This document shows positions 1 through 56,839 of a stretch of DNA of 56,839 bases, piece by piece. The stretch covers positions 1 to 56,839 of the forward strand of contig CAIQHF010000052.1 in assembly GCA_903871605.1 (NCBI GenBank), in the 5' to 3' direction. The translations under genes and the position numbers were made by a program. This DNA comes from an uncultured Sphingomonadaceae bacterium. GTDB lineage: Bacteria; Pseudomonadota; Alphaproteobacteria; Sphingomonadales; Sphingomonadaceae. The first letter of the stretch is position 1, and every line of letters starts with the position of its first letter. The notes under the pieces are model-generated. The model had not been told where the DNA came from. It did not search any database and was given only the letters and a program-made list of their open reading frames with translations.

Positions 1-450
1 CGGCGATCATGGCATGGGACGTTCCCGTGGCGGCCTCACGAGCAAGATCCACGCCCTCGTGGACGCTGACGGTCGCCCCGTCGCCTTGCGGCTGACTGGC
101 AGGCAGGTCCACGACGCATGTGAGGCCGCGGCCTTGATGGAGGCCATGCCCGAAGGCGCGACCCTGCTCGGCGACAAAGGCTATGACAGCAACGCCATTC
201 GCGAGACGGCCGCCAAGAGGAACTGCTGGGCGAACATCCCCAACCGCTCCAATCGCAAGGAGCGCTTCGCCTTCTCCCCGTGGCTCTATCGACAGCGGAA
301 CCTCGTAGAGCGCTTCTTCAATCGTATCAAGCAGTTCCGAGGCATCGCCACGCGCTACGACAAACACGCTGACAACTATCTCGCTGCCGTCGAACTCGTC
401 TGCGTAAGGCTCTGGTGCCAGCCGTAATGAGTCGACGCCCTAATAAGGGC
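1..450 (+). mobile_element. Right part of an IS5-family (IS427-like) insertion sequence, cut by the window edge
   Basis: Only the 3' part of the element lies in the window: the transposase tail plus a short end. The sequence just after the transposase stop (around 428-448) resembles the corresponding stretch after the second IS5-type transposase near 55.25 kb when both are read on the minus strand (TTATTAGGGCG here, ACATTAGGTCG there), so the right terminal inverted repeat probably lies here. The exact end and any target duplication cannot be fixed without the left end. Confidence 0.6.
2..427 (+). CDS. IS5-family transposase, C-terminal part (partial)
   Basis: This is the catalytic C-terminal half of a DDE transposase of the IS5/IS427 group. 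The frame is open to the window edge, and the residues before the first ATG (14) already fit the family, so the gene is cut by the window rather than starting here. Visible landmarks are the GRSRGGLTSKIH block, the second catalytic Asp in LLGDKGYDS, and the terminal RNLVERFFNRIKQFRGIATRYDK block that carries the catalytic Glu. The paralogue at 54497-55260 has the same blocks but clearly different residues, so the two are different elements and not recent copies. This one acts on its own IS ends; whether it is functional cannot be judged from a fragment. Confidence 0.85.
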   Translation, partial: GDHGMGRSRGGLTSKIHALVDADGRPVALRLTGRQVHDACEAAALMEAMPEGATLLGDKGYDSNAIRETAAKRNCWANIPNRSNRKERFAFSPWLYRQRNLVERFFNRIKQFRGIATRYDKHADNYLAAVELVCVRLWCQP

Positions 451-1076
451 AACGGCTCCATGCCCGAGCTGGACGCCCTTCCGTTCGCTGCATAGCGGAA
501 CCCGATCCGCAGCTTCTGTCAGGCCGGACGTTCACTGAAGCTGATATGATTGGCCGGCTCTGGTCGATACCCACCGATCGCCGCGCCGTCGCGAGGATCC
601 AGATGCGGACATTCATGGTGATTTGGGCCCAACCCGAAACCGGCCGTTGGTTCAGGTATTCGCGAACGGTGGAGATGGCCGTTTGGAGACTGGCAGCTTC
701 CGGTGGTCGAAAGTAGATAGCGGTCATTCGATGCCAGCCCGCTCGGTGTAAACGGCTCAGCCCGAGGGTGTTGCCTCCCGAGCAGCACACGCCGTTCCGA
801 TGCGGCGGCGCAAAGTCCGCTCACGCCGCTGAACCGGCCATTCGCACCGCCGGTAGCTGCCGACCATCAACGCGTGAAATGGCGCCCTTGATTGCGTGAT
901 ATGCTGATTCCAAGTCCGGCCGTGCGTTTGCGGTTGCCCTGGCGGCGATGAATCTCCCAAAGGCGAAACTGAGGGGGCGTGGCTCAGCTGGAAGGCGGCA
1001 CGCGAGCCATTTGCGTTGTGTTACAGCCTTTCCTCTGCGAGCCATTCATCCCGTGAGATTTCGAGGATGGTTAACG
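451..1076. other. Non-coding stretch, no supported gene
   Basis: No reading frame here resembles a known protein and none has a convincing ribosome binding site. The DNA contains pieces typical of sphingomonad intergenic DNA, such as GAATGTCCGC-like and AGCTGCC-like words (minus strand near 610-700 and plus strand near 830-870), also seen at 37.9-38.05 kb. I take it as degenerate intergenic repeats. The promoter of the following glutathione S-transferase gene must lie at its right end. Confidence 0.4.
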
Positions 1077-1718
1077 ATGCTCACCATTTATGGCGAAGGC
1101 CGCGGATTTCGCGTCGTCTGGCTGCTCGAGGAACTGGGCTTGGCGTATCGGCTACACCCGGTCGACCTGTTGGCCACGCCAACGGATTCTGAGTTTCTCG
1201 CGATCAACCCGGCAGGGTTCATCCCGGCGTTGCAAGATGGCGCAACGATCATGGTCGAGTCGATTGCGATCCTTCAGTATCTGCTCGCCAAACACGGTCC
1301 AACATCGCTCGTCGTCACGCCGGATGACCCCGCCTTCGCCGTCTATCTCCAGTTCCTCCATATGGGTGAGGCCGGACTCGCCGGGCCGATGAACACGGTC
1401 CTGGTCGGCCGTAATTTCGCTCCCGAATCCGAGCGTGATGCCTACGTCACCCGCTGGGCAGCCAAGACATTCGAGAGCAGGCTCGGATGTGTGGTCCGCC
1501 GCCTCGCCGACCAAGCCTACCTCGTCGGCGACCGGTTCACCGCAGCGGACATCTCGGTGAGCTACGCGCTGCTGCTCGGGCTGCGTACCGGCAATTACAC
1601 GCCCGGCACCATCGAGCGTGCCTATCTCGAAAGGACGACGACGCGCCCCGACTATTTGCGCGCGATGGAAGCTTGTCAGGCGACCAAGGCCTGGGCGGCG
1701 CGATCACCGCAATTATAG
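1077..1718 (+). CDS. Glutathione S-transferase family protein
   Basis: A 213-residue cytosolic GST, the usual length. Residues 1-75 form the thioredoxin-like N-domain ([20 protein letters not shown], then [11 protein letters not shown] and the glutathione gamma-glutamyl contact motif ESIAILQYL). The helical C-domain carries the conserved [13 protein letters not shown] capping motif. The start at 1077 is chosen because the GST fold begins exactly there and GAGG lies about ten bases upstream (1063-1066); the frame runs open to 948 but that extension has no homology. It presumably conjugates glutathione to electrophiles or acts as a small thiol reductase. It stands alone on this strand; the next gene is a remnant on the other strand. 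Substrate cannot be inferred. Confidence 0.88.
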
Positions 1719-1769
1719 ATCGATACCGAACTACGATCCCGGCTGGGGCTGTGACCCTCGGATCGGCTA

Positions 1770-1942
1770 GTAACCGCCTTTCGCCGCGCGCTATCCTGTG
1801 ATGGCGGCGCTCCGAAGAAACGCGCATATTCACGGCTGAACCGCGAGGCACTTTCATAGCCTACAGCATAGGCGGCCCGGGCCGGTCGGAACTCGTCGCC
1901 AGCAGGCGCCGCGCAGCCTCCAGTCGCGGCGTTCTTATATTG
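1770..1942 (-). pseudogene. Remnant of an AraC-family regulator (C-terminal HTH only)
   Basis: Two adjacent minus-strand frames together spell the end of an AraC-type DNA-binding domain: first [17 protein letters not shown] (about 1888-1942), then in another frame [20 protein letters not shown] and [12 protein letters not shown] (about 1778-1875). The second HTH of AraC proteins normally reads LEAARRLL..(A)YxVGYESxSxFSREYxRxFGxPP, so a frameshift sits near 1880-1890. No N-terminal sensor domain or first HTH is recognisable. This is a decayed gene, probably from a locus lost when the GST/IS region was rearranged. Confidence 0.65.
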
Positions 1943-2115
1943 GAGCGCGCTCATTGCGGTCGCAGCCGTGAAATGGCGGTGGAAGGACGTGCAGGAAGGC
2001 GAAGGCCTTCGCTGCGGCGTGCGACCTTACGCGGTCGATCAAAAGCACGCGGAAGCGCTGTGGCCCAAGAGCGAGGTCTTGGTCGCGGAGACCTTCTGAC
2101 CTCGATCCTCTTTGG

Positions 2116-2964
2116 TCATCGATGGATCGCTGCCCAGTGCAGGACGGCGGCGATCAGCGCCTGGGCGGCCGCTTGGTGGCCGCCCGGCCCGAGCAGGACG
2201 AACTCCATCTCGGGGAGCGTCGGCAGGCCCGGATCGGGACCAAGCAGCGCGAGCCCGGCCGGCATCAGTCGGGCCGAATGCGGCATCACGCCGAGCCCGG
2301 CGCGGGCCGCAGCGGTCAGCCCGGTCAGGCCCGCGCTGGTAAAGGCGACGCGCCACCGCCGGTCGACCGCCTCGAGCGTCTCGATCGCCTTTGCGCGCGT
2401 CACGCTCGGCGCCGGATAGAGCAAGAGCGGTAACGGTTCGTCGGGATCGATCCGCAAACCCGCATGCCCGACCCACCGGATCGCTTCGTGCCACACGAGC
2501 GTGCCGCGGCGGTCGCCGGCACGCCGTTTTACAAAGATGACGTCGAGCTGTCCGGCATCGAACGCGTCGTAGAGATCTTCGCTCAGCCCGGCGCGCAACT
2601 CGAGGTCCACTTCCGGGTGCCGGCGCGCGAAGCTGGCCAGCACGTCGGGCAGCGCCGACAGCACGAAGTCTTCCGACGCTCCGAGGCGCAGCCGGCCGCG
2701 CAGCGGCGTGTCCGTCAGGCTGCGCTCGAGCCGCAGGTGCGCGTCGATCACCGTGCGGGCCTGCTCCAGCAAGCGCTCGCCATGGAGGGTGAGCGACAAG
2801 CGGTGCGTATCGCGATCGATCAGCCGCCGCCGTGCCGCGGTTTCGAGTCGCGCGATCTTCTGGCTGACGGTCGACTGGCGGACGCCGAGTGCGCGCGCCG
2901 CACCAGTGAAGCTTCTGGCGTCCACGACCGCGACGAAGGCTTCAAGCAGATCAACGGGAATCAT
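2116..2964 (-). CDS. LysR-family transcriptional regulator (divergent to the symporter gene)
   Basis: A LysR-type regulator of 282 residues if started at the third in-frame ATG (MIPVDLLEAF). The HTH is in the first 60 residues (FVAVVDARSFTGAARALGVR then STVSQKIARLE) and a LysR substrate-binding domain follows from about residue 90 to the end (RLRLGASEDF, GLGVMPHSARL). The frame extends to a GTG at 2994, but the palindrome at 2972-2992 would then be coding, and family members begin a few residues before the HTH helix, so I prefer the later start. It is divergently transcribed from the bile-acid-symporter-like gene at 3064, the classic LysR arrangement, so it most likely regulates that gene and itself in response to a transported small molecule. 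Confidence 0.88.
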   Translation of the reverse strand: MIPVDLLEAFVAVVDARSFTGAARALGVRQSTVSQKIARLETAARRRLIDRDTHRLSLTLHGERLLEQARTVIDAHLRLERSLTDTPLRGRLRLGASEDFVLSALPDVLASFARRHPEVDLELRAGLSEDLYDAFDAGQLDVIFVKRRAGDRRGTLVWHEAIRWVGHAGLRIDPDEPLPLLLYPAPSVTRAKAIETLEAVDRRWRVAFTSAGLTGLTAAARAGLGVMPHSARLMPAGLALLGPDPGLPTLPEMEFVLLGPGGHQAAAQALIAAVLHWAAIHR

Positions 2965-2971
2965 ATGCATG

Positions 2972-2992
2972 GTCATCACGATATATGATGAC
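2972..2992. promoter_or_regulatory. Perfect 7-bp inverted repeat, candidate LysR operator
   Basis: Arms GTCATCA and TGATGAC separated by seven bases (CGATATA). Inside lies ATC-N9-GAT, the usual LysR-box form (T-N11-A). It sits between the divergent LysR gene and the symporter gene, 71 bases before the symporter start, where a LysR protein would bind to autoregulate and activate. Confidence 0.65.
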
Positions 2993-3063
2993 ACTTATCG
3001 TGGCTATCGGGATTGTGAACGATCCTCCGCGGCGTACATCGGTCGCACCTTTCAAGGACAACG

Positions 3064-4098
3064 ATGATGGCCCTTCCTAAGATTGCGTCGATCCTGCTCC
3101 GGCTTGATCGCTATCTGCTATTGCTGATCGCGACGGTCGCGCTCGCCGCCTTGCTACCCGCGCGGGGAATCGCGTCGGGATGGGTCGAACATCTCGTGGT
3201 GGTCGCGGTCGCGTTGCTGTTCTTTCTTTACGGCGCGCGGCTGGCACCGGACGCGATCTGGCGCGGGCTCGCGCACTGGCGCTTGCAGGGGTTGATCTTT
3301 GCCAGCACGTATCTGCTGTTCCCGATCCTCGGGATCGTCGTCACGCTGCTGCTGCGCGGGCATCTGCCGCCCGACGTGCTGACCGGGTTGATGTTCCTCT
3401 CCCTGCTGCCCTCGACCGTACAGTCGTCGATCGCTTTCACCTCGATCGCGCGCGGCAATGTACCCGGTGCGCTGTGCGCGGCGTCGCTGTCAAACGTGCT
3501 GGGCGTGGTGCTGACACCGATTCTCGTATCGCAGTTGCTGCCGGCGGCGAGCGGCGGCTTCTCGCTGTCCGCGCTGGAGGACATCGCGACGCAGATCCTG
3601 CTGCCGTTCGTGCTCGGCCAGGCGGCGCGGCCGTGGATCGGCGCGTGGCTGCTGCGCCACCCGCTGCCGACCTCGATCGTCGATCGCGGCTCGGTGCTGG
3701 TGGTGGTCTATGCCGCCTTCAGCGCGGGGATGGTCGCCGGCATCTGGCAGCAGCTGTCGCTCGGCAGCCTGGCCGCGGTGCTCGCGATCGACTTGGCGAT
3801 GCTGGCGCTGGTGCTGCTTGCGGCGACGCTCACCAGCCGCGGCCTCGGCTTTTCAACCGAAGACGAGATCGCGATTGTGTTCTGCGGCTCGAAGAAGAGC
3901 ATGGCGGGCGGCATTCCAATGGCGGCGATCCTGTTTCCCGGCCATGCCGTCGGGCTGATCGTGCTGCCGCTGATGCTGTTCCACCAGGCGCAGTTGTTCG
4001 TCTGCGCGACGCTCGCGCGGCGCTATGCCGGACGTGACGACCGTATCCCTCGCGCGTATCGCCCCGCGGTGCGCCCAATTCTCGGAGACCCCGCATGA
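3064..4098 (+). CDS. Bile acid:sodium symporter-like (SBF-like) membrane transporter
   Basis: A 344-residue polytopic inner-membrane protein of the BASS/SBF-like family. About ten hydrophobic segments alternate with short loops. Family landmarks are LLPSTVQSSIAFTSIARGN (about 115-135) and the second crossing region FCGSKKSMAGGIPMAAILF (about 278-300), which in BASS proteins line the substrate/sodium site. The start at 3064 (ATGATG) follows AAGGA at 3054-3058. Its stop overlaps the start of the next gene as ATGA (4095-4098), so the two were co-translated. Divergent from a LysR gene with a palindromic operator between them. It probably imports or exports an organic anion; the substrate is not evident. 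Confidence 0.88.
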   Translation: MMALPKIASILLRLDRYLLLLIATVALAALLPARGIASGWVEHLVVVAVALLFFLYGARLAPDAIWRGLAHWRLQGLIFASTYLLFPILGIVVTLLLRGHLPPDVLTGLMFLSLLPSTVQSSIAFTSIARGNVPGALCAASLSNVLGVVLTPILVSQLLPAASGGFSLSALEDIATQILLPFVLGQAARPWIGAWLLRHPLPTSIVDRGSVLVVVYAAFSAGMVAGIWQQLSLGSLAAVLAIDLAMLALVLLAATLTSRGLGFSTEDEIAIVFCGSKKSMAGGIPMAAILFPGHAVGLIVLPLMLFHQAQLFVCATLARRYAGRDDRIPRAYRPAVRPILGDPA

Positions 4099-4864
4099 CC
4101 CGGTTCCGCTCGATCCTCTCCGGTCTGCTCGCCGGCGCCGCGGTCCTGACCGCGACCGCCGCTCTGGCAGCGCCGCCGATCCGCGACATCGTGCTGGTGC
4201 ACGGCGCGTTCGTCGACGGGTCGGGCTGGCGCCCGGTCTACGACATCCTCACCCGCGACGGCTTCAAGGTCAGCATCGTCCAGGAGCCGCTCACCGGGCT
4301 CGACGCCGACGTGGACGCGACAAAGCGGGTGATCGACCAGCAGGACGGCAAGTGATCCTGGTCGGGCACAGCTATGGCGACGCGATCATCACCGAGGCGG
4401 GCAACGACGCCCGGGTCGCCGGGCTGGTCTATATCGCCGCGCACGCTCCCGACACGGGCGAGACGGAGGGCGGCAACGGCAAGCGCTATTCGGCGATCGG
4501 GCGTGACGCGATCAGCAAGACGGCGGACGGCTCCACCTATATCGATCCGGCGCGCTATGCCGCCGAGTTCGCCGCCGATCTGCCGCCGGCCGAGGCCGCG
4601 TTCGAGGCGCGCGCGCAGGGTATTACCGCGGCGAGCGTGTTCACCACGTCGATCGTGGATCCGGCATGGAGACACAAACCGGTATGGTACATGGTCGCCA
4701 AGGCGGACCACATCATCAGCCCAGACCTCGAACGGATGTACGCCGCGCGAGCGCAGGCGCGGCAGGTGGTCGAAATCCCCGGCGCGAGCCATTCGGTGTA
4801 CCGCTCGCATCCGCGCGAGGTGGCGGCACTGATCGGGGCTGCCGCGCGCGGCAGCGCGCGCTGA
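4095..4864 (+). pseudogene. Exported alpha/beta hydrolase, broken by a 1-bp deletion
   Basis: Reading 4095-4355 gives a signal peptide (MTRFRSILSGLLAGAAVLTA, cut near ALAAPP) and the start of an alpha/beta hydrolase (DIVLVHGAFVDGSGWRPVYD), which stops at TGA 4353-4355. The rest continues one frame over: VILVGHSYGDAIITEAGNDA with the Ser nucleophile, a long lid, KADHIISPDLERMYAARA with the acid, and PGASHSVYRSHPREV with the His. Restoring one G at AAG|TGATCCTG (4350-4357) rebuilds a continuous protein of about 256 residues. Homologues usually have GHSYGG, here GHSYGD. It overlaps the symporter stop by ATGA, so it belonged to the same operon. Either a genuine pseudogene or a sequencing error. 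Confidence 0.85.
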
Positions 4865-4891
4865 GGGCCAGCGCGGCTCGTACGCGAACGG

Positions 4892-4914
4892 GCGCCCGGC
4901 GCGAGGCCGGGCGC
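4892..4914. terminator. Stem-loop between convergent genes
   Basis: Perfect 9-bp stem GCGCCCGGC / GCCGGGCGC with a 5-base loop, lying between the convergent hydrolase (ends 4864) and AhpD-like gene (ends 4936). There is no clear T-run on either strand, so it is a plausible but unproven bidirectional terminator. Confidence 0.5.
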
Positions 4915-4935
4915 TCGTTGCGTCAAACCTGTCGA

Positions 4936-5502
4936 TCAGGCGGCGATGGCGGCCGGCTTCGACCACTCATTGCCCTTCATGAACCCATCGAGCGGGGTGT
5001 GGACGATGTGGTTGGTGTAGTTGCTCATCACCTTGATCGCGACGCCGAGGATCACTTCGAGCACGTTCTGCCGCGTGAATCCCGCGGCCAGGAACGCATC
5101 GACATCGGCGTCGGCCACCCAGCCACGCTGGCGCACCACCAGCGTCGTGAAGCGGTGCAGCGCCTCGAGCCGCGCGTTGGGCAGCGGTGTGCCGGCGCGC
5201 AGCGCCTCGATCACCGCCGCGTCCATCTTCTGCATCTTGGCGAGCGCGGTGTGCCCGGCCATGCAATAGTGGCATTCGTTCTCGAAATTCGAGGTGAGAT
5301 AGACGACCTGCTGCTCGTGCGGCGTCAGCGTTGTCTTCGAGAAGAGATCCCACAGCGCGGTATAGCCGGCGAGCAGTTCGGGCGATTCCGCCATATAGGA
5401 TTGCAGGTTGGGCACGAAGCCGAATGCGCCCTGCACGGCCTCGAAGATCGGACGGGCGGCTGCAGGGGCGGTGTCGACGGTGTAGGCGGTGAACTGGGTC
5501 AT
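4936..5502 (-). CDS. Carboxymuconolactone decarboxylase / AhpD-like alkylhydroperoxidase family protein
   Basis: A 188-residue all-helical protein of the CMD/AhpD family. The redox motif E-C-H-Y-C-x3-H is at residues 76-84 (NECHYCMAGH), with the paired cysteines that in AhpD reduce peroxides through a disulfide. The C-terminal half repeats helices with VLEVILGVAIKVMSNYTNH, typical of the uncharacterised peroxidase-related branch. The start at 5502 (MTQFTAYTVD) fits the family; the open frame upstream has no homology. It lies 89 bases downstream of, and on the same strand as, the LysR gene at 5592-6485, and may be read through from it. Likely role: peroxide or electrophile defence, in keeping with the NemA/GST/peroxiredoxin genes nearby. 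Confidence 0.87.
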   Translation of the reverse strand: MTQFTAYTVDTAPAAARPIFEAVQGAFGFVPNLQSYMAESPELLAGYTALWDLFSKTTLTPHEQQVVYLTSNFENECHYCMAGHTALAKMQKMDAAVIEALRAGTPLPNARLEALHRFTTLVVRQRGWVADADVDAFLAAGFTRQNVLEVILGVAIKVMSNYTNHIVHTPLDGFMKGNEWSKPAAIAA

Positions 5503-5591
5503 GATCAGGTCTCTCTGTAGGGTCGTTGTTCGACGGCCCGAAACCTGATCGATCGGCGGCCACTGTCGTAGCCGGGTCGGTCGACTAACGT

Positions 5592-6485
5592 TTATGCCGC
5601 GGCGGAATGGCTTGCGAGCTGCTGCTCGACAAAGGCCGCGAACCGGCGGGCCTTCGCGCTCATCATCCGGCCGGCCGGGAACACCGCCCACAGATCGATC
5701 GGCGGCAGCGACCATTCTGTCAGCACGCGCCGTACCGCCCCGCTTTCGATCTCGCGCGCGAACATCCAGTCCGAGCCGATGGTGAGCCCGATGTCGGCCA
5801 GCACCGCTTCGCGCAGCCCCTCGGCCGCGCTCACCCGCACGCGGCCATGCACCGTCACCGAGGTTTCGGTGCCCTCGCGGCTGAGCGCCCAGACGTTCGC
5901 GGTCTGCGTGTAGATGACGACGTCATGTCCGGCGAGCTCGGCCGGGGTCTTCGGCTCGCCGGCGCGCGCGAGATAGCCCGGGGTCGCCAGCACCGAGCGG
6001 CCACCCGTCGCCAGTTTGCGCGCGACCGCGGCGGAATCGGCGAGCGTGCCCATGCGCAGCGAGAGATCGATCCCCTCGGCGACCAGATCGATCACGCGAT
6101 CGTCGAGGATCACGTCGATCTCGAGCTCGGGATTCTCTGCCAGGAAGCGCGGCAGGAGGGGCACGATATGCAGCCGCGCGAAGGTCGTCGCGGCCGATAC
6201 GCGCAGGCAACCCGACAGCCCCGCGCCCGCGCCGCGCGCGGCGAGTTCGGCCTCATCGGCTTCCTGGATCGCCGCCTTGGCGCGCTCGAAGAAGCGTTGG
6301 CCGGCCTCGGTCGGCGAAAGGCCGTGGGTGGAGCGGATCAGCAGGCTGACCTGCAGCCGATTCTCGAGCTGCGCGATCGTCTTCGACACCGCGGGCTGGC
6401 CGACGTTGAGCTGGCGCGCGGCCGCCGAGAAGGAGCCGGTTTCAACCACCCGCACAAAGGTCGCCATCGCCTGATATCGGTCCAC
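5592..6485 (-). CDS. LysR-family transcriptional regulator
   Basis: A 297-residue LysR protein. HTH in residues 1-60 (MDRYQAMATFVRVVETGSF then VGQPAVSKTIAQLENRL), substrate-binding domain from about 90 (LRVSAATTFARLHIVPLLPRF). The start is decided by the ribosome binding site: AGGAGG on the minus strand (6497-6492) is six bases before GTG 6485-6483, whereas upstream ATGs lack one. It is divergent from the small ORF/GST/NemA genes that begin at 6604 and upstream of the AhpD-like gene. The gene set suggests an electrophile- or quinone-responsive activator, an inference from context only. Confidence 0.9.
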   Translation of the reverse strand: MDRYQAMATFVRVVETGSFSAAARQLNVGQPAVSKTIAQLENRLQVSLLIRSTHGLSPTEAGQRFFERAKAAIQEADEAELAARGAGAGLSGCLRVSAATTFARLHIVPLLPRFLAENPELEIDVILDDRVIDLVAEGIDLSLRMGTLADSAAVARKLATGGRSVLATPGYLARAGEPKTPAELAGHDVVIYTQTANVWALSREGTETSVTVHGRVRVSAAEGLREAVLADIGLTIGSDWMFAREIESGAVRRVLTEWSLPPIDLWAVFPAGRMMSAKARRFAAFVEQQLASHSAAA

Positions 6486-6603
6486 GTCATTCCTCCTCGG
6501 AATGGGCATTATTGCCTCGCGGCGACTGCCATGTCGAGCAGCGGGGGAGCATTTCCCGGATCGCGCTTCGGATCGGCCGGAGCGCACAACCGGGGAGACC
6601 GTC

Positions 6604-6756
6604 ATGATGACATGGCTGACGCGCCTGCATCCCGCGCCGTCCGTCATCGACGGACTGCTTGCCTACCAGATCACCGGCAGCCCGATCCCGGCGCTGATCG
6701 CGCTCGCCGCGCCGATCCTGTGCCGCCGGATTGCCCGCCCATCCAAGGATCAATGA
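6604..6756 (+). CDS. Small hydrophobic ORF of unknown function
   Basis: A 50-residue frame preceded by GGGGAG a few bases upstream (around 6593-6598), and ending one base before the start of the next gene (TGA 6754-6756, ATG 6758). It reads as a short basic start, a hydrophobic middle (TGSPIPALIALAAPIL) and a basic end (CRRIARPSKDQ). I do not recognise the family. Spacing and ribosome binding site argue that it is translated as the first gene of the GST/NemA unit; alternatively it is a leader. Moderate to low certainty. Confidence 0.4.
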   Translation: MMTWLTRLHPAPSVIDGLLAYQITGSPIPALIALAAPILCRRIARPSKDQ

Positions 6757-6757
6757 C

Positions 6758-7390
6758 ATGCTCGACGTCTACGCCTTCGCCACGCCCAACAGCATCAAGG
6801 TGCCGATCGCGCTCGAGGAACTCGGGCTCGAATACGCGCTGCACTCGGTCAACGTTCGCCAGGGCGAGCAGAAAACACCCGAATTCGTGGCGCTCAATGC
6901 CAATGCCAAGGTGCCGGTGCTCGTCGATACTGATGGCAGCGCCCGGCTGGTGCTGACCGAATCCGCCGCGATCCTGATCTATCTCGCCGAAAAGAGCGGC
7001 AAGCTGCTCCCGGCATCCGGCCCGGAGCGTGCCCGGGTGTTCGAGCAGCTTTTCTTCCATGCCTCGGCGCTCGGGCCCGCGTTCGGCCAGGCGGGTTTCT
7101 TCCAGCGCCAGGCCTCCGAGCCGCAGCCACTGGCGATCCAGCGCTTCTCGGCGGAGGCGACGCGCACGCTCGCGGTGCTCGACGGCGTGCTCGCCACGCG
7201 CCGCTTCGTCGCCGGCGACGCCTTCACCATCGCCGACATCGCGCATTTCGGCTGGCTGTGGCGGCGCGCCTTCGCCGGGATCGACTTCGCGCAGAGCCCG
7301 CATGTTGCGCGCTGGTACGCCGAAGTCGAGGCGCGCCCCGCCGTGCAGCGCGCGATCGCGCGCATCGACGCGCTCCTTCCCCAAGCCTGA
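6758..7390 (+). CDS. Glutathione S-transferase family protein
   Basis: A 210-residue GST. The thioredoxin-like domain is in residues 1-80 (LDVYAFATPNSIKVPIALEE; NANAKVPVLVD; TESAAILIYLAEKSG) and the helical domain after it with FTIADIAHFGWLW. The N-terminal TPNSIKV segment is the YfcG/YghU-like type, in which an Asn/Ser near residue 10 contacts glutathione and disulfide-reductase activity is common. The start at 6758 is preceded by AAGGA at 6745-6750. Second gene of the unit divergent to the LysR gene, and 22 bases before the ene reductase, so it is co-transcribed with it. Probable role: glutathione-dependent detoxification of electrophiles. Confidence 0.88.
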   Translation: MLDVYAFATPNSIKVPIALEELGLEYALHSVNVRQGEQKTPEFVALNANAKVPVLVDTDGSARLVLTESAAILIYLAEKSGKLLPASGPERARVFEQLFFHASALGPAFGQAGFFQRQASEPQPLAIQRFSAEATRTLAVLDGVLATRRFVAGDAFTIADIAHFGWLWRRAFAGIDFAQSPHVARWYAEVEARPAVQRAIARIDALLPQA

Positions 7391-7412
7391 ACCTCACTCA
7401 AGGGAGACTGTC

Positions 7413-8507
7413 ATGTCGAAACTGTTCACGCCGGTACGCGCCGGCGCGCTGTCGCTCGGCCACCGCGTCGTCATGGCGCCGCTCACCCGGATGCGCGCCG
7501 ATCCCGGCGACCGGCCGAGCGCGCTGATGGAGGACTATTATACGCAGCGCACGTCCGCCGGCGGGCTGATCATCTCGGAGGCGACGCCTATCTCGCGGCA
7601 GGGCTATGGTTATGCCGGCGCCCCCGGCATCTATGACGGTGCCCAGATCGAGGGCTGGCGCGCGATCACCGATGCGGTGCATGCCGGCGGCGGGCAGATC
7701 GTGCTGCAGCTCTGGCACGTCGGACGCCAGTCGCATCCCGACATCCAGCCGGGCAGCGGCGCGCCGGTCGCGCCCTCGGCGATCCAGGCGGACGGCCACG
7801 GTTATGCCGCGGCCGGCGAAGTGCCCTTCGCGATGCCGCGCGCGCTCGAGCGTGCCGAGATCGCCGGCATCATCGCCGAGTTCGGTGCGGGCGCCGCACG
7901 GGCCAAGGCGGCGGGGTTCGACGGGGTCGAGATCCACGGCGCGAATGGCTATCTTCCCGACCAGTTCCTGCAGGACGGCACCAACCACCGTACCGACGAT
8001 TATGGCGGCCCGATCGAGAACCGCGCGCGCTTCCTGCTCGAAGTGACCCAGGCGGCGATCAAGGTGTGGGGTGCCGACCGCGTCGGCGTGCGGCTCAGCC
8101 CGAGCGGCAGCTACGGTGCCATGTGGGACAGCGATCCGCAGGCGACCTTCGGTTATGCCGCCGCCCGGCTCGACGATCTCGGGATCGCGTGGCTGCACGT
8201 CGTCGAGCCGCGCATCAGGGGCACCGAACTGATCGCCCAGGCCGAGCCGGTCGCGGCGCGGCATTTGCGCGCGATCTTCCGCGGCACGCTGATCGCAGCC
8301 GGTGGCTTCGATGGCGCCAGCGCGGAAGCGATCCTCGAAAGCGGCGATGCCGACGCGGTGGCGTTCGGGCGCGCGTTCATCGCCAATCCTGACCTGCCCG
8401 AGCGGTTGCGGTTCGGGCTGCCGCTCACCCCGTACGACCGCACCACCTTCTACGGCGGCGATGCGCGTGGCTACACCGACTATCCGTTCCATCGCCGCGC
8501 CGCCTGA
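7413..8507 (+). CDS. nemA: Old-yellow-enzyme family ene reductase (NemA-like)
   Basis: A 364-residue FMN-dependent TIM-barrel enzyme that reduces activated C=C bonds (N-ethylmaleimide, nitro compounds, quinones) with NAD(P)H. It starts MSKLFTPVRAGALSLGHRVV with the MAPLTRMRA block. The substrate-anion pair is His175/Asn178 in GVEIHGANGYLPDQFLQDGT, Tyr180 is the usual proton donor, followed by NHRTDDYGG, and the C-terminal phosphate loop is AVAFGRAFIANPDLPERL. Length and motifs match NemA/OYE class I. ATG 7413 follows AAGGGAG. It sits in an electrophile-defence unit with GST and peroxiredoxin genes under the divergent LysR gene. The symbol is by family similarity; orthology to E. coli nemA is not shown. 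Confidence 0.9.
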   Translation: MSKLFTPVRAGALSLGHRVVMAPLTRMRADPGDRPSALMEDYYTQRTSAGGLIISEATPISRQGYGYAGAPGIYDGAQIEGWRAITDAVHAGGGQIVLQLWHVGRQSHPDIQPGSGAPVAPSAIQADGHGYAAAGEVPFAMPRALERAEIAGIIAEFGAGAARAKAAGFDGVEIHGANGYLPDQFLQDGTNHRTDDYGGPIENRARFLLEVTQAAIKVWGADRVGVRLSPSGSYGAMWDSDPQATFGYAAARLDDLGIAWLHVVEPRIRGTELIAQAEPVAARHLRAIFRGTLIAAGGFDGASAEAILESGDADAVAFGRAFIANPDLPERLRFGLPLTPYDRTTFYGGDARGYTDYPFHRRAA

Positions 8508-8615
8508 CGCCTCCCCGCATTCCGGAAGGGAATGACGGTTAGTCGCGCACGCCGTCTGCAGCCCCCCGACCGGATGCTCCACCATTGCATCACCCGTTCA
8601 CCAAGGAGACCTATC

Positions 8616-9290
8616 ATGACCCTGCAAGCCAAGCTCGACGCCTTCAAAGCCGATTTCGAAGCCGGCAAGCCGCCCTACAACGTGCCCCATTCGGTGATCG
8701 AGACGATGCACCGCGCCACCGCCGAGCTGATCGCCTCGGGTGCCGCGGGCCGCGCGCTGAAGGCTGGCGACAAAGCGCCCGCCTTCACGCTCGACGATCC
8801 CGAGGGTCGGCCGGTCGCCTCAACCGAGCTGCTCGCCAAGGGGCCGCTGGTGGTGAGCTTCTACCGCGGCGTGTGGTGCCCGTATTGCAACATGGAGTTG
8901 CAGGCGCTGCAGGCGGAGCTACCGGAATTCGAAGCACTCGGTGCGAGCCTCGTCGCGATCTCGCCTCAGACTGCGGTCAACAGCCGCAAGTCGGTGCGTC
9001 AGAACGCGCTCGGTTTCCCGATCCTGTCGGACACGCATAATGACGTCGCTGCCGCCTTCGGCCTGCGCTTCGCAATGCCCGACTATCTGATCGAGCTCTA
9101 CAAGAGCCTCAAGAACGACCTGCCGGCGTTCAACGGCGACCCGAGCTGGACGCTGCCGATGCCGGCGCGTTTCGTGATCGGGCAGGACGGCACGATCCTC
9201 TATGCCGAGGTAAACCCGGATTACACCCGTCGTCCTGAGCCCGGGGACATGCTCCCGGCGCTGCGTCGCGCCGCCAGCGTCGCCGCGTGA
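8616..9290 (+). CDS. AhpC/TSA-family peroxiredoxin-like protein
   Basis: A 224-residue thioredoxin-fold protein. An extended helical N-terminus (about 50 residues) precedes the peroxiredoxin domain GDKAPAFTLDDPEGRPV. The active site is VVSFYRGVWCPYCNMELQAL with Cys88 and Cys91, a CPYC pair rather than the usual PxxxTxxC, which defines the peroxiredoxin-like branch (similar to the AhpC/TSA proteins often placed with ene reductases). AAGGAG at 8603-8608 fixes the ATG at 8616. It is 108 bases after nemA and ends 7 bases before a terminator, so it probably closes the LysR-controlled unit. Likely reduces peroxides or disulfides with a thiol partner. Confidence 0.88.
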   Translation: MTLQAKLDAFKADFEAGKPPYNVPHSVIETMHRATAELIASGAAGRALKAGDKAPAFTLDDPEGRPVASTELLAKGPLVVSFYRGVWCPYCNMELQALQAELPEFEALGASLVAISPQTAVNSRKSVRQNALGFPILSDTHNDVAAAFGLRFAMPDYLIELYKSLKNDLPAFNGDPSWTLPMPARFVIGQDGTILYAEVNPDYTRRPEPGDMLPALRRAASVAA

Positions 9291-9296
9291 CATTCC

Positions 9297-9328
9297 GCCC
9301 CGGTCGCCACGCGCGGCCGGGGCTTTTT
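9297..9328 (+). terminator. Rho-independent terminator after the peroxiredoxin-like gene
   Basis: Perfect 7-bp GC-rich stem GCCCCGG / CCGGGGC (9297-9303 with 9317-9323), followed by five T (9324-9328). It separates the GST/NemA/peroxiredoxin unit from the SDR gene that starts at 9343. Confidence 0.75.
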
Positions 9329-9342
9329 CCGAAAGCACCGCT

Positions 9343-10059
9343 ATGACCCGCACCTTCCTCGTCACCGGCGCCAGCAAGGGGATCGGCCTCGCGCTGTCCC
9401 GACGGCTCGCCCGCGATGGCCATCATGTCGTCGGCATCGCCCGGCACAAGGTCGACGCCTTTCCCGGCACGCTCGTTCAACTCGATCTGGGCCACACCGA
9501 AGCCACCCAGGCCCGACTGACCGAACTCGGCCGCGAGTTCGCCTTCGACGGCGTCGTCAACAATGTCGGGCTGGTCCGCCCGCAACGGCTCGGCCAAGTC
9601 GAGCTGGCGGCGCTGGACGACGTGCTCCGCGTCAATCTCCATCCCGCGCTGCAGGCGGTGCAGGCGTTCCTGCCGGGCATGGCCGATCGCGGCTGGGGCC
9701 GGATCGTCAACATCTCCAGCCTGACCGTGCTCGGTGCGGTCGAGCGCACCGCGTATGCCGCGGCCAAGGCGGCGCTGATCAGCTTCACGCGCAGTTGGGC
9801 GCTGGAACTCGCGACCAGCGGCGTGACCGTCAATGGCGTGGCGCCCGGGCCGACCGAAACCGAACTATTCCGCGCCAACAATGCGCCGGGCAGCGCCGGC
9901 GAGCGGCGCTATCTCGCCGGGGTGCCGATGGGCCGGTTCGGCGCGCCCGACGAGATTGCTGCGGCGATCGCCTTCCTGCTGTCGGACGATGCCGGCTTCA
10001 TCACCGGCCAGACGCTGTTCGTCGACGGCGGTGCCTCGATCGGCAGGGCTGCCTTCTGA
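9343..10059 (+). CDS. Short-chain dehydrogenase/reductase (SDR)
   Basis: A classical SDR of 238 residues. Cofactor motif TGASKGIG (residues 8-15), NNVG in the substrate loop, catalytic Ser in IVNISS, and Tyr-x3-Lys in AYAAAKAALISFTRSW, so all catalytic residues are present. The C-terminus GFITGQTLFVDGGASIGRAAF is the standard end. It carries out NAD(P)H-linked oxidoreduction of a carbonyl or alcohol in the cytoplasm; 3-oxoacyl reductase-like annotation is common but the substrate is unknown. It starts 15 bases after a terminator and must have its own promoter or rely on read-through. An enoyl-CoA hydratase-like gene follows after 79 bases. Confidence 0.9.
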   Translation: MTRTFLVTGASKGIGLALSRRLARDGHHVVGIARHKVDAFPGTLVQLDLGHTEATQARLTELGREFAFDGVVNNVGLVRPQRLGQVELAALDDVLRVNLHPALQAVQAFLPGMADRGWGRIVNISSLTVLGAVERTAYAAAKAALISFTRSWALELATSGVTVNGVAPGPTETELFRANNAPGSAGERRYLAGVPMGRFGAPDEIAAAIAFLLSDDAGFITGQTLFVDGGASIGRAAF

Positions 10060-10138
10060 CCGCCGGTCTTCGCCCGCTACCCATTCCTGCACAGTCACGC
10101 CCACCGCTTCCGGTCGGCCCCCAACAAGGACATCCATC

Positions 10139-10909
10139 ATGGCCCGTTTTGAAACCTATCGCGACGCTTTCTCCAACGCCCGCCTGACCCGCAAGGCCAA
10201 TGGCGTACTCGAGGTCACGCTCCACACCGACGGCGGCAAGCTCGTCTTCGACGGCCATACCCACGAGCAGTTCGTCGAACTGTTCCACGCGATCGGCGAG
10301 GATCGCGAGAACCGCGTCGTGATCCTTACCGGATCGGGCGATGCCTTCATGGACACGATCAGCCCCGAGGGCTTCGATTTCTTCACGCCCCAGGGCTATG
10401 ACAAAATCCTGCGCGAGGGTCGCAAGATCCTGAGCAACCTGCTCGACATTGAGGTGCCGATGATCAGCGCGCTCAACGGCCCCGTGCTGCTGCACAGCGA
10501 ATATGCGCTGCTCACCGACATCGTGCTGGCGACGCCGGAGACGGTGTTCCAGGACAAGCCGCACTTCGACTTCGGCATCGTGCCCGGCGACGGCGTGCAC
10601 GCGCTGTGGCCGGATGTCATCGGTTCGATCCGCGGCCGCTATTTTCTCCTCACCCGGCAGGTGCTCGATGCCCAGACCGCAAAGGAATGGGGCGCCGTCA
10701 ACGAGATCGTCGCGGCGGATCGTCTGCTCGATCGCGCGCACGAGATCGCGGATGGCATCGCCGCACTTCCACCGCTGACCAGCCGCTATACCCGCATCGC
10801 GCTGACGCAGGGCCTGCGCCGATTGATCGAGGCTGACGGCGGCTATGGCCTGGCACTCGAGGGCATCAGCGCCGCCGATGTCACTCGGATGATGGCCGCG
10901 CAGGGCTGA
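10139..10909 (+). CDS. Enoyl-CoA hydratase/isomerase family protein
   Basis: A 256-residue crotonase-fold protein. The oxyanion-hole region is VPMISALNGPVLLHSEYALL and the second loop is VFQDKPHFDFGIVPGDGVHA followed by GRYFLLTRQVLDAQTAKEWG. The Glu residues that act in true enoyl-CoA hydratase are not evident at the usual positions, so the reaction may be another of the superfamily (isomerase, hydrolase). The start at ATG 10139 follows AAGGA. It lies 79 bases after the SDR gene and could share its transcript. Function beyond the fold is not assigned. Confidence 0.85.
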   Translation: MARFETYRDAFSNARLTRKANGVLEVTLHTDGGKLVFDGHTHEQFVELFHAIGEDRENRVVILTGSGDAFMDTISPEGFDFFTPQGYDKILREGRKILSNLLDIEVPMISALNGPVLLHSEYALLTDIVLATPETVFQDKPHFDFGIVPGDGVHALWPDVIGSIRGRYFLLTRQVLDAQTAKEWGAVNEIVAADRLLDRAHEIADGIAALPPLTSRYTRIALTQGLRRLIEADGGYGLALEGISAADVTRMMAAQG

Positions 10910-11256
10910 CGTTTCTTGGTGGCGTCTCTCAGGCCAGGTTTACTGGCGAAGAAAGAGTCCCGCTGATTTTCCGGGGCTGAACGGCAGGATCGGGGCGACC
11001 GCTCGAAACCTGTCAGACCGTGATCGGCACGCTACCCCGTCACCGGGTCGGATGTCGGACGCGCCTGGAGTGTCGGCTCCTGCCCGAAGCTGACATTGAG
11101 CGCCGGCGCAACGAACGACGCCTTCGTCCCAGACCCGGTAGTTCTGGATAGCGGCGGCTGCCGAGGCCCTCAAACAGCTGACGGTCGGCTATTGGGAAGC
11201 GTCCTGAGGCGGCTCTACGACCGATATTGGGCGCACAGCGAACGGTCAACTTTGGA
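10910..11256. other. Intergenic region between convergent genes
   Basis: It holds 347 bases with no supported gene between the crotonase gene (plus) and the hydrolase gene (minus). I see no clear terminator with a T-run and no recognisable mobile remnant. Confidence 0.4.
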
Positions 11257-13218
11257 TCAGCCGCCGGCAAAAACATAAGCATGTTGGCCATCGCGCGTCG
11301 TCAATGTCGGATGACCGCCTGCCTTGCCGACGACGAATTCGAAGCCGTTGTTGGTGGGATCGGTGGTGACGAGCGACACGGTGCCGTCATCGTTCTTCCG
11401 GCTCGCCACGAGGCTGGACCAGGCGGTGAAGACGAAGCGGGTCGAGGAGCCGTTCGTTTCAACCTTGATATGCCCCAGTTCGGGGCTGGTATATTCGCGT
11501 GCTAGCTGCGATGTCACCGCCGGATCGGGCGGGAAGGCCAGCCGGGTCCGCTCTTTTGCGATCTCCGCCTGATTTTGCCGGGCGGCCGCCGCAACGTCGC
11601 TGGCCGCCTCGGGATTACCGTCGTACAGCACTTCCAGGAGCCGCCGCTGGAACGGGCGGAGCAACATCTGGCCGTCATCCGAATTGGTAAGGATCACGGC
11701 GCCCACTTGCGCATCGGGCACCAGCATCAGATCGGTCTTGTACCCTGCCATGCTCCCGCCATGGTGGATGACCGAGACACCCCAGGTCGCATCCTCCTCA
11801 AGTCCCATGCCATACCACTGGTTCTCGCCGGTCGGCACGCCTCGCGCGCGACGCGCCAGCAGGTTCTTGGCCGAGACCAGCCGTTTGCCATCGGGCAGAA
11901 CGCCCTGCGTCAACTCGAGATCGACATATTTGATGAGATCGCGCGCCGACGACCAGGCGCCGCCGGCGGGGCGATAGGGCAGCATGACATAATTGAACGC
12001 CATGTCGGCGATCGCCGGCTTGCCGTCGATGTCGTCGCCATGCGGGCTGGCATAGTCGCCCGCCACCGCCCTGGGGATCGAGAGGGTGCTGTCGGTCATG
12101 CCGAGCGGGTCGAAGATATGATCCTGCATGGCGCGGTCGTAGGCGGCGCCGAGTTCCATCTTCGGGTAAAAGAGATGACCCGCGATATAGCCGGCCGCCG
12201 AAGCCATCAGGTTGTTATACTGGAAGACCTCGCCGAACTTGCTGGTCGGTTCGGTCGCAGCCAGCTGGGTAAAGGTGACGCTGGCCGGAGTGTTCCGGCG
12301 GGTATCGAAGATCCAGTCAAAATCCTTGCGCGGCAGGCCGGTGCAGGCGCAGACCAGATGCCGCATCTCCACCGAAGCGGTAGTCGCGGCGCTGCCCAGC
12401 CGAAAGGCGGGATAGACCTTCGTCACCGGCTCGTTCCAGTCCAGCTGTCGCTGATCGACCAGCTGGGAAAGCAGCAGGGTCGACATGCCCTTGGTGTTCG
12501 ACGCGATCATGAACAGGGTGCGGGCGTCGACCGGATAGGGCTTGCCGAGCTGTTTCACGCCAACGCCGCCTTCATAGACCACCTTGCCATGATCGATCAG
12601 CGCGAATGAGGCACCCGGCACGCCCAGTTCCTTGATCGACGTCTCGACGAAGGAGCGCATCTGCTCGATCCGCGCGGCATCGAGCGGATGTGCCGTGCGT
12701 CCGGCAAAATTCTCCTTCGTATAGCCGGCGGGACGCAGACTCTGGACGACGAGCCCGATTGCGCCAGCCCGCTTTTCGGCGGTGGATTGCGAGCCATCGG
12801 CGATCATCACCGTCCAGGCATCGCCGCGGCGCAGAACGAAGGCATCGATCAGGAGATGCTCGTTGGCCGACGTCTCATATTCGAGCTCCGCGCGCTCGTC
12901 CCACCCCTGACGACCCGGTCGCGGGGTCGCGAGCTTGAGCGGATGGTGATCGTCGGGCCGGAACACAGCCCAGGCCTCCTGCGCCGCCGCCTTGGCGTCC
13001 GCGGCCTTGCCGACATCGACGATAGCGAGGCTAAAGTCGCCCTCCGGCGCATCGAAGCGCAGCATCTTGCCCGAGGTGGTGTCGCGCCATTCCGGAGGTG
13101 CCTTGATGCTGTTACCCGCCGGCGTCTTGATCGTGCCGTCGCTGGGCGCGGATTGCGCGAAAGACGGCGCCCCGAAAAACAGCGCGACGCCGGCAGCCAC
13201 GAAGGACAATATCCGCAT
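11257..13218 (-). CDS. Exported serine hydrolase of the beta-lactamase (class C / esterase) family
   Basis: About 653 residues, with a signal peptide (MRILSFVAAGVALFFGAPSF, then AQS). An N-terminal domain of about 150 residues is followed by the beta-lactamase-like serine hydrolase domain with S-x-x-K at 242-245 (IASNTKG), Y-x-N at 336-338 (FQYNNLM) and the third motif HHGGSMAG near 490 (numbered from a GTG two codons upstream). A C-terminal beta-rich tail follows. Such periplasmic enzymes are usually esterases or D-amino-acid/peptide hydrolases rather than antibiotic resistance enzymes. I choose ATG 13218 because GGGG lies seven bases before it. It is 265-270 bases downstream of an amidohydrolase gene on the same strand, perhaps a peptide-derivative catabolic pair. 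Confidence 0.88.
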   Translation of the reverse strand: MRILSFVAAGVALFFGAPSFAQSAPSDGTIKTPAGNSIKAPPEWRDTTSGKMLRFDAPEGDFSLAIVDVGKAADAKAAAQEAWAVFRPDDHHPLKLATPRPGRQGWDERAELEYETSANEHLLIDAFVLRRGDAWTVMIADGSQSTAEKRAGAIGLVVQSLRPAGYTKENFAGRTAHPLDAARIEQMRSFVETSIKELGVPGASFALIDHGKVVYEGGVGVKQLGKPYPVDARTLFMIASNTKGMSTLLLSQLVDQRQLDWNEPVTKVYPAFRLGSAATTASVEMRHLVCACTGLPRKDFDWIFDTRRNTPASVTFTQLAATEPTSKFGEVFQYNNLMASAAGYIAGHLFYPKMELGAAYDRAMQDHIFDPLGMTDSTLSIPRAVAGDYASPHGDDIDGKPAIADMAFNYVMLPYRPAGGAWSSARDLIKYVDLELTQGVLPDGKRLVSAKNLLARRARGVPTGENQWYGMGLEEDATWGVSVIHHGGSMAGYKTDLMLVPDAQVGAVILTNSDDGQMLLRPFQRRLLEVLYDGNPEAASDVAAAARQNQAEIAKERTRLAFPPDPAVTSQLAREYTSPELGHIKVETNGSSTRFVFTAWSSLVASRKNDDGTVSLVTTDPTNNGFEFVVGKAGGHPTLTTRDGQHAYVFAGG

Positions 13219-13489
13219 ATGCACCCCATCTGCTTATCGACAGCGCGTTCGAACATCGATTGTCCGAGACCTGCGCAATCGTTTGATGGTGGCAGCATGC
13301 GGCTGTTGTTCGAGAGCTGCAAGTCATAGGAGGAGCGGCAGAGACTGCCCCGCCGTGAGCAGAAGCTGTCGGGCGGCAATTGACAGCCTCGGCTTCGATC
13401 TCGAACGGCTGGAGTTGAGCGCGAAGAAGGAAGGCTTCTCAAGAGCGGCTGCAGAAGGGCAATTACCTAGCTGCGCGCGGCGGGCATCC

Positions 13490-15205
13490 TCAGGGCTGCG
13501 CGAGCACATGCGCGTCGTAGGCCACACGGCCACCGACCAGCGTGAGCACCGAGCGGGTTTTGAGCAAGTCGGTCGCAGGAACCGTCAAGACGTCCTGAGA
13601 AAGGACGGCAAGATCGGCAAGCTTACCGGGTGCCAGTATCCCCTTATCGGATTCTTCGAACTGCGCGTAGGCGGATCCGCGCGTGTAGGCGATCAACGCC
13701 TGCTCGCGAGTGATCGCCTCCTCCGGCCGATCCGGATGGGTTGTTGCGCCGAGGATACCAAGCCATGGGTTGAGCGGTCCGTCGGAGCCGAGCGCGACAG
13801 GGATTCCCGCTGCCAGCAGCGATCGGAGCGGCTGTGCGCGCTCAGCCTGCAGCCGATCGAAGAAACCGCGGCCCAGCGCCGGATCAATGTCCCGGATATC
13901 GAGGTGGCTGCCTTGCTGGGAGACGATGACCCCCATCCGCTTCACCCGCGCGATCAGCTCAGGCGTCAGCCCGTCACCATGCTCAAAACGCACTCGGCGA
14001 CCGAACCAGACGCTCGCCCCGCCCAGCCGCTCCATGGCATCGAGCATCTCCCTTGCGGCCGGGGTTCCGAACACGTGCACCTGAAGCTGATAATGATGCT
14101 GCAAGGCGTCCTTCAGCATCCGATCGATCACGGGCGGGGAAAAAAGCGGTGGCAGGCCCGCGAAACCATGAGGATCGTTCGCATCCGTCGGGTCTGATCG
14201 GCTGGCTCGCGGCGACAGGCTTCCCTCGAAGACGACGCCATCGAGCACCCATTTCGTGCCGTTGACGCTTACCAGTGGCGCGGGGTGCGGCGGCGCCCCC
14301 GCGCCTTCCGCATAATCCGGGCCCGCCGGCGTCGTCCCGTTCATCCGGGTGATCCGCACGCGAATGGGCGTCGGGATGTGGGCCAGCAGACGGGCTGTGC
14401 GATCGACGTTTCCGGACACGGGCATGTCCTGGATGGTGGTAAGTCCATATCGTGCCGCGCTCTTGAGATCGTCGCGCAGCGAGGCTTCCGCATCTGCGTC
14501 GCTGGCAAGCGCGGCAAGACGGCCGAGCACGGCGTCATAGGCGTATTCGCGCACGACGCCGGTCAGCCTGCCTACGCCGTCCCGCTCGTATCGGCCGCCC
14601 ATCGGGTCGGCGACGTCTTCGGCGATCGCGAGCAGCTTCAGTGCCGCTGAATTGAGGATGGCGGCATGGCCATCGAACGTACCGAGGATGACCGGGCGAT
14701 CCGGCGACACCTCGTCCAGCTTCGCCCTGTCGACGGTCCGATCGCCGAAGACGGTCGTACCGATATTGCCAAACAGGATGGCGCCCACCGGCGCCTGCCC
14801 GATCGTCTTGCTGATGGTCTCACGCAGCTCGCTCCAGCTCGGATCGTAGCTTTGCGTCTCGAGCAATATCTCGTTGCCCGGATCCATCGACAGATGCGCG
14901 TGCGCATCGTTGAGGCCAGGGATGACGCGCCGGCCTGCGAGATCGACAAGCCGCGTATTCGGACCGACGAGCCCCTTCACCACAGCGTCGGAACCGACCG
15001 CCACGATCCGGTCACCTCGTATCGCGATCGCTTGCGTTTCCGGACGCCGAGGGTCTGCCGTAAACAGCTTGCCGTTGAAAAGAACCAGGTCCGGAGCTGA
15101 GGCGACCGCCGGTACCGGCAAGAGACCCAGAAGCATCGGGAGGCTCATCAGCCCGGCCGCCATGCGTCGTCTTGCAAAAAGGGATGAGGTGGCGGACCTT
15201 TTCAA
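13490..15205 (-). CDS. Amidohydrolase (YtcJ-like, amidohydrolase 3 family), exported
   Basis: A 571-residue metal-dependent amidohydrolase. An Arg-rich N-terminus (FARRRMAAGLMSLPMLLGLL) looks like a Tat or Sec export signal. The fold is clear from DLVLFNGKLFTADPRRPETQ, VIPGLNDAHAHLSMDPG (metal-binding His pair), FDGHAAILN, LQVHVFGTPAAREMLDAMER and SDGPLNPWLG. The predicted start is a TTG (15205-15203) preceded by GGAG; an ATG at codon 15 is the alternative but would shorten the signal peptide. YtcJ-like proteins hydrolyse N-acyl or amide bonds; substrate unknown. It is divergent from an AraC regulator at 15305, which probably controls it. Confidence 0.88.
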   Translation of the reverse strand: MKRSATSSLFARRRMAAGLMSLPMLLGLLPVPAVASAPDLVLFNGKLFTADPRRPETQAIAIRGDRIVAVGSDAVVKGLVGPNTRLVDLAGRRVIPGLNDAHAHLSMDPGNEILLETQSYDPSWSELRETISKTIGQAPVGAILFGNIGTTVFGDRTVDRAKLDEVSPDRPVILGTFDGHAAILNSAALKLLAIAEDVADPMGGRYERDGVGRLTGVVREYAYDAVLGRLAALASDADAEASLRDDLKSAARYGLTTIQDMPVSGNVDRTARLLAHIPTPIRVRITRMNGTTPAGPDYAEGAGAPPHPAPLVSVNGTKWVLDGVVFEGSLSPRASRSDPTDANDPHGFAGLPPLFSPPVIDRMLKDALQHHYQLQVHVFGTPAAREMLDAMERLGGASVWFGRRVRFEHGDGLTPELIARVKRMGVIVSQQGSHLDIRDIDPALGRGFFDRLQAERAQPLRSLLAAGIPVALGSDGPLNPWLGILGATTHPDRPEEAITREQALIAYTRGSAYAQFEESDKGILAPGKLADLAVLSQDVLTVPATDLLKTRSVLTLVGGRVAYDAHVLAQP

Positions 15206-15304
15206 GGCGGAAGCTCCGTGCGGGAGAATGTCGATGCATGATCAGCCTAGATCATCGCGAGCGGGCCTGTATTTCGGAATCGTGCTGTTCCGCAGGTCTC
15301 GTAC

Positions 15305-16201
15305 ATGATGAAGCAGTCTCATCCCTACCCTGCGCAATTCCGCAAGGTACCACCCGAGCTGGCAAGCGCCGTTGTGCGGCGAGCAGAATGGTCGCTCTGC
15401 GCAATGGAGCATTCTCGGATCGGCGCGATCGAGTTCGAGGCGCCGGGCGCCCCCTTCCACCATCTGGCCCTCCCGCTTGAATCGGTTCCGTTGCGCTTCG
15501 GTCTGACGGTGGATGGTCGTCATCAATTCGGCCGAAACGCTCCGGATATGATGACCACGATCGAGGCGGGCGCGGGGGGAGCGACCATGTGGGACGAGAC
15601 CTACGAATCCGCCTGTTTCTACTTCACCACGGGTTCGCTGAGCGCCGCGCTGGGCGAGGCCGTCGAGGACACGGCACACAATGTGCGAACCCGTGTCGAG
15701 CAGCACGCGCCGTTGCTGGTTCGGTTGCTGCGCGCCCTCCACGCAGATGCCGCCGCCGGCCAGCCGCACGGAACGCTGGTTGGCGATTCGGTTTTCGTGG
15801 CGCTCGCGGCGCAACTGGTCCCACGCGGGGAGCACCGCCGCTGGGCGGCGCGCTCGGTCCACGAGGACTGGAGAGTAAGGCGCGCGCTCGAATATATCCA
15901 TGCCAGGCTGACCGAGCCGCTCAGCATCGCCGCCATCTCCACCGCGATCGCGACCAGCCCTTTCTATCTCAATCACGCCTTCCGCGCGTCGCTCGGGCTT
16001 TCGATATGGCAATATGTGCTGCGCGAGCGCGCGCGGTTCGGCGTCTCACTCATGGGCAATGACCGGCTGAACCTCACCGAGATCGCCATGCTATCCGGGT
16101 TCGAGACGTATGCGAGCTTCATCGCCGCTGTGCGTCGCGAGTTTGGCGAGGCCCCAGCCCGCCTTCGGCAAAGTGCGCGTGGTTCTGGATCTAGGCAATA
16201 A
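15305..16201 (+). CDS. AraC-family transcriptional regulator
   Basis: A 298-residue regulator. The N-terminal half is a cupin-like ligand domain (LPLESVPLRFGLTVDGRHQF; ACFYFTTGSL) and the last 100 residues form the double HTH: WRVRRALEYIHARLTEPLSI, then ISTAIATSPFYLNHAFRASLG and LNLTEIAMLSGFETYASFIA, REFGEAPARLRQ. Divergent from the amidohydrolase gene with a 99-base gap, so it most likely activates that gene and possibly the serine hydrolase behind it. No obvious operator could be picked out by eye. Confidence 0.88.
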   Translation: MMKQSHPYPAQFRKVPPELASAVVRRAEWSLCAMEHSRIGAIEFEAPGAPFHHLALPLESVPLRFGLTVDGRHQFGRNAPDMMTTIEAGAGGATMWDETYESACFYFTTGSLSAALGEAVEDTAHNVRTRVEQHAPLLVRLLRALHADAAAGQPHGTLVGDSVFVALAAQLVPRGEHRRWAARSVHEDWRVRRALEYIHARLTEPLSIAAISTAIATSPFYLNHAFRASLGLSIWQYVLRERARFGVSLMGNDRLNLTEIAMLSGFETYASFIAAVRREFGEAPARLRQSARGSGSRQ

Positions 16202-16644
16202 GGTGGGCGTAGTCGACGTCCGGCTTCGCCGAGCGCGCTCGACGGAGGATTGAGAATTAGGGACGGCATTCAACTACAGCGTCATCACTCGACCGGCCCC
16301 AAGGTTAGGGCACGGCGTCATTGAGCGGGCCTCGGCCGCAGCCTTCGCTCCACATGAGAGCGTGGGCGACTGCTCAATCTCGGCCAAAGCCGCTCCGACG
16401 GATTAGCGGCTTCGGAACATCTCGAAAAGCCGACTGGCGGGAATAGAGAAGATTCGAGACGTGCTTCTATGACTGACTTTGGGCGCATTCCCGAACGGCA
16501 GGTGGGTTTTCGTTGCCGCAGCGCCGTGCTGATTCAGGGATCGCCGCAGCGCCCTGCAAAACATCTGCACTGAACCTCCTTTGCCATCGATATATCCACT
16601 GCATCATACGGCAGCACTTGTCTCTCGCCTGACGGGAGACCATC
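16202..16644. other. Non-coding stretch before the truncated membrane protein
   Basis: About 440 bases without a supported gene. A run of stops occurs in all frames and I see no recognisable protein. The right end carries GGGAG (around 16634-16638), the ribosome binding site of the next gene. Confidence 0.4.
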
Positions 16645-17597
16645 ATGCGACGTCGCAGCGCACGCTATTCCTTCCTCGCCAAGATGGCGTTCGTCGTGCC
16701 GCTAATCGCGGCGGCAGACGCTCTGTTTCGCGACGAGGTCGGGTCGTGGCTGGGTGGTGTGATGCTGGCCTGGACGGTCGCGTTGGCCGTCGCCCGACCC
16801 GCGCTTCGTCGTGGTCCGGCACTCGTCGCGGGCGGGGCCGCAAGCGCCTTCGCGCTAGCTGCGGCGGGCTCGCCCGGTTTGCTCGGATGGACGATGTTCT
16901 GGATCGCGATCTCGATCGCCGCGCTGCTGCCACGTGCCGATGGGTTCGACGATGCGTGGCGCTGGGCGGTGCGCGTGACGGCGCATGGCGTAACCGGATC
17001 GTTCACCCCACTGATCGACCTGTTGCGGGTGTTTCGTCCACGGCCGCAACGCGGACGGATGACGGCGCGCACGGTTGCTGCAATGCTGGCGCTGCCAATC
17101 GCAATGGGAGTCATTTTCGCGGCGCTGTTCGCGAGCGCCAACCCGCTCATCGCGCACGCCTTCGCGGCGATCCGACTGCCGTCGATCGGCGAGGTTGCCT
17201 TCTGGCTGGCGATGCTGGCGCTCTTTTGGCCGGCCTTCCGGCCGAGCCGCTGGGCGACGCGGATCGTCACGGCGTTGCCCGACACCGAGGTGACTCTGCC
17301 GGGCGCTTCGATGCCCTCGGTGCTGATCGCGCTCGGCCTGTTCAACGCAATCTTCGCTGTCGAGAACGGGCTCGACATCGCCTTCCTATGGAGCGGCGCG
17401 CCGCTACCCGCCGGCACGACAATAGCGGACTATGCCCACCAGGGCGCCTACCCGCTAATCGTCACCGCGATACTGGCCGGCGTGTTCGTGCTGGCGACGC
17501 TGAAGTCGGGTTCGGACACCGCTGCAAATCCGACGATCCGCCGGCTGGTGACGCTGTGGGTTGGGCAGAATATCCTGCTCGTCGCATCCTCGATCCT
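16645..17597 (+). pseudogene. DUF4153/DUF4173-type membrane protein, 3' end lost
   Basis: The first ~318 residues are a polytopic membrane protein of the DUF4153/DUF4173 kind: several transmembrane helices, a conserved amphipathic stretch (TGSFTPLIDLLRVFRPRP) and YAHQGAYPLIVTAILAGVFV. Homology ends after WVGQNILLVASSIL. Beyond about 17597 the frame stays open to 17868 but is antisense to a nucleotidyltransferase remnant, so the last ~90 residues of the open frame are not real homologous sequence. Family members normally continue with more helices. The gene is therefore cut by a rearrangement and probably not functional. Confidence 0.75.
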
Positions 17598-17599
17598 AG

Positions 17600-17793
17600 C
17601 CGCCGACCGGATCATCGACCCAGTCGCCGCGCGCATAGGATCCGTGGAGCACAAGCTTGAAGATGCGCGCCTGCTTGGTAAAGGGCTGGTTGCCCGTCCG
17701 CGTCGCGGCGTCGAACTCCTCGAACAGGATGCGCACGACGTCCGCGAGTTCGCGCTGTTTGGTATCCGGCAGATGGTCGAGCTAGTCGCGCAT
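17600..17793 (-). pseudogene. N-terminal remnant of a nucleotidyltransferase (NTase-HEPN type)
   Basis: Read on the minus strand from ATG 17793 it gives MRD, a TAG stop at codon 4 (17784-17782), then LDHLPDTKQRELADVVRIL, FEEFDAATRTGN, and IFKLVLHGSYARGDWVDDP. This is the start of polymerase-beta-type nucleotidyltransferases that carry a C-terminal HEPN domain and travel on alphaproteobacterial plasmids and integrative elements; GSYARG is the catalytic G-S motif. Homology stops at the junction with the DUF4153 gene, so the catalytic Asp and HEPN parts are missing. Both a nonsense codon and a 3' truncation mark it as dead. Confidence 0.75.
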
Positions 17794-17851
17794 GATCCCG
17801 ATCCTCGCAGCGACGGCGGCGATGCACAGCCCGGCACCGAAGCCGGGTTGT

Positions 17852-17882
17852 GGCGGCGGCGATGGTGATCATCGCCGCCGCC
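17852..17882. terminator. Perfect 12-bp hairpin over the end of the sigma-like gene
   Basis: Arms GGCGGCGGCGAT (17852-17863) and ATCGCCGCCGCC (17871-17882) with a 7-base loop. It covers the stop codon and final Arg codons of the sigma-region-4 gene. There is no T-run, so its role as a terminator or mRNA-stability hairpin is uncertain. Confidence 0.4.
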
Positions 17883-18141
17883 GCTCAATCGCGTCGATCG
17901 CGCGCCGAAGGCGCCTCAGCGCCTTGATCAGCGAGCGTTCGACGCGACTGACGCTGATCCCATAGCGCGCGGCGATCTCGAGATAGCTGAGCGTGTCGAG
18001 GACATGGAGCATGTATATCTCGCGCTCATAGACCGGCACCTTCGCCATCGCCACGTCGAGTTCTGCCTCGGTCCAGGTCGGCCGTTCTGCGGCATCCCCC
18101 GCCACTTTCGGCGTCCGGAGGTTTTCATTGTCTCCGCTCAT
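17869..18141 (-). CDS. Sigma-70 region 4 domain protein (no region 2)
   Basis: A 90-residue protein made of little more than a sigma region-4 HTH: WTEAELDVAMAKVPVYEREI, then LHVLDTLSYLEIAARYGISV and SRVERSLIKALRRLRRAI, ending in four Arg. Region 2, needed to bind core polymerase and open the -10, is absent, so it cannot be a full sigma factor; it is more likely a DNA-binding accessory regulator. Its start overlaps the stop of the ArdC-like gene as ATGA (18138-18141), so the two are co-translated. This pairing is common on mobile elements of sphingomonads and related groups. Confidence 0.82.
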   Translation of the reverse strand: MSGDNENLRTPKVAGDAAERPTWTEAELDVAMAKVPVYEREIYMLHVLDTLSYLEIAARYGISVSRVERSLIKALRRLRRAIDAIERRRR

Positions 18142-19067
18142 GACGGCTCTCCGGCGCCTGGCGTAGCGACATCGGCCGACCGAAAGGCGAGCAAATAGTC
18201 CGCCGCCTTGCTGGCCTGACTCGCCGCCCGGAAGATCGCGCGCGGATCATTGCGCAGCACCTCGAGCCACGAGCCGATATAGTCGGCATGGCGCACTGTC
18301 GGCTGGATCGACAGCTCGGCACAGATGAAGGCGCTGGTCATCTCGGCGACCAGTTCCTCGCGGGCGTACCAGCTTTCGCCGACCGCGCTGCCGAGGTCAC
18401 GGTCGAGGCGCGAGGCATGACCGGTCCAATGCCCCAGCTCATGAAAAGCCGTCCGATACCAGTCGATGGCATGATGATAGGCCTGCGGCGGTGGCACCGC
18501 GATGAAGTCGGCCGATGGCGCATAGAAGGCGCGATCGCCCCCGATCCGGAGATCCGCACCGGTGGCGTCGATCAGCGCCTCGGCATGGGGAATGACCTCA
18601 CACGTCGCCAGCGGCTCGATGTGACCCGCGAGCGTCGCGGGCAATCCGTCGCACTGGTCGACATTGAAGACGGTGAAGCGCTTGAGGAAAGCCACCTGCC
18701 GGGCGTCGTCACCCTGCTCGGCGGCACGCGCCTGCTCGGTCTTCGGTGTGAAGCGATCCGCGTAGCAGATGGTGGTGCCCTGCTCACCCCGGCGGACATG
18801 GCCCCCAAGCGCCTCGCTTTGCTTGTAGGTCAGCCATGCCTGCCGGCCATAACCCCGCTCGATGACGGTCGCCCACAGGATCAGGACATTGATGCCCGAA
18901 TAGGCTCGTCCCGTTCCCGCATTGCGCGGCAGTCCCGCCGACGCCTTGGCGCTATCCCAGGGCTGCACCCAGGGCAGACGCCCCGCCTCCAGCTTCGCGA
19001 TGATGCGATCGGTGACTTGGGTGTAGAGGCTCGTGCGGTCCGAACCTGCGCTATCCTTCGTCTTCAT
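18138..19067 (-). CDS. ArdC-like antirestriction / zincin-like metallopeptidase domain protein
   Basis: A 309-residue protein. N-terminal ArdC-type ssDNA-binding domain (LYTQVTDRIIAKLEAGRLPW, then NAGTGRAYSGINVLILWA) and a C-terminal zincin-like domain with H-E-L-G-H at 209-213 (TAFHELGHWTGHASRLDRD) and the third ligand region YAREELVAEMTSAFICAELS. ArdC proteins protect incoming single-stranded DNA from restriction during conjugation. The start at 19067 (MKTKDSAGSD) is where homology begins. It sits upstream of, and overlaps, the sigma-like gene. With the nearby NTase remnant it marks a conjugative element remnant; no relaxase or type IV secretion genes are in the window. Confidence 0.88.
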   Translation of the reverse strand: MKTKDSAGSDRTSLYTQVTDRIIAKLEAGRLPWVQPWDSAKASAGLPRNAGTGRAYSGINVLILWATVIERGYGRQAWLTYKQSEALGGHVRRGEQGTTICYADRFTPKTEQARAAEQGDDARQVAFLKRFTVFNVDQCDGLPATLAGHIEPLATCEVIPHAEALIDATGADLRIGGDRAFYAPSADFIAVPPPQAYHHAIDWYRTAFHELGHWTGHASRLDRDLGSAVGESWYAREELVAEMTSAFICAELSIQPTVRHADYIGSWLEVLRNDPRAIFRAASQASKAADYLLAFRSADVATPGAGEPS

Positions 19068-19469
19068 GGCTCTGCTTTTTTCCCCGCCCAAGCAACCGGC
19101 CCGGAAAGGGGCGGGGTGGGCGACAGGAGCGAACCGAGAGTCCCGCCGGCGGAGTTGGCTGCACGCAAGGAGCCGTAACGCAGTGAAGGACCCGGCAACG
19201 CCGGGTTGCGGCCCGCCTCGGCGGGACTACAGGGCAGCGACGCCCTCCCCGCTCCCGAGGAGCCGGATGCCAAATTCGTCGCGGTACGCGATGGCCGCAT
19301 CGCCGGCGCGCAGCCCCGGCGCCCGCGTCAGCGATCGAGCCCCGTCAGGGCCGAGACGCCGGTCCCGGCGGCTTGGTGGAGCGAAGCGGAGGAGAGCGCG
19401 GCTGCGCGATAGCGCAGGACGCCCAGGTCCATTCGCACTGACCAGGGCGACAACTCCGCCGACCGGGGG
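19068..19469. repeat. Repeat- and hairpin-rich leader upstream of the ardC-like gene
   Basis: No gene is supported. The DNA carries small perfect hairpins (CCCGGC-AAC-GCCGGG near 19193-19207; CCCGCC-TC-GGCGGG near 19213-19226) and several imperfect direct copies of a word like GGAGCGAA-CGnAG(GA) (about 19119, 19159, 19376, 19399). It ends at the palindrome at 19470. This kind of structured DNA upstream of an antirestriction gene would suit a leading-region promoter or transfer origin, but that is inference. Confidence 0.4.
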
Positions 19470-19501
19470 GGATCGTTTTTGGGGGGTGGCAAAAACGATC
19501 C
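19470..19501. repeat. Perfect 11-bp inverted repeat with a G-rich loop
   Basis: Arms GGATCGTTTTT and AAAAACGATCC enclose GGGGGGTGGC. It is the strongest palindrome in the window and lies 400 bases upstream of the ardC-like gene. Its A/T-rich inner arms differ from the surrounding GC-rich DNA. Possible roles are a single-strand promoter, a nic-site hairpin, a terminator working on either strand (T-run within the stem), or a regulator site. Confidence 0.6.
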
Positions 19502-19570
19502 TCTGCGCCAGCCCAGAGCGTGCATAGAGACGTCATCGAAGCCCAATCCCTGACACGCAGGAGACCTTCG

Positions 19571-19699
19571 ATGACCGATCAGCACGCGCTGCGCCGGATG
19601 GCGGGAATCCTCGGTAAAGCGCTGGATGATGAGCCCAATGCTCTACGAGGTCGACGAGAGCGGCCAATGACTGCCACGCTCCGATACGGCGTTTTTTAG
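19571..19699 (+). CDS. Possible 42-residue truncated ORF
   Basis: ATG 19571 is preceded by AGGAGA (19559-19564) and opens a frame reading MTDQHALRRMAGILGKALDD before running into unrelated sequence and stopping at TAG 19697-19699. Base composition falls in GC shortly after 19650. It looks like the first 20-25 codons of a gene on the mobile element, cut by a rearrangement. I do not recognise the family. Confidence 0.25.
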   Translation: MTDQHALRRMAGILGKALDDEPNALRGRRERPMTATLRYGVF

Positions 19700-20023
19700 A
19701 GACAACCCCCGAATCGCAATCTGCCCATCCCCATCAGGAGAATACGGATCGTCCCAAAAGCTTGCCCGCGGCCGGGTGGCCGATACGATTAAGCGCCGGA
19801 ATGATCGAAGCCGGTCACGCGTCACCGCGCTTTACAGCTCGACGCATTATCAGACTGAATTTCGCCTCCGTAACGAGGCTCGCTCCGAAATACCGGCGCG
19901 ACAAGCACGCTGATTACGGTGCTGAAGCTGAACGAAGTTGCCGGTATGGGATGGTCAACAAATGAGGCAAAGCCGTCATTCATTATAACATCCTGAAAGG
20001 ACCGCTTTCGGCGCAAGCGTACA
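19700..20023. other. Lower-GC non-coding stretch
   Basis: No supported gene. The stretch is less GC-rich than its neighbours and probably marks the edge between the mobile-element remnant and the catabolic region. It contains nothing I can name. Confidence 0.35.
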
Positions 20024-20842
20024 TCAGATCTTGTGCACATCCAGAGCAAAGTCGAGCAGCGTAGCGTTGAATTCCTCTGGCTGCTCCACATTCACCACAT
20101 GGCCGCACTCGTCGATGATCGAGCTTCGGGCATTCGCGTTGCCGGCCACAGCGCGCACATGCTCGGCTGGCCAAAGCTCGCTGTCGCGGCCTGCGATCAA
20201 GAGCATCGGGCACGATGCCGTCGCACAGACGTCGCGCCAATCCTGACGCGCATGGTCGTTCAGCAGGGCCAGGGTGTCGGGGGTCGGGAGGTCATCGAGC
20301 CTTGCGTCGCCCACCTTCGCCTGCAACGCCGCCATGGCGGCCAAGAAGGGGTCGGCAGACCGGCCTCGGCCGGTCGCGGGTATGCCCTCCGCAAAGAAGC
20401 GCCCGACATTGTCCTCGGTCAGCCCGTAGAAGCCGCACGCCCAATCGGCGCCGTTGATCATGCGCGGGGTCTGGTCGACGCCGATCATGCCCGCGATCGC
20501 ATCCGAACCAAACAGGTCGATATAGGACCAGCAGACGCTCGCTCCCATCGAGGCGCCGACGAGCAGCGGCCGGTCGAGGCCGAGCGCGACGATCACGTCG
20601 CGCAGGTCGGCGGCGTGGCGCGCGATGCGCTGGCCGTGGGCGGGACGGTCGGACCGGCCGTGCCACCGCCGGTCGAACGCGATGGCGCGGTAGCCGGCGG
20701 CTACCACCGCGTCGATCTGGTACGCCCAGGTTTCGAGCGTCGCCGTGTAGCCGGCAACGAAGAGAATGGCCGGCCCCGCGCCGCTGCTCTCGACGTGGAG
20801 GGTGACGCCGTCGCTGGTCGTCACACGAACGATGTCCGGCAT
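20024..20842 (-). CDS. Alpha/beta hydrolase
   Basis: A 272-residue cytoplasmic alpha/beta hydrolase. Oxyanion strand region AILFVAGYTATLETWAYQ (the usual HG is replaced by AG), nucleophile elbow VGASMGASVCW with Ser in GASMG, the acid in IAGRDSELWPAEHV, and the His in DECGHVVNVEQPEEF. Close in form to 3-oxoadipate enol-lactonase and related hydrolases, but the Gly-rich oxyanion residue differs, so I assign only the fold. Divergent from the mannitol-dehydrogenase-family gene at 21022 with a 179-base gap. The substrate is unknown. Confidence 0.85.
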   Translation of the reverse strand: MPDIVRVTTSDGVTLHVESSGAGPAILFVAGYTATLETWAYQIDAVVAAGYRAIAFDRRWHGRSDRPAHGQRIARHAADLRDVIVALGLDRPLLVGASMGASVCWSYIDLFGSDAIAGMIGVDQTPRMINGADWACGFYGLTEDNVGRFFAEGIPATGRGRSADPFLAAMAALQAKVGDARLDDLPTPDTLALLNDHARQDWRDVCATASCPMLLIAGRDSELWPAEHVRAVAGNANARSSIIDECGHVVNVEQPEEFNATLLDFALDVHKI

Positions 20843-21021
20843 GGGATCTCCTGAAACGGTCTGCGGGCACGCGATGCCGGCCTATAATCCTGGACGCGCG
20901 CTGGGCGCATATGCCGATCCGCAGCATCGCTGTGCCGTCGGCGTTGCTCTGCCGAAAAGTCGGCCGTCGGATCGCGATAGCATCTACGACGCGATCCGAT
21001 GACAGGATCGAGGCGCGTAGT

Positions 21022-22530
21022 ATGACGAAGCAAACTATGGACCGTCCGAGCGATCGCGAGCGCGCGCACACCGCGGTCGCAGCCGACGCTCTGCGGCGCC
21101 TGACGCCGCCCGCTTACGACCGGCGCGCGATCGTGCCCGGGATCGTCCATCTCGGTCTCGGCGGCTTCCACCGCGCGCACATGGCGCGGTATCTCCACGA
21201 TCTGATGCTGCTGGACCCGAGCGCACTGACGTGGGGCATTCGCGGCGTCGGGCTGCGCGAGGCCGATCGTCCGTTGCTCAAGGCGCTGACCGATCAGGAT
21301 TGCCTCTACACGCTGGTCGAACGCGACGGCGACGATGAGCAGCACGTGGTGATCGGTGCGATCGTCGAGGCGATCGACGCGTCCGCCGGTTCCACGAACC
21401 TGCTGGCGGCGATCGCATCGCCCGAGACGCGCATTCTGAGCCTGACGGTGACCGAGCACGGATATTGCCTCGACCGCGCCACCAAGCGGCTCGATCTGAC
21501 GCATCCGCAGATCGTCCACGACCTCGCCAACCCGGCAGACCCCCGCTCGGCAATCGGCGTGGTGGTCGCGGGGCTTGCCGAGCGGCGGCGGAAGGGCCTG
21601 GGCGGGCTGACCGTGCTGAGCTGCGACAATATCCAGCATAATGGCGACGTGCTGCGCCGCGCCGTCGCCGATTTCGCCGACGCGAGCGATCCGGGACTGT
21701 TGGCCTGGATCGCGCAGCATGCGAGCTTTCCAAACGCGATGGTCGACCGCATCACGCCGCAGCCGACCGCCGCCGCCATCCAGGATTTCCGCGATCGGAC
21801 CGGGATCGACGACGCCGCATCCCTCGTCGCCGAGCCCTTCCGCCAATGGGTGATCGAGGACCACTTCGTCGCCGGGCGGCCCGCGCTCGAGCGCGTCGGC
21901 GTGCAGTTCGTGGGCGACGTCGCGCCCTATGAGCGGATGAAGCTGCGGCTGCTCAACGCCAGCCACCTCGCCCTGTCCGGCCCGGGCCAGCTGATCGGCC
22001 TGACCGGGATCGACGAGACGATCCGCCACCCGCTGATCCGGCGCTACATCATAGCGTTGATGGACCGCGAGACCGGGCCGACGCTCGATCCGGTGCCCGG
22101 CGTCGATCTCGACGCCTATAAGCGATCGGTCATCGCGCGCTTCGACAATCCGGCGATCCCCGACACCGTCGCGCGGGTCAATGCCGATGCCGCGCTCAAC
22201 TATCTGCTCGATCCGATCCGCGACCGGCTGGCGGCGGGGGCACCGATCGACCTGCTCGGCCTGGGTTTGGCGGCCTGGCTGCGCCGGGTCCGCGGCAAAG
22301 ATGAGGCGGGACGACCGATCGCGGTCGTCCACCCGCTCGCCGCCGAGCTGCGCGTGCGTGCGATCGCGGGGGGCGGCGATCCCGCGCCGCTGCTCGCGAT
22401 GCGATCGCTGTTCGGCGATCTCGGCGACGACGCAGGGTTCGTCGCGATCGTGGGACGCTGGCTGACCGAACTCTACGACGGCGGGGTCGCGCGTGCGCTC
22501 GCGCGCGCCGAGGCCGAAGCGCTGATCTAA
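21022..22530 (+). CDS. Mannitol dehydrogenase / fructuronate reductase family protein
   Basis: A 502-residue long-chain NAD-dependent polyol dehydrogenase. Nucleotide motif IVHLGLGGFHRAHMARYLHD near 40-60, the SxTVTEHGYC block, LSCDNIQHNG, the catalytic Lys region YERMKLRLLNASH (about 310-325), and the C-terminal helical domain with NPAIPDTVARV. It interconverts a sugar alcohol or aldonate and the matching keto sugar (mannitol/fructose, mannonate/fructuronate). ATG 21022 is favoured over the upstream frame since homology starts near it; ATG 21037 is possible. It ends 10 bases before the convergent acyl-CoA dehydrogenase gene. No sugar transporter or other uronate gene is adjacent, so the physiological substrate is open. 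Confidence 0.88.
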   Translation: MTKQTMDRPSDRERAHTAVAADALRRLTPPAYDRRAIVPGIVHLGLGGFHRAHMARYLHDLMLLDPSALTWGIRGVGLREADRPLLKALTDQDCLYTLVERDGDDEQHVVIGAIVEAIDASAGSTNLLAAIASPETRILSLTVTEHGYCLDRATKRLDLTHPQIVHDLANPADPRSAIGVVVAGLAERRRKGLGGLTVLSCDNIQHNGDVLRRAVADFADASDPGLLAWIAQHASFPNAMVDRITPQPTAAAIQDFRDRTGIDDAASLVAEPFRQWVIEDHFVAGRPALERVGVQFVGDVAPYERMKLRLLNASHLALSGPGQLIGLTGIDETIRHPLIRRYIIALMDRETGPTLDPVPGVDLDAYKRSVIARFDNPAIPDTVARVNADAALNYLLDPIRDRLAAGAPIDLLGLGLAAWLRRVRGKDEAGRPIAVVHPLAAELRVRAIAGGGDPAPLLAMRSLFGDLGDDAGFVAIVGRWLTELYDGGVARALARAEAEALI

Positions 22531-22540
22531 GCGCCGCGCC

Positions 22541-23668
22541 TCACAGCGTCCGCGCGATCACCATGCGCTGGATGTCGGACGTGCCTTCATAGATCTGGCA
22601 GACGCGGACGTCGCGGTAGAGCTTGGCGAGCCGATATTCCTCGAGATAGCCATAGCCGCCGAGCGTCTGGATCGCGCCCGAGCAGATCGCCTCGGCGGCT
22701 TCGGAGGCGAATAGCTTCGCCATCGACGCTTCCTTCAGGCACGGCAGCCCGGCGTCCTTGACGCTCGCGGCGTGGAGCACCAGCTGGCGCGCGGCCTCGA
22801 GCCGCGTCGCGAGATCGGCGAGGCGGAAGCCGACCGCCTGATGCTCGATGATCGGCTTGCCCATCGATGACCGCTCGCGCGCATAGCCGACCGCAATCTC
22901 GAGCGCGGCCTGCGCCATGCCGACCGATTGCGCCGCGATCCCGATCCGCCCGGCCTCGAGGTTGGCAAGCGCGATCGAATAGCCGCGTCCCTCGGTACCG
23001 AGCAGCAGCTCGTCGGGGACGAAACAGTCCTCGAAGCGCAAGGCGCAGGTGTCGGACGCCGCCTGGCCGAGCTTGTGCTCGACCTTGTCGACGACATAGC
23101 CCGGCGTGTCGGTCGGGACGAGGAAGGCGGAAATGCCCTTCTTGCCCGCCTCCGGATCGGTGACCGCGATCACCATCGTCACCCCCGCGATGCGGCCCGA
23201 GGTGATGAACTGCTTGCCGCCGTTCAGCCGCCAGCCGCCCTCGACGCGGGTCGCGCGGGTGCGGATCGCGGCGGCGTCCGATCCGGCGTCGGTCTCGGTC
23301 AGCGCGAAGGCGCCGATCGTGCGGCCGGCGATCAGATCGGGCAGGAAGCGCTGCTGCTGCGCCGCGTTGCCGTCCTTGAGCAGCCCCGACACCAGGATCG
23401 AATTCTGGATCGACACGATCGTCGAGAGCGCCCCATCGCCCGCCGCGATCTCGATCAGCGCGAGCGCGTAGCTGACATAGTCCGCCTCCGCACCGCCGAA
23501 CGCCGCCGGCGCGGTCATCCCGAGCAGCCCGAGCGCGCCCATCTCCTCGAACAGCGCGGGCGGATAGCCGCCGGCCGCCTCGAACCCCTGGGTCTCGGGC
23601 CACAGGCGGTCGCGTGCGAAATCGCGCACCGTGTCGCGGATCGCGGACTGCATCTCGTCGAGTATCAT
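22541..23668 (-). CDS. Acyl-CoA dehydrogenase
   Basis: A 375-residue FAD enzyme of the acyl-CoA dehydrogenase family, which desaturates acyl-CoA at alpha-beta and passes electrons to ETF. Visible are the N-terminal helical domain, FALTETDAGSDAAAIRTRA (FAD contact), the second signature QTLGGYGYLEEY, and VCQIYEGTSDIQRMVIARTL at the C-terminus carrying the catalytic Glu (YEGTSDIQ). Length matches short/branched-chain or isovaleryl-type enzymes. It starts 9 bases after the ferredoxin oxidoreductase gene on the same strand, so it is the second gene of that operon and probably acts on the acyl-CoA that enzyme makes. Confidence 0.92.
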   Translation of the reverse strand: MILDEMQSAIRDTVRDFARDRLWPETQGFEAAGGYPPALFEEMGALGLLGMTAPAAFGGAEADYVSYALALIEIAAGDGALSTIVSIQNSILVSGLLKDGNAAQQQRFLPDLIAGRTIGAFALTETDAGSDAAAIRTRATRVEGGWRLNGGKQFITSGRIAGVTMVIAVTDPEAGKKGISAFLVPTDTPGYVVDKVEHKLGQAASDTCALRFEDCFVPDELLLGTEGRGYSIALANLEAGRIGIAAQSVGMAQAALEIAVGYARERSSMGKPIIEHQAVGFRLADLATRLEAARQLVLHAASVKDAGLPCLKEASMAKLFASEAAEAICSGAIQTLGGYGYLEEYRLAKLYRDVRVCQIYEGTSDIQRMVIARTL

Positions 23669-23677
23669 GGTCTTACC

Positions 23678-26600
23678 TCAGGCAGCGACAAGCGTTGGTC
23701 GCGACGTCGGCGTCGCGTAATCGGCAAGCAGCTTGGCGCGGCGAGTCTCGGCGTCAAGCATCGCGGCCTCCTTGACCGGGCCGAAGCCGCGAATATCGGC
23801 GGGCAGCAATGCCAGCGCGATCGCGGTCTCGAGGCGGTCCGCGCGCAGATCGCCGCACATCCGCTCGATCATCGCGAGATAGTCGTCGCGCCAGCGGCGT
23901 TCGGCGACGCGCTCGGCGGTACGGCCGAAGGGATCGGCCCAGCCGCCGCGCAGGCGCTTGCCGGCGGCGAGCAGGCGGAACGCGGTGAACACCCACGGGC
24001 CGAACTTGCGCTTGGCGGGGCGCCCGGTGCGCGCGTCGGTCTTCGACAGGAAGGGCGGGGCCAGCCACACGCCCATCGATCGCCGATCGGAGAATTGCGC
24101 GGCAAGCGCGCGCTCGAACGCCGGATCGGCATAGAGCCGCGCAACCTCATATTCGTCCTTATAGGCCATCAGCTTGTACGCGTTCTCGGCGACCGCGCGG
24201 ACGAAGCGCTCGCCCTGGCGGTCGAACGGCCGCGCGGCGATGCTCACGTGGTCCACCAGCGCGCGATAGCGGTCGGCATAGCCGCGGTCCTGATAGGCGA
24301 CGAGTTCGGCCTCGAGCCGGGCGGCAAGCGCCGCCGTCGTCTCGACCGGCGCGGGTGGCGGCGCGATCTCGGCGATCCGCTCGACCGCCGCCATGTCGAT
24401 CGCGGCGAACCGGCCCCAGGCGAAGGCGCGTTTGTTGGCCGCGACCGCGGTGCCGAGCGCCTCGAGCCCGCCGTCGATCGCATCGAGCGACAGCGGCAAC
24501 AGGCCCTTCTGCCAGGCGAAGCCGACCATCATCACATTGGCCGCGACGGTGTCGCCGAACAGCCCGCGCGCGACCGCCGACGCGCGCAGCGGGAAGCCGC
24601 GGCCGGCACGCCCGAGCAGCGTCTCGACCATCCGCGCGGTGGGCAGCGTCGCGTCGCGATCGGTGACGACGTCGGCGGTCGGCGTCTCGTCGGTATTGAG
24701 CACGATCGCGCTACGCCCATCGGCGAGCTTGAGCAGGCCGTCGGCCGCGGCCGCGACGGTCGCGTCGGTCGCGATCATCAGGTCGATCGACCCGGCACCG
24801 ATGCGCACCGCATGGATCGGCTGCCCGGCGGGCGCGATCCGAACTTGGCTGACCACCGCACCATTCTTCTGCGCGAGCCCGGTGAAATCGAGCACGGTCG
24901 CGTTGAGTCCCTCGAGATGCGCGGCGGTGCCGAGCAGCGCGCCGAGCGTGAGCACGCCGAGTCCGCCGATACCCGCGACATAGATGTTGGCGACCTCGGT
25001 CAGCGCGGGGATTTCGGGCAGCGGGAGGCTGGGAAACCGCTCGGCCTCGATCGTCTTGAGCCGGTCGCCGTCGGGCTTGCGCAGCACCGGCCCGTCGATC
25101 TCGACGAAGCTCGGGCAAAAGCCCTTCACGCAGGAGAAATCCTTGTTGCAGCTCGACTGGTTGATCTGGCGCTTGCGGCCATAGTCGGTCTCGAGCGGCT
25201 CGATCGCGATGCAGTTGGATTGCACCGAGCAATCGCCGCAGCCCTCGCAGACGCGCGGGTTGATGAACAGCCGGCGATCGGGATCGGGAAAGGCCTTGCG
25301 CTTGCGCCGGCGGCGCTTCTCGGCCGCGCAGGTTTGAACATAGAGGATCGCGGTGACGCCGGGCACCTCGCGCAGTTGGCGCTGCAGCGCGTCCATCTCG
25401 TCGCGGTGATGGATGGCGGTGCCCGGCGCGAGATCGGTCGCGGCGCGCCACGTCTCGGGCTCGTCGCTGACGAGGTGGACCGCAGAGACGCCCTCGGCGG
25501 CGAGCTGGCGCGAGATGATCGCGGGCGTCGGTGCGCCCTCGGCGGCCTGCCCGCCGGTCATCGCGACCGCGTCGTTGTAGAGGATCTTGTAGGTGATCGC
25601 GGTGCCGGCGGCGACCGCGGCGCGGATCGCGAGCAGCCCCGAATGCTGATAGGTGCCGTCGCCGAGATTCTGGAAGATGTGCGGCGTCTTCGAGAAGGGC
25701 GCCGCGCCGATCCACTGCGCGCCCTCGCCGCCCATCTGGCTGAACGTCTTGGTCTTGAGCCGCGGTTGCGACAGCGCCATGACGTGACAGCCGATGCCGC
25801 CCCCCGAGATCGAGCCCTCGGGGGTCTTGGTCGAGCTATTATGCGGACAACCCGAGCAGAAGAAGGGTTTGCGCGGCGGGAACGGCACCACCTTACCGTC
25901 GTCGGCCTGCGCCTCGAGCACCGCCAGCCGCGCCGCCAACGCGGCGTCGATCGCGCTGCCCGTCAGCCGGCGCAGCAGCGCGCGCGCGACGATCAGCGGG
26001 GTGAACTCCATCGTCGCCTGCAGCAGCGGACGCCCGTCTTGGTCCGCCTTGCCGACGATGCGCGGCCGGCGTTCGGCGGGGTTGCGGTACAGCGCCGCCT
26101 TGAGCTGGTCCTCGACGATCGGCTGCTTCTCCTCGACGATCAGAATCTCATCGAAGCGATCGGCGAAGCGCATCAGGCTGGCGGTGTCGAGCGGCCAGCT
26201 CATCGCGACCTTGTAGACCGATACGCCGAGCCGCTCGAGATCGCCGCAGTCAAGCCCGAGATCGGCGAGCGCCTGCATCAGGTCCTGATGCGCCTTGCCG
26301 ACGGTGACGACGCACAGCCGGCGGTGATCGGGATTGTCGATCACCGGCCGGTCGAGCCGGTTGAGCCCAGCCCAGGCAAGCGCGGCGGGGAGGCGTTCGT
26401 CGAGCAGCCGCCGCTCGAGTTCGGCGCGCTCGGCGGGCCAGGCGATACGCGGATCCCAGTTGAGGCCGTGCGGCGGCACGACATGGTCGGGGCGCAGAAA
26501 GGCGGGATAGGCATCGGGCAGATCGAAGGAGGCGGCGCTTTCGACCACTTCGGCGATCGTCTTCATCGCCACCCACAGACCGCTGAACCGCGACAGCGCC

Positions 26601-27160
26601 AGACCGGCGAGCCCCAGCGACAAGATTTCGGAGACGCTCGCGGGCTGGATCACCGGCATCATCACCGACTGGAAGATGCCGTCGGTCTGGTGCGGGTACA
26701 TCGAGGATTGCGCGGCATGGTCGTCGCCCGCCACCGCGAGCACGCCGCCCAGCGCCGCGGTGCCGAGCATGTTGCCCGCGCGGAACGGATCGCCCGAGCG
26801 ATCGACGCCGGGCCCCTTGCCATACCAGATGCCGAACACGCCATCGACGGACGTTTCGCCGTAGGCGCTGTGCATCTGCGAGCCCCACAGCGCGGTCGCG
26901 GCGAGATCCTCGTTGAGTCCGGGCTGGAAGACGACGTCATGCGCCTTGAGATAGCGCTCGGCCTTCCACAGCTGCTGGTCGTAAGCGCCGAGCGGCGAGC
27001 CGCGGTAGCCGGTCACCAGCCCCCCGGTGCTCAGCCCCCGATGGCGGTCGAGCCGCCGCTGCATCATCGGCAGGCGGACCAGCGCCTGGATGCCGGTCAT
27101 GAACGCCGGCCCGTCTTCGCCGAGATAGATGCTGTCGAGACTCGTTACGCGCGGCACCAT
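23678..27160 (-). CDS. Indolepyruvate ferredoxin oxidoreductase, fused alpha-beta form
   Basis: A 1160-residue single-chain 2-oxoacid:ferredoxin oxidoreductase. It oxidatively decarboxylates aryl- or branched 2-oxo acids to acyl-CoA using TPP and FeS clusters. The pyrimidine-binding part comes first (GLSTGGLVTGYRGSPLGAYD), then C435/C438 (FCSGCPH), the TPP/Mg motif G500-D-G ... N529-D530, a 4Fe-4S site C638, C641, C644, C650 (VCEGCGDCSVQSNC) with further Cys at 671, 677 and 682, then the gamma-like domain with GIGGLG at 730-735, and a C-terminal extension. All motifs look intact. It is co-transcribed with an acyl-CoA dehydrogenase and divergent from an Lrp regulator; a palindrome (27188-27204) lies 27 bases before its start. 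No ferredoxin gene is next to it. Confidence 0.93.
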   Translation of the reverse strand: MVPRVTSLDSIYLGEDGPAFMTGIQALVRLPMMQRRLDRHRGLSTGGLVTGYRGSPLGAYDQQLWKAERYLKAHDVVFQPGLNEDLAATALWGSQMHSAYGETSVDGVFGIWYGKGPGVDRSGDPFRAGNMLGTAALGGVLAVAGDDHAAQSSMYPHQTDGIFQSVMMPVIQPASVSEILSLGLAGLALSRFSGLWVAMKTIAEVVESAASFDLPDAYPAFLRPDHVVPPHGLNWDPRIAWPAERAELERRLLDERLPAALAWAGLNRLDRPVIDNPDHRRLCVVTVGKAHQDLMQALADLGLDCGDLERLGVSVYKVAMSWPLDTASLMRFADRFDEILIVEEKQPIVEDQLKAALYRNPAERRPRIVGKADQDGRPLLQATMEFTPLIVARALLRRLTGSAIDAALAARLAVLEAQADDGKVVPFPPRKPFFCSGCPHNSSTKTPEGSISGGGIGCHVMALSQPRLKTKTFSQMGGEGAQWIGAAPFSKTPHIFQNLGDGTYQHSGLLAIRAAVAAGTAITYKILYNDAVAMTGGQAAEGAPTPAIISRQLAAEGVSAVHLVSDEPETWRAATDLAPGTAIHHRDEMDALQRQLREVPGVTAILYVQTCAAEKRRRRKRKAFPDPDRRLFINPRVCEGCGDCSVQSNCIAIEPLETDYGRKRQINQSSCNKDFSCVKGFCPSFVEIDGPVLRKPDGDRLKTIEAERFPSLPLPEIPALTEVANIYVAGIGGLGVLTLGALLGTAAHLEGLNATVLDFTGLAQKNGAVVSQVRIAPAGQPIHAVRIGAGSIDLMIATDATVAAAADGLLKLADGRSAIVLNTDETPTADVVTDRDATLPTARMVETLLGRAGRGFPLRASAVARGLFGDTVAANVMMVGFAWQKGLLPLSLDAIDGGLEALGTAVAANKRAFAWGRFAAIDMAAVERIAEIAPPPAPVETTAALAARLEAELVAYQDRGYADRYRALVDHVSIAARPFDRQGERFVRAVAENAYKLMAYKDEYEVARLYADPAFERALAAQFSDRRSMGVWLAPPFLSKTDARTGRPAKRKFGPWVFTAFRLLAAGKRLRGGWADPFGRTAERVAERRWRDDYLAMIERMCGDLRADRLETAIALALLPADIRGFGPVKEAAMLDAETRRAKLLADYATPTSRPTLVAA

Positions 27161-27187
27161 GGCTGCTCTCTCCCACTTATTCCGCTC

Positions 27188-27204
27188 AACCTATCAGAGA
27201 GGTT
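27188..27204. promoter_or_regulatory. 17-bp palindrome, site 1 (between ior and lrp)
   Basis: AACCTATCAGAGAGGTT, a copy of the consensus GACCTATCNGATAGGTC with one extra symmetric base on each side (C, G). It lies 27 bases before the ferredoxin oxidoreductase start and 73 bases before the Lrp start, close enough to block either promoter. See the other copies at 29356, 33956 and 33979. Confidence 0.65.
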
Positions 27205-27277
27205 GTAGTAAGTGCTGCCAAAGATGACTGCGGCAGGCGTCGATATTGGCGTGTTTGCGCTACTTCGGGGAAAGATT

Positions 27278-27733
27278 ATGGCTGAAACGACCCACCAGCT
27301 CGACACCCTCGATCGCGGCATCGTGGCGGCCTTGCGCAAGGATGGACGGATCAGCTGGCGCGATCTCGCCGAGCGGATCGGGCTGTCGCTGACGCCGACG
27401 CTGCGCCGTGTCCGCCGGCTCGAGGCGGACGGCGTGATCCGCGGCTATGCAGCGCAGATCGACGAGGAGCGGCTGGTCGGCGGCATGACCGTGTTCGTCT
27501 CGGTGACGCTCGAGCGCCAGGTCGAGGACATCCTCGCCAATTTCGAGGCGACGGTCGGCGCGATGCCGGAGGTGCTCGGCGGCTTCCTGATGAGCGGCGG
27601 CGCGGACTATCTGCTGCAGGTCGTGGTCCGCGGGCTCGATCATTATCAGCTGCTGCTCGGACAGCTGACCCGCACCCGCGGCGTCGCGCACATCCAGTCG
27701 AGTTTTGCATTGCGCAATTTCGTGCACCGCTAG
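27278..27733 (+). CDS. Lrp/AsnC-family transcriptional regulator
   Basis: A 151-residue Lrp-type regulator. HTH in residues 1-60 (LDTLDRGIVAALRKDGRISW; RDLAERIGLSLTPTLRRVRR, LEADGVIRGY) and a RAM ligand domain after it (MTVFVSVTLERQ; GGADYLLQVVVRGLDHYQ). ATG 27278 is preceded by GGGGAAAG and begins exactly where the family does. Divergent from the indolepyruvate ferredoxin oxidoreductase operon, so it most likely senses an amino acid or 2-oxo acid and controls that operon, as Lrp-like genes often do for their neighbours. Confidence 0.9.
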   Translation: MAETTHQLDTLDRGIVAALRKDGRISWRDLAERIGLSLTPTLRRVRRLEADGVIRGYAAQIDEERLVGGMTVFVSVTLERQVEDILANFEATVGAMPEVLGGFLMSGGADYLLQVVVRGLDHYQLLLGQLTRTRGVAHIQSSFALRNFVHR

Positions 27734-27828
27734 CGGCATCGCCAAACTGTCGCCGGGCAAAGCGAAGCGGGAGGCATCGGCGGGCCGAATGCTCTACTCG
27801 CTCCACGCAAGCGCATGGGAGAGCCAGC

Positions 27829-29319
27829 ATGACCGAGACGATCGTCACGACGACGACAGGCGCCGTCCGCGGCACCGCGCAGGACGGCGTACGTCGCTAT
27901 CTCGGCGTGCCCTATGCAGCATCTCCGCTCGGCGCGCTACGCTTCGCCAAGCCGCAGCCCTATCCGGCGTGGGACGGCGTGCGCGATGCCACCAGGCCCG
28001 GGCCGAGCGCGCCGCAGCCGACCGCGCCCCCGTTCGAGGCGCTCGACATCGAGCCGCTGGTCGGCCCCGGCTGGCGCCACGGCGACGATTTCCTCAACGT
28101 CAGCGTCTGGGCACCCGATACCGAGGCGTCCGCGCTGCCCGTGCTGGTCTTCATCCACGGCGGCGGCTTCATCGCGGGGAGCAATGACGTCGCGGTGCTC
28201 GACGGATCGGGCTTCGCGCGCTCGGGCGCGATCTGCATGGCGATCAACTATCGCATGGGGATCGAGGGTTTCCTCGCCATCCCCGGCGTGCCGACCAATT
28301 TGGGGCTGCGCGACCAGATCGCCGCGCTCGCATGGGTGCGCGACAATGCCGCGGCGTTCGGCGGCGATCCGGGCAACGTCACCGTCTTCGGCGAATCGGC
28401 CGGCGCGATGGCGATCGCCAACCTGCTCGCCTCGCCGCTCGCCAAAGGGCTGTTCGTCCGCGCGATCGTGCAGAGCGGGCATGGCGGGATGACACGGTCG
28501 CTCCCCGTCGCCAGACGACTGGTGGCCAAGCTCGCCAAGATGCTGCGCGTCACCCCAGACGAAGCGGGCTTCCGCGCCACCACCGTGCAACAGGGCGTCG
28601 ACACGCTCGCCAAGGTCCAGCTGCCGACCGCGCGCGTCAATCTGCGCGAGGCGGACGGCCACGAACCCGCCTTCGGCCTCAGCCGTTTCCTGCCCGTCCA
28701 TGGCGACGACGTATTGCCGCTGTCGCCGCTCGAGGCGCTGGCGAAAGGGGCAGGCCGCGACGTCGATCTGCTGATCGGCACCAATCTCGACGAGATGAAC
28801 ATCTATCTCGTCCCCACCGGCGTGCGCAGGAAGATCGGGCGGCTGCTGTCCTGGTACGTTCTCAGCCGTTCGGTGCGCGGCGCACGGGCGATCCTCAAGG
28901 CCTATGGCATGGGCAAGCGCCGCGCGGGCGACGCGCTGGCCGATGCGATGACCGATCTTGCCTTCCGCCTCCCCGCGCGCGACTTCGCCGCCGCGCACGC
29001 CAGGGCGGGCGGCCGCACGCATTTCTACGAATTCGGCTGGCGCTCGCCCGCCTTCGACGGCGCGCTCGGCGCCGCGCACGCGCTCGAACTGCCCTTCGTG
29101 TTCGACACATTGGCGAGTTGCAGTGGGCCCAAGGGATTCGTCGGGCCCACGCCGCCTCAGGATCTGGCGGATGGCATCCATCGTCTCTGGGTCGATTTCG
29201 CGCGCGACGGGACGCTGCCTTGGCCAACCTTCGACGGCGCCGGCGGTCAGGTCTACGCGCTCGAGACCGGCACCGCACAGCCCGATGCGTCGATACCCGC
29301 GGCGGCGCTTCGGCACTGA
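27829..29319 (+). CDS. Type-B carboxylesterase
   Basis: A 496-residue carboxylesterase of the cholinesterase/PnbA type. Motifs in order: GAVRGTAQDGVRRYLGVPYA, EDFLNVSVWAP-type block (GDDFLNVSVW), oxyanion loop FIHGGGFIAG, nucleophile FGESAGAMAIANL (Ser in GESAG), and the terminal His region near ALELPFVFDTL. No signal peptide is seen, so it acts in the cytoplasm. It is 95 bases after the Lrp gene and 120 bases before the TonB receptor. With the HSL-type esterase downstream it suggests that imported esters are hydrolysed. Confidence 0.9.
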   Translation: MTETIVTTTTGAVRGTAQDGVRRYLGVPYAASPLGALRFAKPQPYPAWDGVRDATRPGPSAPQPTAPPFEALDIEPLVGPGWRHGDDFLNVSVWAPDTEASALPVLVFIHGGGFIAGSNDVAVLDGSGFARSGAICMAINYRMGIEGFLAIPGVPTNLGLRDQIAALAWVRDNAAAFGGDPGNVTVFGESAGAMAIANLLASPLAKGLFVRAIVQSGHGGMTRSLPVARRLVAKLAKMLRVTPDEAGFRATTVQQGVDTLAKVQLPTARVNLREADGHEPAFGLSRFLPVHGDDVLPLSPLEALAKGAGRDVDLLIGTNLDEMNIYLVPTGVRRKIGRLLSWYVLSRSVRGARAILKAYGMGKRRAGDALADAMTDLAFRLPARDFAAAHARAGGRTHFYEFGWRSPAFDGALGAAHALELPFVFDTLASCSGPKGFVGPTPPQDLADGIHRLWVDFARDGTLPWPTFDGAGGQVYALETGTAQPDASIPAAALRH

Positions 29320-29355
29320 GACGGCCAACAAATCCTGCCGATCGGCATAGCAGCA

Positions 29356-29372
29356 GACCTTTCAGATAGGTC
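29356..29372. promoter_or_regulatory. 17-bp palindrome, site 2 (upstream of the TonB receptor)
   Basis: GACCTTTCAGATAGGTC, matching GACCTATCNGATAGGTC at all but one arm base. It ends 67 bases before the receptor start, a normal operator position. Confidence 0.7.
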
Positions 29373-29439
29373 GTGTGTCGACTATTCCAGATCAAGACGT
29401 CGGCACAGACCGACGGGTCGATCGAGAGGGGATTTCGAG

Positions 29440-31596
29440 ATGCGCCGCCTACATTTCCTTGCCGCGGGCACCGCCTTGGCCATATTCCTGCCAGCCGTCG
29501 CCCTCGCGCAGAGCACGGCGCCCACCGCGCCGACCCCCGCCGATACCAGCCCCGTCACGCCGCCCAATATGCGCGTATCGAACGATGTCGGCGAGATCGT
29601 CGTCACCGCGCGCCAGCGTCAGGAGTCGCTCAAGGACATTCCGATCGCGGTGACCGCGGTCACCGGCGATGCGATCCGCCAGCAGCAGCTCTATCAGGTC
29701 CGCGACGTCGCGGCGCTCTCGCCCGGCCTCAACATCAATTCGGACAGCGCCGGCCGCGCCTTCGTCTCGATGCGGGGCATCGGCACGACGCTGATCGACA
29801 CGGTGCAGCCCGGCGTCGGCATCTTCATCGACGGCATCTACCAGCCCAACACCTCCTATCTCAACACGCCGCTGGTCGACATCGCGCGCGTCGAGGTGCT
29901 GCGCGGACCGCAGGGAACCTTGTTCGGCAACAACACGCTGGGTGGCGCGATCAACGTCATCACCAATCAGCCGAGCAATGTCTGGAAGGGCCGGATCGAC
30001 GGCGCCTATGCGGGCAGCGACGATTTCAAATCGGCCTCGGGCAGCATCAGCGGCCCGATCATCAAGGATCTGCTGCAATTCCGCATCGGCGGCGCCTATC
30101 ATCACCAGGATAATTTCCAGAAGAACAGCCTGATCGGCGGCGATCGCAATCCGCTGACGCAGAAGACGATCAACGGATCGCTCCGCTTCCTGCCCGCGGA
30201 CTGGGCGACCTTCACGCTCAACGGCAATTACGACCGCGTCGTCGGCGGCAGCGTGCCCTATGCCAATTCGAGCGGCCCCCAGGATTATACGCTCGACGTG
30301 CCGACCAACGTCGCGAGCATCGTCGCGATCACCTACAAGGGCGCGAGCCTCAAGGGCGACTTCAAGGTCGATGCGCTCCACACCAAGATCACCGCGGTCG
30401 CCGCCTATAACGAGAGCGTCTCGCATCAGCCGACCGGCGATGCCGATTTCGGCCCGATCGACTATCTGCGCGCCAGCGCCAACCGCATCCTCAAGACCAA
30501 GACCGGCGAGCTGCGCTTCGACACGCAGTGGAGCGACAGCATCTCGACGCTTGTGGGGCTGTTCGCCGACCACGCCACGACGCACAGCTACGGCACGACG
30601 ACATTCGTCCCCTTCGGGCTGACGATCCCCTCCTCGCTGCATGCGCTCAACGAATCGCAGGCAGCCTTCGGCACGGTGTTCTGGAAGTTCGCCCCGGGAT
30701 GGGATTTCACCGCCGGCATTCGCTTCGATCACCAAAAGCTCAGTGCGAGCGACGCCTCGACCGCCGGCGTCTACAAGGACAATGAGGTCGATCCGCGCTT
30801 CACGCTCACACGGCACTGGAACTCCGACGTGATGACCTATGCGTCGGTCGCGCGGGGCTCGCGCGGCGGCGGCCAGAACGATCCGGGTGCGCCCAACCTC
30901 ATCTATCGCGGCGACAATGTCTGGACCTACGAGATCGGCACCAAGTTCAGCGCCTTCGATCGCAAGCTCTCGGTCAATGCCGACATCTTCTACAACGACT
31001 ACAACCACTTCATCGGTGCCAATGCGCTCGCGCCCAGCACCACAGGCGTCGGCTTCGTCGCGGTCGACCTCAATTCTGGGCACGTCACGAGCTACGGTCT
31101 CGAGGCCGAGGTCAACTATCAGCTGACCGACGCCTGGCGCCTCTACGGCAACGTCACGCTGCTCCACGAACGCGTCACCAATTCGGACGAGTTCACGCAG
31201 ACGACGGGCTATGCCTATGCCGGCAACCGCGTGCCGTTCGTGCCGTCGTGGAATTTCCTCGCCGGGACCAACTACCGGCTCGGTCTGGGCGACGAGGACA
31301 GCGTCACCCTCGACGCCAATGTCGTCGCCAAGGGCAAGCGCAGCGGCGACTCGCTCGACGTCAACTCGCAGCCGATCCTGTCCTCCTATTATCTCGCCAA
31401 CGGCTCGATCGCCTGGGATCATGGCCGTTTCGAGATCGCGGCGTTCACCACCAACCTGTTCAACAGCAAATACCTCGAGACCTATCTCGACGCGTCGCTG
31501 CTGACCCGTGCCGGGCTTGCCCCGCCGATCGCCGCCAACCTCGCCATCCAGGGCCAACGCCGCCGCGTCGGTGTTCGCGCCAGCGTCAAATTCTAG
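29440..31596 (+). CDS. TonB-dependent outer-membrane receptor
   Basis: A 718-residue TonB-dependent receptor. Signal peptide MRRLHFLAAGTALAIFLPAV ending ALAQS; TonB box and plug start GEIVVTARQRQESLKDIPIA; plug motifs GVGIFIDGIYQPNTSY and VEVLRGPQGTLFGNNTLGGA; then a 22-strand barrel ending in the aromatic terminal strand GVRASVKF. It imports a substrate through the outer membrane with TonB energy. The sphingomonad catabolic type often handles carbohydrates or aromatics rather than siderophores. It starts the unit that contains the FAD oxidase (10 bases downstream) and the HSL esterase; a palindromic site lies upstream. Confidence 0.93.
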   Translation: MRRLHFLAAGTALAIFLPAVALAQSTAPTAPTPADTSPVTPPNMRVSNDVGEIVVTARQRQESLKDIPIAVTAVTGDAIRQQQLYQVRDVAALSPGLNINSDSAGRAFVSMRGIGTTLIDTVQPGVGIFIDGIYQPNTSYLNTPLVDIARVEVLRGPQGTLFGNNTLGGAINVITNQPSNVWKGRIDGAYAGSDDFKSASGSISGPIIKDLLQFRIGGAYHHQDNFQKNSLIGGDRNPLTQKTINGSLRFLPADWATFTLNGNYDRVVGGSVPYANSSGPQDYTLDVPTNVASIVAITYKGASLKGDFKVDALHTKITAVAAYNESVSHQPTGDADFGPIDYLRASANRILKTKTGELRFDTQWSDSISTLVGLFADHATTHSYGTTTFVPFGLTIPSSLHALNESQAAFGTVFWKFAPGWDFTAGIRFDHQKLSASDASTAGVYKDNEVDPRFTLTRHWNSDVMTYASVARGSRGGGQNDPGAPNLIYRGDNVWTYEIGTKFSAFDRKLSVNADIFYNDYNHFIGANALAPSTTGVGFVAVDLNSGHVTSYGLEAEVNYQLTDAWRLYGNVTLLHERVTNSDEFTQTTGYAYAGNRVPFVPSWNFLAGTNYRLGLGDEDSVTLDANVVAKGKRSGDSLDVNSQPILSSYYLANGSIAWDHGRFEIAAFTTNLFNSKYLETYLDASLLTRAGLAPPIAANLAIQGQRRRVGVRASVKF

Positions 31597-31606
31597 AAGG
31601 ACAGCC

Positions 31607-33004
31607 GTGCACCCCATCGTCCACGAGTCCAGGGCGCTTCCGGCCGATCTGGTCGACGCGCTGTCCGCCGCCTTCGGCAATCGCTTCCATCTCGGCGAGG
31701 CGATGCGGACGCAGCACGGGCAAAGCGAGGCGCATTTCGCGCCGATGCTGCCCGATGCGGTCGTGTTCGCGCACTCGACCGAGGAGGTGGTGACGCTGGT
31801 CAGGCTGTGCGTCGCCGCCGACGTGCCGATCATTCCCTATGGCGCGGGCACCTCGATCGAAGGCAACACCGCGGCCGCGCGCGGCGGCGTGTCGGTCAAC
31901 CTCTCGGAGATGGATGCGATCGTCGCGGTCAATCCCGACGATCTCGACTGCACCGTCCAGGCCGGTGTGCGGCGCGAGCAGCTCAACGAGCATCTGCGCG
32001 ACATGGGGCTGTTTTTCCCGATCGATCCCGGCGCCAACGCCACGATCGGCGGCATGGCCTCGACGCGCGCGTCGGGCACCAACGCGGTGCGCTACGGCAC
32101 GATGCGCGAGGCGGTGCTGTCGCTGCGCGTCGTCACCCCCGACGGTCGCGAGATCCGCACCGCGCGGCGCGCGCGCAAGTCGGCGGCGGGTTACGACCTC
32201 ACCCGGCTGATGATCGGCGCCGAAGGCACGCTCGGCATCATCACCGAGGTGACGCTGCGGCTTCACGGCATCCCCGAGGCGATCTCGTCGGCGGTCTGTT
32301 CGTTCGAGACGCTCAGCGGTGCGGTCGACACCGTGGTGCAGGCGATCCAGATCGGCATCCCGCTGGCCCGCGTCGAGATTCTAGACGATGTCCAGATGCG
32401 CGCGGTCAATCGCTGGTCGAAGCTCGACTATCCCGAACTGACCACCCTGTTCTTCGAATTCCACGGCACGCCGGCGCATGTCGCCGAGCAGATCGCTACG
32501 GTCGCCGAACTCGCGGACGCCAATGGCGGCGGCCATTTCCTATGGTCGAACCTGCCCGAGGAACGCTCGAAGCTCTGGAAGGCGCGGCACGAGGCCTATT
32601 ATGCCACGGTCAATCTGCGGCCGGGCGCGGTCGGCTGGGCGACCGACGTATGCGTGCCGATCAGCCGGCTCGCCGAATGCATCGGCGACACCAAGCGCGA
32701 TCTCGAGGCGGCGACGCTGCCTGCGACGATCCTCGGCCATGTCGGTGACGGCAATTTCCATGTCGTCTTCTCGATCGATCCCCATGCGCCCGAGGAGATG
32801 GTCGAAGTCGAGGCGATCAACCGTCGACTGGTCGAGCGCGCGCTGGCGATGGACGGCACCTGCACCGGCGAGCATGGCATTGGCCTCGGCAAGCAGGACT
32901 GGCTGGTTGCCGAGCTGGGCGACGCGGTGGATATGATGCGCGCGATCAAGCGCGCGCTCGATCCCAAGGACCTCTTCAACCCGGGCAAGATCTTCACGCT
33001 ATGA
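31607..33004 (+). CDS. FAD-binding 2-hydroxy-acid oxidase/dehydrogenase (GlcD-like)
   Basis: A 465-residue flavoprotein of the FAD-binding type-4 family (glycolate oxidase GlcD, D-lactate and D-2-hydroxyacid dehydrogenases). FAD-binding blocks VPIIPYGAGTSIEGNTAAAR and DPGANATIGGMASTRASGTN, SAAGYDLTRLMIGAEGTLGI, and the C-domain with the metal/active-site His region ATILGHVGDGNFHVVFSID and CTGEHGIGLGK. GTG 31607 is the start: AGAAGGA (31595-31601) precedes it and the frame upstream runs into the receptor gene. It oxidises a 2-hydroxy acid to a 2-oxo acid. The stop overlaps the esterase start (ATGA at 33001-33004). Confidence 0.9.
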   Translation: MHPIVHESRALPADLVDALSAAFGNRFHLGEAMRTQHGQSEAHFAPMLPDAVVFAHSTEEVVTLVRLCVAADVPIIPYGAGTSIEGNTAAARGGVSVNLSEMDAIVAVNPDDLDCTVQAGVRREQLNEHLRDMGLFFPIDPGANATIGGMASTRASGTNAVRYGTMREAVLSLRVVTPDGREIRTARRARKSAAGYDLTRLMIGAEGTLGIITEVTLRLHGIPEAISSAVCSFETLSGAVDTVVQAIQIGIPLARVEILDDVQMRAVNRWSKLDYPELTTLFFEFHGTPAHVAEQIATVAELADANGGGHFLWSNLPEERSKLWKARHEAYYATVNLRPGAVGWATDVCVPISRLAECIGDTKRDLEAATLPATILGHVGDGNFHVVFSIDPHAPEEMVEVEAINRRLVERALAMDGTCTGEHGIGLGKQDWLVAELGDAVDMMRAIKRALDPKDLFNPGKIFTL

Positions 33005-33969
33005 CCATCGGTACGCGGCACCTCGTCGATCCTGAGCTCGTGCCGCTGCTCGACGCCTGGCCGAAGATTCACCTGACGTCCGAAACGCTGGTCGCGATGC
33101 GCGAGACCGCGCGGCTGCCGATCCCCGAGGATCCCGCGACGGTCGCCGCGGTCGTCAGCGACAGGCGCTGGGTCCCCGGCCCCGCGGGCGCGCCCGAGAT
33201 CGCGCTCTACAGCTACCGCCCGAAGGCAGCCGACGCCTCGGCGCCATTGCCGTGCATCTTCCACATCCATGGCGGCGGCTATGTCGGTGGTGCGGCCGAG
33301 CCGCTGGCGCCGATCCATCGCGCGCTGGTCGCGCAACTCGGCTGCGCGCTCGTCTCGGTCGACTATCGGCTCGCGCCCGAAACCGTGTTTCCGGGAGCGA
33401 TCGAGGATTGCTATGCGGCGCTTGGCTGGCTGTTCGGCCATGCCGCCGCGATGGGGATCGACGCGGCGCGGATCGGGGTGATGGGCGAGAGCGCAGGCGG
33501 CGGGCTTGCGGCGGCGCTGGCGTTGCTCGCCCGCGATCGCGGCGAATACGGCCTGGCGTTCCAGCATCTCATCTATCCGATGCTCGACGACCGGACCTGC
33601 GTCGCGACCGATCCCAGCCCGACCGCAGGCGAGTTCGTCTGGCCACCGCACAACAATGCGTTCGGCTGGTCCGCGCTGCTCGGCCACGCGCCGGGGGCGC
33701 CCGACGTGTCGCCCTATGCCGCGCCCGCGCGCGCGACCGATCTCGCCGGCCTGCCGCCGACTTTCATCGCGACCGGCGCGCTCGATCTCTTCGTCGACGA
33801 GGATCTCGATTATGCGCGACGCCTGATGCGCGCGGGCGTCGCGGTCGAGCTCCACGTCTATCCTGGCGGATTTCACGGCTTCGACTTCGATCCGGCCGCG
33901 AAGGTCGCCGCCCAGGCGCGCCGCGACAGCCATGAGGCGCTGGCCCGCGCGCTTGGACCTGTCAGATAG
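33001..33969 (+). CDS. Alpha/beta hydrolase, hormone-sensitive-lipase-type esterase
   Basis: A 322-residue esterase of the HSL family. Oxyanion motif HIHGGGYVGGAAEPLAP, VSVDYRLAPETVFPGAIEDC, nucleophile GVMGESAGGGLAAALALLAR, acid TGALDLFVDEDLDYARRL, and His YPGGFHGFDF: a complete triad. No signal peptide, so cytoplasmic. Translationally coupled to the FAD oxidase by an ATGA overlap. Such enzymes cleave short-chain or aryl esters. The stop codon falls inside palindrome site 3 (33956-33972). Confidence 0.92.
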   Translation: MTIGTRHLVDPELVPLLDAWPKIHLTSETLVAMRETARLPIPEDPATVAAVVSDRRWVPGPAGAPEIALYSYRPKAADASAPLPCIFHIHGGGYVGGAAEPLAPIHRALVAQLGCALVSVDYRLAPETVFPGAIEDCYAALGWLFGHAAAMGIDAARIGVMGESAGGGLAAALALLARDRGEYGLAFQHLIYPMLDDRTCVATDPSPTAGEFVWPPHNNAFGWSALLGHAPGAPDVSPYAAPARATDLAGLPPTFIATGALDLFVDEDLDYARRLMRAGVAVELHVYPGGFHGFDFDPAAKVAAQARRDSHEALARALGPVR

Positions 33970-33972
33970 GCC
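33956..33972. promoter_or_regulatory. 17-bp palindrome, site 3 (over the esterase stop codon)
   Basis: GACCTGTCAGATAGGCC, two arm bases off the consensus. It overlaps the TAG of the esterase gene and is centred about 23 bases from site 4, roughly two helical turns, which would favour cooperative binding upstream of the AraC/GntR/MFS unit. Confidence 0.6.
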
Positions 33973-33978
33973 TTGCGC

Positions 33979-33995
33979 AAGCTATCGGATAGGTC
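33979..33995. promoter_or_regulatory. 17-bp palindrome, site 4 (upstream of the AraC gene)
   Basis: AAGCTATCGGATAGGTC, matching the consensus with two differences at the outer left arm. It ends 42 bases before the AraC start. Confidence 0.65.
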
Positions 33996-34037
33996 CATCG
34001 TGCTCCCAAGCCCGCGAGAGGCGATTGGAGGGTCGAT

Positions 34038-34820
34038 ATGCGCGAAAGTCGCGAACTTGCCATCACCGTGTCTCCCGAACTGACGATCCTGATCGGACGG
34101 CCCGAGACGTATCACACGCCCGAACGCGCGATCGCCCTCGCCTACACGCTTGGCACGATCCACGATTCGTCGATCGCCTCGATCGTCGGCACCGATCGGC
34201 TGGCCGCCCTGATCGAACAGGACGCGCCAGGCACGCGCGTCGTGCTGCTCGTCGACACCGCCGTTCTCGACCGGATGGGCAATGCACTCCCGGGCGACGG
34301 CGACTGGCACAGTTTCCACATGCCCTGCGAGCTCCGCACGATCGCCCTCGCGCTCCGCGACTGCAACATGCAGGGCGAGGCGGGTCACCTCTACCGCGCC
34401 GCCAAGGCGGTCGAGCTGCTGTGCGACACGCTGCGGCTTCGCGATACCGGCCTGCTCAAACCGCTTGCGTCAAACGGCGCGCTGTCGCGCGCGCACAGCC
34501 TGCGCATCATGGCCGCGCGGAGAGTGGTGGACGAGCGCTGGAACGAGAAGCTGTCACTCGAGCAGATCGCGGCGCTCTGCGGGCTCAACCGCGAAAGCCT
34601 GACCCGCGGCTTTCGCGAGATGTTCGATTGCAGCGTCGCTGAGGCGATCGCCGAGCGGCGGCTGAGCGAAGCGAGCCGGATGCTGCTCACCACAGACCTG
34701 CCGGTCTCCTCGATCGGCTACGAGAATGGCTATGGCAACAACGCCAGCTTCGCCCGCGCCTTCGGGCGACGGTTCGGTCTCTCCCCCTCCCATTACCGCG
34801 CGCAGAGGCTGGCAGCATGA
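34038..34820 (+). CDS. AraC-family transcriptional regulator
   Basis: A 260-residue regulator with an N-terminal domain of unclear fold (MRESRELAITVSPELTILIG; MPCELRTIALALRDCN) and a C-terminal AraC double HTH: WNEKLSLEQIAALCGLNRES, LTRGFREMFDCSVAEAIAER, RLSEASRMLLTTDLPVSSIG, YENGYGNNASFARAFGRRFG. Two copies of the 17-bp palindrome lie just upstream. Its stop overlaps the GntR start (ATGA at 34817-34820), so two regulators are made from one transcript, followed by a transporter. It probably senses the substrate of this cluster. Confidence 0.9.
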   Translation: MRESRELAITVSPELTILIGRPETYHTPERAIALAYTLGTIHDSSIASIVGTDRLAALIEQDAPGTRVVLLVDTAVLDRMGNALPGDGDWHSFHMPCELRTIALALRDCNMQGEAGHLYRAAKAVELLCDTLRLRDTGLLKPLASNGALSRAHSLRIMAARRVVDERWNEKLSLEQIAALCGLNRESLTRGFREMFDCSVAEAIAERRLSEASRMLLTTDLPVSSIGYENGYGNNASFARAFGRRFGLSPSHYRAQRLAA

Positions 34821-35563
34821 TGATGGCGGTGCATACTCCAGACGGAATCGACGGCAACAGTGGATCGCTTGTCCAACGCGCGATCCAGGCCGTGTCCGAG
34901 CATATCGAGCACCAGGGGCTGCACGTCGGCGATACGCTGCCGGGCGAAGCGCATTTCGCGCAACTGCTGGGCGTCAGCCGCGCCGTGATGCGCGAGGCGT
35001 TCGGTGCGTTGGCGGCGCTGCGTCGCATCGACGTCGGCAATGGCCGCAAGCCGCGTGTCGCGGCGATCGACGGAACCGTGATTGCAAGCTCGCTTCAGCA
35101 CGCCGTCACCACCGAGCAGATCAGCGTACCTGAGATCTGGGATGTACGCCGCACGATCGAACTGCGTACCGCGACGCTGGCCGCTACCCAGCGCACCGCC
35201 GTCGAAGCCTCGTCGATCCTGACGCTTGCCGAGGCGATGGCGGAGGATCTCGACGATTTCGATCGGATGACGCGGCACGATATCGCCTTCCACAACGAAA
35301 TTGCGCGCGCGAGCCACAATCTGTTGTTTGTCCAGATCGTCGCCTCCTTCGGTCCGCTGATGGAAGTCGCGGTCCCGACCGCCTGGCGTACGCGGCGAAC
35401 CGATGCCGAGCGACGCACGATGATCGACCGTCATCTCGAGCTCGCGCGCGCAATCGGTGCGGGCGATCCCGTGGCTGCGGCGAACGCGATGGGCGCGCAT
35501 TTCGACAGCTCGATCGGCAACATCCTCAATGCAAAATGGAGCGTTCATGGCGACGATCGTTGA
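34817..35563 (+). CDS. GntR-family regulator, FCD (FadR-like) subgroup
   Basis: A 248-residue GntR protein. The winged HTH is in residues 15-80 (VQRAIQAVSEHIEHQGLHVG, LPGEAHFAQLLGVSRAVMRE, AFGALAALRRIDVGNG) and the helical FCD effector domain follows (VPEIWDVRRTIELRTATLAA; MTRHDIAFHNEIARAS; HLELARAI) with the Asp/His residues that bind a metal in FCD proteins. FadR-type GntR proteins bind odd-centred 17-bp palindromes with a GTCNGAC-like core, close in form to the ATCNGAT core of the four palindromes here, making this the best candidate for their repressor. Overlaps the AraC stop and the MFS start. Confidence 0.92.
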   Translation: MMMAVHTPDGIDGNSGSLVQRAIQAVSEHIEHQGLHVGDTLPGEAHFAQLLGVSRAVMREAFGALAALRRIDVGNGRKPRVAAIDGTVIASSLQHAVTTEQISVPEIWDVRRTIELRTATLAATQRTAVEASSILTLAEAMAEDLDDFDRMTRHDIAFHNEIARASHNLLFVQIVASFGPLMEVAVPTAWRTRRTDAERRTMIDRHLELARAIGAGDPVAAANAMGAHFDSSIGNILNAKWSVHGDDR

Positions 35564-36854
35564 GCCCGTCCTGTCGGGTACGGGTGCACGGTCGTCCCGC
35601 GCAGGCTTTGGCTCGATCCTGCTGCTCTCGCTGACGATCGCGAGTGCCTGGGCCACGCGCAGCGTGTTCAGCCCGATGCAGGACATCGCGCGCGCCGACA
35701 TGCGACTGAGCGACTTCCAGATCAGCCTCGTCCAGGGGCTGGCCGCATCGATCCCGATCGCGCTGCTCTCGATCCCGCTCGGGCGGATGGTCGATCGCCG
35801 CAACCGCGTCCACCTGCTGATCGCGGTGACCGCCGTCTCGACGCTCGGCGGCCTTGCGACCGCCTTCGCGACCTCCTTCCCGCTGCTGTTCGTCGCGCGG
35901 ATGCTCGCGGGTCTGGGCGGCATGTGTGCGCTGCCGATGGCAATCTCGATCGCCGCCGACCTGTCGCCGCCGGATCGTCGCGGTCGCGCGATCCTGATCC
36001 TGTCGGTCGGCCAGATCATCGGGGTCGCCGGTGCCTTCGCGCTCGGCGGCTGGCTGTTCAGCGCGCTCGCGGGCACATCGATCCTCGGGTTAACCGCTTG
36101 GCGGGGCGTGCATGTTGTGTTTGCCGCCTTCGGTCTCGCGGCGTTGCTGTCGCTGTTCCTGCTGAACGAGCCCAAGCGGCTGGAGATTGCCGAGGGTATC
36201 GCGCTGCCGCTCCGCGAAGCCGTCGGCGAGATGTGGGCGCGCCGCGCGCTGATCCTGCCCTTGCTCATCGGGCAGATCGCCGTCGTGATGGCCGACACCG
36301 CAGCGACGATCTGGGCGGCACCCGTCCTCTCGCGCAATTACGGGCTGAGCCCGGCGCAATTCTCGGCGTGGATCGGCGCGGTGATCCTGGTCGCGGGCAT
36401 TTTGGGCGCCGTCTTCGGCGGCCTGGCAGCCGACTTCGGCCATAAGAGCCGCGTCCCGGGCGGCCTGCTGATCGGCGCGGTGGCGGCAGCGGCGCTGTCG
36501 ATCCCGGCCGCCTTCTTCCCGGTGATGCCGACGGTCGCCGGCTTCGCGGCGATGTTGACCCTGCTACTGCTCTGCGGCGCCGCGACCGGCCTCGTCACCG
36601 CCACCGCGGTAGCGGTGCTCATCCCCAACGAGATCCGCGGCCTGTGCCTTGGTCTGTTCGTCGTCGGCGGCGCGGTGATCGGTTTGGCCGTCGCGCCGAC
36701 GCTGGTATCGGTCATCAGCAGCGCGATCGGCGGGCAACGCGGATTGCCGTGGGGATTGGCGACCACCGGTGTCGCGACCGGCGTCGCCGCGCTGATCGGC
36801 TTCATCCGCTCGATGGTGATCGCCGCACGCGCAGCAGAGGCGGCGGTCGTCTAG
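35547..36854 (+). CDS. MFS transporter
   Basis: A 435-residue major-facilitator protein with twelve predicted membrane helices. The A-like loop motif is PLGRMVDRRNRVHLL between helices 2 and 3; helix 4-5 region MLAGLGGMCALPMAIS; second-half loop GGLAADFGHKSRVPGG. ATG 35547 lies inside the last codons of the GntR gene (17-base overlap), so it is translationally linked to it. It resembles anion:proton symporters and the spinster-like MFS group of sphingomonads. Likely carries the hydroxy acid or ester product of the cluster across the inner membrane; direction and substrate are inferred. Confidence 0.9.
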   Translation: MATIVEPVLSGTGARSSRAGFGSILLLSLTIASAWATRSVFSPMQDIARADMRLSDFQISLVQGLAASIPIALLSIPLGRMVDRRNRVHLLIAVTAVSTLGGLATAFATSFPLLFVARMLAGLGGMCALPMAISIAADLSPPDRRGRAILILSVGQIIGVAGAFALGGWLFSALAGTSILGLTAWRGVHVVFAAFGLAALLSLFLLNEPKRLEIAEGIALPLREAVGEMWARRALILPLLIGQIAVVMADTAATIWAAPVLSRNYGLSPAQFSAWIGAVILVAGILGAVFGGLAADFGHKSRVPGGLLIGAVAAAALSIPAAFFPVMPTVAGFAAMLTLLLLCGAATGLVTATAVAVLIPNEIRGLCLGLFVVGGAVIGLAVAPTLVSVISSAIGGQRGLPWGLATTGVATGVAALIGFIRSMVIAARAAEAAVV

Positions 36855-36865
36855 CAATCCCCCCG

Positions 36866-37744
36866 CTATCGCTTGCCGCCGCCGAGCGCCGTGGAGATCG
36901 CTTGCGCCGTGGCCTTCGCGCCGAGCATCGTCGGATGGAACGGCGCCAGCGTGGCGTTGGTCCATCCCGCCGTCCACGGGGCGGATGAACAGGCATCATG
37001 CTGGGCGCCAAGGACGTTCATATCGACCAGGATGGCATGACCCTCGGCGGCTGCCGATCGCGTCACTTCAGCCAGTTGGTTGCCGACCTGCCGCATGGTC
37101 GCAGCGTCGGCGTCGGAGAGGCCGAGCCGGGCGCAGCTTCCGGCCGGCGGCAGCACGGTGGGATAGGTCGCAACGACGACGGTCGCGTTTGGCGCGCGGG
37201 CGTGGATGAGCCGGAGCGTCTGCACCAACGCGCTGTGCAAGTCGCCGTAATGCCGATCGGCCGATGACTTGGGCCCCTTCCAGAGCAAGCGCACAAGGCG
37301 TCCGAACAGCGTGTTCGTATGGCGCGCCGCGAGCATCGAGAGATCGCCGACATAGCCGACGTCGTTGCCCCCGACGGTGATCGTGACCAGCCGCGTTGCG
37401 GGAGTGAGCACCCGAAGCTGCGCGCCCTGAAAGAATTGGCCGCCATGAAGCACGTTCTGTGTGACGGCACCACCGCACGACATGTCGACGATCGCCAGCC
37501 CGCGCATACGCGCCAGCTGTTCGGGATAGCCGTTGATGCTGCGCGCGCACAGAAGCGGACTATGCGGCTCGAGCGGTCCCAATCCGGCGCCTGCAGCATA
37601 GGAGCTGCCCAAGGCTACGTAGGTTGGCGTTACCCGCGGCGTTTGGCGGCCTTGAAACCAAACCCCCGCGACCGCTGCGACGGCGGCGATTAGGAGCAAC
37701 ATGGCCAAGGCGGAGATTGTCTTCGTAATTTGGTGGCGACCCAA
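36866..37744 (-). CDS. SGNH/GDSL-family hydrolase with N-terminal membrane anchor or signal
   Basis: A 292-residue SGNH hydrolase. N-terminal hydrophobic segment ISALAMLLLIAAVAAVAGVW, then block I YVALGSSYAAGAG (GDSL replaced by GSSY), Gly in DMSCGGAVTQN, block III TITVGGNDVGY, and block V LAPFHPTMLGAKA with the Asp replaced by Pro-Phe before His. The start is a TTG at 37744, supported by GGGAGG (37757-37752) seven bases upstream. Such proteins are periplasmic esterases or lipases. It converges with the MFS gene, 11 bases apart, and is on its own transcript. Confidence 0.87.
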   Translation of the reverse strand: MGRHQITKTISALAMLLLIAAVAAVAGVWFQGRQTPRVTPTYVALGSSYAAGAGLGPLEPHSPLLCARSINGYPEQLARMRGLAIVDMSCGGAVTQNVLHGGQFFQGAQLRVLTPATRLVTITVGGNDVGYVGDLSMLAARHTNTLFGRLVRLLWKGPKSSADRHYGDLHSALVQTLRLIHARAPNATVVVATYPTVLPPAGSCARLGLSDADAATMRQVGNQLAEVTRSAAAEGHAILVDMNVLGAQHDACSSAPWTAGWTNATLAPFHPTMLGAKATAQAISTALGGGKR

Positions 37745-38100
37745 CCGACGTCCTCCCTGCAGCGGTTTCCTTGCTTAACGCACGCCAGCGATCGCGCAGC
37801 CATGCGATATGATGAGCACATTCAATCTGCGGCTTCGCACAAACCCGAAGACCCTCGCGTTGAGCTAAAGGCGGTTCGCCAGAGGCGATGAACGGCGGCT
37901 TCCGCAAAGGGCGGACACTCAGACGTAGGGTCGCATGTCTTATTCTGGTCGACTGCCGACATGTGCGCAATGGAAAAGCTGCCTGTCGAGAACGCGCCAA
38001 TATCGGCCGTTCCCGAGCCCGAACGGCGCTCCTAATTGTCGACGGTCCGCTTTCCGATCGTTCGATTGATCCGTAGAGAACACTGATCGAGGGGGACGGC
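37745..38100. other. Intergenic region with sphingomonad-type repeat words
   Basis: 356 bases with no supported gene between divergent units. The part 37888-38030 carries words typical of sphingomonad intergenic repeats (GGCTTCCGCAAAGGGCGGAC, AAAAGCTGCCTGTCGA). Frames that look open here give proteins commonly produced by this repeat and are not genes. Confidence 0.4.
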
Positions 38101-39075
38101 ATGCAAATTTCGAGGCGGACACTGCTGGCAAGCGCTGTCTCTGGAATTGCTTTTCCGCACAAGGCGATGGCCGACGTTTGGGATCCCCCCGTGCCGGAAC
38201 GCGAATGGCATATCCCGGTCCGCGGCGGCCGCATCTATGTTCGCGCTAATGGAGGAATTCTCGACCGTGGAGCCCCGGTCGTCATCATCCATGGCGGTCC
38301 CGGCGCCAGTCATGCCTATCTTCTGGCGACCCTCCAGCTCGCCCGCGACCGCGCGGTTATCCTTTACGATCAGCTGGACTCGGGTCTGTCGGATCATCCT
38401 GACGATCCCGATAACTGGACGGTCGAGCGCTTCGTTTCGGAGCTCGACGCGATACGCGCAGCGCTGGACATTCAACGGTTTCACTTGGTTGGCCATAGTT
38501 GGGGTTCTGCCATCGCGATCCAGCACGCCGCGCGGCGGCCCAAAGGGCTGGTCAGCCTGACACTTGGGAGCCCCTTCGTCTCGGCGCGTAGCTGGGTCGC
38601 GAGCCTGCGATCTCAGCTCGCCACGCTGCCTGAATCGATGCAGAATGCGATCCTGCGGCACGATGCCGGCGAGACGATTGACGACAGCGGCTATCGCGAC
38701 GCCATTTCCACCTTCAATCGAAGGTTCGTCGTGCGCCATCCCGAACCGGCCTATGTGACCGCCTATCGTCGGCGGATCGGTGTGACAGACAATGCCACGC
38801 TGGCCGAAACCATGTTCGGACCGGGCGACATTGCGGTGACCGGAAAGCTGCGGGATTATGATTCCGAACCGCTGTTGTCTCGCATCAAAGTGCCTACGCT
38901 GATGGTGTGTGGCCAATATGACGAGATGACGCCTGCGAGCGCCACGCACCTTGCTCGTCGATTGCCGAATAGCCGCCTCGGGACGATATCCGATGCGGGA
39001 CACCTCACGCCACTGGATCAACCCGACCTGTTCGTCGCAGCCTTGCGAACGCACCTCAGGAAGGCGGACGCATAG
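38101..39075 (+). CDS. Exported alpha/beta hydrolase, proline iminopeptidase-like (S33)
   Basis: A 324-residue hydrolase with a twin-arginine signal (MQISRRTLLASAVSGIAFPH, cut near AMA). Oxyanion motif IIHGGPGASHAYL is the HGGPG of proline iminopeptidase/S33 proteins; nucleophile LVGHSWGSAIAIQHA, acid VCGQYDEMTPA and His DAGHLTPLDQP complete the triad. S33 enzymes release N-terminal proline or hydrolyse esters and amides; the periplasmic location here is unusual for a true iminopeptidase, so the substrate is open. It stands alone with spacers of over 350 bases on both sides. Confidence 0.88.
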   Translation: MQISRRTLLASAVSGIAFPHKAMADVWDPPVPEREWHIPVRGGRIYVRANGGILDRGAPVVIIHGGPGASHAYLLATLQLARDRAVILYDQLDSGLSDHPDDPDNWTVERFVSELDAIRAALDIQRFHLVGHSWGSAIAIQHAARRPKGLVSLTLGSPFVSARSWVASLRSQLATLPESMQNAILRHDAGETIDDSGYRDAISTFNRRFVVRHPEPAYVTAYRRRIGVTDNATLAETMFGPGDIAVTGKLRDYDSEPLLSRIKVPTLMVCGQYDEMTPASATHLARRLPNSRLGTISDAGHLTPLDQPDLFVAALRTHLRKADA

Positions 39076-39531
39076 CAGCCCGGCCTATGTGCGCCAATTG
39101 TCGCCGTTGCCGAGTTCGGTGGCGCTCGCTTATTGCTGTCCGTCCTCTTCATGTCCCCGGCCGTAAGCCAGCGGCTTCAGCATGGTGCGAACCTGATGGG
39201 ATAGCGGACTAGCGGCTCCTGAGCGTAATACTCATCCCGGCCGTTTGTTCTCCGAGCTATGACAGCTGCTATGCCGCGGCAGCAGATTGACAAACTTCGT
39301 TGAGGAGACTGCGGAAGCGGACTCAATCAGCTGCCTGAGACCATTCCCGTCTGACGCGCGATCTCACGTTTTTTGCTGGTGGTTGCCACACAAATGAATA
39401 AATTTTTCGTCGTTCGTCGGTAGAACGCAATACCGCAACTGACACTAGAATTGAGAAGACGGCGCAGGTTCCGAGGAATTTTGTTCCGCAAGTGTTGCAC
39501 GCCGTCCAACGCGCGCTATCGCTTCGTTCCC
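39076..39531. other. Intergenic region
   Basis: About 455 bases without a supported gene. AT content rises around 39370-39440, which is likely to hold the promoter of the LysR gene. No repeat or operator stands out by eye. Confidence 0.4.
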
Positions 39532-40446
39532 ATGACCAATCTGGAAGATCTCGTCGTCTTCGTGCGGATCGCGGTGGTGGGCAGCCTGTCGGAGGCGGCG
39601 CGCGATCTCGGCATTTCGCTCACCGTCGTGTCCAAGCGCCTGGTCCGCCTTGAGCAGGCGCTGGGCGTCCGGCTGGTCAACCGCTCGTCGCGGCGGACCA
39701 GCCTGACCGACGACGGCCACAGCCTGCTGCCGCGCGCACGCGACATATTGGCGCGGGTCGAGGAGGCCGAGGCGGCGCTCCACGCACGCGGCACAGAGGC
39801 GTCGGGCATCCTGCGCGTCACCGCGACTATCGCTTTCGCGTCAGGGCAGATCGCGCCTCGCCTGGGGCGCTTCATGGCGCGCCATCCCGATCTGCGCGTC
39901 CAGCTGCTCTCGACCGACCGCAAGCTCGATATCGTCCGCGACAATGTCGACGTCGCGATCCGTCAGGCGACGCTGCCCGATTCGGAGCTGCTGTCGCGCA
40001 CGGTCGCGCCCGACCGGCGCGTATTGGTGGCGTCGTCGGACTATCTCTCGCGGCATGGCGCGCCGGCCATGCCGCAGGACCTTGCCGATCATCGGTGCAT
40101 CGTGCTCGGCGATCCGCCAGTCACCGACTGGCGATTCAAGCGCGGCGCGGAGAAGGTAGACGTGGAGGTCGGCTGGACGCTGCTCGCCAACGACGGCGTC
40201 GCGGCACAGGCCGCTTGCCTGGGCGGCGCGGGTATTGCGCTCAAGTCGATCTGGGATGCGCGCGAGGATCTGGCCGCCGGTCGGCTGGTCGAGCTGCTGC
40301 CGGGGTGGGCGCCGCCGTCGATGCCGATCCAGGCGGTGTTCGCCTCAAGGCAGCACCAGCCGGCGCGGATACGCGCGTTCGTCGATTTCCTGCACGACGA
40401 ACTGCGCCTCGAAGTCCAGCGCTACCCCGAGATCGCGGGCATCTAA
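39532..40446 (+). CDS. LysR-family transcriptional regulator
   Basis: A 304-residue LysR protein. HTH at the N-terminus (NLEDLVVFVRIAVVGSLSEA, ARDLGISLTVVSKRLVRLEQ) and a substrate-binding domain (ILRVTATIAFASGQIAPRLG; PDLRVQLLSTDRKLDI; ACLGGAGIALKSIWD). ATG 39532 is where homology starts; the frame upstream is not conserved in form. It precedes, on the same strand and by 124 bases, the three-gene membrane dehydrogenase operon, unlike the usual divergent LysR layout, and may regulate it. Confidence 0.9.
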   Translation: MTNLEDLVVFVRIAVVGSLSEAARDLGISLTVVSKRLVRLEQALGVRLVNRSSRRTSLTDDGHSLLPRARDILARVEEAEAALHARGTEASGILRVTATIAFASGQIAPRLGRFMARHPDLRVQLLSTDRKLDIVRDNVDVAIRQATLPDSELLSRTVAPDRRVLVASSDYLSRHGAPAMPQDLADHRCIVLGDPPVTDWRFKRGAEKVDVEVGWTLLANDGVAAQAACLGGAGIALKSIWDAREDLAAGRLVELLPGWAPPSMPIQAVFASRQHQPARIRAFVDFLHDELRLEVQRYPEIAGI

Positions 40447-40570
40447 ATCGACTGCTTTCCGTTTCGGCGACCGACCATCGTCTAAATGACGAGGGTGGTT
40501 TGCTGGCCAATATCGTCTCGTCGCGCGTATCAGCACCGCGCCCAACGGGTTTCAATCTAGGACCAATCCC

Positions 40571-41200
40571 ATGCCCTCAGCCGGAACCGGCGCGATATGG
40601 TCTTTCGCATCGCCGAAGCGGCGCGATCTCCTGCTCGGGATCGGCGTCACCGCGATGATCGCTGGCGGCGGTGTCGGAACCGACGCGCTGCTGGCCGCGC
40701 CCACCGTATCGGCTCCGCCCGCCACCTTCGTTGCGATGAGTCGCTTCGTCACCGGCTCCGATCTCGTCGACGATGCCGCGATCACGCGCGCTTGGGCGCA
40801 ACTCGTAGCACTCGATGCGGGCTTTCCCGCAGCCGTCGCGCAGCTGGCTGGCGCCGTCGACAAAGCCGGGCTCAAGACGATGACCGAATTTCTCGCGTCA
40901 CCGCTCGGCAAGGATGCCGCGTTGCTCAACACGGCGCGCACGCTCACCTCGGCCTGGTATCTGGGCTACACCGGCACATTCGCCTCGCACGCGTCCAAAG
41001 ACGACACCGGCTTCGTCACCTTCGCGGGCGCGCTGATGTGGCGGCCGACGATCGATGCCACCGTGATCCCGACTTATTCGCGCGGCGCCACCGACTATTG
41101 GATCGATCCCCCCGCCGGCACGCCGGTGCCCAAGGGTGCCGCGAGCGTGCGTGACTGGCGCGGCAGCGGCGCCGCCGCCAACAGCTCGAAAGACGCATAA
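40571..41200 (+). CDS. Small subunit of an FAD-dependent membrane dehydrogenase (sorbitol dehydrogenase small-subunit type)
   Basis: A 209-residue secreted protein with a twin-arginine signal (SPKRRDLLLGIGVTAMIAGG). It matches the FAD-SLDH small-subunit kind: FVTGSDLVDDAAITRAWAQL and LNTARTLTSAWYLGYTG near residues 110-135, then the WRPTIDATVIPTYSRGATDY end. Its partner is the GMC flavoprotein one base downstream of its stop (ATG 41202) and the complex is exported folded through Tat, carrying the large subunit with it. The role is structural and for export; it has no cofactor motif. Confidence 0.85.
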   Translation: MPSAGTGAIWSFASPKRRDLLLGIGVTAMIAGGGVGTDALLAAPTVSAPPATFVAMSRFVTGSDLVDDAAITRAWAQLVALDAGFPAAVAQLAGAVDKAGLKTMTEFLASPLGKDAALLNTARTLTSAWYLGYTGTFASHASKDDTGFVTFAGALMWRPTIDATVIPTYSRGATDYWIDPPAGTPVPKGAASVRDWRGSGAAANSSKDA

Positions 41201-41201
41201 C

Positions 41202-42791
41202 ATGGCCGAGACCTTCGATGCGGACGTGATCGTCGTCGGATCCGGCGCGCTCGGTTCCAACGCCGCCTATGAACTCGCCAAGGCGGGCAAGTCGGTGATC
41301 ATCCTCGAGGCGGGCGAACGCATCCCGCGCTGGAAGATCATCCAGAATTCGCGCAACTCGTCGCGGCGCGGCGACTTCAACGCGCCCTATCCCGACATGC
41401 CGTGGGCGCATACCTCCTACGACAACGACTATCTCGAGAACACCGGCTCGTTCGATTTCCGCCCGGGCATGCTCAAGCTGGTCGGCGGCACGACCTGGCA
41501 CTGGGCGGCGGCGGCGTGGCGCTATCTGCCCACCGACATGACGCTTAAGTCGACCTACGGCGTCGGGCGCGACTGGCCGATCTCCTACGACGATCTCGAG
41601 CCCTATTATCAGCGCGCCGAGGAGGCGCTCGGCGTCGTCGGTGTCGATGCGCAGGATCAGAGCGGGCAGAACGGCCCGGCCTCGCCACCGCGCTCCAAAC
41701 CCTATCCGCTGCCCGCCGAGGGCAAGACCTACATGTTCCAGCGGCTCGAGGCGCGGCTGTCGCCGCTCGGCTTCCACTTCATCCACGAGCCCAATGCGCG
41801 GACCACGCGGCCCTATGACGGCCGCCCGGCCTGCGCCGGCAACAATAATTGCATGCCCGCCTGCCCGATCGGCGCGATGTATTCGGGCATCGTCCACGCC
41901 GATCATGCCGAGAAGGCCGGCGCCAAGCTGCTCACCGACGCCACCGCCTACAAGCTCGAGAAGGGCGCCGGCGGCAAGATCGTCGCGGTGCACTACCGCA
42001 CCTCCAAGGGCGGCGACGTGCGGCTCACCGCGCGCGCGTTCATCGTCGCCGCGCACGGGCTCGAAACCGCCAAGCTGCTGTTGATCTCGGACGTCGCCAA
42101 TTCGTCCGACCAGGTCGGGCGCAACCTGATGGATCATAGCGGCATCGGCATGCAATTCCTCGCCGACGAGCCGGTCTGGCCGGGGCGCGGCGCGGTCCAG
42201 CAGGGCGGCATCTTCAACCGACGCGACGGCGAACATCGCCGCGACTATGCCGCCGTCAAACATTCGATCGCCAACAACGTCGCCAATCCGGCGGTCGCCG
42301 CGCGGCTGCTCGAGCAAGGCGTGCTCGGCCCCGAGCTCGACCGGCGCATCCGTGACGAATCGTCGCGCTGGGTCGATTTCTCGACGACCTTCGAGATGCT
42401 CCCGCACGCCACCAACCGCGTCCAGCCGCACAGCAGCAAGCGCGACGCGCTCGGCATCCCGACGCTCACCGTTCATTATGACGTCGACGATTATGTGAAG
42501 GCGGCGCGGCCGATCGCCGAGGCCGATTTCCACACCTTCGTGAAGGGCATGAACGGCACGCTTGTCGCGATCAGCCCGGGCTACCAGAACCGCGACCATC
42601 TGATGGGCACGGTGATCATGGGCGCCGACCCGAAGGATTCGGTGGTCGACGGCGATTGCCGCACGCACGACCATCCCAACCTCTTCCTGGCGACGACCGG
42701 GGTCATCCCGGCCTCGGGCGTCATCAATCCCACGCTGACCGGCGTCGCGCTCGCGATCCGCATGGCCGACATCATCGCGCGCGAGGTCTGA
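41202..42791 (+). CDS. GMC-family FAD dehydrogenase, large subunit
   Basis: A 529-residue flavoprotein of the gluconate/sorbitol/2-keto-gluconate dehydrogenase type. FAD-binding motif VIVVGSGALGSNAAYELAKA at residue 9 onward, LVGGTTWHWAAAAWRYLPTD, a cysteine-rich CAGNNNCMPACPIGAMYSG which in this family can hold an FeS cluster, and the C-terminal GMC signature with VIPASGVINPTLTGVALAIR. It has no signal peptide and must be carried out by the small subunit. It oxidises a sugar alcohol or sugar acid and feeds the cytochrome subunit 4 bases downstream. Confidence 0.9.
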   Translation: MAETFDADVIVVGSGALGSNAAYELAKAGKSVIILEAGERIPRWKIIQNSRNSSRRGDFNAPYPDMPWAHTSYDNDYLENTGSFDFRPGMLKLVGGTTWHWAAAAWRYLPTDMTLKSTYGVGRDWPISYDDLEPYYQRAEEALGVVGVDAQDQSGQNGPASPPRSKPYPLPAEGKTYMFQRLEARLSPLGFHFIHEPNARTTRPYDGRPACAGNNNCMPACPIGAMYSGIVHADHAEKAGAKLLTDATAYKLEKGAGGKIVAVHYRTSKGGDVRLTARAFIVAAHGLETAKLLLISDVANSSDQVGRNLMDHSGIGMQFLADEPVWPGRGAVQQGGIFNRRDGEHRRDYAAVKHSIANNVANPAVAARLLEQGVLGPELDRRIRDESSRWVDFSTTFEMLPHATNRVQPHSSKRDALGIPTLTVHYDVDDYVKAARPIAEADFHTFVKGMNGTLVAISPGYQNRDHLMGTVIMGADPKDSVVDGDCRTHDHPNLFLATTGVIPASGVINPTLTGVALAIRMADIIAREV

Positions 42792-42795
42792 GACG

Positions 42796-44214
42796 ATGCG
42801 GATAGTGACCAACGCCGCAGTCGCGCTGTCGGCGGCGCTGCTCTTCGCGCTTCCGGCGCAGGCGCAGACGAGCGACAAGCCGCCCGCCAATGCCGAGGTC
42901 GCGCGCGGCCAATATCTTGCCAAGGCGGCGGATTGCGGCGCCTGCCACCGCGAGGTCCACAGCGGCGGCCCGGCCTATGCCGGCGGCTATGTCATCGCTT
43001 CGCCGATGGGCGACATCGTCGCACCCAACATCACGCCGTCGAAGACCGCGGGCATCGGCACCTGGAGCTTCGTCGATTTCGAGCGGGCGATGCGCAAGGG
43101 CGAACGGCCCGACGGCGCCAAGCTGTACCCGGCGATGCCCTATACCGATTATCAGGGCATCACCGACGCCGACATGCACGCGCTCTACACCTATTTCATG
43201 CAGGGCGTGCAGCCGGTCGATACCGTCGCGCCCAAGACGCAACTACCGTTTCCGTTCGGGATCCGGCTGATCATGGCGCCGTGGAACTGGCTGTTCCGCT
43301 CGAACACGCCGTTCAAGGCGAGCGCCGGTCTCAGCCCGCAGGCGCAGCGCGGCGAATATCTCGTCCAGACGCTCGGCCATTGCGGTTCGTGCCACACGCC
43401 GCGCAACCTGCTGATGGCGGAGACGCAGTCCAAGGCATTGGCGGGCGGCGACGTCGGCGGCTGGCACGCCCCCAACATCACCGGCGATCCGATCAGCGGC
43501 GTCGGTGGCTGGAGCCAGTCCGAGATCGCGACCTATCTGCGCAACGGTCATGTTTCGGGCAAGGGCGTTGCCGCCGGCGGCATGGGCGAGGCGGTCGATC
43601 ATTCGCTGCGCTACATGACCGACCCCGATCTCGCCGCGATCGCCGCCTATCTCAAGGCGAGCAAGCCGATCCGCGACCCGGCCGAATCCAAGCCCGACTT
43701 CGCCTGGACCGATCCGCGCCCTGTGCCGCTGTCCGCCTATGAGACCGGCGACACGCACGACCAAGCCGCGGTCGGCGACAGCAGCACGACCGATGGCGCC
43801 GTCCTCTATGCGGGTGGCTGCGCCTCGTGCCACGGCCTCGACGGCAAAGGCACCAAGGACGGCTTCTATCCGCCGCTGGTCGGCAGCAGCACGACGGGTG
43901 CGGCCAATCCCGCCAATCTGGTGATGACGATCCTGAACGGCGTCAGCCGCCAGGGGGCCGACGCTCGCTCGTTCATGCCGAGCTTTGCAAGCCAGATGAG
44001 CGACGCGCAGATTGCCGCGGTCGCCAACCACGTGCTGGTGCATTTCGGCCGGCCGGATCGAAGTGTGTCCGCGAACATGGTCGCAGACCTGCGGAACGGC
44101 GGCCCCAAGCCGCTTTTGCTGAAGCTGATGCCGTGGATGTTCGGAATCGGCGGCCTAATCATCCTTGTCGGCGCCATCGCAGCCGCGCGCCGACTTCGCG
44201 CGCGCTATGCGTGA
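42796..44214 (+). CDS. Triheme cytochrome c subunit of a membrane dehydrogenase
   Basis: A 472-residue periplasmic cytochrome with three CxxCH heme sites: C47-G-A-C50-H51, C196-G-S-C199-H200 and C342-A-S-C345-H346. Signal peptide MRIVTNAAVALSAALLFALP-AQA at the N-terminus and a C-terminal membrane helix (WMFGIGGLIILVGAIAAARR) as anchor. It takes electrons from the GMC flavoprotein and passes them to ubiquinone or the terminal oxidase, as in gluconate and alcohol dehydrogenases. The three genes form one operon (spacings 1 and 4 bases). Confidence 0.93.
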   Translation: MRIVTNAAVALSAALLFALPAQAQTSDKPPANAEVARGQYLAKAADCGACHREVHSGGPAYAGGYVIASPMGDIVAPNITPSKTAGIGTWSFVDFERAMRKGERPDGAKLYPAMPYTDYQGITDADMHALYTYFMQGVQPVDTVAPKTQLPFPFGIRLIMAPWNWLFRSNTPFKASAGLSPQAQRGEYLVQTLGHCGSCHTPRNLLMAETQSKALAGGDVGGWHAPNITGDPISGVGGWSQSEIATYLRNGHVSGKGVAAGGMGEAVDHSLRYMTDPDLAAIAAYLKASKPIRDPAESKPDFAWTDPRPVPLSAYETGDTHDQAAVGDSSTTDGAVLYAGGCASCHGLDGKGTKDGFYPPLVGSSTTGAANPANLVMTILNGVSRQGADARSFMPSFASQMSDAQIAAVANHVLVHFGRPDRSVSANMVADLRNGGPKPLLLKLMPWMFGIGGLIILVGAIAAARRLRARYA

Positions 44215-44516
44215 TAAGTAAAAGAGGGGAGCCAAATTTGGGCGGTAGTTTGCTTCGGCGCGGACGGCTTGTGCTGAAAGAAGCGGCTGCCAGGGTGTCA
44301 GACCACGCCACTCGATAGCCTACCGTATCATATCCCGGCTGCCATGTCATAAATCACCGAGAGACAGGATCGGCAACCGTCTACCCTCGGCCGCGCCGTG
44401 TCTCCGGGTCAGGTCGATCGGCCCAAACTTCCGTATGATACCGTCGCGATGCAGAAGCATCGATATGCCCTCTCGTCGGACGGGCGTGCCGCACGGTCGA
44501 ACGGATGGAGGACGAC
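44215..44516. other. Intergenic region containing promoter motif copy A
   Basis: About 300 bases without a gene. The only structure I can name is the 18-bp motif at 44422-44439 in front of the hydrolase gene. Confidence 0.45.
44422..44439 (+). promoter_or_regulatory. 18-bp cluster motif, copy A
   Basis: CCCAAACTTCCGTATGAT, 17 of 18 matches to the best form CCCAAACCTCCGTATGAT. It ends 77 bases before the chloroperoxidase-like gene. A GATATG-like -10 lies about 22-25 bases downstream, placing the motif over the -35 region. Confidence 0.65.
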
Positions 44517-45353
44517 ATGGGTTTTATCACGACCACAGATGGCGCGGAGATCTTCTACAAGGACTGGGGTCCCAGGGACGCCCAACCGATCGTGTTCCAC
44601 CATGGCTGGCCGCTGTCGTCGGACGACTGGGACGCGCAGATGATGTTCTTCCTGGCCAACGGCTACCGCGTCGTCGCGAGCGACCGTCGCGGCCATGGTC
44701 GCTCGTCACAGATTTCGACCGGCCATGACATGGATCATTATGCCTCCGACGCCAACGCGGTGGCCGAAGCGCTGGATCTGAGAGATGCGGTACATATCGG
44801 TCACTCGACGGGTGGCGGCGAGGTCACCCGCTATGTCGCCAAATATGGCGAGCCGCAGGGCCGAGTCGCAAAGGCGGTTCTGGTCAGCTCCGTTCCGCCG
44901 CTGATGGTCAAGACCGACACGAACCCCGACGGCACCCCGATCGAGGTGTTCGACGGTTTCCGCGCCGCGCTCGCCGCCAACCGCGCGCAATTCTTCCTCG
45001 ATGTCGCTTCCGGCCCGTTCTACGGCTTCAACCGCGAGGGTGCGAAGGTCTCCGAGGGTGTGATCCGCAACTGGTGGCGCCAGGGCATGGTCGGCAGCGC
45101 GCTTGCGCACCTGGAGGGCATCAAGGCCTTTTCCGAGACTGATCAGACCGAAGATCTGAAGGCGATCAGCGTTCACACGCTGGTGCTGCAGGGCGATGAC
45201 GACCAGATCGTCCCGTATAAGGACGCATCATTGCTTCAGGCGAAGCTGCTGAAGAACAGCACGCTCAAAATCTATGCGGGCTATCCGCACGGCATGCTGA
45301 CCACGCACGCCGACGTAATCAACCCGGACCTGCTCGCGTTCGTTCGCAGCTGA
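44517..45353 (+). CDS. Alpha/beta hydrolase, non-heme chloroperoxidase / arylesterase type
   Basis: A 278-residue hydrolase. Oxyanion motif IVFHHGWPLSSDDWD, VVASDRRGHGRSSQ, nucleophile HIGHSTGGGEVTRYVAKYGE (Ser in GHSTGG), VLVSSVPPLMVKTDTNPDG, acid VLQGDDDQIVPYKDA and His GYPHGMLTTHADVIN. It starts at ATG 44517 with GGAGG five bases upstream. This family (Cpo, aryl esterases) hydrolyses esters and, with peroxide and acetate, forms peracids. It carries motif copy A upstream and so is likely part of the stress regulon next to it. A strong terminator follows. Confidence 0.92.
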   Translation: MGFITTTDGAEIFYKDWGPRDAQPIVFHHGWPLSSDDWDAQMMFFLANGYRVVASDRRGHGRSSQISTGHDMDHYASDANAVAEALDLRDAVHIGHSTGGGEVTRYVAKYGEPQGRVAKAVLVSSVPPLMVKTDTNPDGTPIEVFDGFRAALAANRAQFFLDVASGPFYGFNREGAKVSEGVIRNWWRQGMVGSALAHLEGIKAFSETDQTEDLKAISVHTLVLQGDDDQIVPYKDASLLQAKLLKNSTLKIYAGYPHGMLTTHADVINPDLLAFVRS

Positions 45354-45368
45354 TCCAAACCCAAGCGG

Positions 45369-45402
45369 AAGGAGGGGGTTCGGCGCACTCCCTCCTTTTT
45401 TT
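45369..45402 (+). terminator. Rho-independent terminator after the chloroperoxidase-like gene
   Basis: 8-bp stem AAGGAGGG / CCCTCCTT with a 13-base loop and a seven-T run (45396-45402). It lies between convergent genes. Confidence 0.85.
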
Positions 45403-45464
45403 GCCCAACAGCGACCTCGGAGGTTGAATATCGCGAAGATCGGGGGGGGATTTCGCCTGAGTGG

Positions 45465-45764
45465 TCAATAATAGCGGGGTATAGGTCCGACCTGCTCGGT
45501 CTGATCGGGCAGATCCACTTCGATGTCGTCGACATAGCACCAGCCCCAGCCCTCGGGCGGATCATAACCTTCAATGATCGGATGTGCAGTGTGCTGAAAA
45601 TGCGCGCGGGCATGCCGGTGCGGCGATTGATCGCAACAGCCGACATGCCCGCATTCGCGGCAAAGGCGCAGGTGCAGCCATTCGCTGCCTATCTTCAAGC
45701 ACTCCTCGCAGCCGCGAGCGCTTGGCGTCACCTCGTGGATCATTCTCATGTGCGAGCAGGGCAT
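45465..45764 (-). CDS. UBP-type zinc-finger domain protein
   Basis: A 99-residue protein made of one ZnF-UBP domain: CEECLKIGSEWLHLRLCREC, GHVGCCDQSPHRHARAHFQH, TAHPIIEGYDPPEGWGWCYV. The Cys/His ligands and the Trp-rich tail are those of the ubiquitin-C-terminus-binding zinc finger of eukaryotic USPs, here in a bacterium without ubiquitin. The start ATG 45764-45762 shares its A with the stop of the upstream thioredoxin-reductase-like gene (TGATG), with AAGGAG before it, so the two are translationally coupled. It probably binds a free C-terminus or redox partner; unproven. Confidence 0.88.
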   Translation of the reverse strand: MPCSHMRMIHEVTPSARGCEECLKIGSEWLHLRLCRECGHVGCCDQSPHRHARAHFQHTAHPIIEGYDPPEGWGWCYVDDIEVDLPDQTEQVGPIPRYY

Positions 45765-47438
45765 CACGCATTCTCCTTGATCGGTGCGGGGCTGGTCGAA
45801 GTCGGTGCGACGCGGTCGCCGGCAAGCTTGGCGTGGATCTGGGCGACGACGGCCGCGCCCTCGCCGACGGCGGCGGCGACGCGCTTCGTTGATCCGGCGC
45901 GGACGTCGCCGATCGCGAAGACGCCGGGCAGGCTGGTCTCCAGCGGCAGCGCTCCGTCGCCCGTCGCCACGAAGCCGTGGCTGTCGGTGTCGACGCAGCC
46001 GTGAGCCCAGTCGGCGTTCGGATCGGCGCCGATGAACAGGAACATGTGACGGATTTTGTAGCGCTGATGCCCGCCTGTGGCGATGTCCACGAACGTCGCG
46101 GCGGACAGACCATCCTGCCGATTGCCCTCGACACCGGCAATTTCGGTGCCGACGTGGATGATGACATTGGGTAGTGAGGCGATGCGGTCGATCAAATATT
46201 GCGACATCGTTTCCTCGAGGCTCCGGCGCACCATCAGGTGCAGCGTCTTCACCTGGGGCGCGAGGAACACGATCGCTTGACCGGCCGAGTTGCCGCCACC
46301 GATCAACACGACCTCCTCACCCCGCGCAGAGCTTCGCCTCGATGGCCGATACCCAATAGGATATGCCGGCGCCCTCCAGCTCGTTCAGGTGGGGCACGTC
46401 GGGCCGGCGGTATCGCGCGCCCGAGGCGATCACGACGGTGCGCGCCCGGACGCGGCGGGCGCCGCCGCAGAACAGAACCGGATATGGCCCCTCGCACACC
46501 ATGCGTTCGACCGCGACCGGGATGGCGATTTCCGCCCCGAACTTCAGCGCCTGGTTGAAGGCACGGCCAGCGAGTGCCTGTCCGGATATGCCGGTCGGGA
46601 AGCCGAGATAATTTTCGATCCGGGCAGAAGCGCCCGCCTGGCCGCCCAGCGCGCGCGCGTCCAGCACGAGGACCGACAGGCCCTCTGACGCCGCATAGAC
46701 CGCGGTGGCTAGACCGGCCGGTCCGGCCCCGACGACCGCGACGTCGAACAGCTTATCGGGGTCGATGTCCGGCACCACGCCAAGGCAGGCGGCGAGATCC
46801 TCGTCGCTCGGCCGTCGCAGAAGCGGGCCGCTGGGGCAAACGACGAGAGGCAGATCATCGGGTGCGACGCCGGTGCGTTCGACGAGGTCGCGCCCTTCCT
46901 CGTCGGAACGCACGTCAAGCACGAGGTTGGGGAGCCCGCTGCGGTTCAGGAAGTTCTGCAATCGCAGCACGTCGGGGCTGTCGGGCAGGCCGATGATGAT
47001 GGTGCCGGCTCCTCCCTCCTCGATCAGGCTGACGCGTCGGAGGATCAGCGCGCGCATGACGATCTCGCCGAGATCGGCCGAACCGATCATCAAAGCACGC
47101 AGATGGGCGGCATCGAAGGGCAGCGCCGTGCAGCCGTCCGGGCCGGCGCGGCCCGCCGCGATCGATGGTCGTCCGGCGAGCTGATTCACCTCGCCGGAGA
47201 ATTGGCCCGGCCGGTGCGTGGTGATCCTCGCCTCGCGGCTGAGCCCATCGCGGCGCGCGACGTCGACGGTGCCGGCAAGGACCAGCCAGGCCGGGACGCC
47301 GCGGCTGCCGATGTCGTAGAGCATGTCGCCGGCGGCGAAGTTCCGTGCGGGCCCGCTGGCAAACCGGCGGGCGCTGTCCACCTGTTGCGGCGTCAACACG
47401 GGAAACATCTGGCTCTCGCGCGTTTCGATCGTGCTCAT
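45764..47438 (-). pseudogene. cNMP-domain thioredoxin-reductase-like flavoprotein with a frameshift
   Basis: Residues 15-140 are a cyclic-nucleotide-binding-like domain (NFAAGDMLYDIGSRGVPAWL), residues 145-215 a thioredoxin-like domain (GTIIIGLPDSPDVLRLQNFL), then FAD motif VAVVGAGPAGLATAVYAASE at 233 onward. The frame stops at TGA 46319-46317 after AIEAKLCAG; one base further the protein resumes in another frame with EEVVLIGGGNSAGQAIVFLA (NADPH motif) and ends TKRVAAAVGEGAAVVAQIHA. Deleting the T at 46319 restores about 557 residues, and the length is 3n+1. The CxxC of true thioredoxin reductase is absent: the site reads AIEAKLC. Motif copy B lies 85 bases upstream. The frameshift could be a sequencing error or a real loss. 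Confidence 0.85.
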
Positions 47439-47523
47439 GCCGTCGTCCTTTCGTGCGCGCCGTCGAAGTCCGAGACCGGCCCGTTACCCGGTGCGACTAT
47501 CCTCCTGCGGCAGGGCAGGGCCA

Positions 47524-47541
47524 CCCATACGGAGGTTTCGG
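47524..47541 (-). promoter_or_regulatory. 18-bp cluster motif, copy B
   Basis: On the minus strand CCGAAACCTCCGTATGGG, 15 of 18 matches to CCCAAACCTCCGTATGAT. It lies 85 bases upstream of the flavoprotein gene start and 18 bases from the oppositely oriented copy C, together forming a divergent control region. Confidence 0.6.
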
Positions 47542-47559
47542 GTGGTCAGGAAAAATGGC

Positions 47560-47577
47560 CCCAAACCTCCGTATGAT
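47560..47577 (+). promoter_or_regulatory. 18-bp cluster motif, copy C (best form)
   Basis: CCCAAACCTCCGTATGAT. It ends 62 bases before the HisKA_2 kinase start. Confidence 0.65.
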
Positions 47578-47639
47578 GGATCGCACCGGGCCCGATCCTT
47601 CACATGGCGTCATTCCATTCGAGATGGGGCAAGAAGGAC

Positions 47640-48275
47640 ATGATGATGGCTCACGACGTGCCGCCGGCGATCGCGATCCTGCCGCCTCCCGCAACACCGA
47701 GCGCCGCCGACGAGGCGAATCATCGGGTGGCGAACCAGCTCCAGCTTCTCGCAGCGCTCATCTCCGTCGAGGCGCGATCGGTCACCGATCCCGAAGGGCT
47801 TGCCGTCCTGCAGCGCACCCAGCAGCGGATCGCCGCCGTCGGCGGCGTTCACCGCCAGCTCTACCGGAGAGGCGGCGTCGAAATCGATCTGGCATCCTAT
47901 CTCGACGATCTCTGCGACCAGCTTGCGGGCAGTTGTCCCGAACATCGCAGCATCGCCTTCGACGCCGAGGCGGTGCTCGTGTCCGTCAGCGTCGCCACGT
48001 CAATCGGTAATCTCGCGACCGAATTGGTCACCAACGCGTGCAAACATGCCTATGCGGCGGATGAGCGCGGCAGTATCCTCGTCGTGTTGAAGCGAACCTT
48101 CGACGACGCGCTGCATCTTGTCGTCGAGGATCACGGCCGCGGCCTCCACGCCTGCACGTCGGGGACAGGATTTGGCAGTCGCCTGATCGATGCCACCGTC
48201 GCGAAGCTTCGCGGTTCGGCGGTCGTCGAAGATGCGCGACCAGGCAAGCGGTTCCGGATGACGTTCCGCCCGTGA
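47640..48275 (+). CDS. Short histidine kinase (HisKA_2 / HWE-like), no sensor domain
   Basis: A 211-residue cytoplasmic kinase. The dimerisation/phospho-acceptor helix has His28 in DEANHRVANQLQLLAALISV (HisKA_2 form) and the ATPase domain follows with N-box TELVTNACKHAYAADERG and G-box VVEDHGRGLHACTSGTGFGS. It has no sensing domain. ATGATGATG at 47640-47648 follows AGAAGGA; I take the first. Such short kinases in alphaproteobacteria often feed PhyR-like or single-receiver proteins. Motif copy C is upstream, so it belongs to the cluster's regulon. Confidence 0.88.
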   Translation: MMMAHDVPPAIAILPPPATPSAADEANHRVANQLQLLAALISVEARSVTDPEGLAVLQRTQQRIAAVGGVHRQLYRRGGVEIDLASYLDDLCDQLAGSCPEHRSIAFDAEAVLVSVSVATSIGNLATELVTNACKHAYAADERGSILVVLKRTFDDALHLVVEDHGRGLHACTSGTGFGSRLIDATVAKLRGSAVVEDARPGKRFRMTFRP

Positions 48276-48368
48276 TCGTCGGAACGATGCTCGATGCCGG
48301 TTGCGAGCGGCGGGCCGCTGCGTCAGCGTATTTGCGTGCGGACATAAAAGGTGCCGTCGGAGGCAAGC

Positions 48369-49892
48369 ATGGGGATTGGAGCGGGTCCAGATGATTGGCG
48401 GATCGCGATGAGGCTCGGCATGGCGATGCTGCTTGCCCTTGGTATATTCGCGCTCGATGTCCTCAGCCCGCTTCAGGGGGCCGTCGCCGTCCTGTACGTG
48501 GTTGTAATCCTGCTGGTGGCGCGCGAACAGCGCCGGTCGCTGGTCGTCTTCTTCGCTGTCCTGTGTGCGACGATGGCCATGGCAGGCTATCTCGTCAGTC
48601 ACGGTCTGGACGCGATCGGCTCGCCCACCATGCGGTTGGGCGTCAGCCTCGTCGCCATCGCGATCACGGCGGCGCTGAGCGCGCGACAGATTACCGCTGC
48701 TGAGGCACGCCACCATTCGGACGAACGCTATCGACTGATTTTCGATGCTTCGGGTTTCCCGATCTGGGAGAGCGATTGGTCGCCGGCCTATAAGCTCCTG
48801 CGGGCGGGTGAGACGCCGACCCTCGAACTCGTCCAGCGCGCCGGTTCCGCTGCGATCATCCGAAATGCCAACCAGGAGGTGGCGCGCCTGTTTGGATATG
48901 CCGATCGCTCCGAGCTGGTCGGCGCGAACATCATCGAGCACCACACGATCAGCGCGGAGGCGGCACAGGCCCGGATCTTCGAGCGGCTGCTTCGCGGCGA
49001 TGTACCGATCGAGGAGGAGATGCAGTTCCGAACGACCTCCGGCGAGCTGATCGACGTCGTGCTGCGCGTGACGCTGCCGCAGGACCATAATGGCTGGAGC
49101 CGAGTGCTGGTGACCGCGCTCGACGTCACCCAGCGTAACCGCGACCAGGCACGGCTGGCGGAGTCCCAGGCCGAACTGACGCACATGTCGCGTGTCACCA
49201 CGCTCGGCCAGCTGGCCGCATCGATCGCTCACGAGGTCAACCAGCCGCTGTCCGCGATCATCACTTATGCCAAATCCGGGCAGCGGTGGCTCAAGCGCGA
49301 GGCGCAGGATGCTCCCGAGACCGCAGATTGCCTCGACCACATCGTGATCAACGGCAAACGCGCGGCGGACGTGATCGCGCGGATCCGCGATCTCGCGCGC
49401 AACGGCGATCCACGGCGGGAGGCGGTAAGGATGGCACCACTCATCGAGGAAACGGCGGAACTGCTTCAGCGCGACATGATCGCGAGCGGGGTGAGGATCA
49501 ACGTCGCGCTGGCAACCGACATGCCGTCGGTCCTGGGCGACCATGTGCAACTCCAGCAGGTCCTGCTCAATCTGATGATGAACGCGCAACAGGCGATGGC
49601 TTCCACGCCGACACCTGATCGGGAACTACGCATCGACGGGGGCGTGCGGGACGGCGTGCTGGTCGTCGAAGTGAGTGACTGTGGTGCCGGTTTCGGGGAC
49701 ACGGAGCCGGAAGACTTCTTCCGGCCGTTCTTCACGACCAAGCGGGACGGCATGGGCATGGGTCTGTCGATATGCCGTTCGATCATCGAGCAGCACGGCG
49801 GCAAGCTGACCGCGAGCGGCAACGAGAAGGGCGGGGCGAGCTTCACCTTTCGTCTGCCGATCACCGAGGACGAGGGGAGGATCGCGGCATGA
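48369..49892 (+). CDS. PAS-domain membrane sensor histidine kinase (FixL-like architecture)
   Basis: A 507-residue kinase. About three to four membrane helices in residues 12-105, a PAS-like domain at about 118-255 (YRLIFDASGFPIW; ANQEVARLFGYADRSELVGA), HisKA with His288 in AASIAHEVNQPLSAIITYAK, N-box Asn405 in LLNLMMNAQQAMAS, G1 DCGAGFG (437-443), and G2 GMGMGLSICRS (461-470). The start is ATG 48369, since GGAGG (48359-48363) is five bases before it, not the upstream GTG. The stop overlaps the FixJ-type regulator start (ATGA). No heme-binding His typical of FixL is evident in the PAS, so the signal is unknown. Confidence 0.92.
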   Translation: MGIGAGPDDWRIAMRLGMAMLLALGIFALDVLSPLQGAVAVLYVVVILLVAREQRRSLVVFFAVLCATMAMAGYLVSHGLDAIGSPTMRLGVSLVAIAITAALSARQITAAEARHHSDERYRLIFDASGFPIWESDWSPAYKLLRAGETPTLELVQRAGSAAIIRNANQEVARLFGYADRSELVGANIIEHHTISAEAAQARIFERLLRGDVPIEEEMQFRTTSGELIDVVLRVTLPQDHNGWSRVLVTALDVTQRNRDQARLAESQAELTHMSRVTTLGQLAASIAHEVNQPLSAIITYAKSGQRWLKREAQDAPETADCLDHIVINGKRAADVIARIRDLARNGDPRREAVRMAPLIEETAELLQRDMIASGVRINVALATDMPSVLGDHVQLQQVLLNLMMNAQQAMASTPTPDRELRIDGGVRDGVLVVEVSDCGAGFGDTEPEDFFRPFFTTKRDGMGMGLSICRSIIEQHGGKLTASGNEKGGASFTFRLPITEDEGRIAA

Positions 49893-50536
49893 CCGGTGCG
49901 GCGAAGGCGGATTGCGTGTGCGTGATCGACGATGATGAAGAGGTTCGCGGATCGGTCGGCAGCCTCCTGCGCGCCGAGGGCTACGATGTTCGGCTCTACG
50001 AGGCGCCGAGCGGCTTTTTGGAAGCGGGTGCGTGCGATGTGCCGTCCTGCCTGGTGCTCGACATCCGCCTCTCCGGCGAGAGCGGTCTGGACTTCCAGGA
50101 AATCCTCGCCTCGCATGGCCTGTCGACGCCGGTGATCCTCATCACCGGCCATGGCGACATCCCGATGACCGTGCGCGGCATGCGTGCCGGCGCGATCGAT
50201 TTTCTGCCCAAACCCTTCGAGGACGACCAACTCTTGGCAGCCGTGGGTCGTGCGTTGGAGGTTGATCGTGCCCAGCGGACGGCCGCGCAGGGAATCGCCT
50301 CACTCAGGGCGATTTTCGAACGACTGACGCCGCGCGAGAAGGACGTATTCGGTCTTGTCGTCACCGGTTTGATGAACAAGCAGGTGGCGGCCCATCTTGG
50401 GCTCAGCGAGATTACGGTAAAGATCCACCGCGGCAATGTGATGAAGAAGATGGAGGCGCAGTCGCTCGCCGATCTGGTTCGCATGGCGGAGCTACTCGGT
50501 GTTCGGGATGTGACGATCCATCGCTACGGCACGTAG
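49889..50536 (+). CDS. FixJ/NarL-family response regulator
   Basis: A 215-residue regulator. Receiver with acidic pocket VCVIDDDEEVR, phospho-acceptor Asp58 (CLVLDIRLSGESG), Lys108 (DFLPKPFEDD), then a LuxR-type HTH: LTPREKDVFGLVVTGLMNKQ, VAAHLGLSEITVKIHRGNVM, KKMEAQSLADLVRMAEL. Start and kinase stop overlap, the classical kinase-regulator pair. It is the only complete DNA-binding response regulator in the cluster and the best candidate to bind the 18-bp motif found upstream of five nearby units. Confidence 0.93.
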   Translation: MTGAAKADCVCVIDDDEEVRGSVGSLLRAEGYDVRLYEAPSGFLEAGACDVPSCLVLDIRLSGESGLDFQEILASHGLSTPVILITGHGDIPMTVRGMRAGAIDFLPKPFEDDQLLAAVGRALEVDRAQRTAAQGIASLRAIFERLTPREKDVFGLVVTGLMNKQVAAHLGLSEITVKIHRGNVMKKMEAQSLADLVRMAELLGVRDVTIHRYGT

Positions 50537-50539
50537 CAC

Positions 50540-50557
50540 CCCATATCTGCGTATGAT
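50540..50557 (+). promoter_or_regulatory. 18-bp cluster motif, copy D
   Basis: CCCATATCTGCGTATGAT, 15 of 18 matches. It begins just after the FixJ-type gene and ends 72 bases before the TTG start of the lone receiver, in the range seen for the other copies. Confidence 0.6.
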
Positions 50558-50629
50558 GGTACCGTCCGGCTCCGCAGGCCATTTATGACGGGCAGAGGGG
50601 CCCATCAGGCCCGGATTCGGAGTTCCAAT

Positions 50630-50995
50630 TTGTCTCATCACCCTCTGGTAGCGATTGTCGACGACGATCCCGGTGTGAGCGGGAGCATCGCGAGCCTGCT
50701 TCGGTCGGCGGGGCTCGCGAGCGAGCGGTTTTCCTATGGTGGCGACCTTGTCGACCGTGGCGCGCTGGCCGAATTTTGTTGTGTGATCTCCGATCTCCAC
50801 ATGGAGGGGATGGACGGGAAGGCGCTGCAGCTCGAACTCATCAGGCTCGGTTGGGCAGGCCCGTTCATCGTCATCACCGCCTTTCCGAACGATTCCGAAC
50901 GTGAGCAGATGATGTCGAAGGGAGCCTATGCCTTCGTGACCAAGCCGATCGATCCAGACGGCTTCCTCGATCTCGTCGAGAAGGCGGTCGGCTGA
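50630..50995 (+). CDS. Single-domain response regulator (receiver only)
   Basis: A 121-residue receiver: acidic pair VAIVDDDPGVSG, phospho-acceptor Asp55 in CCVISDLHMEGMDG, and Lys105 in FVTKPIDPDGF. No output domain. I take TTG 50630 as start (GGAG eight bases upstream, homology begins there); ATG 50585 would add 15 residues of no evident fold. Single receivers act as phosphate sinks or inhibitors of a kinase. With two kinases nearby, cross-talk is likely. Confidence 0.88.
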   Translation: MSHHPLVAIVDDDPGVSGSIASLLRSAGLASERFSYGGDLVDRGALAEFCCVISDLHMEGMDGKALQLELIRLGWAGPFIVITAFPNDSEREQMMSKGAYAFVTKPIDPDGFLDLVEKAVG

Positions 50996-51104
50996 CTTCG
51001 CTGCTGGCGAAGCTGGCCGCCCTCGAAGGCGCCGCGCGGGCTGACCCATTGCAATGTCTGCCGGGCGTCCGCCATCCGGGGAATTCTTGCGCCCGGCGGC
51101 CGCC

Positions 51105-51905
51105 TCAAGCGATCGTAGGGACCACACCGCCGTCCACGCGCAGGGCGGCCCCGTTTGTGGCGGATGACAGCGGGCTGGCCACATAGGTGACGAGCGACGC
51201 GATCTCTTCGGGTTCGATCATCCGCTGGAGGAGCGACGTCGGCCGTTCCGTGGCAAAGAAGGCGCTCTCGATCACGTCGGCCGGCGCATCCGGATCTTCC
51301 GACACGCTTTTGAGGAAGTCGGTGATGCCCTCGGAACGGGTGGTGCCGGGAAGCACAGCGTTGACCGTGACACGCGTGCCCTTCGTCGCGGCGGCGAGGC
51401 CGCGCGCAATCGCAAGCTGCGCGGTCTTGGTCATGCCGTAATGAATCATGTCCGGCGGCACGACGAGAGCGGAATCGCTGGCGATGAAGATGATTCGGCC
51501 CCAGTTTCGCGCGATCATGCCGGGGAAGTAGGCGCGGGCCAGGCGCGCGCCGGAAAGCACGTTGACCTCGTAAAAGCGCAGCCAGTCGTCGTCGGTGATG
51601 TCGGCGAATTGTTTGGATTCGTAGATGCCGAGATTGTTCACGAGGATATCGACCTCGGGAAGCGCCTCGACGAGCGCGGCGGCCCCCTTCGCCGTGGCAG
51701 GATCGGCAAGGATGCCGCGGGCGCCGATCCCGGCTGCCGCGGCATCGACCTTTGCCTGGTTGCGACCACAGATCACGACCTCCGCGCCCTCCACGGAGAG
51801 CTTGCGCGCGATTTCCAGCCCGATGCCGGCCGTGGCGCCGGTCACGAGCGCCGTTTTCCCATTGAGTTGCAGATACACGTAAGGTCCCCGATTCTGGTCG
51901 GGCAT
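51105..51905 (-). CDS. Short-chain dehydrogenase/reductase (SDR)
   Basis: A 266-residue SDR. Cofactor motif TALVTGATAGIGLEIARKLS, NNLG, catalytic Ser in IFIASDSA, and Tyr-x3-Lys in MIHYGMTKTAQLAIARGLAA; C-terminus TNGAALRVDGGVVPTIA. All active-site residues are present. The substrate is not known. It is divergent from the LysR gene at 51978 with a 20-bp palindrome between them, a typical LysR-target pair. Confidence 0.9.
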   Translation of the reverse strand: MPDQNRGPYVYLQLNGKTALVTGATAGIGLEIARKLSVEGAEVVICGRNQAKVDAAAAGIGARGILADPATAKGAAALVEALPEVDILVNNLGIYESKQFADITDDDWLRFYEVNVLSGARLARAYFPGMIARNWGRIIFIASDSALVVPPDMIHYGMTKTAQLAIARGLAAATKGTRVTVNAVLPGTTRSEGITDFLKSVSEDPDAPADVIESAFFATERPTSLLQRMIEPEEIASLVTYVASPLSSATNGAALRVDGGVVPTIA

Positions 51906-51944
51906 CGTCTCTCACTACCGCCGCATTGATAATCCGCATCGTTG

Positions 51945-51964
51945 CCACATCATCTATGATGTGG
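51945..51964. promoter_or_regulatory. Perfect 9-bp inverted repeat, candidate LysR operator
   Basis: Arms CCACATCAT and ATGATGTGG separated by CT. It lies in the 72-base gap between the divergent SDR and LysR genes and ends 13 bases before the LysR start, so the regulator would repress itself there. An ATC-N6-GAT core differs from the one at 2972. Confidence 0.65.
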
Positions 51965-51977
51965 TTTCACAGGCCGC

Positions 51978-52886
51978 ATGGATCAGCGCACAGGCGATTT
52001 GCAGGTTTTCGTTCGGGTTGCGGAAAGCGGGAGTTTTTCCGACGCAGCGCGCGTGCTTCGGATGACACCATCGACGATCAGCAAATTGATCTCGCGCATG
52101 GAGAATCGCCTGGGTGTCCGTCTGTTCGAGCGCTCGACCCGGCGGCTCGCGCTGACGCTGGAGGGCAGCGAACTGCATGAACGCGGACGTAACGTGCTCG
52201 CCGAGCTGGATGCAGTGGAGCGGGATATTGCGGCGGGCGGCAGCACTGCGCGGGGCACGGTGAGGGTGAACGCCTCCGTCGCTTTCGGGCGGCTTGTCCT
52301 GTTGCCGATCCTCCCGTCCTTCTGCGGGGCGCATCCGGAAATCATGCTCGACCTGTCGTTCACCGACGAGGTGGTCGATCTTTATCTTGATCGCACCGAT
52401 GTCGCGTTTCGCGTCGGCGGGCTCGTCGATTCCAGCCTTGTTGGCCAACGGCTCGGCGCCGCGCGGCGTCTGATCGTCGCCAGCCCGGAATATCTCGCGC
52501 GCCACGGCGAGCCGCGCTCGGCGGACGACCTGCTTCGCCACAACTGCCTCGGCTTCAACTTCCGACGGGCGGCGCCGGTCTGGCCGTTGCGGGAGGGATC
52601 GCGGATCGTCGAGCGTAAGGTCACTGGCTCGCTCGTCGCCAACGACGGCGAGATCGTCCGCGCGATGGCGATCGCGGGCGTCGGCCTTGCACGCCTGGCC
52701 GACTTCCACGTGCGGGAGGACGTAAAGGCAGGCCGGCTCGTCGAGATACTCGCCAATGTCGTCCCGCGCGACGAGGAGGAGATCGGCGCGCTCCATACCG
52801 GAGGCGCGCGCCCACCGCGGCGGGTGTCGGCGTTCCTCGACTTCGTCATCCCTCGGTTGCGCCACATTCTCAGCGAGACCGTCTGA
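51978..52886 (+). CDS. LysR-family transcriptional regulator
   Basis: A 302-residue LysR protein: HTH FVRVAESGSFSDAARVLRMT then STISKLISRMENRLGVRLFE, substrate-binding domain GTVRVNASVAFGRLVLLPIL and SLTDEVVDL-like region (LSFTDEVVDLYLDRTDVAFR). It starts at ATG 51978. Divergent from the SDR gene with a palindrome between them. It most likely controls the SDR. Confidence 0.9.
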   Translation: MDQRTGDLQVFVRVAESGSFSDAARVLRMTPSTISKLISRMENRLGVRLFERSTRRLALTLEGSELHERGRNVLAELDAVERDIAAGGSTARGTVRVNASVAFGRLVLLPILPSFCGAHPEIMLDLSFTDEVVDLYLDRTDVAFRVGGLVDSSLVGQRLGAARRLIVASPEYLARHGEPRSADDLLRHNCLGFNFRRAAPVWPLREGSRIVERKVTGSLVANDGEIVRAMAIAGVGLARLADFHVREDVKAGRLVEILANVVPRDEEEIGALHTGGARPPRRVSAFLDFVIPRLRHILSETV

Positions 52887-52905
52887 TCGAGCCGGGCGGC
52901 TCGAG

Positions 52906-52923
52906 CCAAAACCTAGGTATGGA
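52906..52923 (+). promoter_or_regulatory. 18-bp cluster motif, copy E (weakest)
   Basis: CCAAAACCTAGGTATGGA, 13 of 18 matches. It ends 65 bases before dps, at the same distance as the other copies, with a TATTTT-like -10 about 22 bases downstream. Confidence 0.5.
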
Positions 52924-52988
52924 TTGGCGACATCGGCCACGCGCCTATTTTCAGCCGACCGCCCGCTTGAGGATGATGGAGACGACCA

Positions 52989-53516
52989 ATGACGACCCAA
53001 AATGCTACGCCCCGCATCGGAGAGCATTTCCTCGCGACGCCGACCGATCTCGGCACCGATGCGACCCGCGACATCTCTGCCGGTCTCGCTGGACTTCTGG
53101 CGGACGTCTTCGCGCTTTATCTGAAGACCAAGAATTTCCACTGGCACATGAGCGGCCCGAACTTCCGCGACTATCATCTGATGCTGGACGACCAGGGCGA
53201 CCAGATTTTCGCGATGACTGATGTGATCGCCGAGCGTGCCCGCAAGATCGGCGGCAATACGATCCGCTCGATCTCCGACATCGCCGCGCGCCAGCGCCTG
53301 CTCGACAACAATGCAGACTATGTCGATCCGCAGGATATGCTGGCCGAGCTTCAGCGCGACAACAAGCAGCTGGTCGCCGAAATGCGGCGCGTTCACGAGC
53401 TGTGCGACAGCTATTCCGACGTCGCTACCGCCAGTCTGCTCGAAAACTGGATCGACGAGACGGAGCGACGCAGCTGGTTCCTCTTCGAGGCCTGTCGCCC
53501 CACGCGGGGGCTATAG
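52989..53516 (+). CDS. dps: Dps-family DNA-protection / ferritin-like protein
   Basis: A 175-residue ferritin-fold protein. The ferroxidase region is LYLKTKNFHWHMSGPNFRDY with His51/His53, followed by HLMLDDQGDQIFAMTDVIAE that provides the acidic ligands; the C-terminal helix is SLLENWIDETERRSWFLFEA. It forms a dodecamer that stores iron using peroxide and binds DNA. ATG 52989 fits the family. The upstream 18-bp motif places it in the cluster's two-component regulon, which fits a redox or starvation stress role. The adjacent LysR gene on the same strand may also read into it. Confidence 0.93.
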   Translation: MTTQNATPRIGEHFLATPTDLGTDATRDISAGLAGLLADVFALYLKTKNFHWHMSGPNFRDYHLMLDDQGDQIFAMTDVIAERARKIGGNTIRSISDIAARQRLLDNNADYVDPQDMLAELQRDNKQLVAEMRRVHELCDSYSDVATASLLENWIDETERRSWFLFEACRPTRGL

Positions 53517-53968
53517 CCTCCAACCGGCGGGACGAGTTGGCGGGCGGCAGCCTTGGATTTATGAAGGCGGTCGCCCGCCCTCCGTACCTTCTCGCTCGGC
53601 GGCGAATATTGGATTGCGGAGCCGACAGGGCTTTTGGCTGCTTCGGGCGCGGGCCGTTCGCACGCCATCCTATGATCATCGCTGTTTGTGGGACTGCTCA
53701 GAGCACCGCGGTGTTGGCGGTCAGCGGTGATGATATGCGGACACGAGCACTCGCCTCAAACGCTCGAGCAATATGGACCATTTCGGGAGGCTCTGATCGC
53801 CTGGGCTTCGGTGCCGGATCGAACGGCCCACCCGGCAGGATTAACAAGCGTCCGAGGTTGGGAACGTCGTGAAGGGCGCTGAACGGTAACTAGGTAGTGA
53901 ACCCATAAATCGGTATCGTGGTTGCTCCCAGCCATTCCCTCGAAAAGCTGCGTGATATATCGGGAAGC
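53517..53968. other. Intergenic region after dps
   Basis: No supported gene. A GC-rich inverted repeat (GGCGGGCG near 53540, CGCCCGCC near 53573) could end dps transcription, but the loop is 25 bases or more and there is no T-run. The rest is of lower GC and looks like DNA disturbed by mobile elements. Confidence 0.35.
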
Positions 53969-54457
53969 ATGGGCACGTTTTCTCACTTAGTCCTTGCGGT
54001 TTTGGCATTGTCCACCATCGGGGCGGCTGATTGGTCCGCAAAGTTTCATAGCTCCTGTCCGCGTTGCAGAAGCGCGGCGGATGATCGACGGGCATCTCCC
54101 GTTTCGATACCTGCGAAGGCAATATTATATTTTCGCGCGGGCGAGTTTGCGACCTATGTTCCCGCGTATCTCATTGACTTGGATACAGGGGAAGTACGCA
54201 GCTTTGAGGCTCATAGCGCGGAGGCAGCGACTTTGGGTTCATTATCATCATCGCAGCTTGGCAAGGTCCGGCAGGCCTCTTTGCGCGCTTGGGGATTGCG
54301 CCTTCCTCGCACGATCCACGTGACGCCCGGCGCCGATATGGAACTGAGCGTTCTGAGCGGCTCGCGGATGATCACTTTCGATCCAGACGAGCGCAACGTG
54401 ACGTTCCTTACTGCCGTCATCGACGACGCAATCAAAAGCCTTGTGAACCCTGAATAA
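53969..54457 (+). CDS. Hypothetical protein, possibly exported
   Basis: A 162-residue frame from ATG 53969, beginning MGTFSHLVLAVLALSTIGAA, which looks like a signal or membrane segment. The later part has an ordered look (LYFRAGEFATYVPAYLIDLD, GEVRSFEAHSAEAATLG, RMITFDPDERNVTFLTAVI). A CxxC-like pair (SSCPRC) occurs near residue 30. I do not recognise a family. GC is lower than in the neighbours and it sits between dps and an IS element, so it may be imported. A GTG 17 codons upstream is an alternative start. Confidence 0.5.
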   Translation: MGTFSHLVLAVLALSTIGAADWSAKFHSSCPRCRSAADDRRASPVSIPAKAILYFRAGEFATYVPAYLIDLDTGEVRSFEAHSAEAATLGSLSSSQLGKVRQASLRAWGLRLPRTIHVTPGADMELSVLSGSRMITFDPDERNVTFLTAVIDDAIKSLVNPE

Positions 54458-54496
54458 CTGCTTTCGCAGCATCCCATATTCTGATTCAGCGTTGGC

Positions 54497-55260
54497 ATGA
54501 GCCGATATGATCTGACCGACTTCGAGTGGCGCGTGATCGAGCCGCTGCTGCCCAACAAGCCAAGAGGCGTGCCGCGCGTGGATGACAGGCGCGTGCTGAA
54601 CGGTATTTTCTGGGTACTGCGATCGGGAGCACCGTGGCGCGACTTGCCAGACCGCTACGGCCCGCGCATCACCTGCTATAACCGCTTCAATCGATGGCGG
54701 AAGGCAGGCGTATGGGACCGACTGATGGACGCCGTCAGCGCCGCACACGACGGCGGAATCCAGATGATCGACAGCACTTCCATCCGGGCGCACCAGCAGG
54801 CTGCGACGGCAAAAAAGGGGGTCCAGATCATTGTCTCGGTCGCAGCCGAGGCGGGCTCACGACCAAGATCCACGTCGTCGTCGACGCGCAAGGCCTCCCG
54901 ATCCGGATTGGCCTGACCGCCGGGCAGACGCACGACGGACAGATCGTCGACAGGCTGCTCAAGCATCTCGGCCCCCGTACCATCGTACTGGCCGACAAAG
55001 CTTACGACGCCGACCGCATCCGGGAAATGATCCAGGAACAGGGGCCACGCCCAATATCCCGCAAGAGCAACCGCAAGTGGAAACCCTGCTTCAGCAAACG
55101 GCTATACCGCGAGCGCAACCTGATCGAACGGTTCTTCTCCAAGCTGAAGCACTTCCGCCGCGTCGCGACCCGCTACGACAAGCTCGCCGCCAACTTCCTC
55201 GCCATGATCCAGCTCGCCTCAATGCGCCTGTGGCTGCGCGCTTATGAGCCTACGACCTAA
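54497..55260 (+). CDS. IS5-family transposase made by -1 frameshifting (orfA/orfB)
   Basis: orfA (54497-54916) gives the N-terminal DUF4096-type domain MSRYDLTDFEWRVIEPLLPN, WRDLPDRYGPRITCYNRFNR and the first catalytic Asp in QMIDSTSIRAHQQ. The catalytic half is in the -1 frame to 55260: GRSRGGLTTKIHVVVDAQGL, VLADKAYDADRIRE with the second Asp, and RNLIERFFSKLKHFRRVATR with the Glu. The frames join at a textbook slippery heptamer A-AAA-AAG (54811-54817), so a full transposase of about 255 residues can be made. All three acidic catalytic residues are present, so the element may be active. Confidence 0.88.
54811..54817 (+). promoter_or_regulatory. -1 programmed frameshift site
   Basis: The heptamer A AAA AAG is in the orfA zero frame (codons GCA AAA AAG), exactly the X XXY YYZ layout for -1 slippage, and is followed by a G-run. 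It links orfA to orfB. Confidence 0.8.
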
Positions 55261-55277
55261 TGTAGACGGCATGACGG

Positions 55278-56513
55278 TCAACCCACCTGCAGCGTCCTTT
55301 CATGGTTCGCAGTGGAGGTGCTTGTGAGATCTTCGGCGATCATCCCTGTGATCATATCGCCCCAGTGCTGGAGCATACGTCGACGCGGCGTCAGATAGAG
55401 GGCGGCGTTGTGGGCACCGCGGACCTCATCCTCGTCAGCGTGAGCCAGCGCCATCTCGATCCAGTCGGGCCGGTAGCACTCTGCCTCGTTGGCCCAAGTC
55501 GATGCGATCCCACGGGAGCCATGGACCGTCTGGCGACCGCGATAGCCCATCCGATAGCATCCATAGATCATCGTATTCTGCGAGATCGGCTGCTCGGCCT
55601 TCTCCCCCGGAAAGACGAAGCGGCTGCGGCTATGCTCGCGCAGCGATTTCAGCAGCCCGACCGTGTGCGTAGAGAGCGGTACGAGATGCTCGCGCTCCAT
55701 TTTCATGCGGTCGGCTGGCACACGCCACAGCGGGTCGGGCGCGTCGAGGCCCTCGAACTCATCCCAGGTCGCAAGCCGGGTCTCGTTGGTCCTCGCCCAG
55801 TTAAGCATCGTGAACATCAAGGCTGCCCGCGTGATCGCCCGGCGCTTGGGCGTCTCGTCGCCATCGTAATTGTCGATCGCTCGGACGAGTTGCGGCAGCT
55901 CGAGCATCCCTACCCTCGCCATGTGCCGGACACGGGGTTTGGGCGCCAAGGCATCGCTGAGCGAAGCCGCGGGGTCGTTCTCAGCCCACCCTTGCGGGAT
56001 CGCGAAGCGATAGATCTGCCCGACATGCTGTTTGAGGCGGCGGCTGACATCGAGCGCGCCCCGCGCTTCGACAGCGCGCACCATTGCGAGGACGTCCGCG
56101 CTGGTGACCGCGCGCATCGACTTTTTCCCAAACGCTGGAAAGGCATCGCGGCTGAGACGGGCAAGGATGCGGTCGGCATGCCCTGGGTTGAGCGACGAGG
56201 CCCGGTTCTTATGCCACGCGCGCGCCGCGGCCTCGAACGTCATCGCAGTCGGCACCGCAACCTTCGCGCCTGGGTCCAGACCGTCGGCAAGCAACAGCCT
56301 GGCCTCGGCACGCTTGAGCCGGGCATCGCCGAGACTGACATCGGGATAGGCGCCGAAGGAGAGCAGCTTCTCTTTGCCGTCGAACCGGTACTTCAGCCGC
56401 CAGAGCTTCGAGCCGTTGGGGCGAACGAGCAGATGCAGTCCCGCGCCGTCGGCGAGCTTGTAATCGGTCGAGCGTTTAGTGGCGTAGCGTGCTTAGGCGT
56501 CCGTAAGGGCCAT
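55278..56513 (-). pseudogene. Tyrosine-recombinase integrase with a stop at codon 7
   Basis: Read from ATG 56513 the gene begins MALTDA, then TAA (56495-56493), then ARYATKRSTDYKLADGAGLH, LLVRPNGSKLWRLKYRFDGK, EKLLSFGAYPDVSLGDARLK: the arm-binding domain of P4-type integrases. The usual residue at codon 7 is Gln (CAA/CAG), one base from TAA. The core and catalytic domains are intact: Arg in MFTMLNWARTNETRLATWDE, H-x-x-R in VHGSRGIASTWANEAE, and LAHADEDEVRGAHNAALYLT with the Tyr nucleophile. Restart codons lie only after the arm domain (ATG 56294). It sits at the 3' side of the tRNA-fMet gene, the usual target arrangement, and next to an IS. Probably an inactive relic of a genomic island. Confidence 0.88.
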
Positions 56514-56652
56514 GGGGGTGTCCTCCTGCCGGGTGCGGCAGAATACCCCTGAAAATACCCCCAAAAACAAATCGCTGTCCTGGGATCTGGCGGCATCCGA
56601 TGGGACGGGAATTGGGCCTGCGACTCGGGATAAGCCACGGAAAGCAGGCAAT
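56514..56652. other. Spacer between integrase and tRNA terminator
   Basis: About 140 bases with no gene. It contains the integrase promoter region and, if the element is a tRNA-targeting island, the attachment-site arm. No second copy of the tRNA 3' end was found elsewhere in the window. Confidence 0.4.
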
Positions 56653-56685
56653 AAAAAACCGCCCTGGGTTTCCCTAGGACGGTTT
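56653..56685 (-). terminator. Terminator of the tRNA-fMet gene
   Basis: On the minus strand AAACCGTCCTAGGG, three A, CCCAGGGCGGTTT and a six-T run. The stem is GC-rich with one bulge and one G-U pair. It lies 15 bases after the tRNA 3' end and before the integrase. Confidence 0.8.
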
Positions 56686-56699
56686 GGTATATTCGGTTT

Positions 56700-56776
<77 letters not shown>

Positions 56777-56839
56777 CCGAGGTGTTTGTGTGAATGGGTT
56801 TTAGGGGACGTATCTCAAGATCGCACACGTTGGCGACAA

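Follow-up and report, generated by a model that had tools for sequence, protein, structure and literature searches.

The described systems closest to the one considered here are the styrene/toluene systems StyS/StyR and TodS/TodT, whose NarL/FixJ-family response regulators join a REC domain to a GerE domain and whose targets belong to aromatic catabolism. FixL/FixJ has a regulator of the same layout, and a FixT-type receiver, a single-domain protein encoded beside a two-component system, inhibits kinase autophosphorylation. The StyR/TodT operator, as given in the excerpt of PMC5874301 used here, is ATAAAC-N4-GTTTAT, i.e., two 6-bp half-sites with a spacer of 4, and the DNA-contact residues listed for StyR are Lys175, Val176, and His179. 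According to excerpts of two further papers, fixT is induced by FixLJ and a 4-Cys Fe-S motif is unique to Caulobacter FixT (PMC7078487), and HWE/HisKA2 kinases serve mainly to activate PhyR (PMC6599016). Searches of open-licence PMC papers showed none recognizably on the regulon described below.

In the window, a stretch of 56,839 nucleotides from an uncultured Sphingomonadaceae bacterium, five near-identical candidate operators mark the putative promoters of a stress and signaling cluster (Table 1), and comparison with relatives suggests that they are bound by the cluster's own two-component regulator. This regulator carries an N-terminal receiver (PF00072, 1.1e-23) and a C-terminal GerE (LuxR-type) helix-turn-helix domain (PF00196, 2.8e-21), which places it in the NarL/FixJ family. 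The initial annotation had called it FixJ-type; the family assignment stands, but the closest solved structure is StyR (E 4.7e-54) rather than FixJ (E 7.9e-39), and the recognition helix reads TVKIHRG against TIEVYRA in FixJ. The transmitter of the PAS kinase is like that of FixL (4gcz, E 1.4e-54); the NCBIfam cut-offs are reached neither for FixL (211.5 of 850) nor for FixJ (192.6 of 255), and the FixL model aligns from residue 251 only, behind the PAS domain, which in FixL binds haem. In contrast to the TodS-type hybrids mentioned in PMC5874301, the kinase has one transmitter and, by Pfam, no receiver. Its translation has a hydrophobic N-terminus.

The motif of the five sites, an imperfect dyad CAWAC-N4-GTWTG, has the half-site spacing and the inner AWAC of the StyR/TodT operator, whereas the outer half-site letters differ, being mostly C where StyR has the adjacent T; on sequence grounds it can be classed as a StyR/TodT-box variant. 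Lys175 of StyR is kept in the window regulator, whereas Val176 is replaced by Ile and His179 by Gly, and the putative targets are stress and signaling genes instead of those for aromatic catabolism. The FixJ sites quoted in PMC4999443 likewise differ from the candidate operator. The lone receiver resembles FixT in being a single-domain receiver beside a two-component system, here with a candidate site of its own; unlike Caulobacter FixT, it is without the 4-Cys motif and keeps the phosphorylation residues (D12, D13, D55, T83, and K105). In an alignment of this receiver with 64 relatives the 4-Cys motif was not found, three columns having more than 20% Cys and one of these three being at 92%. 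A HisKA_2-type kinase is common to the putative target list and the PhyR-EcfG general stress response. The consensus of EcfG promoters is GGAAC-N16-GTT; the pattern GGAAC-N15..18-GTT has five matches in the whole window, none of them at the five promoters, and EcfG promoters were therefore rejected as the common element, the shared element being the dyad.

Table 1. Features of the cluster, in window coordinates
Feature	Position	Strand	Basis or remark
Candidate operator before chloroperoxidase-like hydrolase, CCCAAACTTCCGTATGAT	44422..44439	+	window-trained and relatives-only matrix
Candidate operator before flavoprotein, CCGAAACCTCCGTATGGG	47524..47541	-	both matrices; divergent from HisKA_2 kinase site
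Candidate operator before HisKA_2 kinase, CCCAAACCTCCGTATGAT	47560..47577	+	both matrices
Candidate operator before lone receiver, CCCATATCTGCGTATGAT	50540..50557	+	both matrices; directly after regulator stop codon
Candidate operator before dps, CCAAAACCTAGGTATGGA	52906..52923	+	both matrices; highest symmetry of the five (12/18)
-10-like hexamer GATATG (hydrolase)	44462..44467	+	site end +23
-10-like hexamer GATAGT (flavoprotein)	47496..47501	-	site end +23
Weak -10-like hexamer TCACAT (HisKA_2 kinase)	47600..47605	+	site end +23
-10-like hexamer CATTTA (lone receiver)	50580..50585	+	site end +23
-10-like hexamer TATTTT (dps)	52946..52951	+	site end +23
Alpha/beta hydrolase, cofactor-free chloroperoxidase/arylesterase type	44517..45353	+	best PDB match chloroperoxidase L 1a88, E 1.8e-135
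cNMP-binding and thioredoxin-reductase-like flavoprotein, N-terminal part	46317..47438	-	domain search
HisKA_2 histidine kinase, 211 aa	47640..48275	+	domain search
PAS histidine kinase, FixL-like transmitter, presumed cognate sensor	48369..49892	+	domain search, structure match
StyR-like response regulator of the NarL/FixJ family (recognition helix TVKIHRG), presumed to bind the sites	49889..50536	+	
Single-domain receiver	50630..50995	+	TTG start assumed, in-frame ATG 50585 possible
LysR-type regulator gene within cluster	51978-52886		domain search
Dps ferritin-like DNA-protection protein	52989..53516	+	domain search

Candidate operators and promoter layout

The initial annotation had reported five copies of an 18-bp motif oriented toward the genes; all five were recovered and are the five top matrix scores in the window. 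With a matrix trained on the window they score 23.0–28.4 bits, the next match being 13.9 bits at 53902, and 40 order-2 Markov sequences yielded a mean of 1.1 matches of at least 13 bits per sequence; for the five sites such scoring is circular because the matrix was trained on the window itself. A relatives-only matrix, derived from 31 unique sites, also ranks the five sites 1–5 in the window (28.1, 24.6, 16.5, 15.0, and 12.2 bits), followed by a sixth match of 10.8 bits, and its best score in the reversed window is 10.3. The match at 53902 is absent from the top 14 of the relatives-only matrix and was dropped. NarL/FixJ-family regulators bind inverted-repeat operators as dimers; the five candidate operators are symmetrical at 8–12 of 18 positions, as compared with a random mean of 5.0. 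By domain search, the HisKA_2 kinase has no domain beyond HisKA_2 and HATPase, i.e., it is sensorless, and the remainder of the flavoprotein reductase domain lies in another frame (45764-46309).

The 4.28-Mb genome of the organism was searched by IUPAC patterns, the sensitivity of which is below that of a matrix. One pattern with at most one mismatch occurs at eight places, five of which are the five sites (reversed control 0), and a second with at most two mismatches occurs at 12 places, again including the five (reversed control 10); neither search found a comparable site outside the five. Three weak matches (C46, C48, and C51) were considered as regulon members, and none was accepted on inspection of the loci L005 and L007 (minus strand) and L006; in L007, the weak match is followed after 53 bases by an ORF resembling, by eye, a membrane transporter.

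The gap between site end and start codon is 77 bases for the hydrolase, 85 for the flavoprotein, 62 for the HisKA_2 kinase, 72 for the receiver, and 65 for dps, as originally proposed (62–85), and three of the five start codons may lie further upstream because of in-frame ATGs at 44505, 47604, and 50585. The -10-like hexamers, which had been placed about 22 bases downstream in most cases, occupy site end +23 to +28, with A as the second base in four of the five. Across 56 sites, the -10 score averages 2.19 overall but 4.35 at offset +23, and this offset is the best for 12 sites, any other offset being the best for at most 4. A TTGACA-like -35 hexamer at matching spacing was not found at the five window promoters (1–3 of 6 matches); in relatives, the match at this place averages 2.38, somewhat above chance positions, and reaches at least 4 in 6 of 42. 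The lack of a -35 element in the presence of a -10 suggests that the window promoters depend on an activator. The predicted position of the candidate operator is about -52 to -35, where it adjoins the -35 hexamer position and leaves the -10 uncovered. Both the constant distance to the -10 and the absent -35 hexamer agree with the proposal of an activator over the -35 region, which needs amending in that the site abuts the -35 position and does not cover it.

Conservation in relatives

Eighty loci were fetched solely by a related response regulator and scored at a threshold of at least 17 bits, with the reversed loci as control. A site was present in 51/80 loci but in only 2/80 controls, and in all 11 loci whose regulators have 64–71% identity. 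Of the 79 sites recovered, 57 lie before an ORF that matches a protein of the window cluster; the other 22 have no such gene downstream, and some resemble chance matches within genes. This choice of loci by the regulator, together with the position of the sites before homologous genes, supports the earlier proposal that the linked NarL/FixJ-family regulator may govern the sites. It had also been stated that the proposal would fail if relatives kept the genes and lost the motif. Against a baseline of 3.35% of random 250-bp stretches, and in rows not thinned for relatedness, the dyad lies upstream of the HisKA_2 kinase in 9/9 cases, the receiver in 39/51, Dps in 9/12, the hydrolase in 10/17, and the flavoprotein in 3/5, being absent upstream of seven hydrolase and two flavoprotein homologs. 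The SDR (0/5) and LysR (1/6) genes were left out of the regulon because the motif is not carried in relatives.

In a class-level draw, the dyad was found in 7/10 new regulator loci (control 1/10). Among 289 class genomes, the strict pattern is present in 4, the regulator in 11, and both in 2, so that the pattern is missing from 9/11 genomes having the regulator; strict presence or absence was discarded as a test because it is too insensitive. A strict dyad within 1.5 kb accompanies 0/13 regulators of at least 60% identity (the window included), in which the sites are farther off and those of the receiver have a degenerate left half (11–12 bits). Members of the regulator group occur in classes ranging from Alpha- to Gammaproteobacteria. 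In the 20 plasmid records listed, they are named only generically or not at all.

Identity of the binding protein and alternative explanations

The class of recognition helix was considered as proof of the binder. Loci with TVE-type (FixJ-like) regulators have a dyad nearby in 1/21 cases (control 2/21). The argument was weakened on recount, since all 21 belong to the window's own family and the comparison is confounded with kinship; confidence in the operator interpretation was lowered slightly for this reason. In this family, a strict dyad at a distance of up to 1.5 kb accompanies just 2/9 loci of the TVK/TAK class, and the 61/80 come from other sources. At the position of StyR residue 176, Val goes with A at site position 16 in 7/7 cases and Ile in 16/54 (Fisher p 0.0006), whereas the left base is C in 2/7 with Val and 47/54 with Ile (p 0.002). 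Ile or Val at this position may set the outer half-site base; the covariation comprises two changes on the tree (1–2 independent pairs) and is for this reason a lead, not evidence. A motif alone names no binder, and a LysR-type regulator gene lies in the cluster, so that this protein or an unlinked factor might be the one that binds. We regard this as decidedly improbable, because the sites recur in loci picked by the response regulator alone, the class-level loci included, because their spacing is that of the StyR/TodT box quoted in PMC5874301, and because just six LysR relatives in the 80 loci have a usable upstream region, one of them with the dyad.

Binding by the linked regulator could also lead to repression, or act both ways according to its phosphorylation state. 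In Rhodopseudomonas palustris, as stated in an excerpt of PMC13327599, FixJ in its unphosphorylated form binds to the promoters of nifA and nifH and represses nitrogenase expression; the candidate site considered here adjoins the -35 position. The weak TTGACA matches beside a -10-like hexamer point instead to the need for an activator, and the -10 is left uncovered; repression, alone or in such a dual role, is accordingly an unlikely outcome, if less so than another binder. By far the least probable explanation is that a single promoter was copied by recent local duplication with no shared regulator. Five similar sites within 9 kb, with none comparable found elsewhere in the genome by the pattern searches, would fit such an event, but by eye they have only the distance to the -10 in common and not the intervening sequence. 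Moreover, the word AAAC-N4-GTAT ranks first in a de novo count in relatives' promoters (36/74 regions vs. 26/2960 random), and in other orders and classes sites with an identical -10 spacing stand before genes of the same types; the sites have therefore probably been kept by selection.

Proposed mechanism and implications

It is quite likely that the cluster's own two-component system uses the five sites as its operators and activates the genes behind them via the StyR-like regulator. The PAS kinase, presumably responding to a redox-type signal, would phosphorylate this regulator, a dimer of which would bind CAWAC-N4-GTWTG and recruit RNA polymerase to promoters with a -10 and without a -35 consensus. 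Thereby the lone receiver, the sensorless HisKA_2 kinase, the chloroperoxidase-like hydrolase, the thioredoxin-reductase-like cNMP flavoprotein, and Dps would be switched on. Like FixT on FixL, the lone receiver probably exerts feedback on the kinase or else serves as a phosphate sink, and the HisKA_2 kinase may be linked to a further phosphorelay, e.g., the general stress response.

The initial proposal of a regulon, made from the sequence only, survives independent tests. There is about an even chance that the kinase, the StyR-like regulator, the dyad, and the lone receiver constitute an undescribed, widespread module that has its own phosphorylatable receiver as the core target and thereby contains a feedback loop. 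In sphingomonads and their relatives, the module would have acquired a peroxide/redox kit along with a HisKA_2 kinase that lacks a sensor, and a transcription factor would thus rewire a phosphorelay via new relay proteins. For the response-regulator group, the analysis provides a candidate operator together with the layout of the promoters and a set of putative targets, and the group offers a test case both for the reading of DNA by NarL/FixJ-family helices and for single-domain receiver feedback outside FixLJ.

The motif in the window and in its genome

The initial annotation had placed five copies of an 18-bp motif before the genes for a hydrolase, a cNMP flavoprotein, a HisKA_2 kinase, a lone receiver and Dps, each ending 62–85 bases before the start codon. 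Matrix scans confirmed their places and orientations, and the measured gaps to the start codons named there agree; further in-frame ATGs lie upstream of some of these starts (see the table). With a matrix trained on the window sites, the five were the top scorers in the window (23.0–28.4 bits; sixth, 13.9). To avoid circularity, another matrix was derived from relatives only (31 unique sites, from a word search independent of the window motif); it returned the same five sites at ranks 1–5, all above the top score of the reversed window (10.3). In the 4.28-Mb assembly, a pattern search allowing at most one mismatch found eight places, five of them the window sites (reversed control, 0), and a second pattern with two mismatches found 12, of which five were the window sites and the other seven did not exceed the reversed control (10). 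Neither of these IUPAC-type searches found comparable sites beyond the five in this assembly, and the regulon, if real, would be local to the cluster.

Coordinates of the cluster features in the window
Feature	Position	Strand	Remark
Hydrolase, in-frame ATG	44505		upstream of named start
UBP-type zinc-finger gene (PF02148)	45465–45767	−	after flavoprotein
cNMP flavoprotein	45764–47438	−	split
Flavoprotein, one part	46317–47438	−	reductase profile 1–133
Flavoprotein, other part	45764–46309	−	reductase domain resumes in other frame, profile 148–291
HisKA_2 kinase, in-frame ATG	47604		upstream of named start
HisKA_2 kinase	47640–48275		
PAS histidine kinase	48369–49892		
NarL/FixJ-family regulator	49889–50536		
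Lone receiver, in-frame ATG	50585		upstream of named start
Lone receiver	50630–50995		

The motif is an imperfect dyad, CAWAC-N4-GTWTG, centered between positions 9 and 10; 8, 10, 8, 8 and 12 of the 18 positions are symmetric in the window sites (expected, 5.0). More symmetric variants occur in several Bradyrhizobium loci (TCATACCTAGGTATGA, upstream of the kinase in locus L078) and ahead of dps in relatives (TTCACACCATGGTTTGGG). When all 4-base words at spacings of 0–12 were counted in 74 upstream regions of target homologs (thinned from 101), the top word was AAAC-N4-GTAT, present in 36/74 regions vs. 26/2960 random stretches of the same loci, the 74 being partly dependent because two sides of one divergent promoter survive thinning.

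Association of the motif with the regulator

Among 80 loci fetched by the regulator query alone (the best 80 of 590 confirmed), 51 carry a site scoring 17 bits or more by the window matrix vs. two in reversed sequence, and 24 vs. none carry one of at least 20 bits; the genera named in the titles of these records include Sphingomonas, Novosphingobium, Pseudooceanicola, Bradyrhizobium, Burkholderia, Lysobacter and Luteibacter. All 11 loci whose regulators are 64–71% identical to that of the window (L009–L019) reach this 17-bit level. Of 79 unique sites in the best 80 loci, 57 precede an ORF matching a window-cluster protein and 22 do not. A dyad lies within 1.5 kb of 62/72 regulators of 50–60% identity (control, 9/72) and of 1/21 regulators with TVE-type helices (control, 2/21), a contrast that is confounded, all 21 TVE loci being from the window's family, where a strict dyad lies that close in only 2 of the 9 other loci. 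Among the 13 regulators with 60% identity or more, none has such a dyad, because the sites are farther off or their left half is weaker. A class-level draw (289 genomes) yielded 10 new regulator loci, seven with dyads (control, 1/10).

The regulator noted in the annotation is better called StyR-like than FixJ-type: its similarity to StyR (E 4.7e-54) exceeds that to FixJ (7.9e-39), and its recognition helix reads TVKIHRG, compared with TVKVHRH in StyR and TIEVYRA in Bradyrhizobium FixJ. Valine replaces isoleucine in the helix in L024, L029, L034, L041, L055, L056, L094 and L166, and site position 16 is A in 7/7 sites after such Val-type genes, with no such site in L024 and few independent changes overall.

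The StyR/TodT operator is given as ATAAAC-N4-GTTTAT in PMC5874301 and has the same architecture; therefore, the cluster motif looks like a variant of this operator type, read by a changed helix.

Target genes

Upstream regions were counted by the dyad (present by chance in 3.35% of random 250-bp segments; no thinning of related rows) and by the matrix at 14 bits. In this comparison, of the kind proposed with the annotation, the motif stands in relatives before genes for the HisKA_2 kinase (9/9 by dyad; 9/9 by matrix), the lone receiver (39/51; 34/51), Dps (9/12; 3/12), the hydrolase (10/17; 12/17), the flavoprotein (3/5; 3/5) and the UBP zinc-finger protein (3/7; 3/7). It is less frequent before SDR (0/5; 0/5), LysR (1/6; 1/6), kinase (3/17; 2/81) and regulator-type (18/103; 12/103) matches. 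Reversed controls of the 14-bit count gave hits only for the receiver (3), the kinase (1) and the regulator-type matches (2). In most cases the kinase-regulator operon has no site of its own, and the arrangement kinase-regulator-[site]-lone receiver is the most widespread.

The hydrolase is of the cofactor-free chloroperoxidase and arylesterase type (1a88, E 1.8e-135), the PAS kinase has a FixL-like transmitter and no sensor domain was seen in the HisKA_2 kinase. In an alignment of the lone receiver with 64 relatives, D12, D55, T83 and K105 are invariant, D13 is 98% conserved, and a four-cysteine motif is absent.

The flavoprotein homologs of three relatives have a single reading frame (543–550 aa); the split in the window may be either a sequencing error or a real break. 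The UBP zinc-finger homolog has its own site in three Sphingomonas kyeonggiensis strains.

Promoter geometry

Hexamers resembling −10 elements had been noted about 22 bases downstream, and a fixed offset was indeed found: across 56 dyad sites of relatives, the −10 score averages 4.35 at 23 bases past the site end vs. 2.19 overall, a signal diluted by some sites having been counted once per direction. This offset is the best in 12/56 sites, and any other in at most four. Base +24 is A in 71% of these sites and at 4/5 window sites. If the hexamer is the −10 element, the site would span about −52 to −35.

Each of the five window promoters shares only 1–3 of the six bases of TTGACA at the −35 place. 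In 42 relatives' sites, the mean match there is 2.38, above most positions, with at least four matches in 6/42, so a partial −35 element is possible in some relatives; one register within the motif gives four or more matches in 7/42. The layout is that of a putative promoter assisted by an activator located near the −35 position, and may correspond to class II activation. EcfG-type promoters are absent from the five sites.

Distribution of the cluster

A search of genomes or records of eight relatives gave 22 matches (control, 0), 18 of them, judged by position, in the regulator's cluster or a second copy of it. Second copies with their own divergent sites occur within one genome in Pseudooceanicola (G119, L158) and Novosphingobium sp. 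PhB57 (G124, L142); the latter's HisKA_2 kinase match is split in two pieces. Outside the cluster, Sphingomonas kyeonggiensis DS2008 (G121:C1:858949, L145) has a site that lies 70 bases upstream of a gene resembling, by eye, an old yellow enzyme.

In a 119-genome family sample, the close ortholog of the regulator is patchy, exceeding 60% identity only in G011 (68%) besides the window's genome; the best match in the congener G043 is 52% identical, and the nearest tree neighbor is from a Maritimibacter MAG. Horizontal spread is likely. Regulator relatives at E ≤ 1e-40 occur in 394 plasmid records, irrespective of helix class, two with at least 60% identity. Dyads are present in 4/4 fetched plasmid stretches (reversed controls 0, 0, 0 and 2), ahead of the divergent flavoprotein/kinase pair and dps in Novosphingobium, and as two dyads between dps and the kinase in a Bosea plasmid (L177, 2635–2803; reversed control, one per strand). 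In the Bosea plasmid (878–10558), the cluster adjoins dps, redoxin, DsbA, cytochrome bd and FdhF/YdeP genes.

Proposed mechanism

In the open-licence literature, no paper was recognizably on this regulon or operator. The PAS kinase would phosphorylate the regulator, whose dimer would bind the dyad and then activate transcription. According to PMC7078487, FixLJ induces the single-domain receiver FixT, which inhibits FixL, and the lone receiver with its own site is similar to this loop; since it looks phosphorylatable, a role as a phosphate sink is equally possible as FixT-like feedback. In alphaproteobacteria, PhyR is mainly activated by HWE/HisKA2 kinases (PMC6599016), and the HisKA_2 kinase might feed a PhyR relay. 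The cluster is described as a predicted NarL/FixJ-family two-component regulon with a StyR-like operator, and its target list suggests that it may respond to oxidative or electrophile stress.
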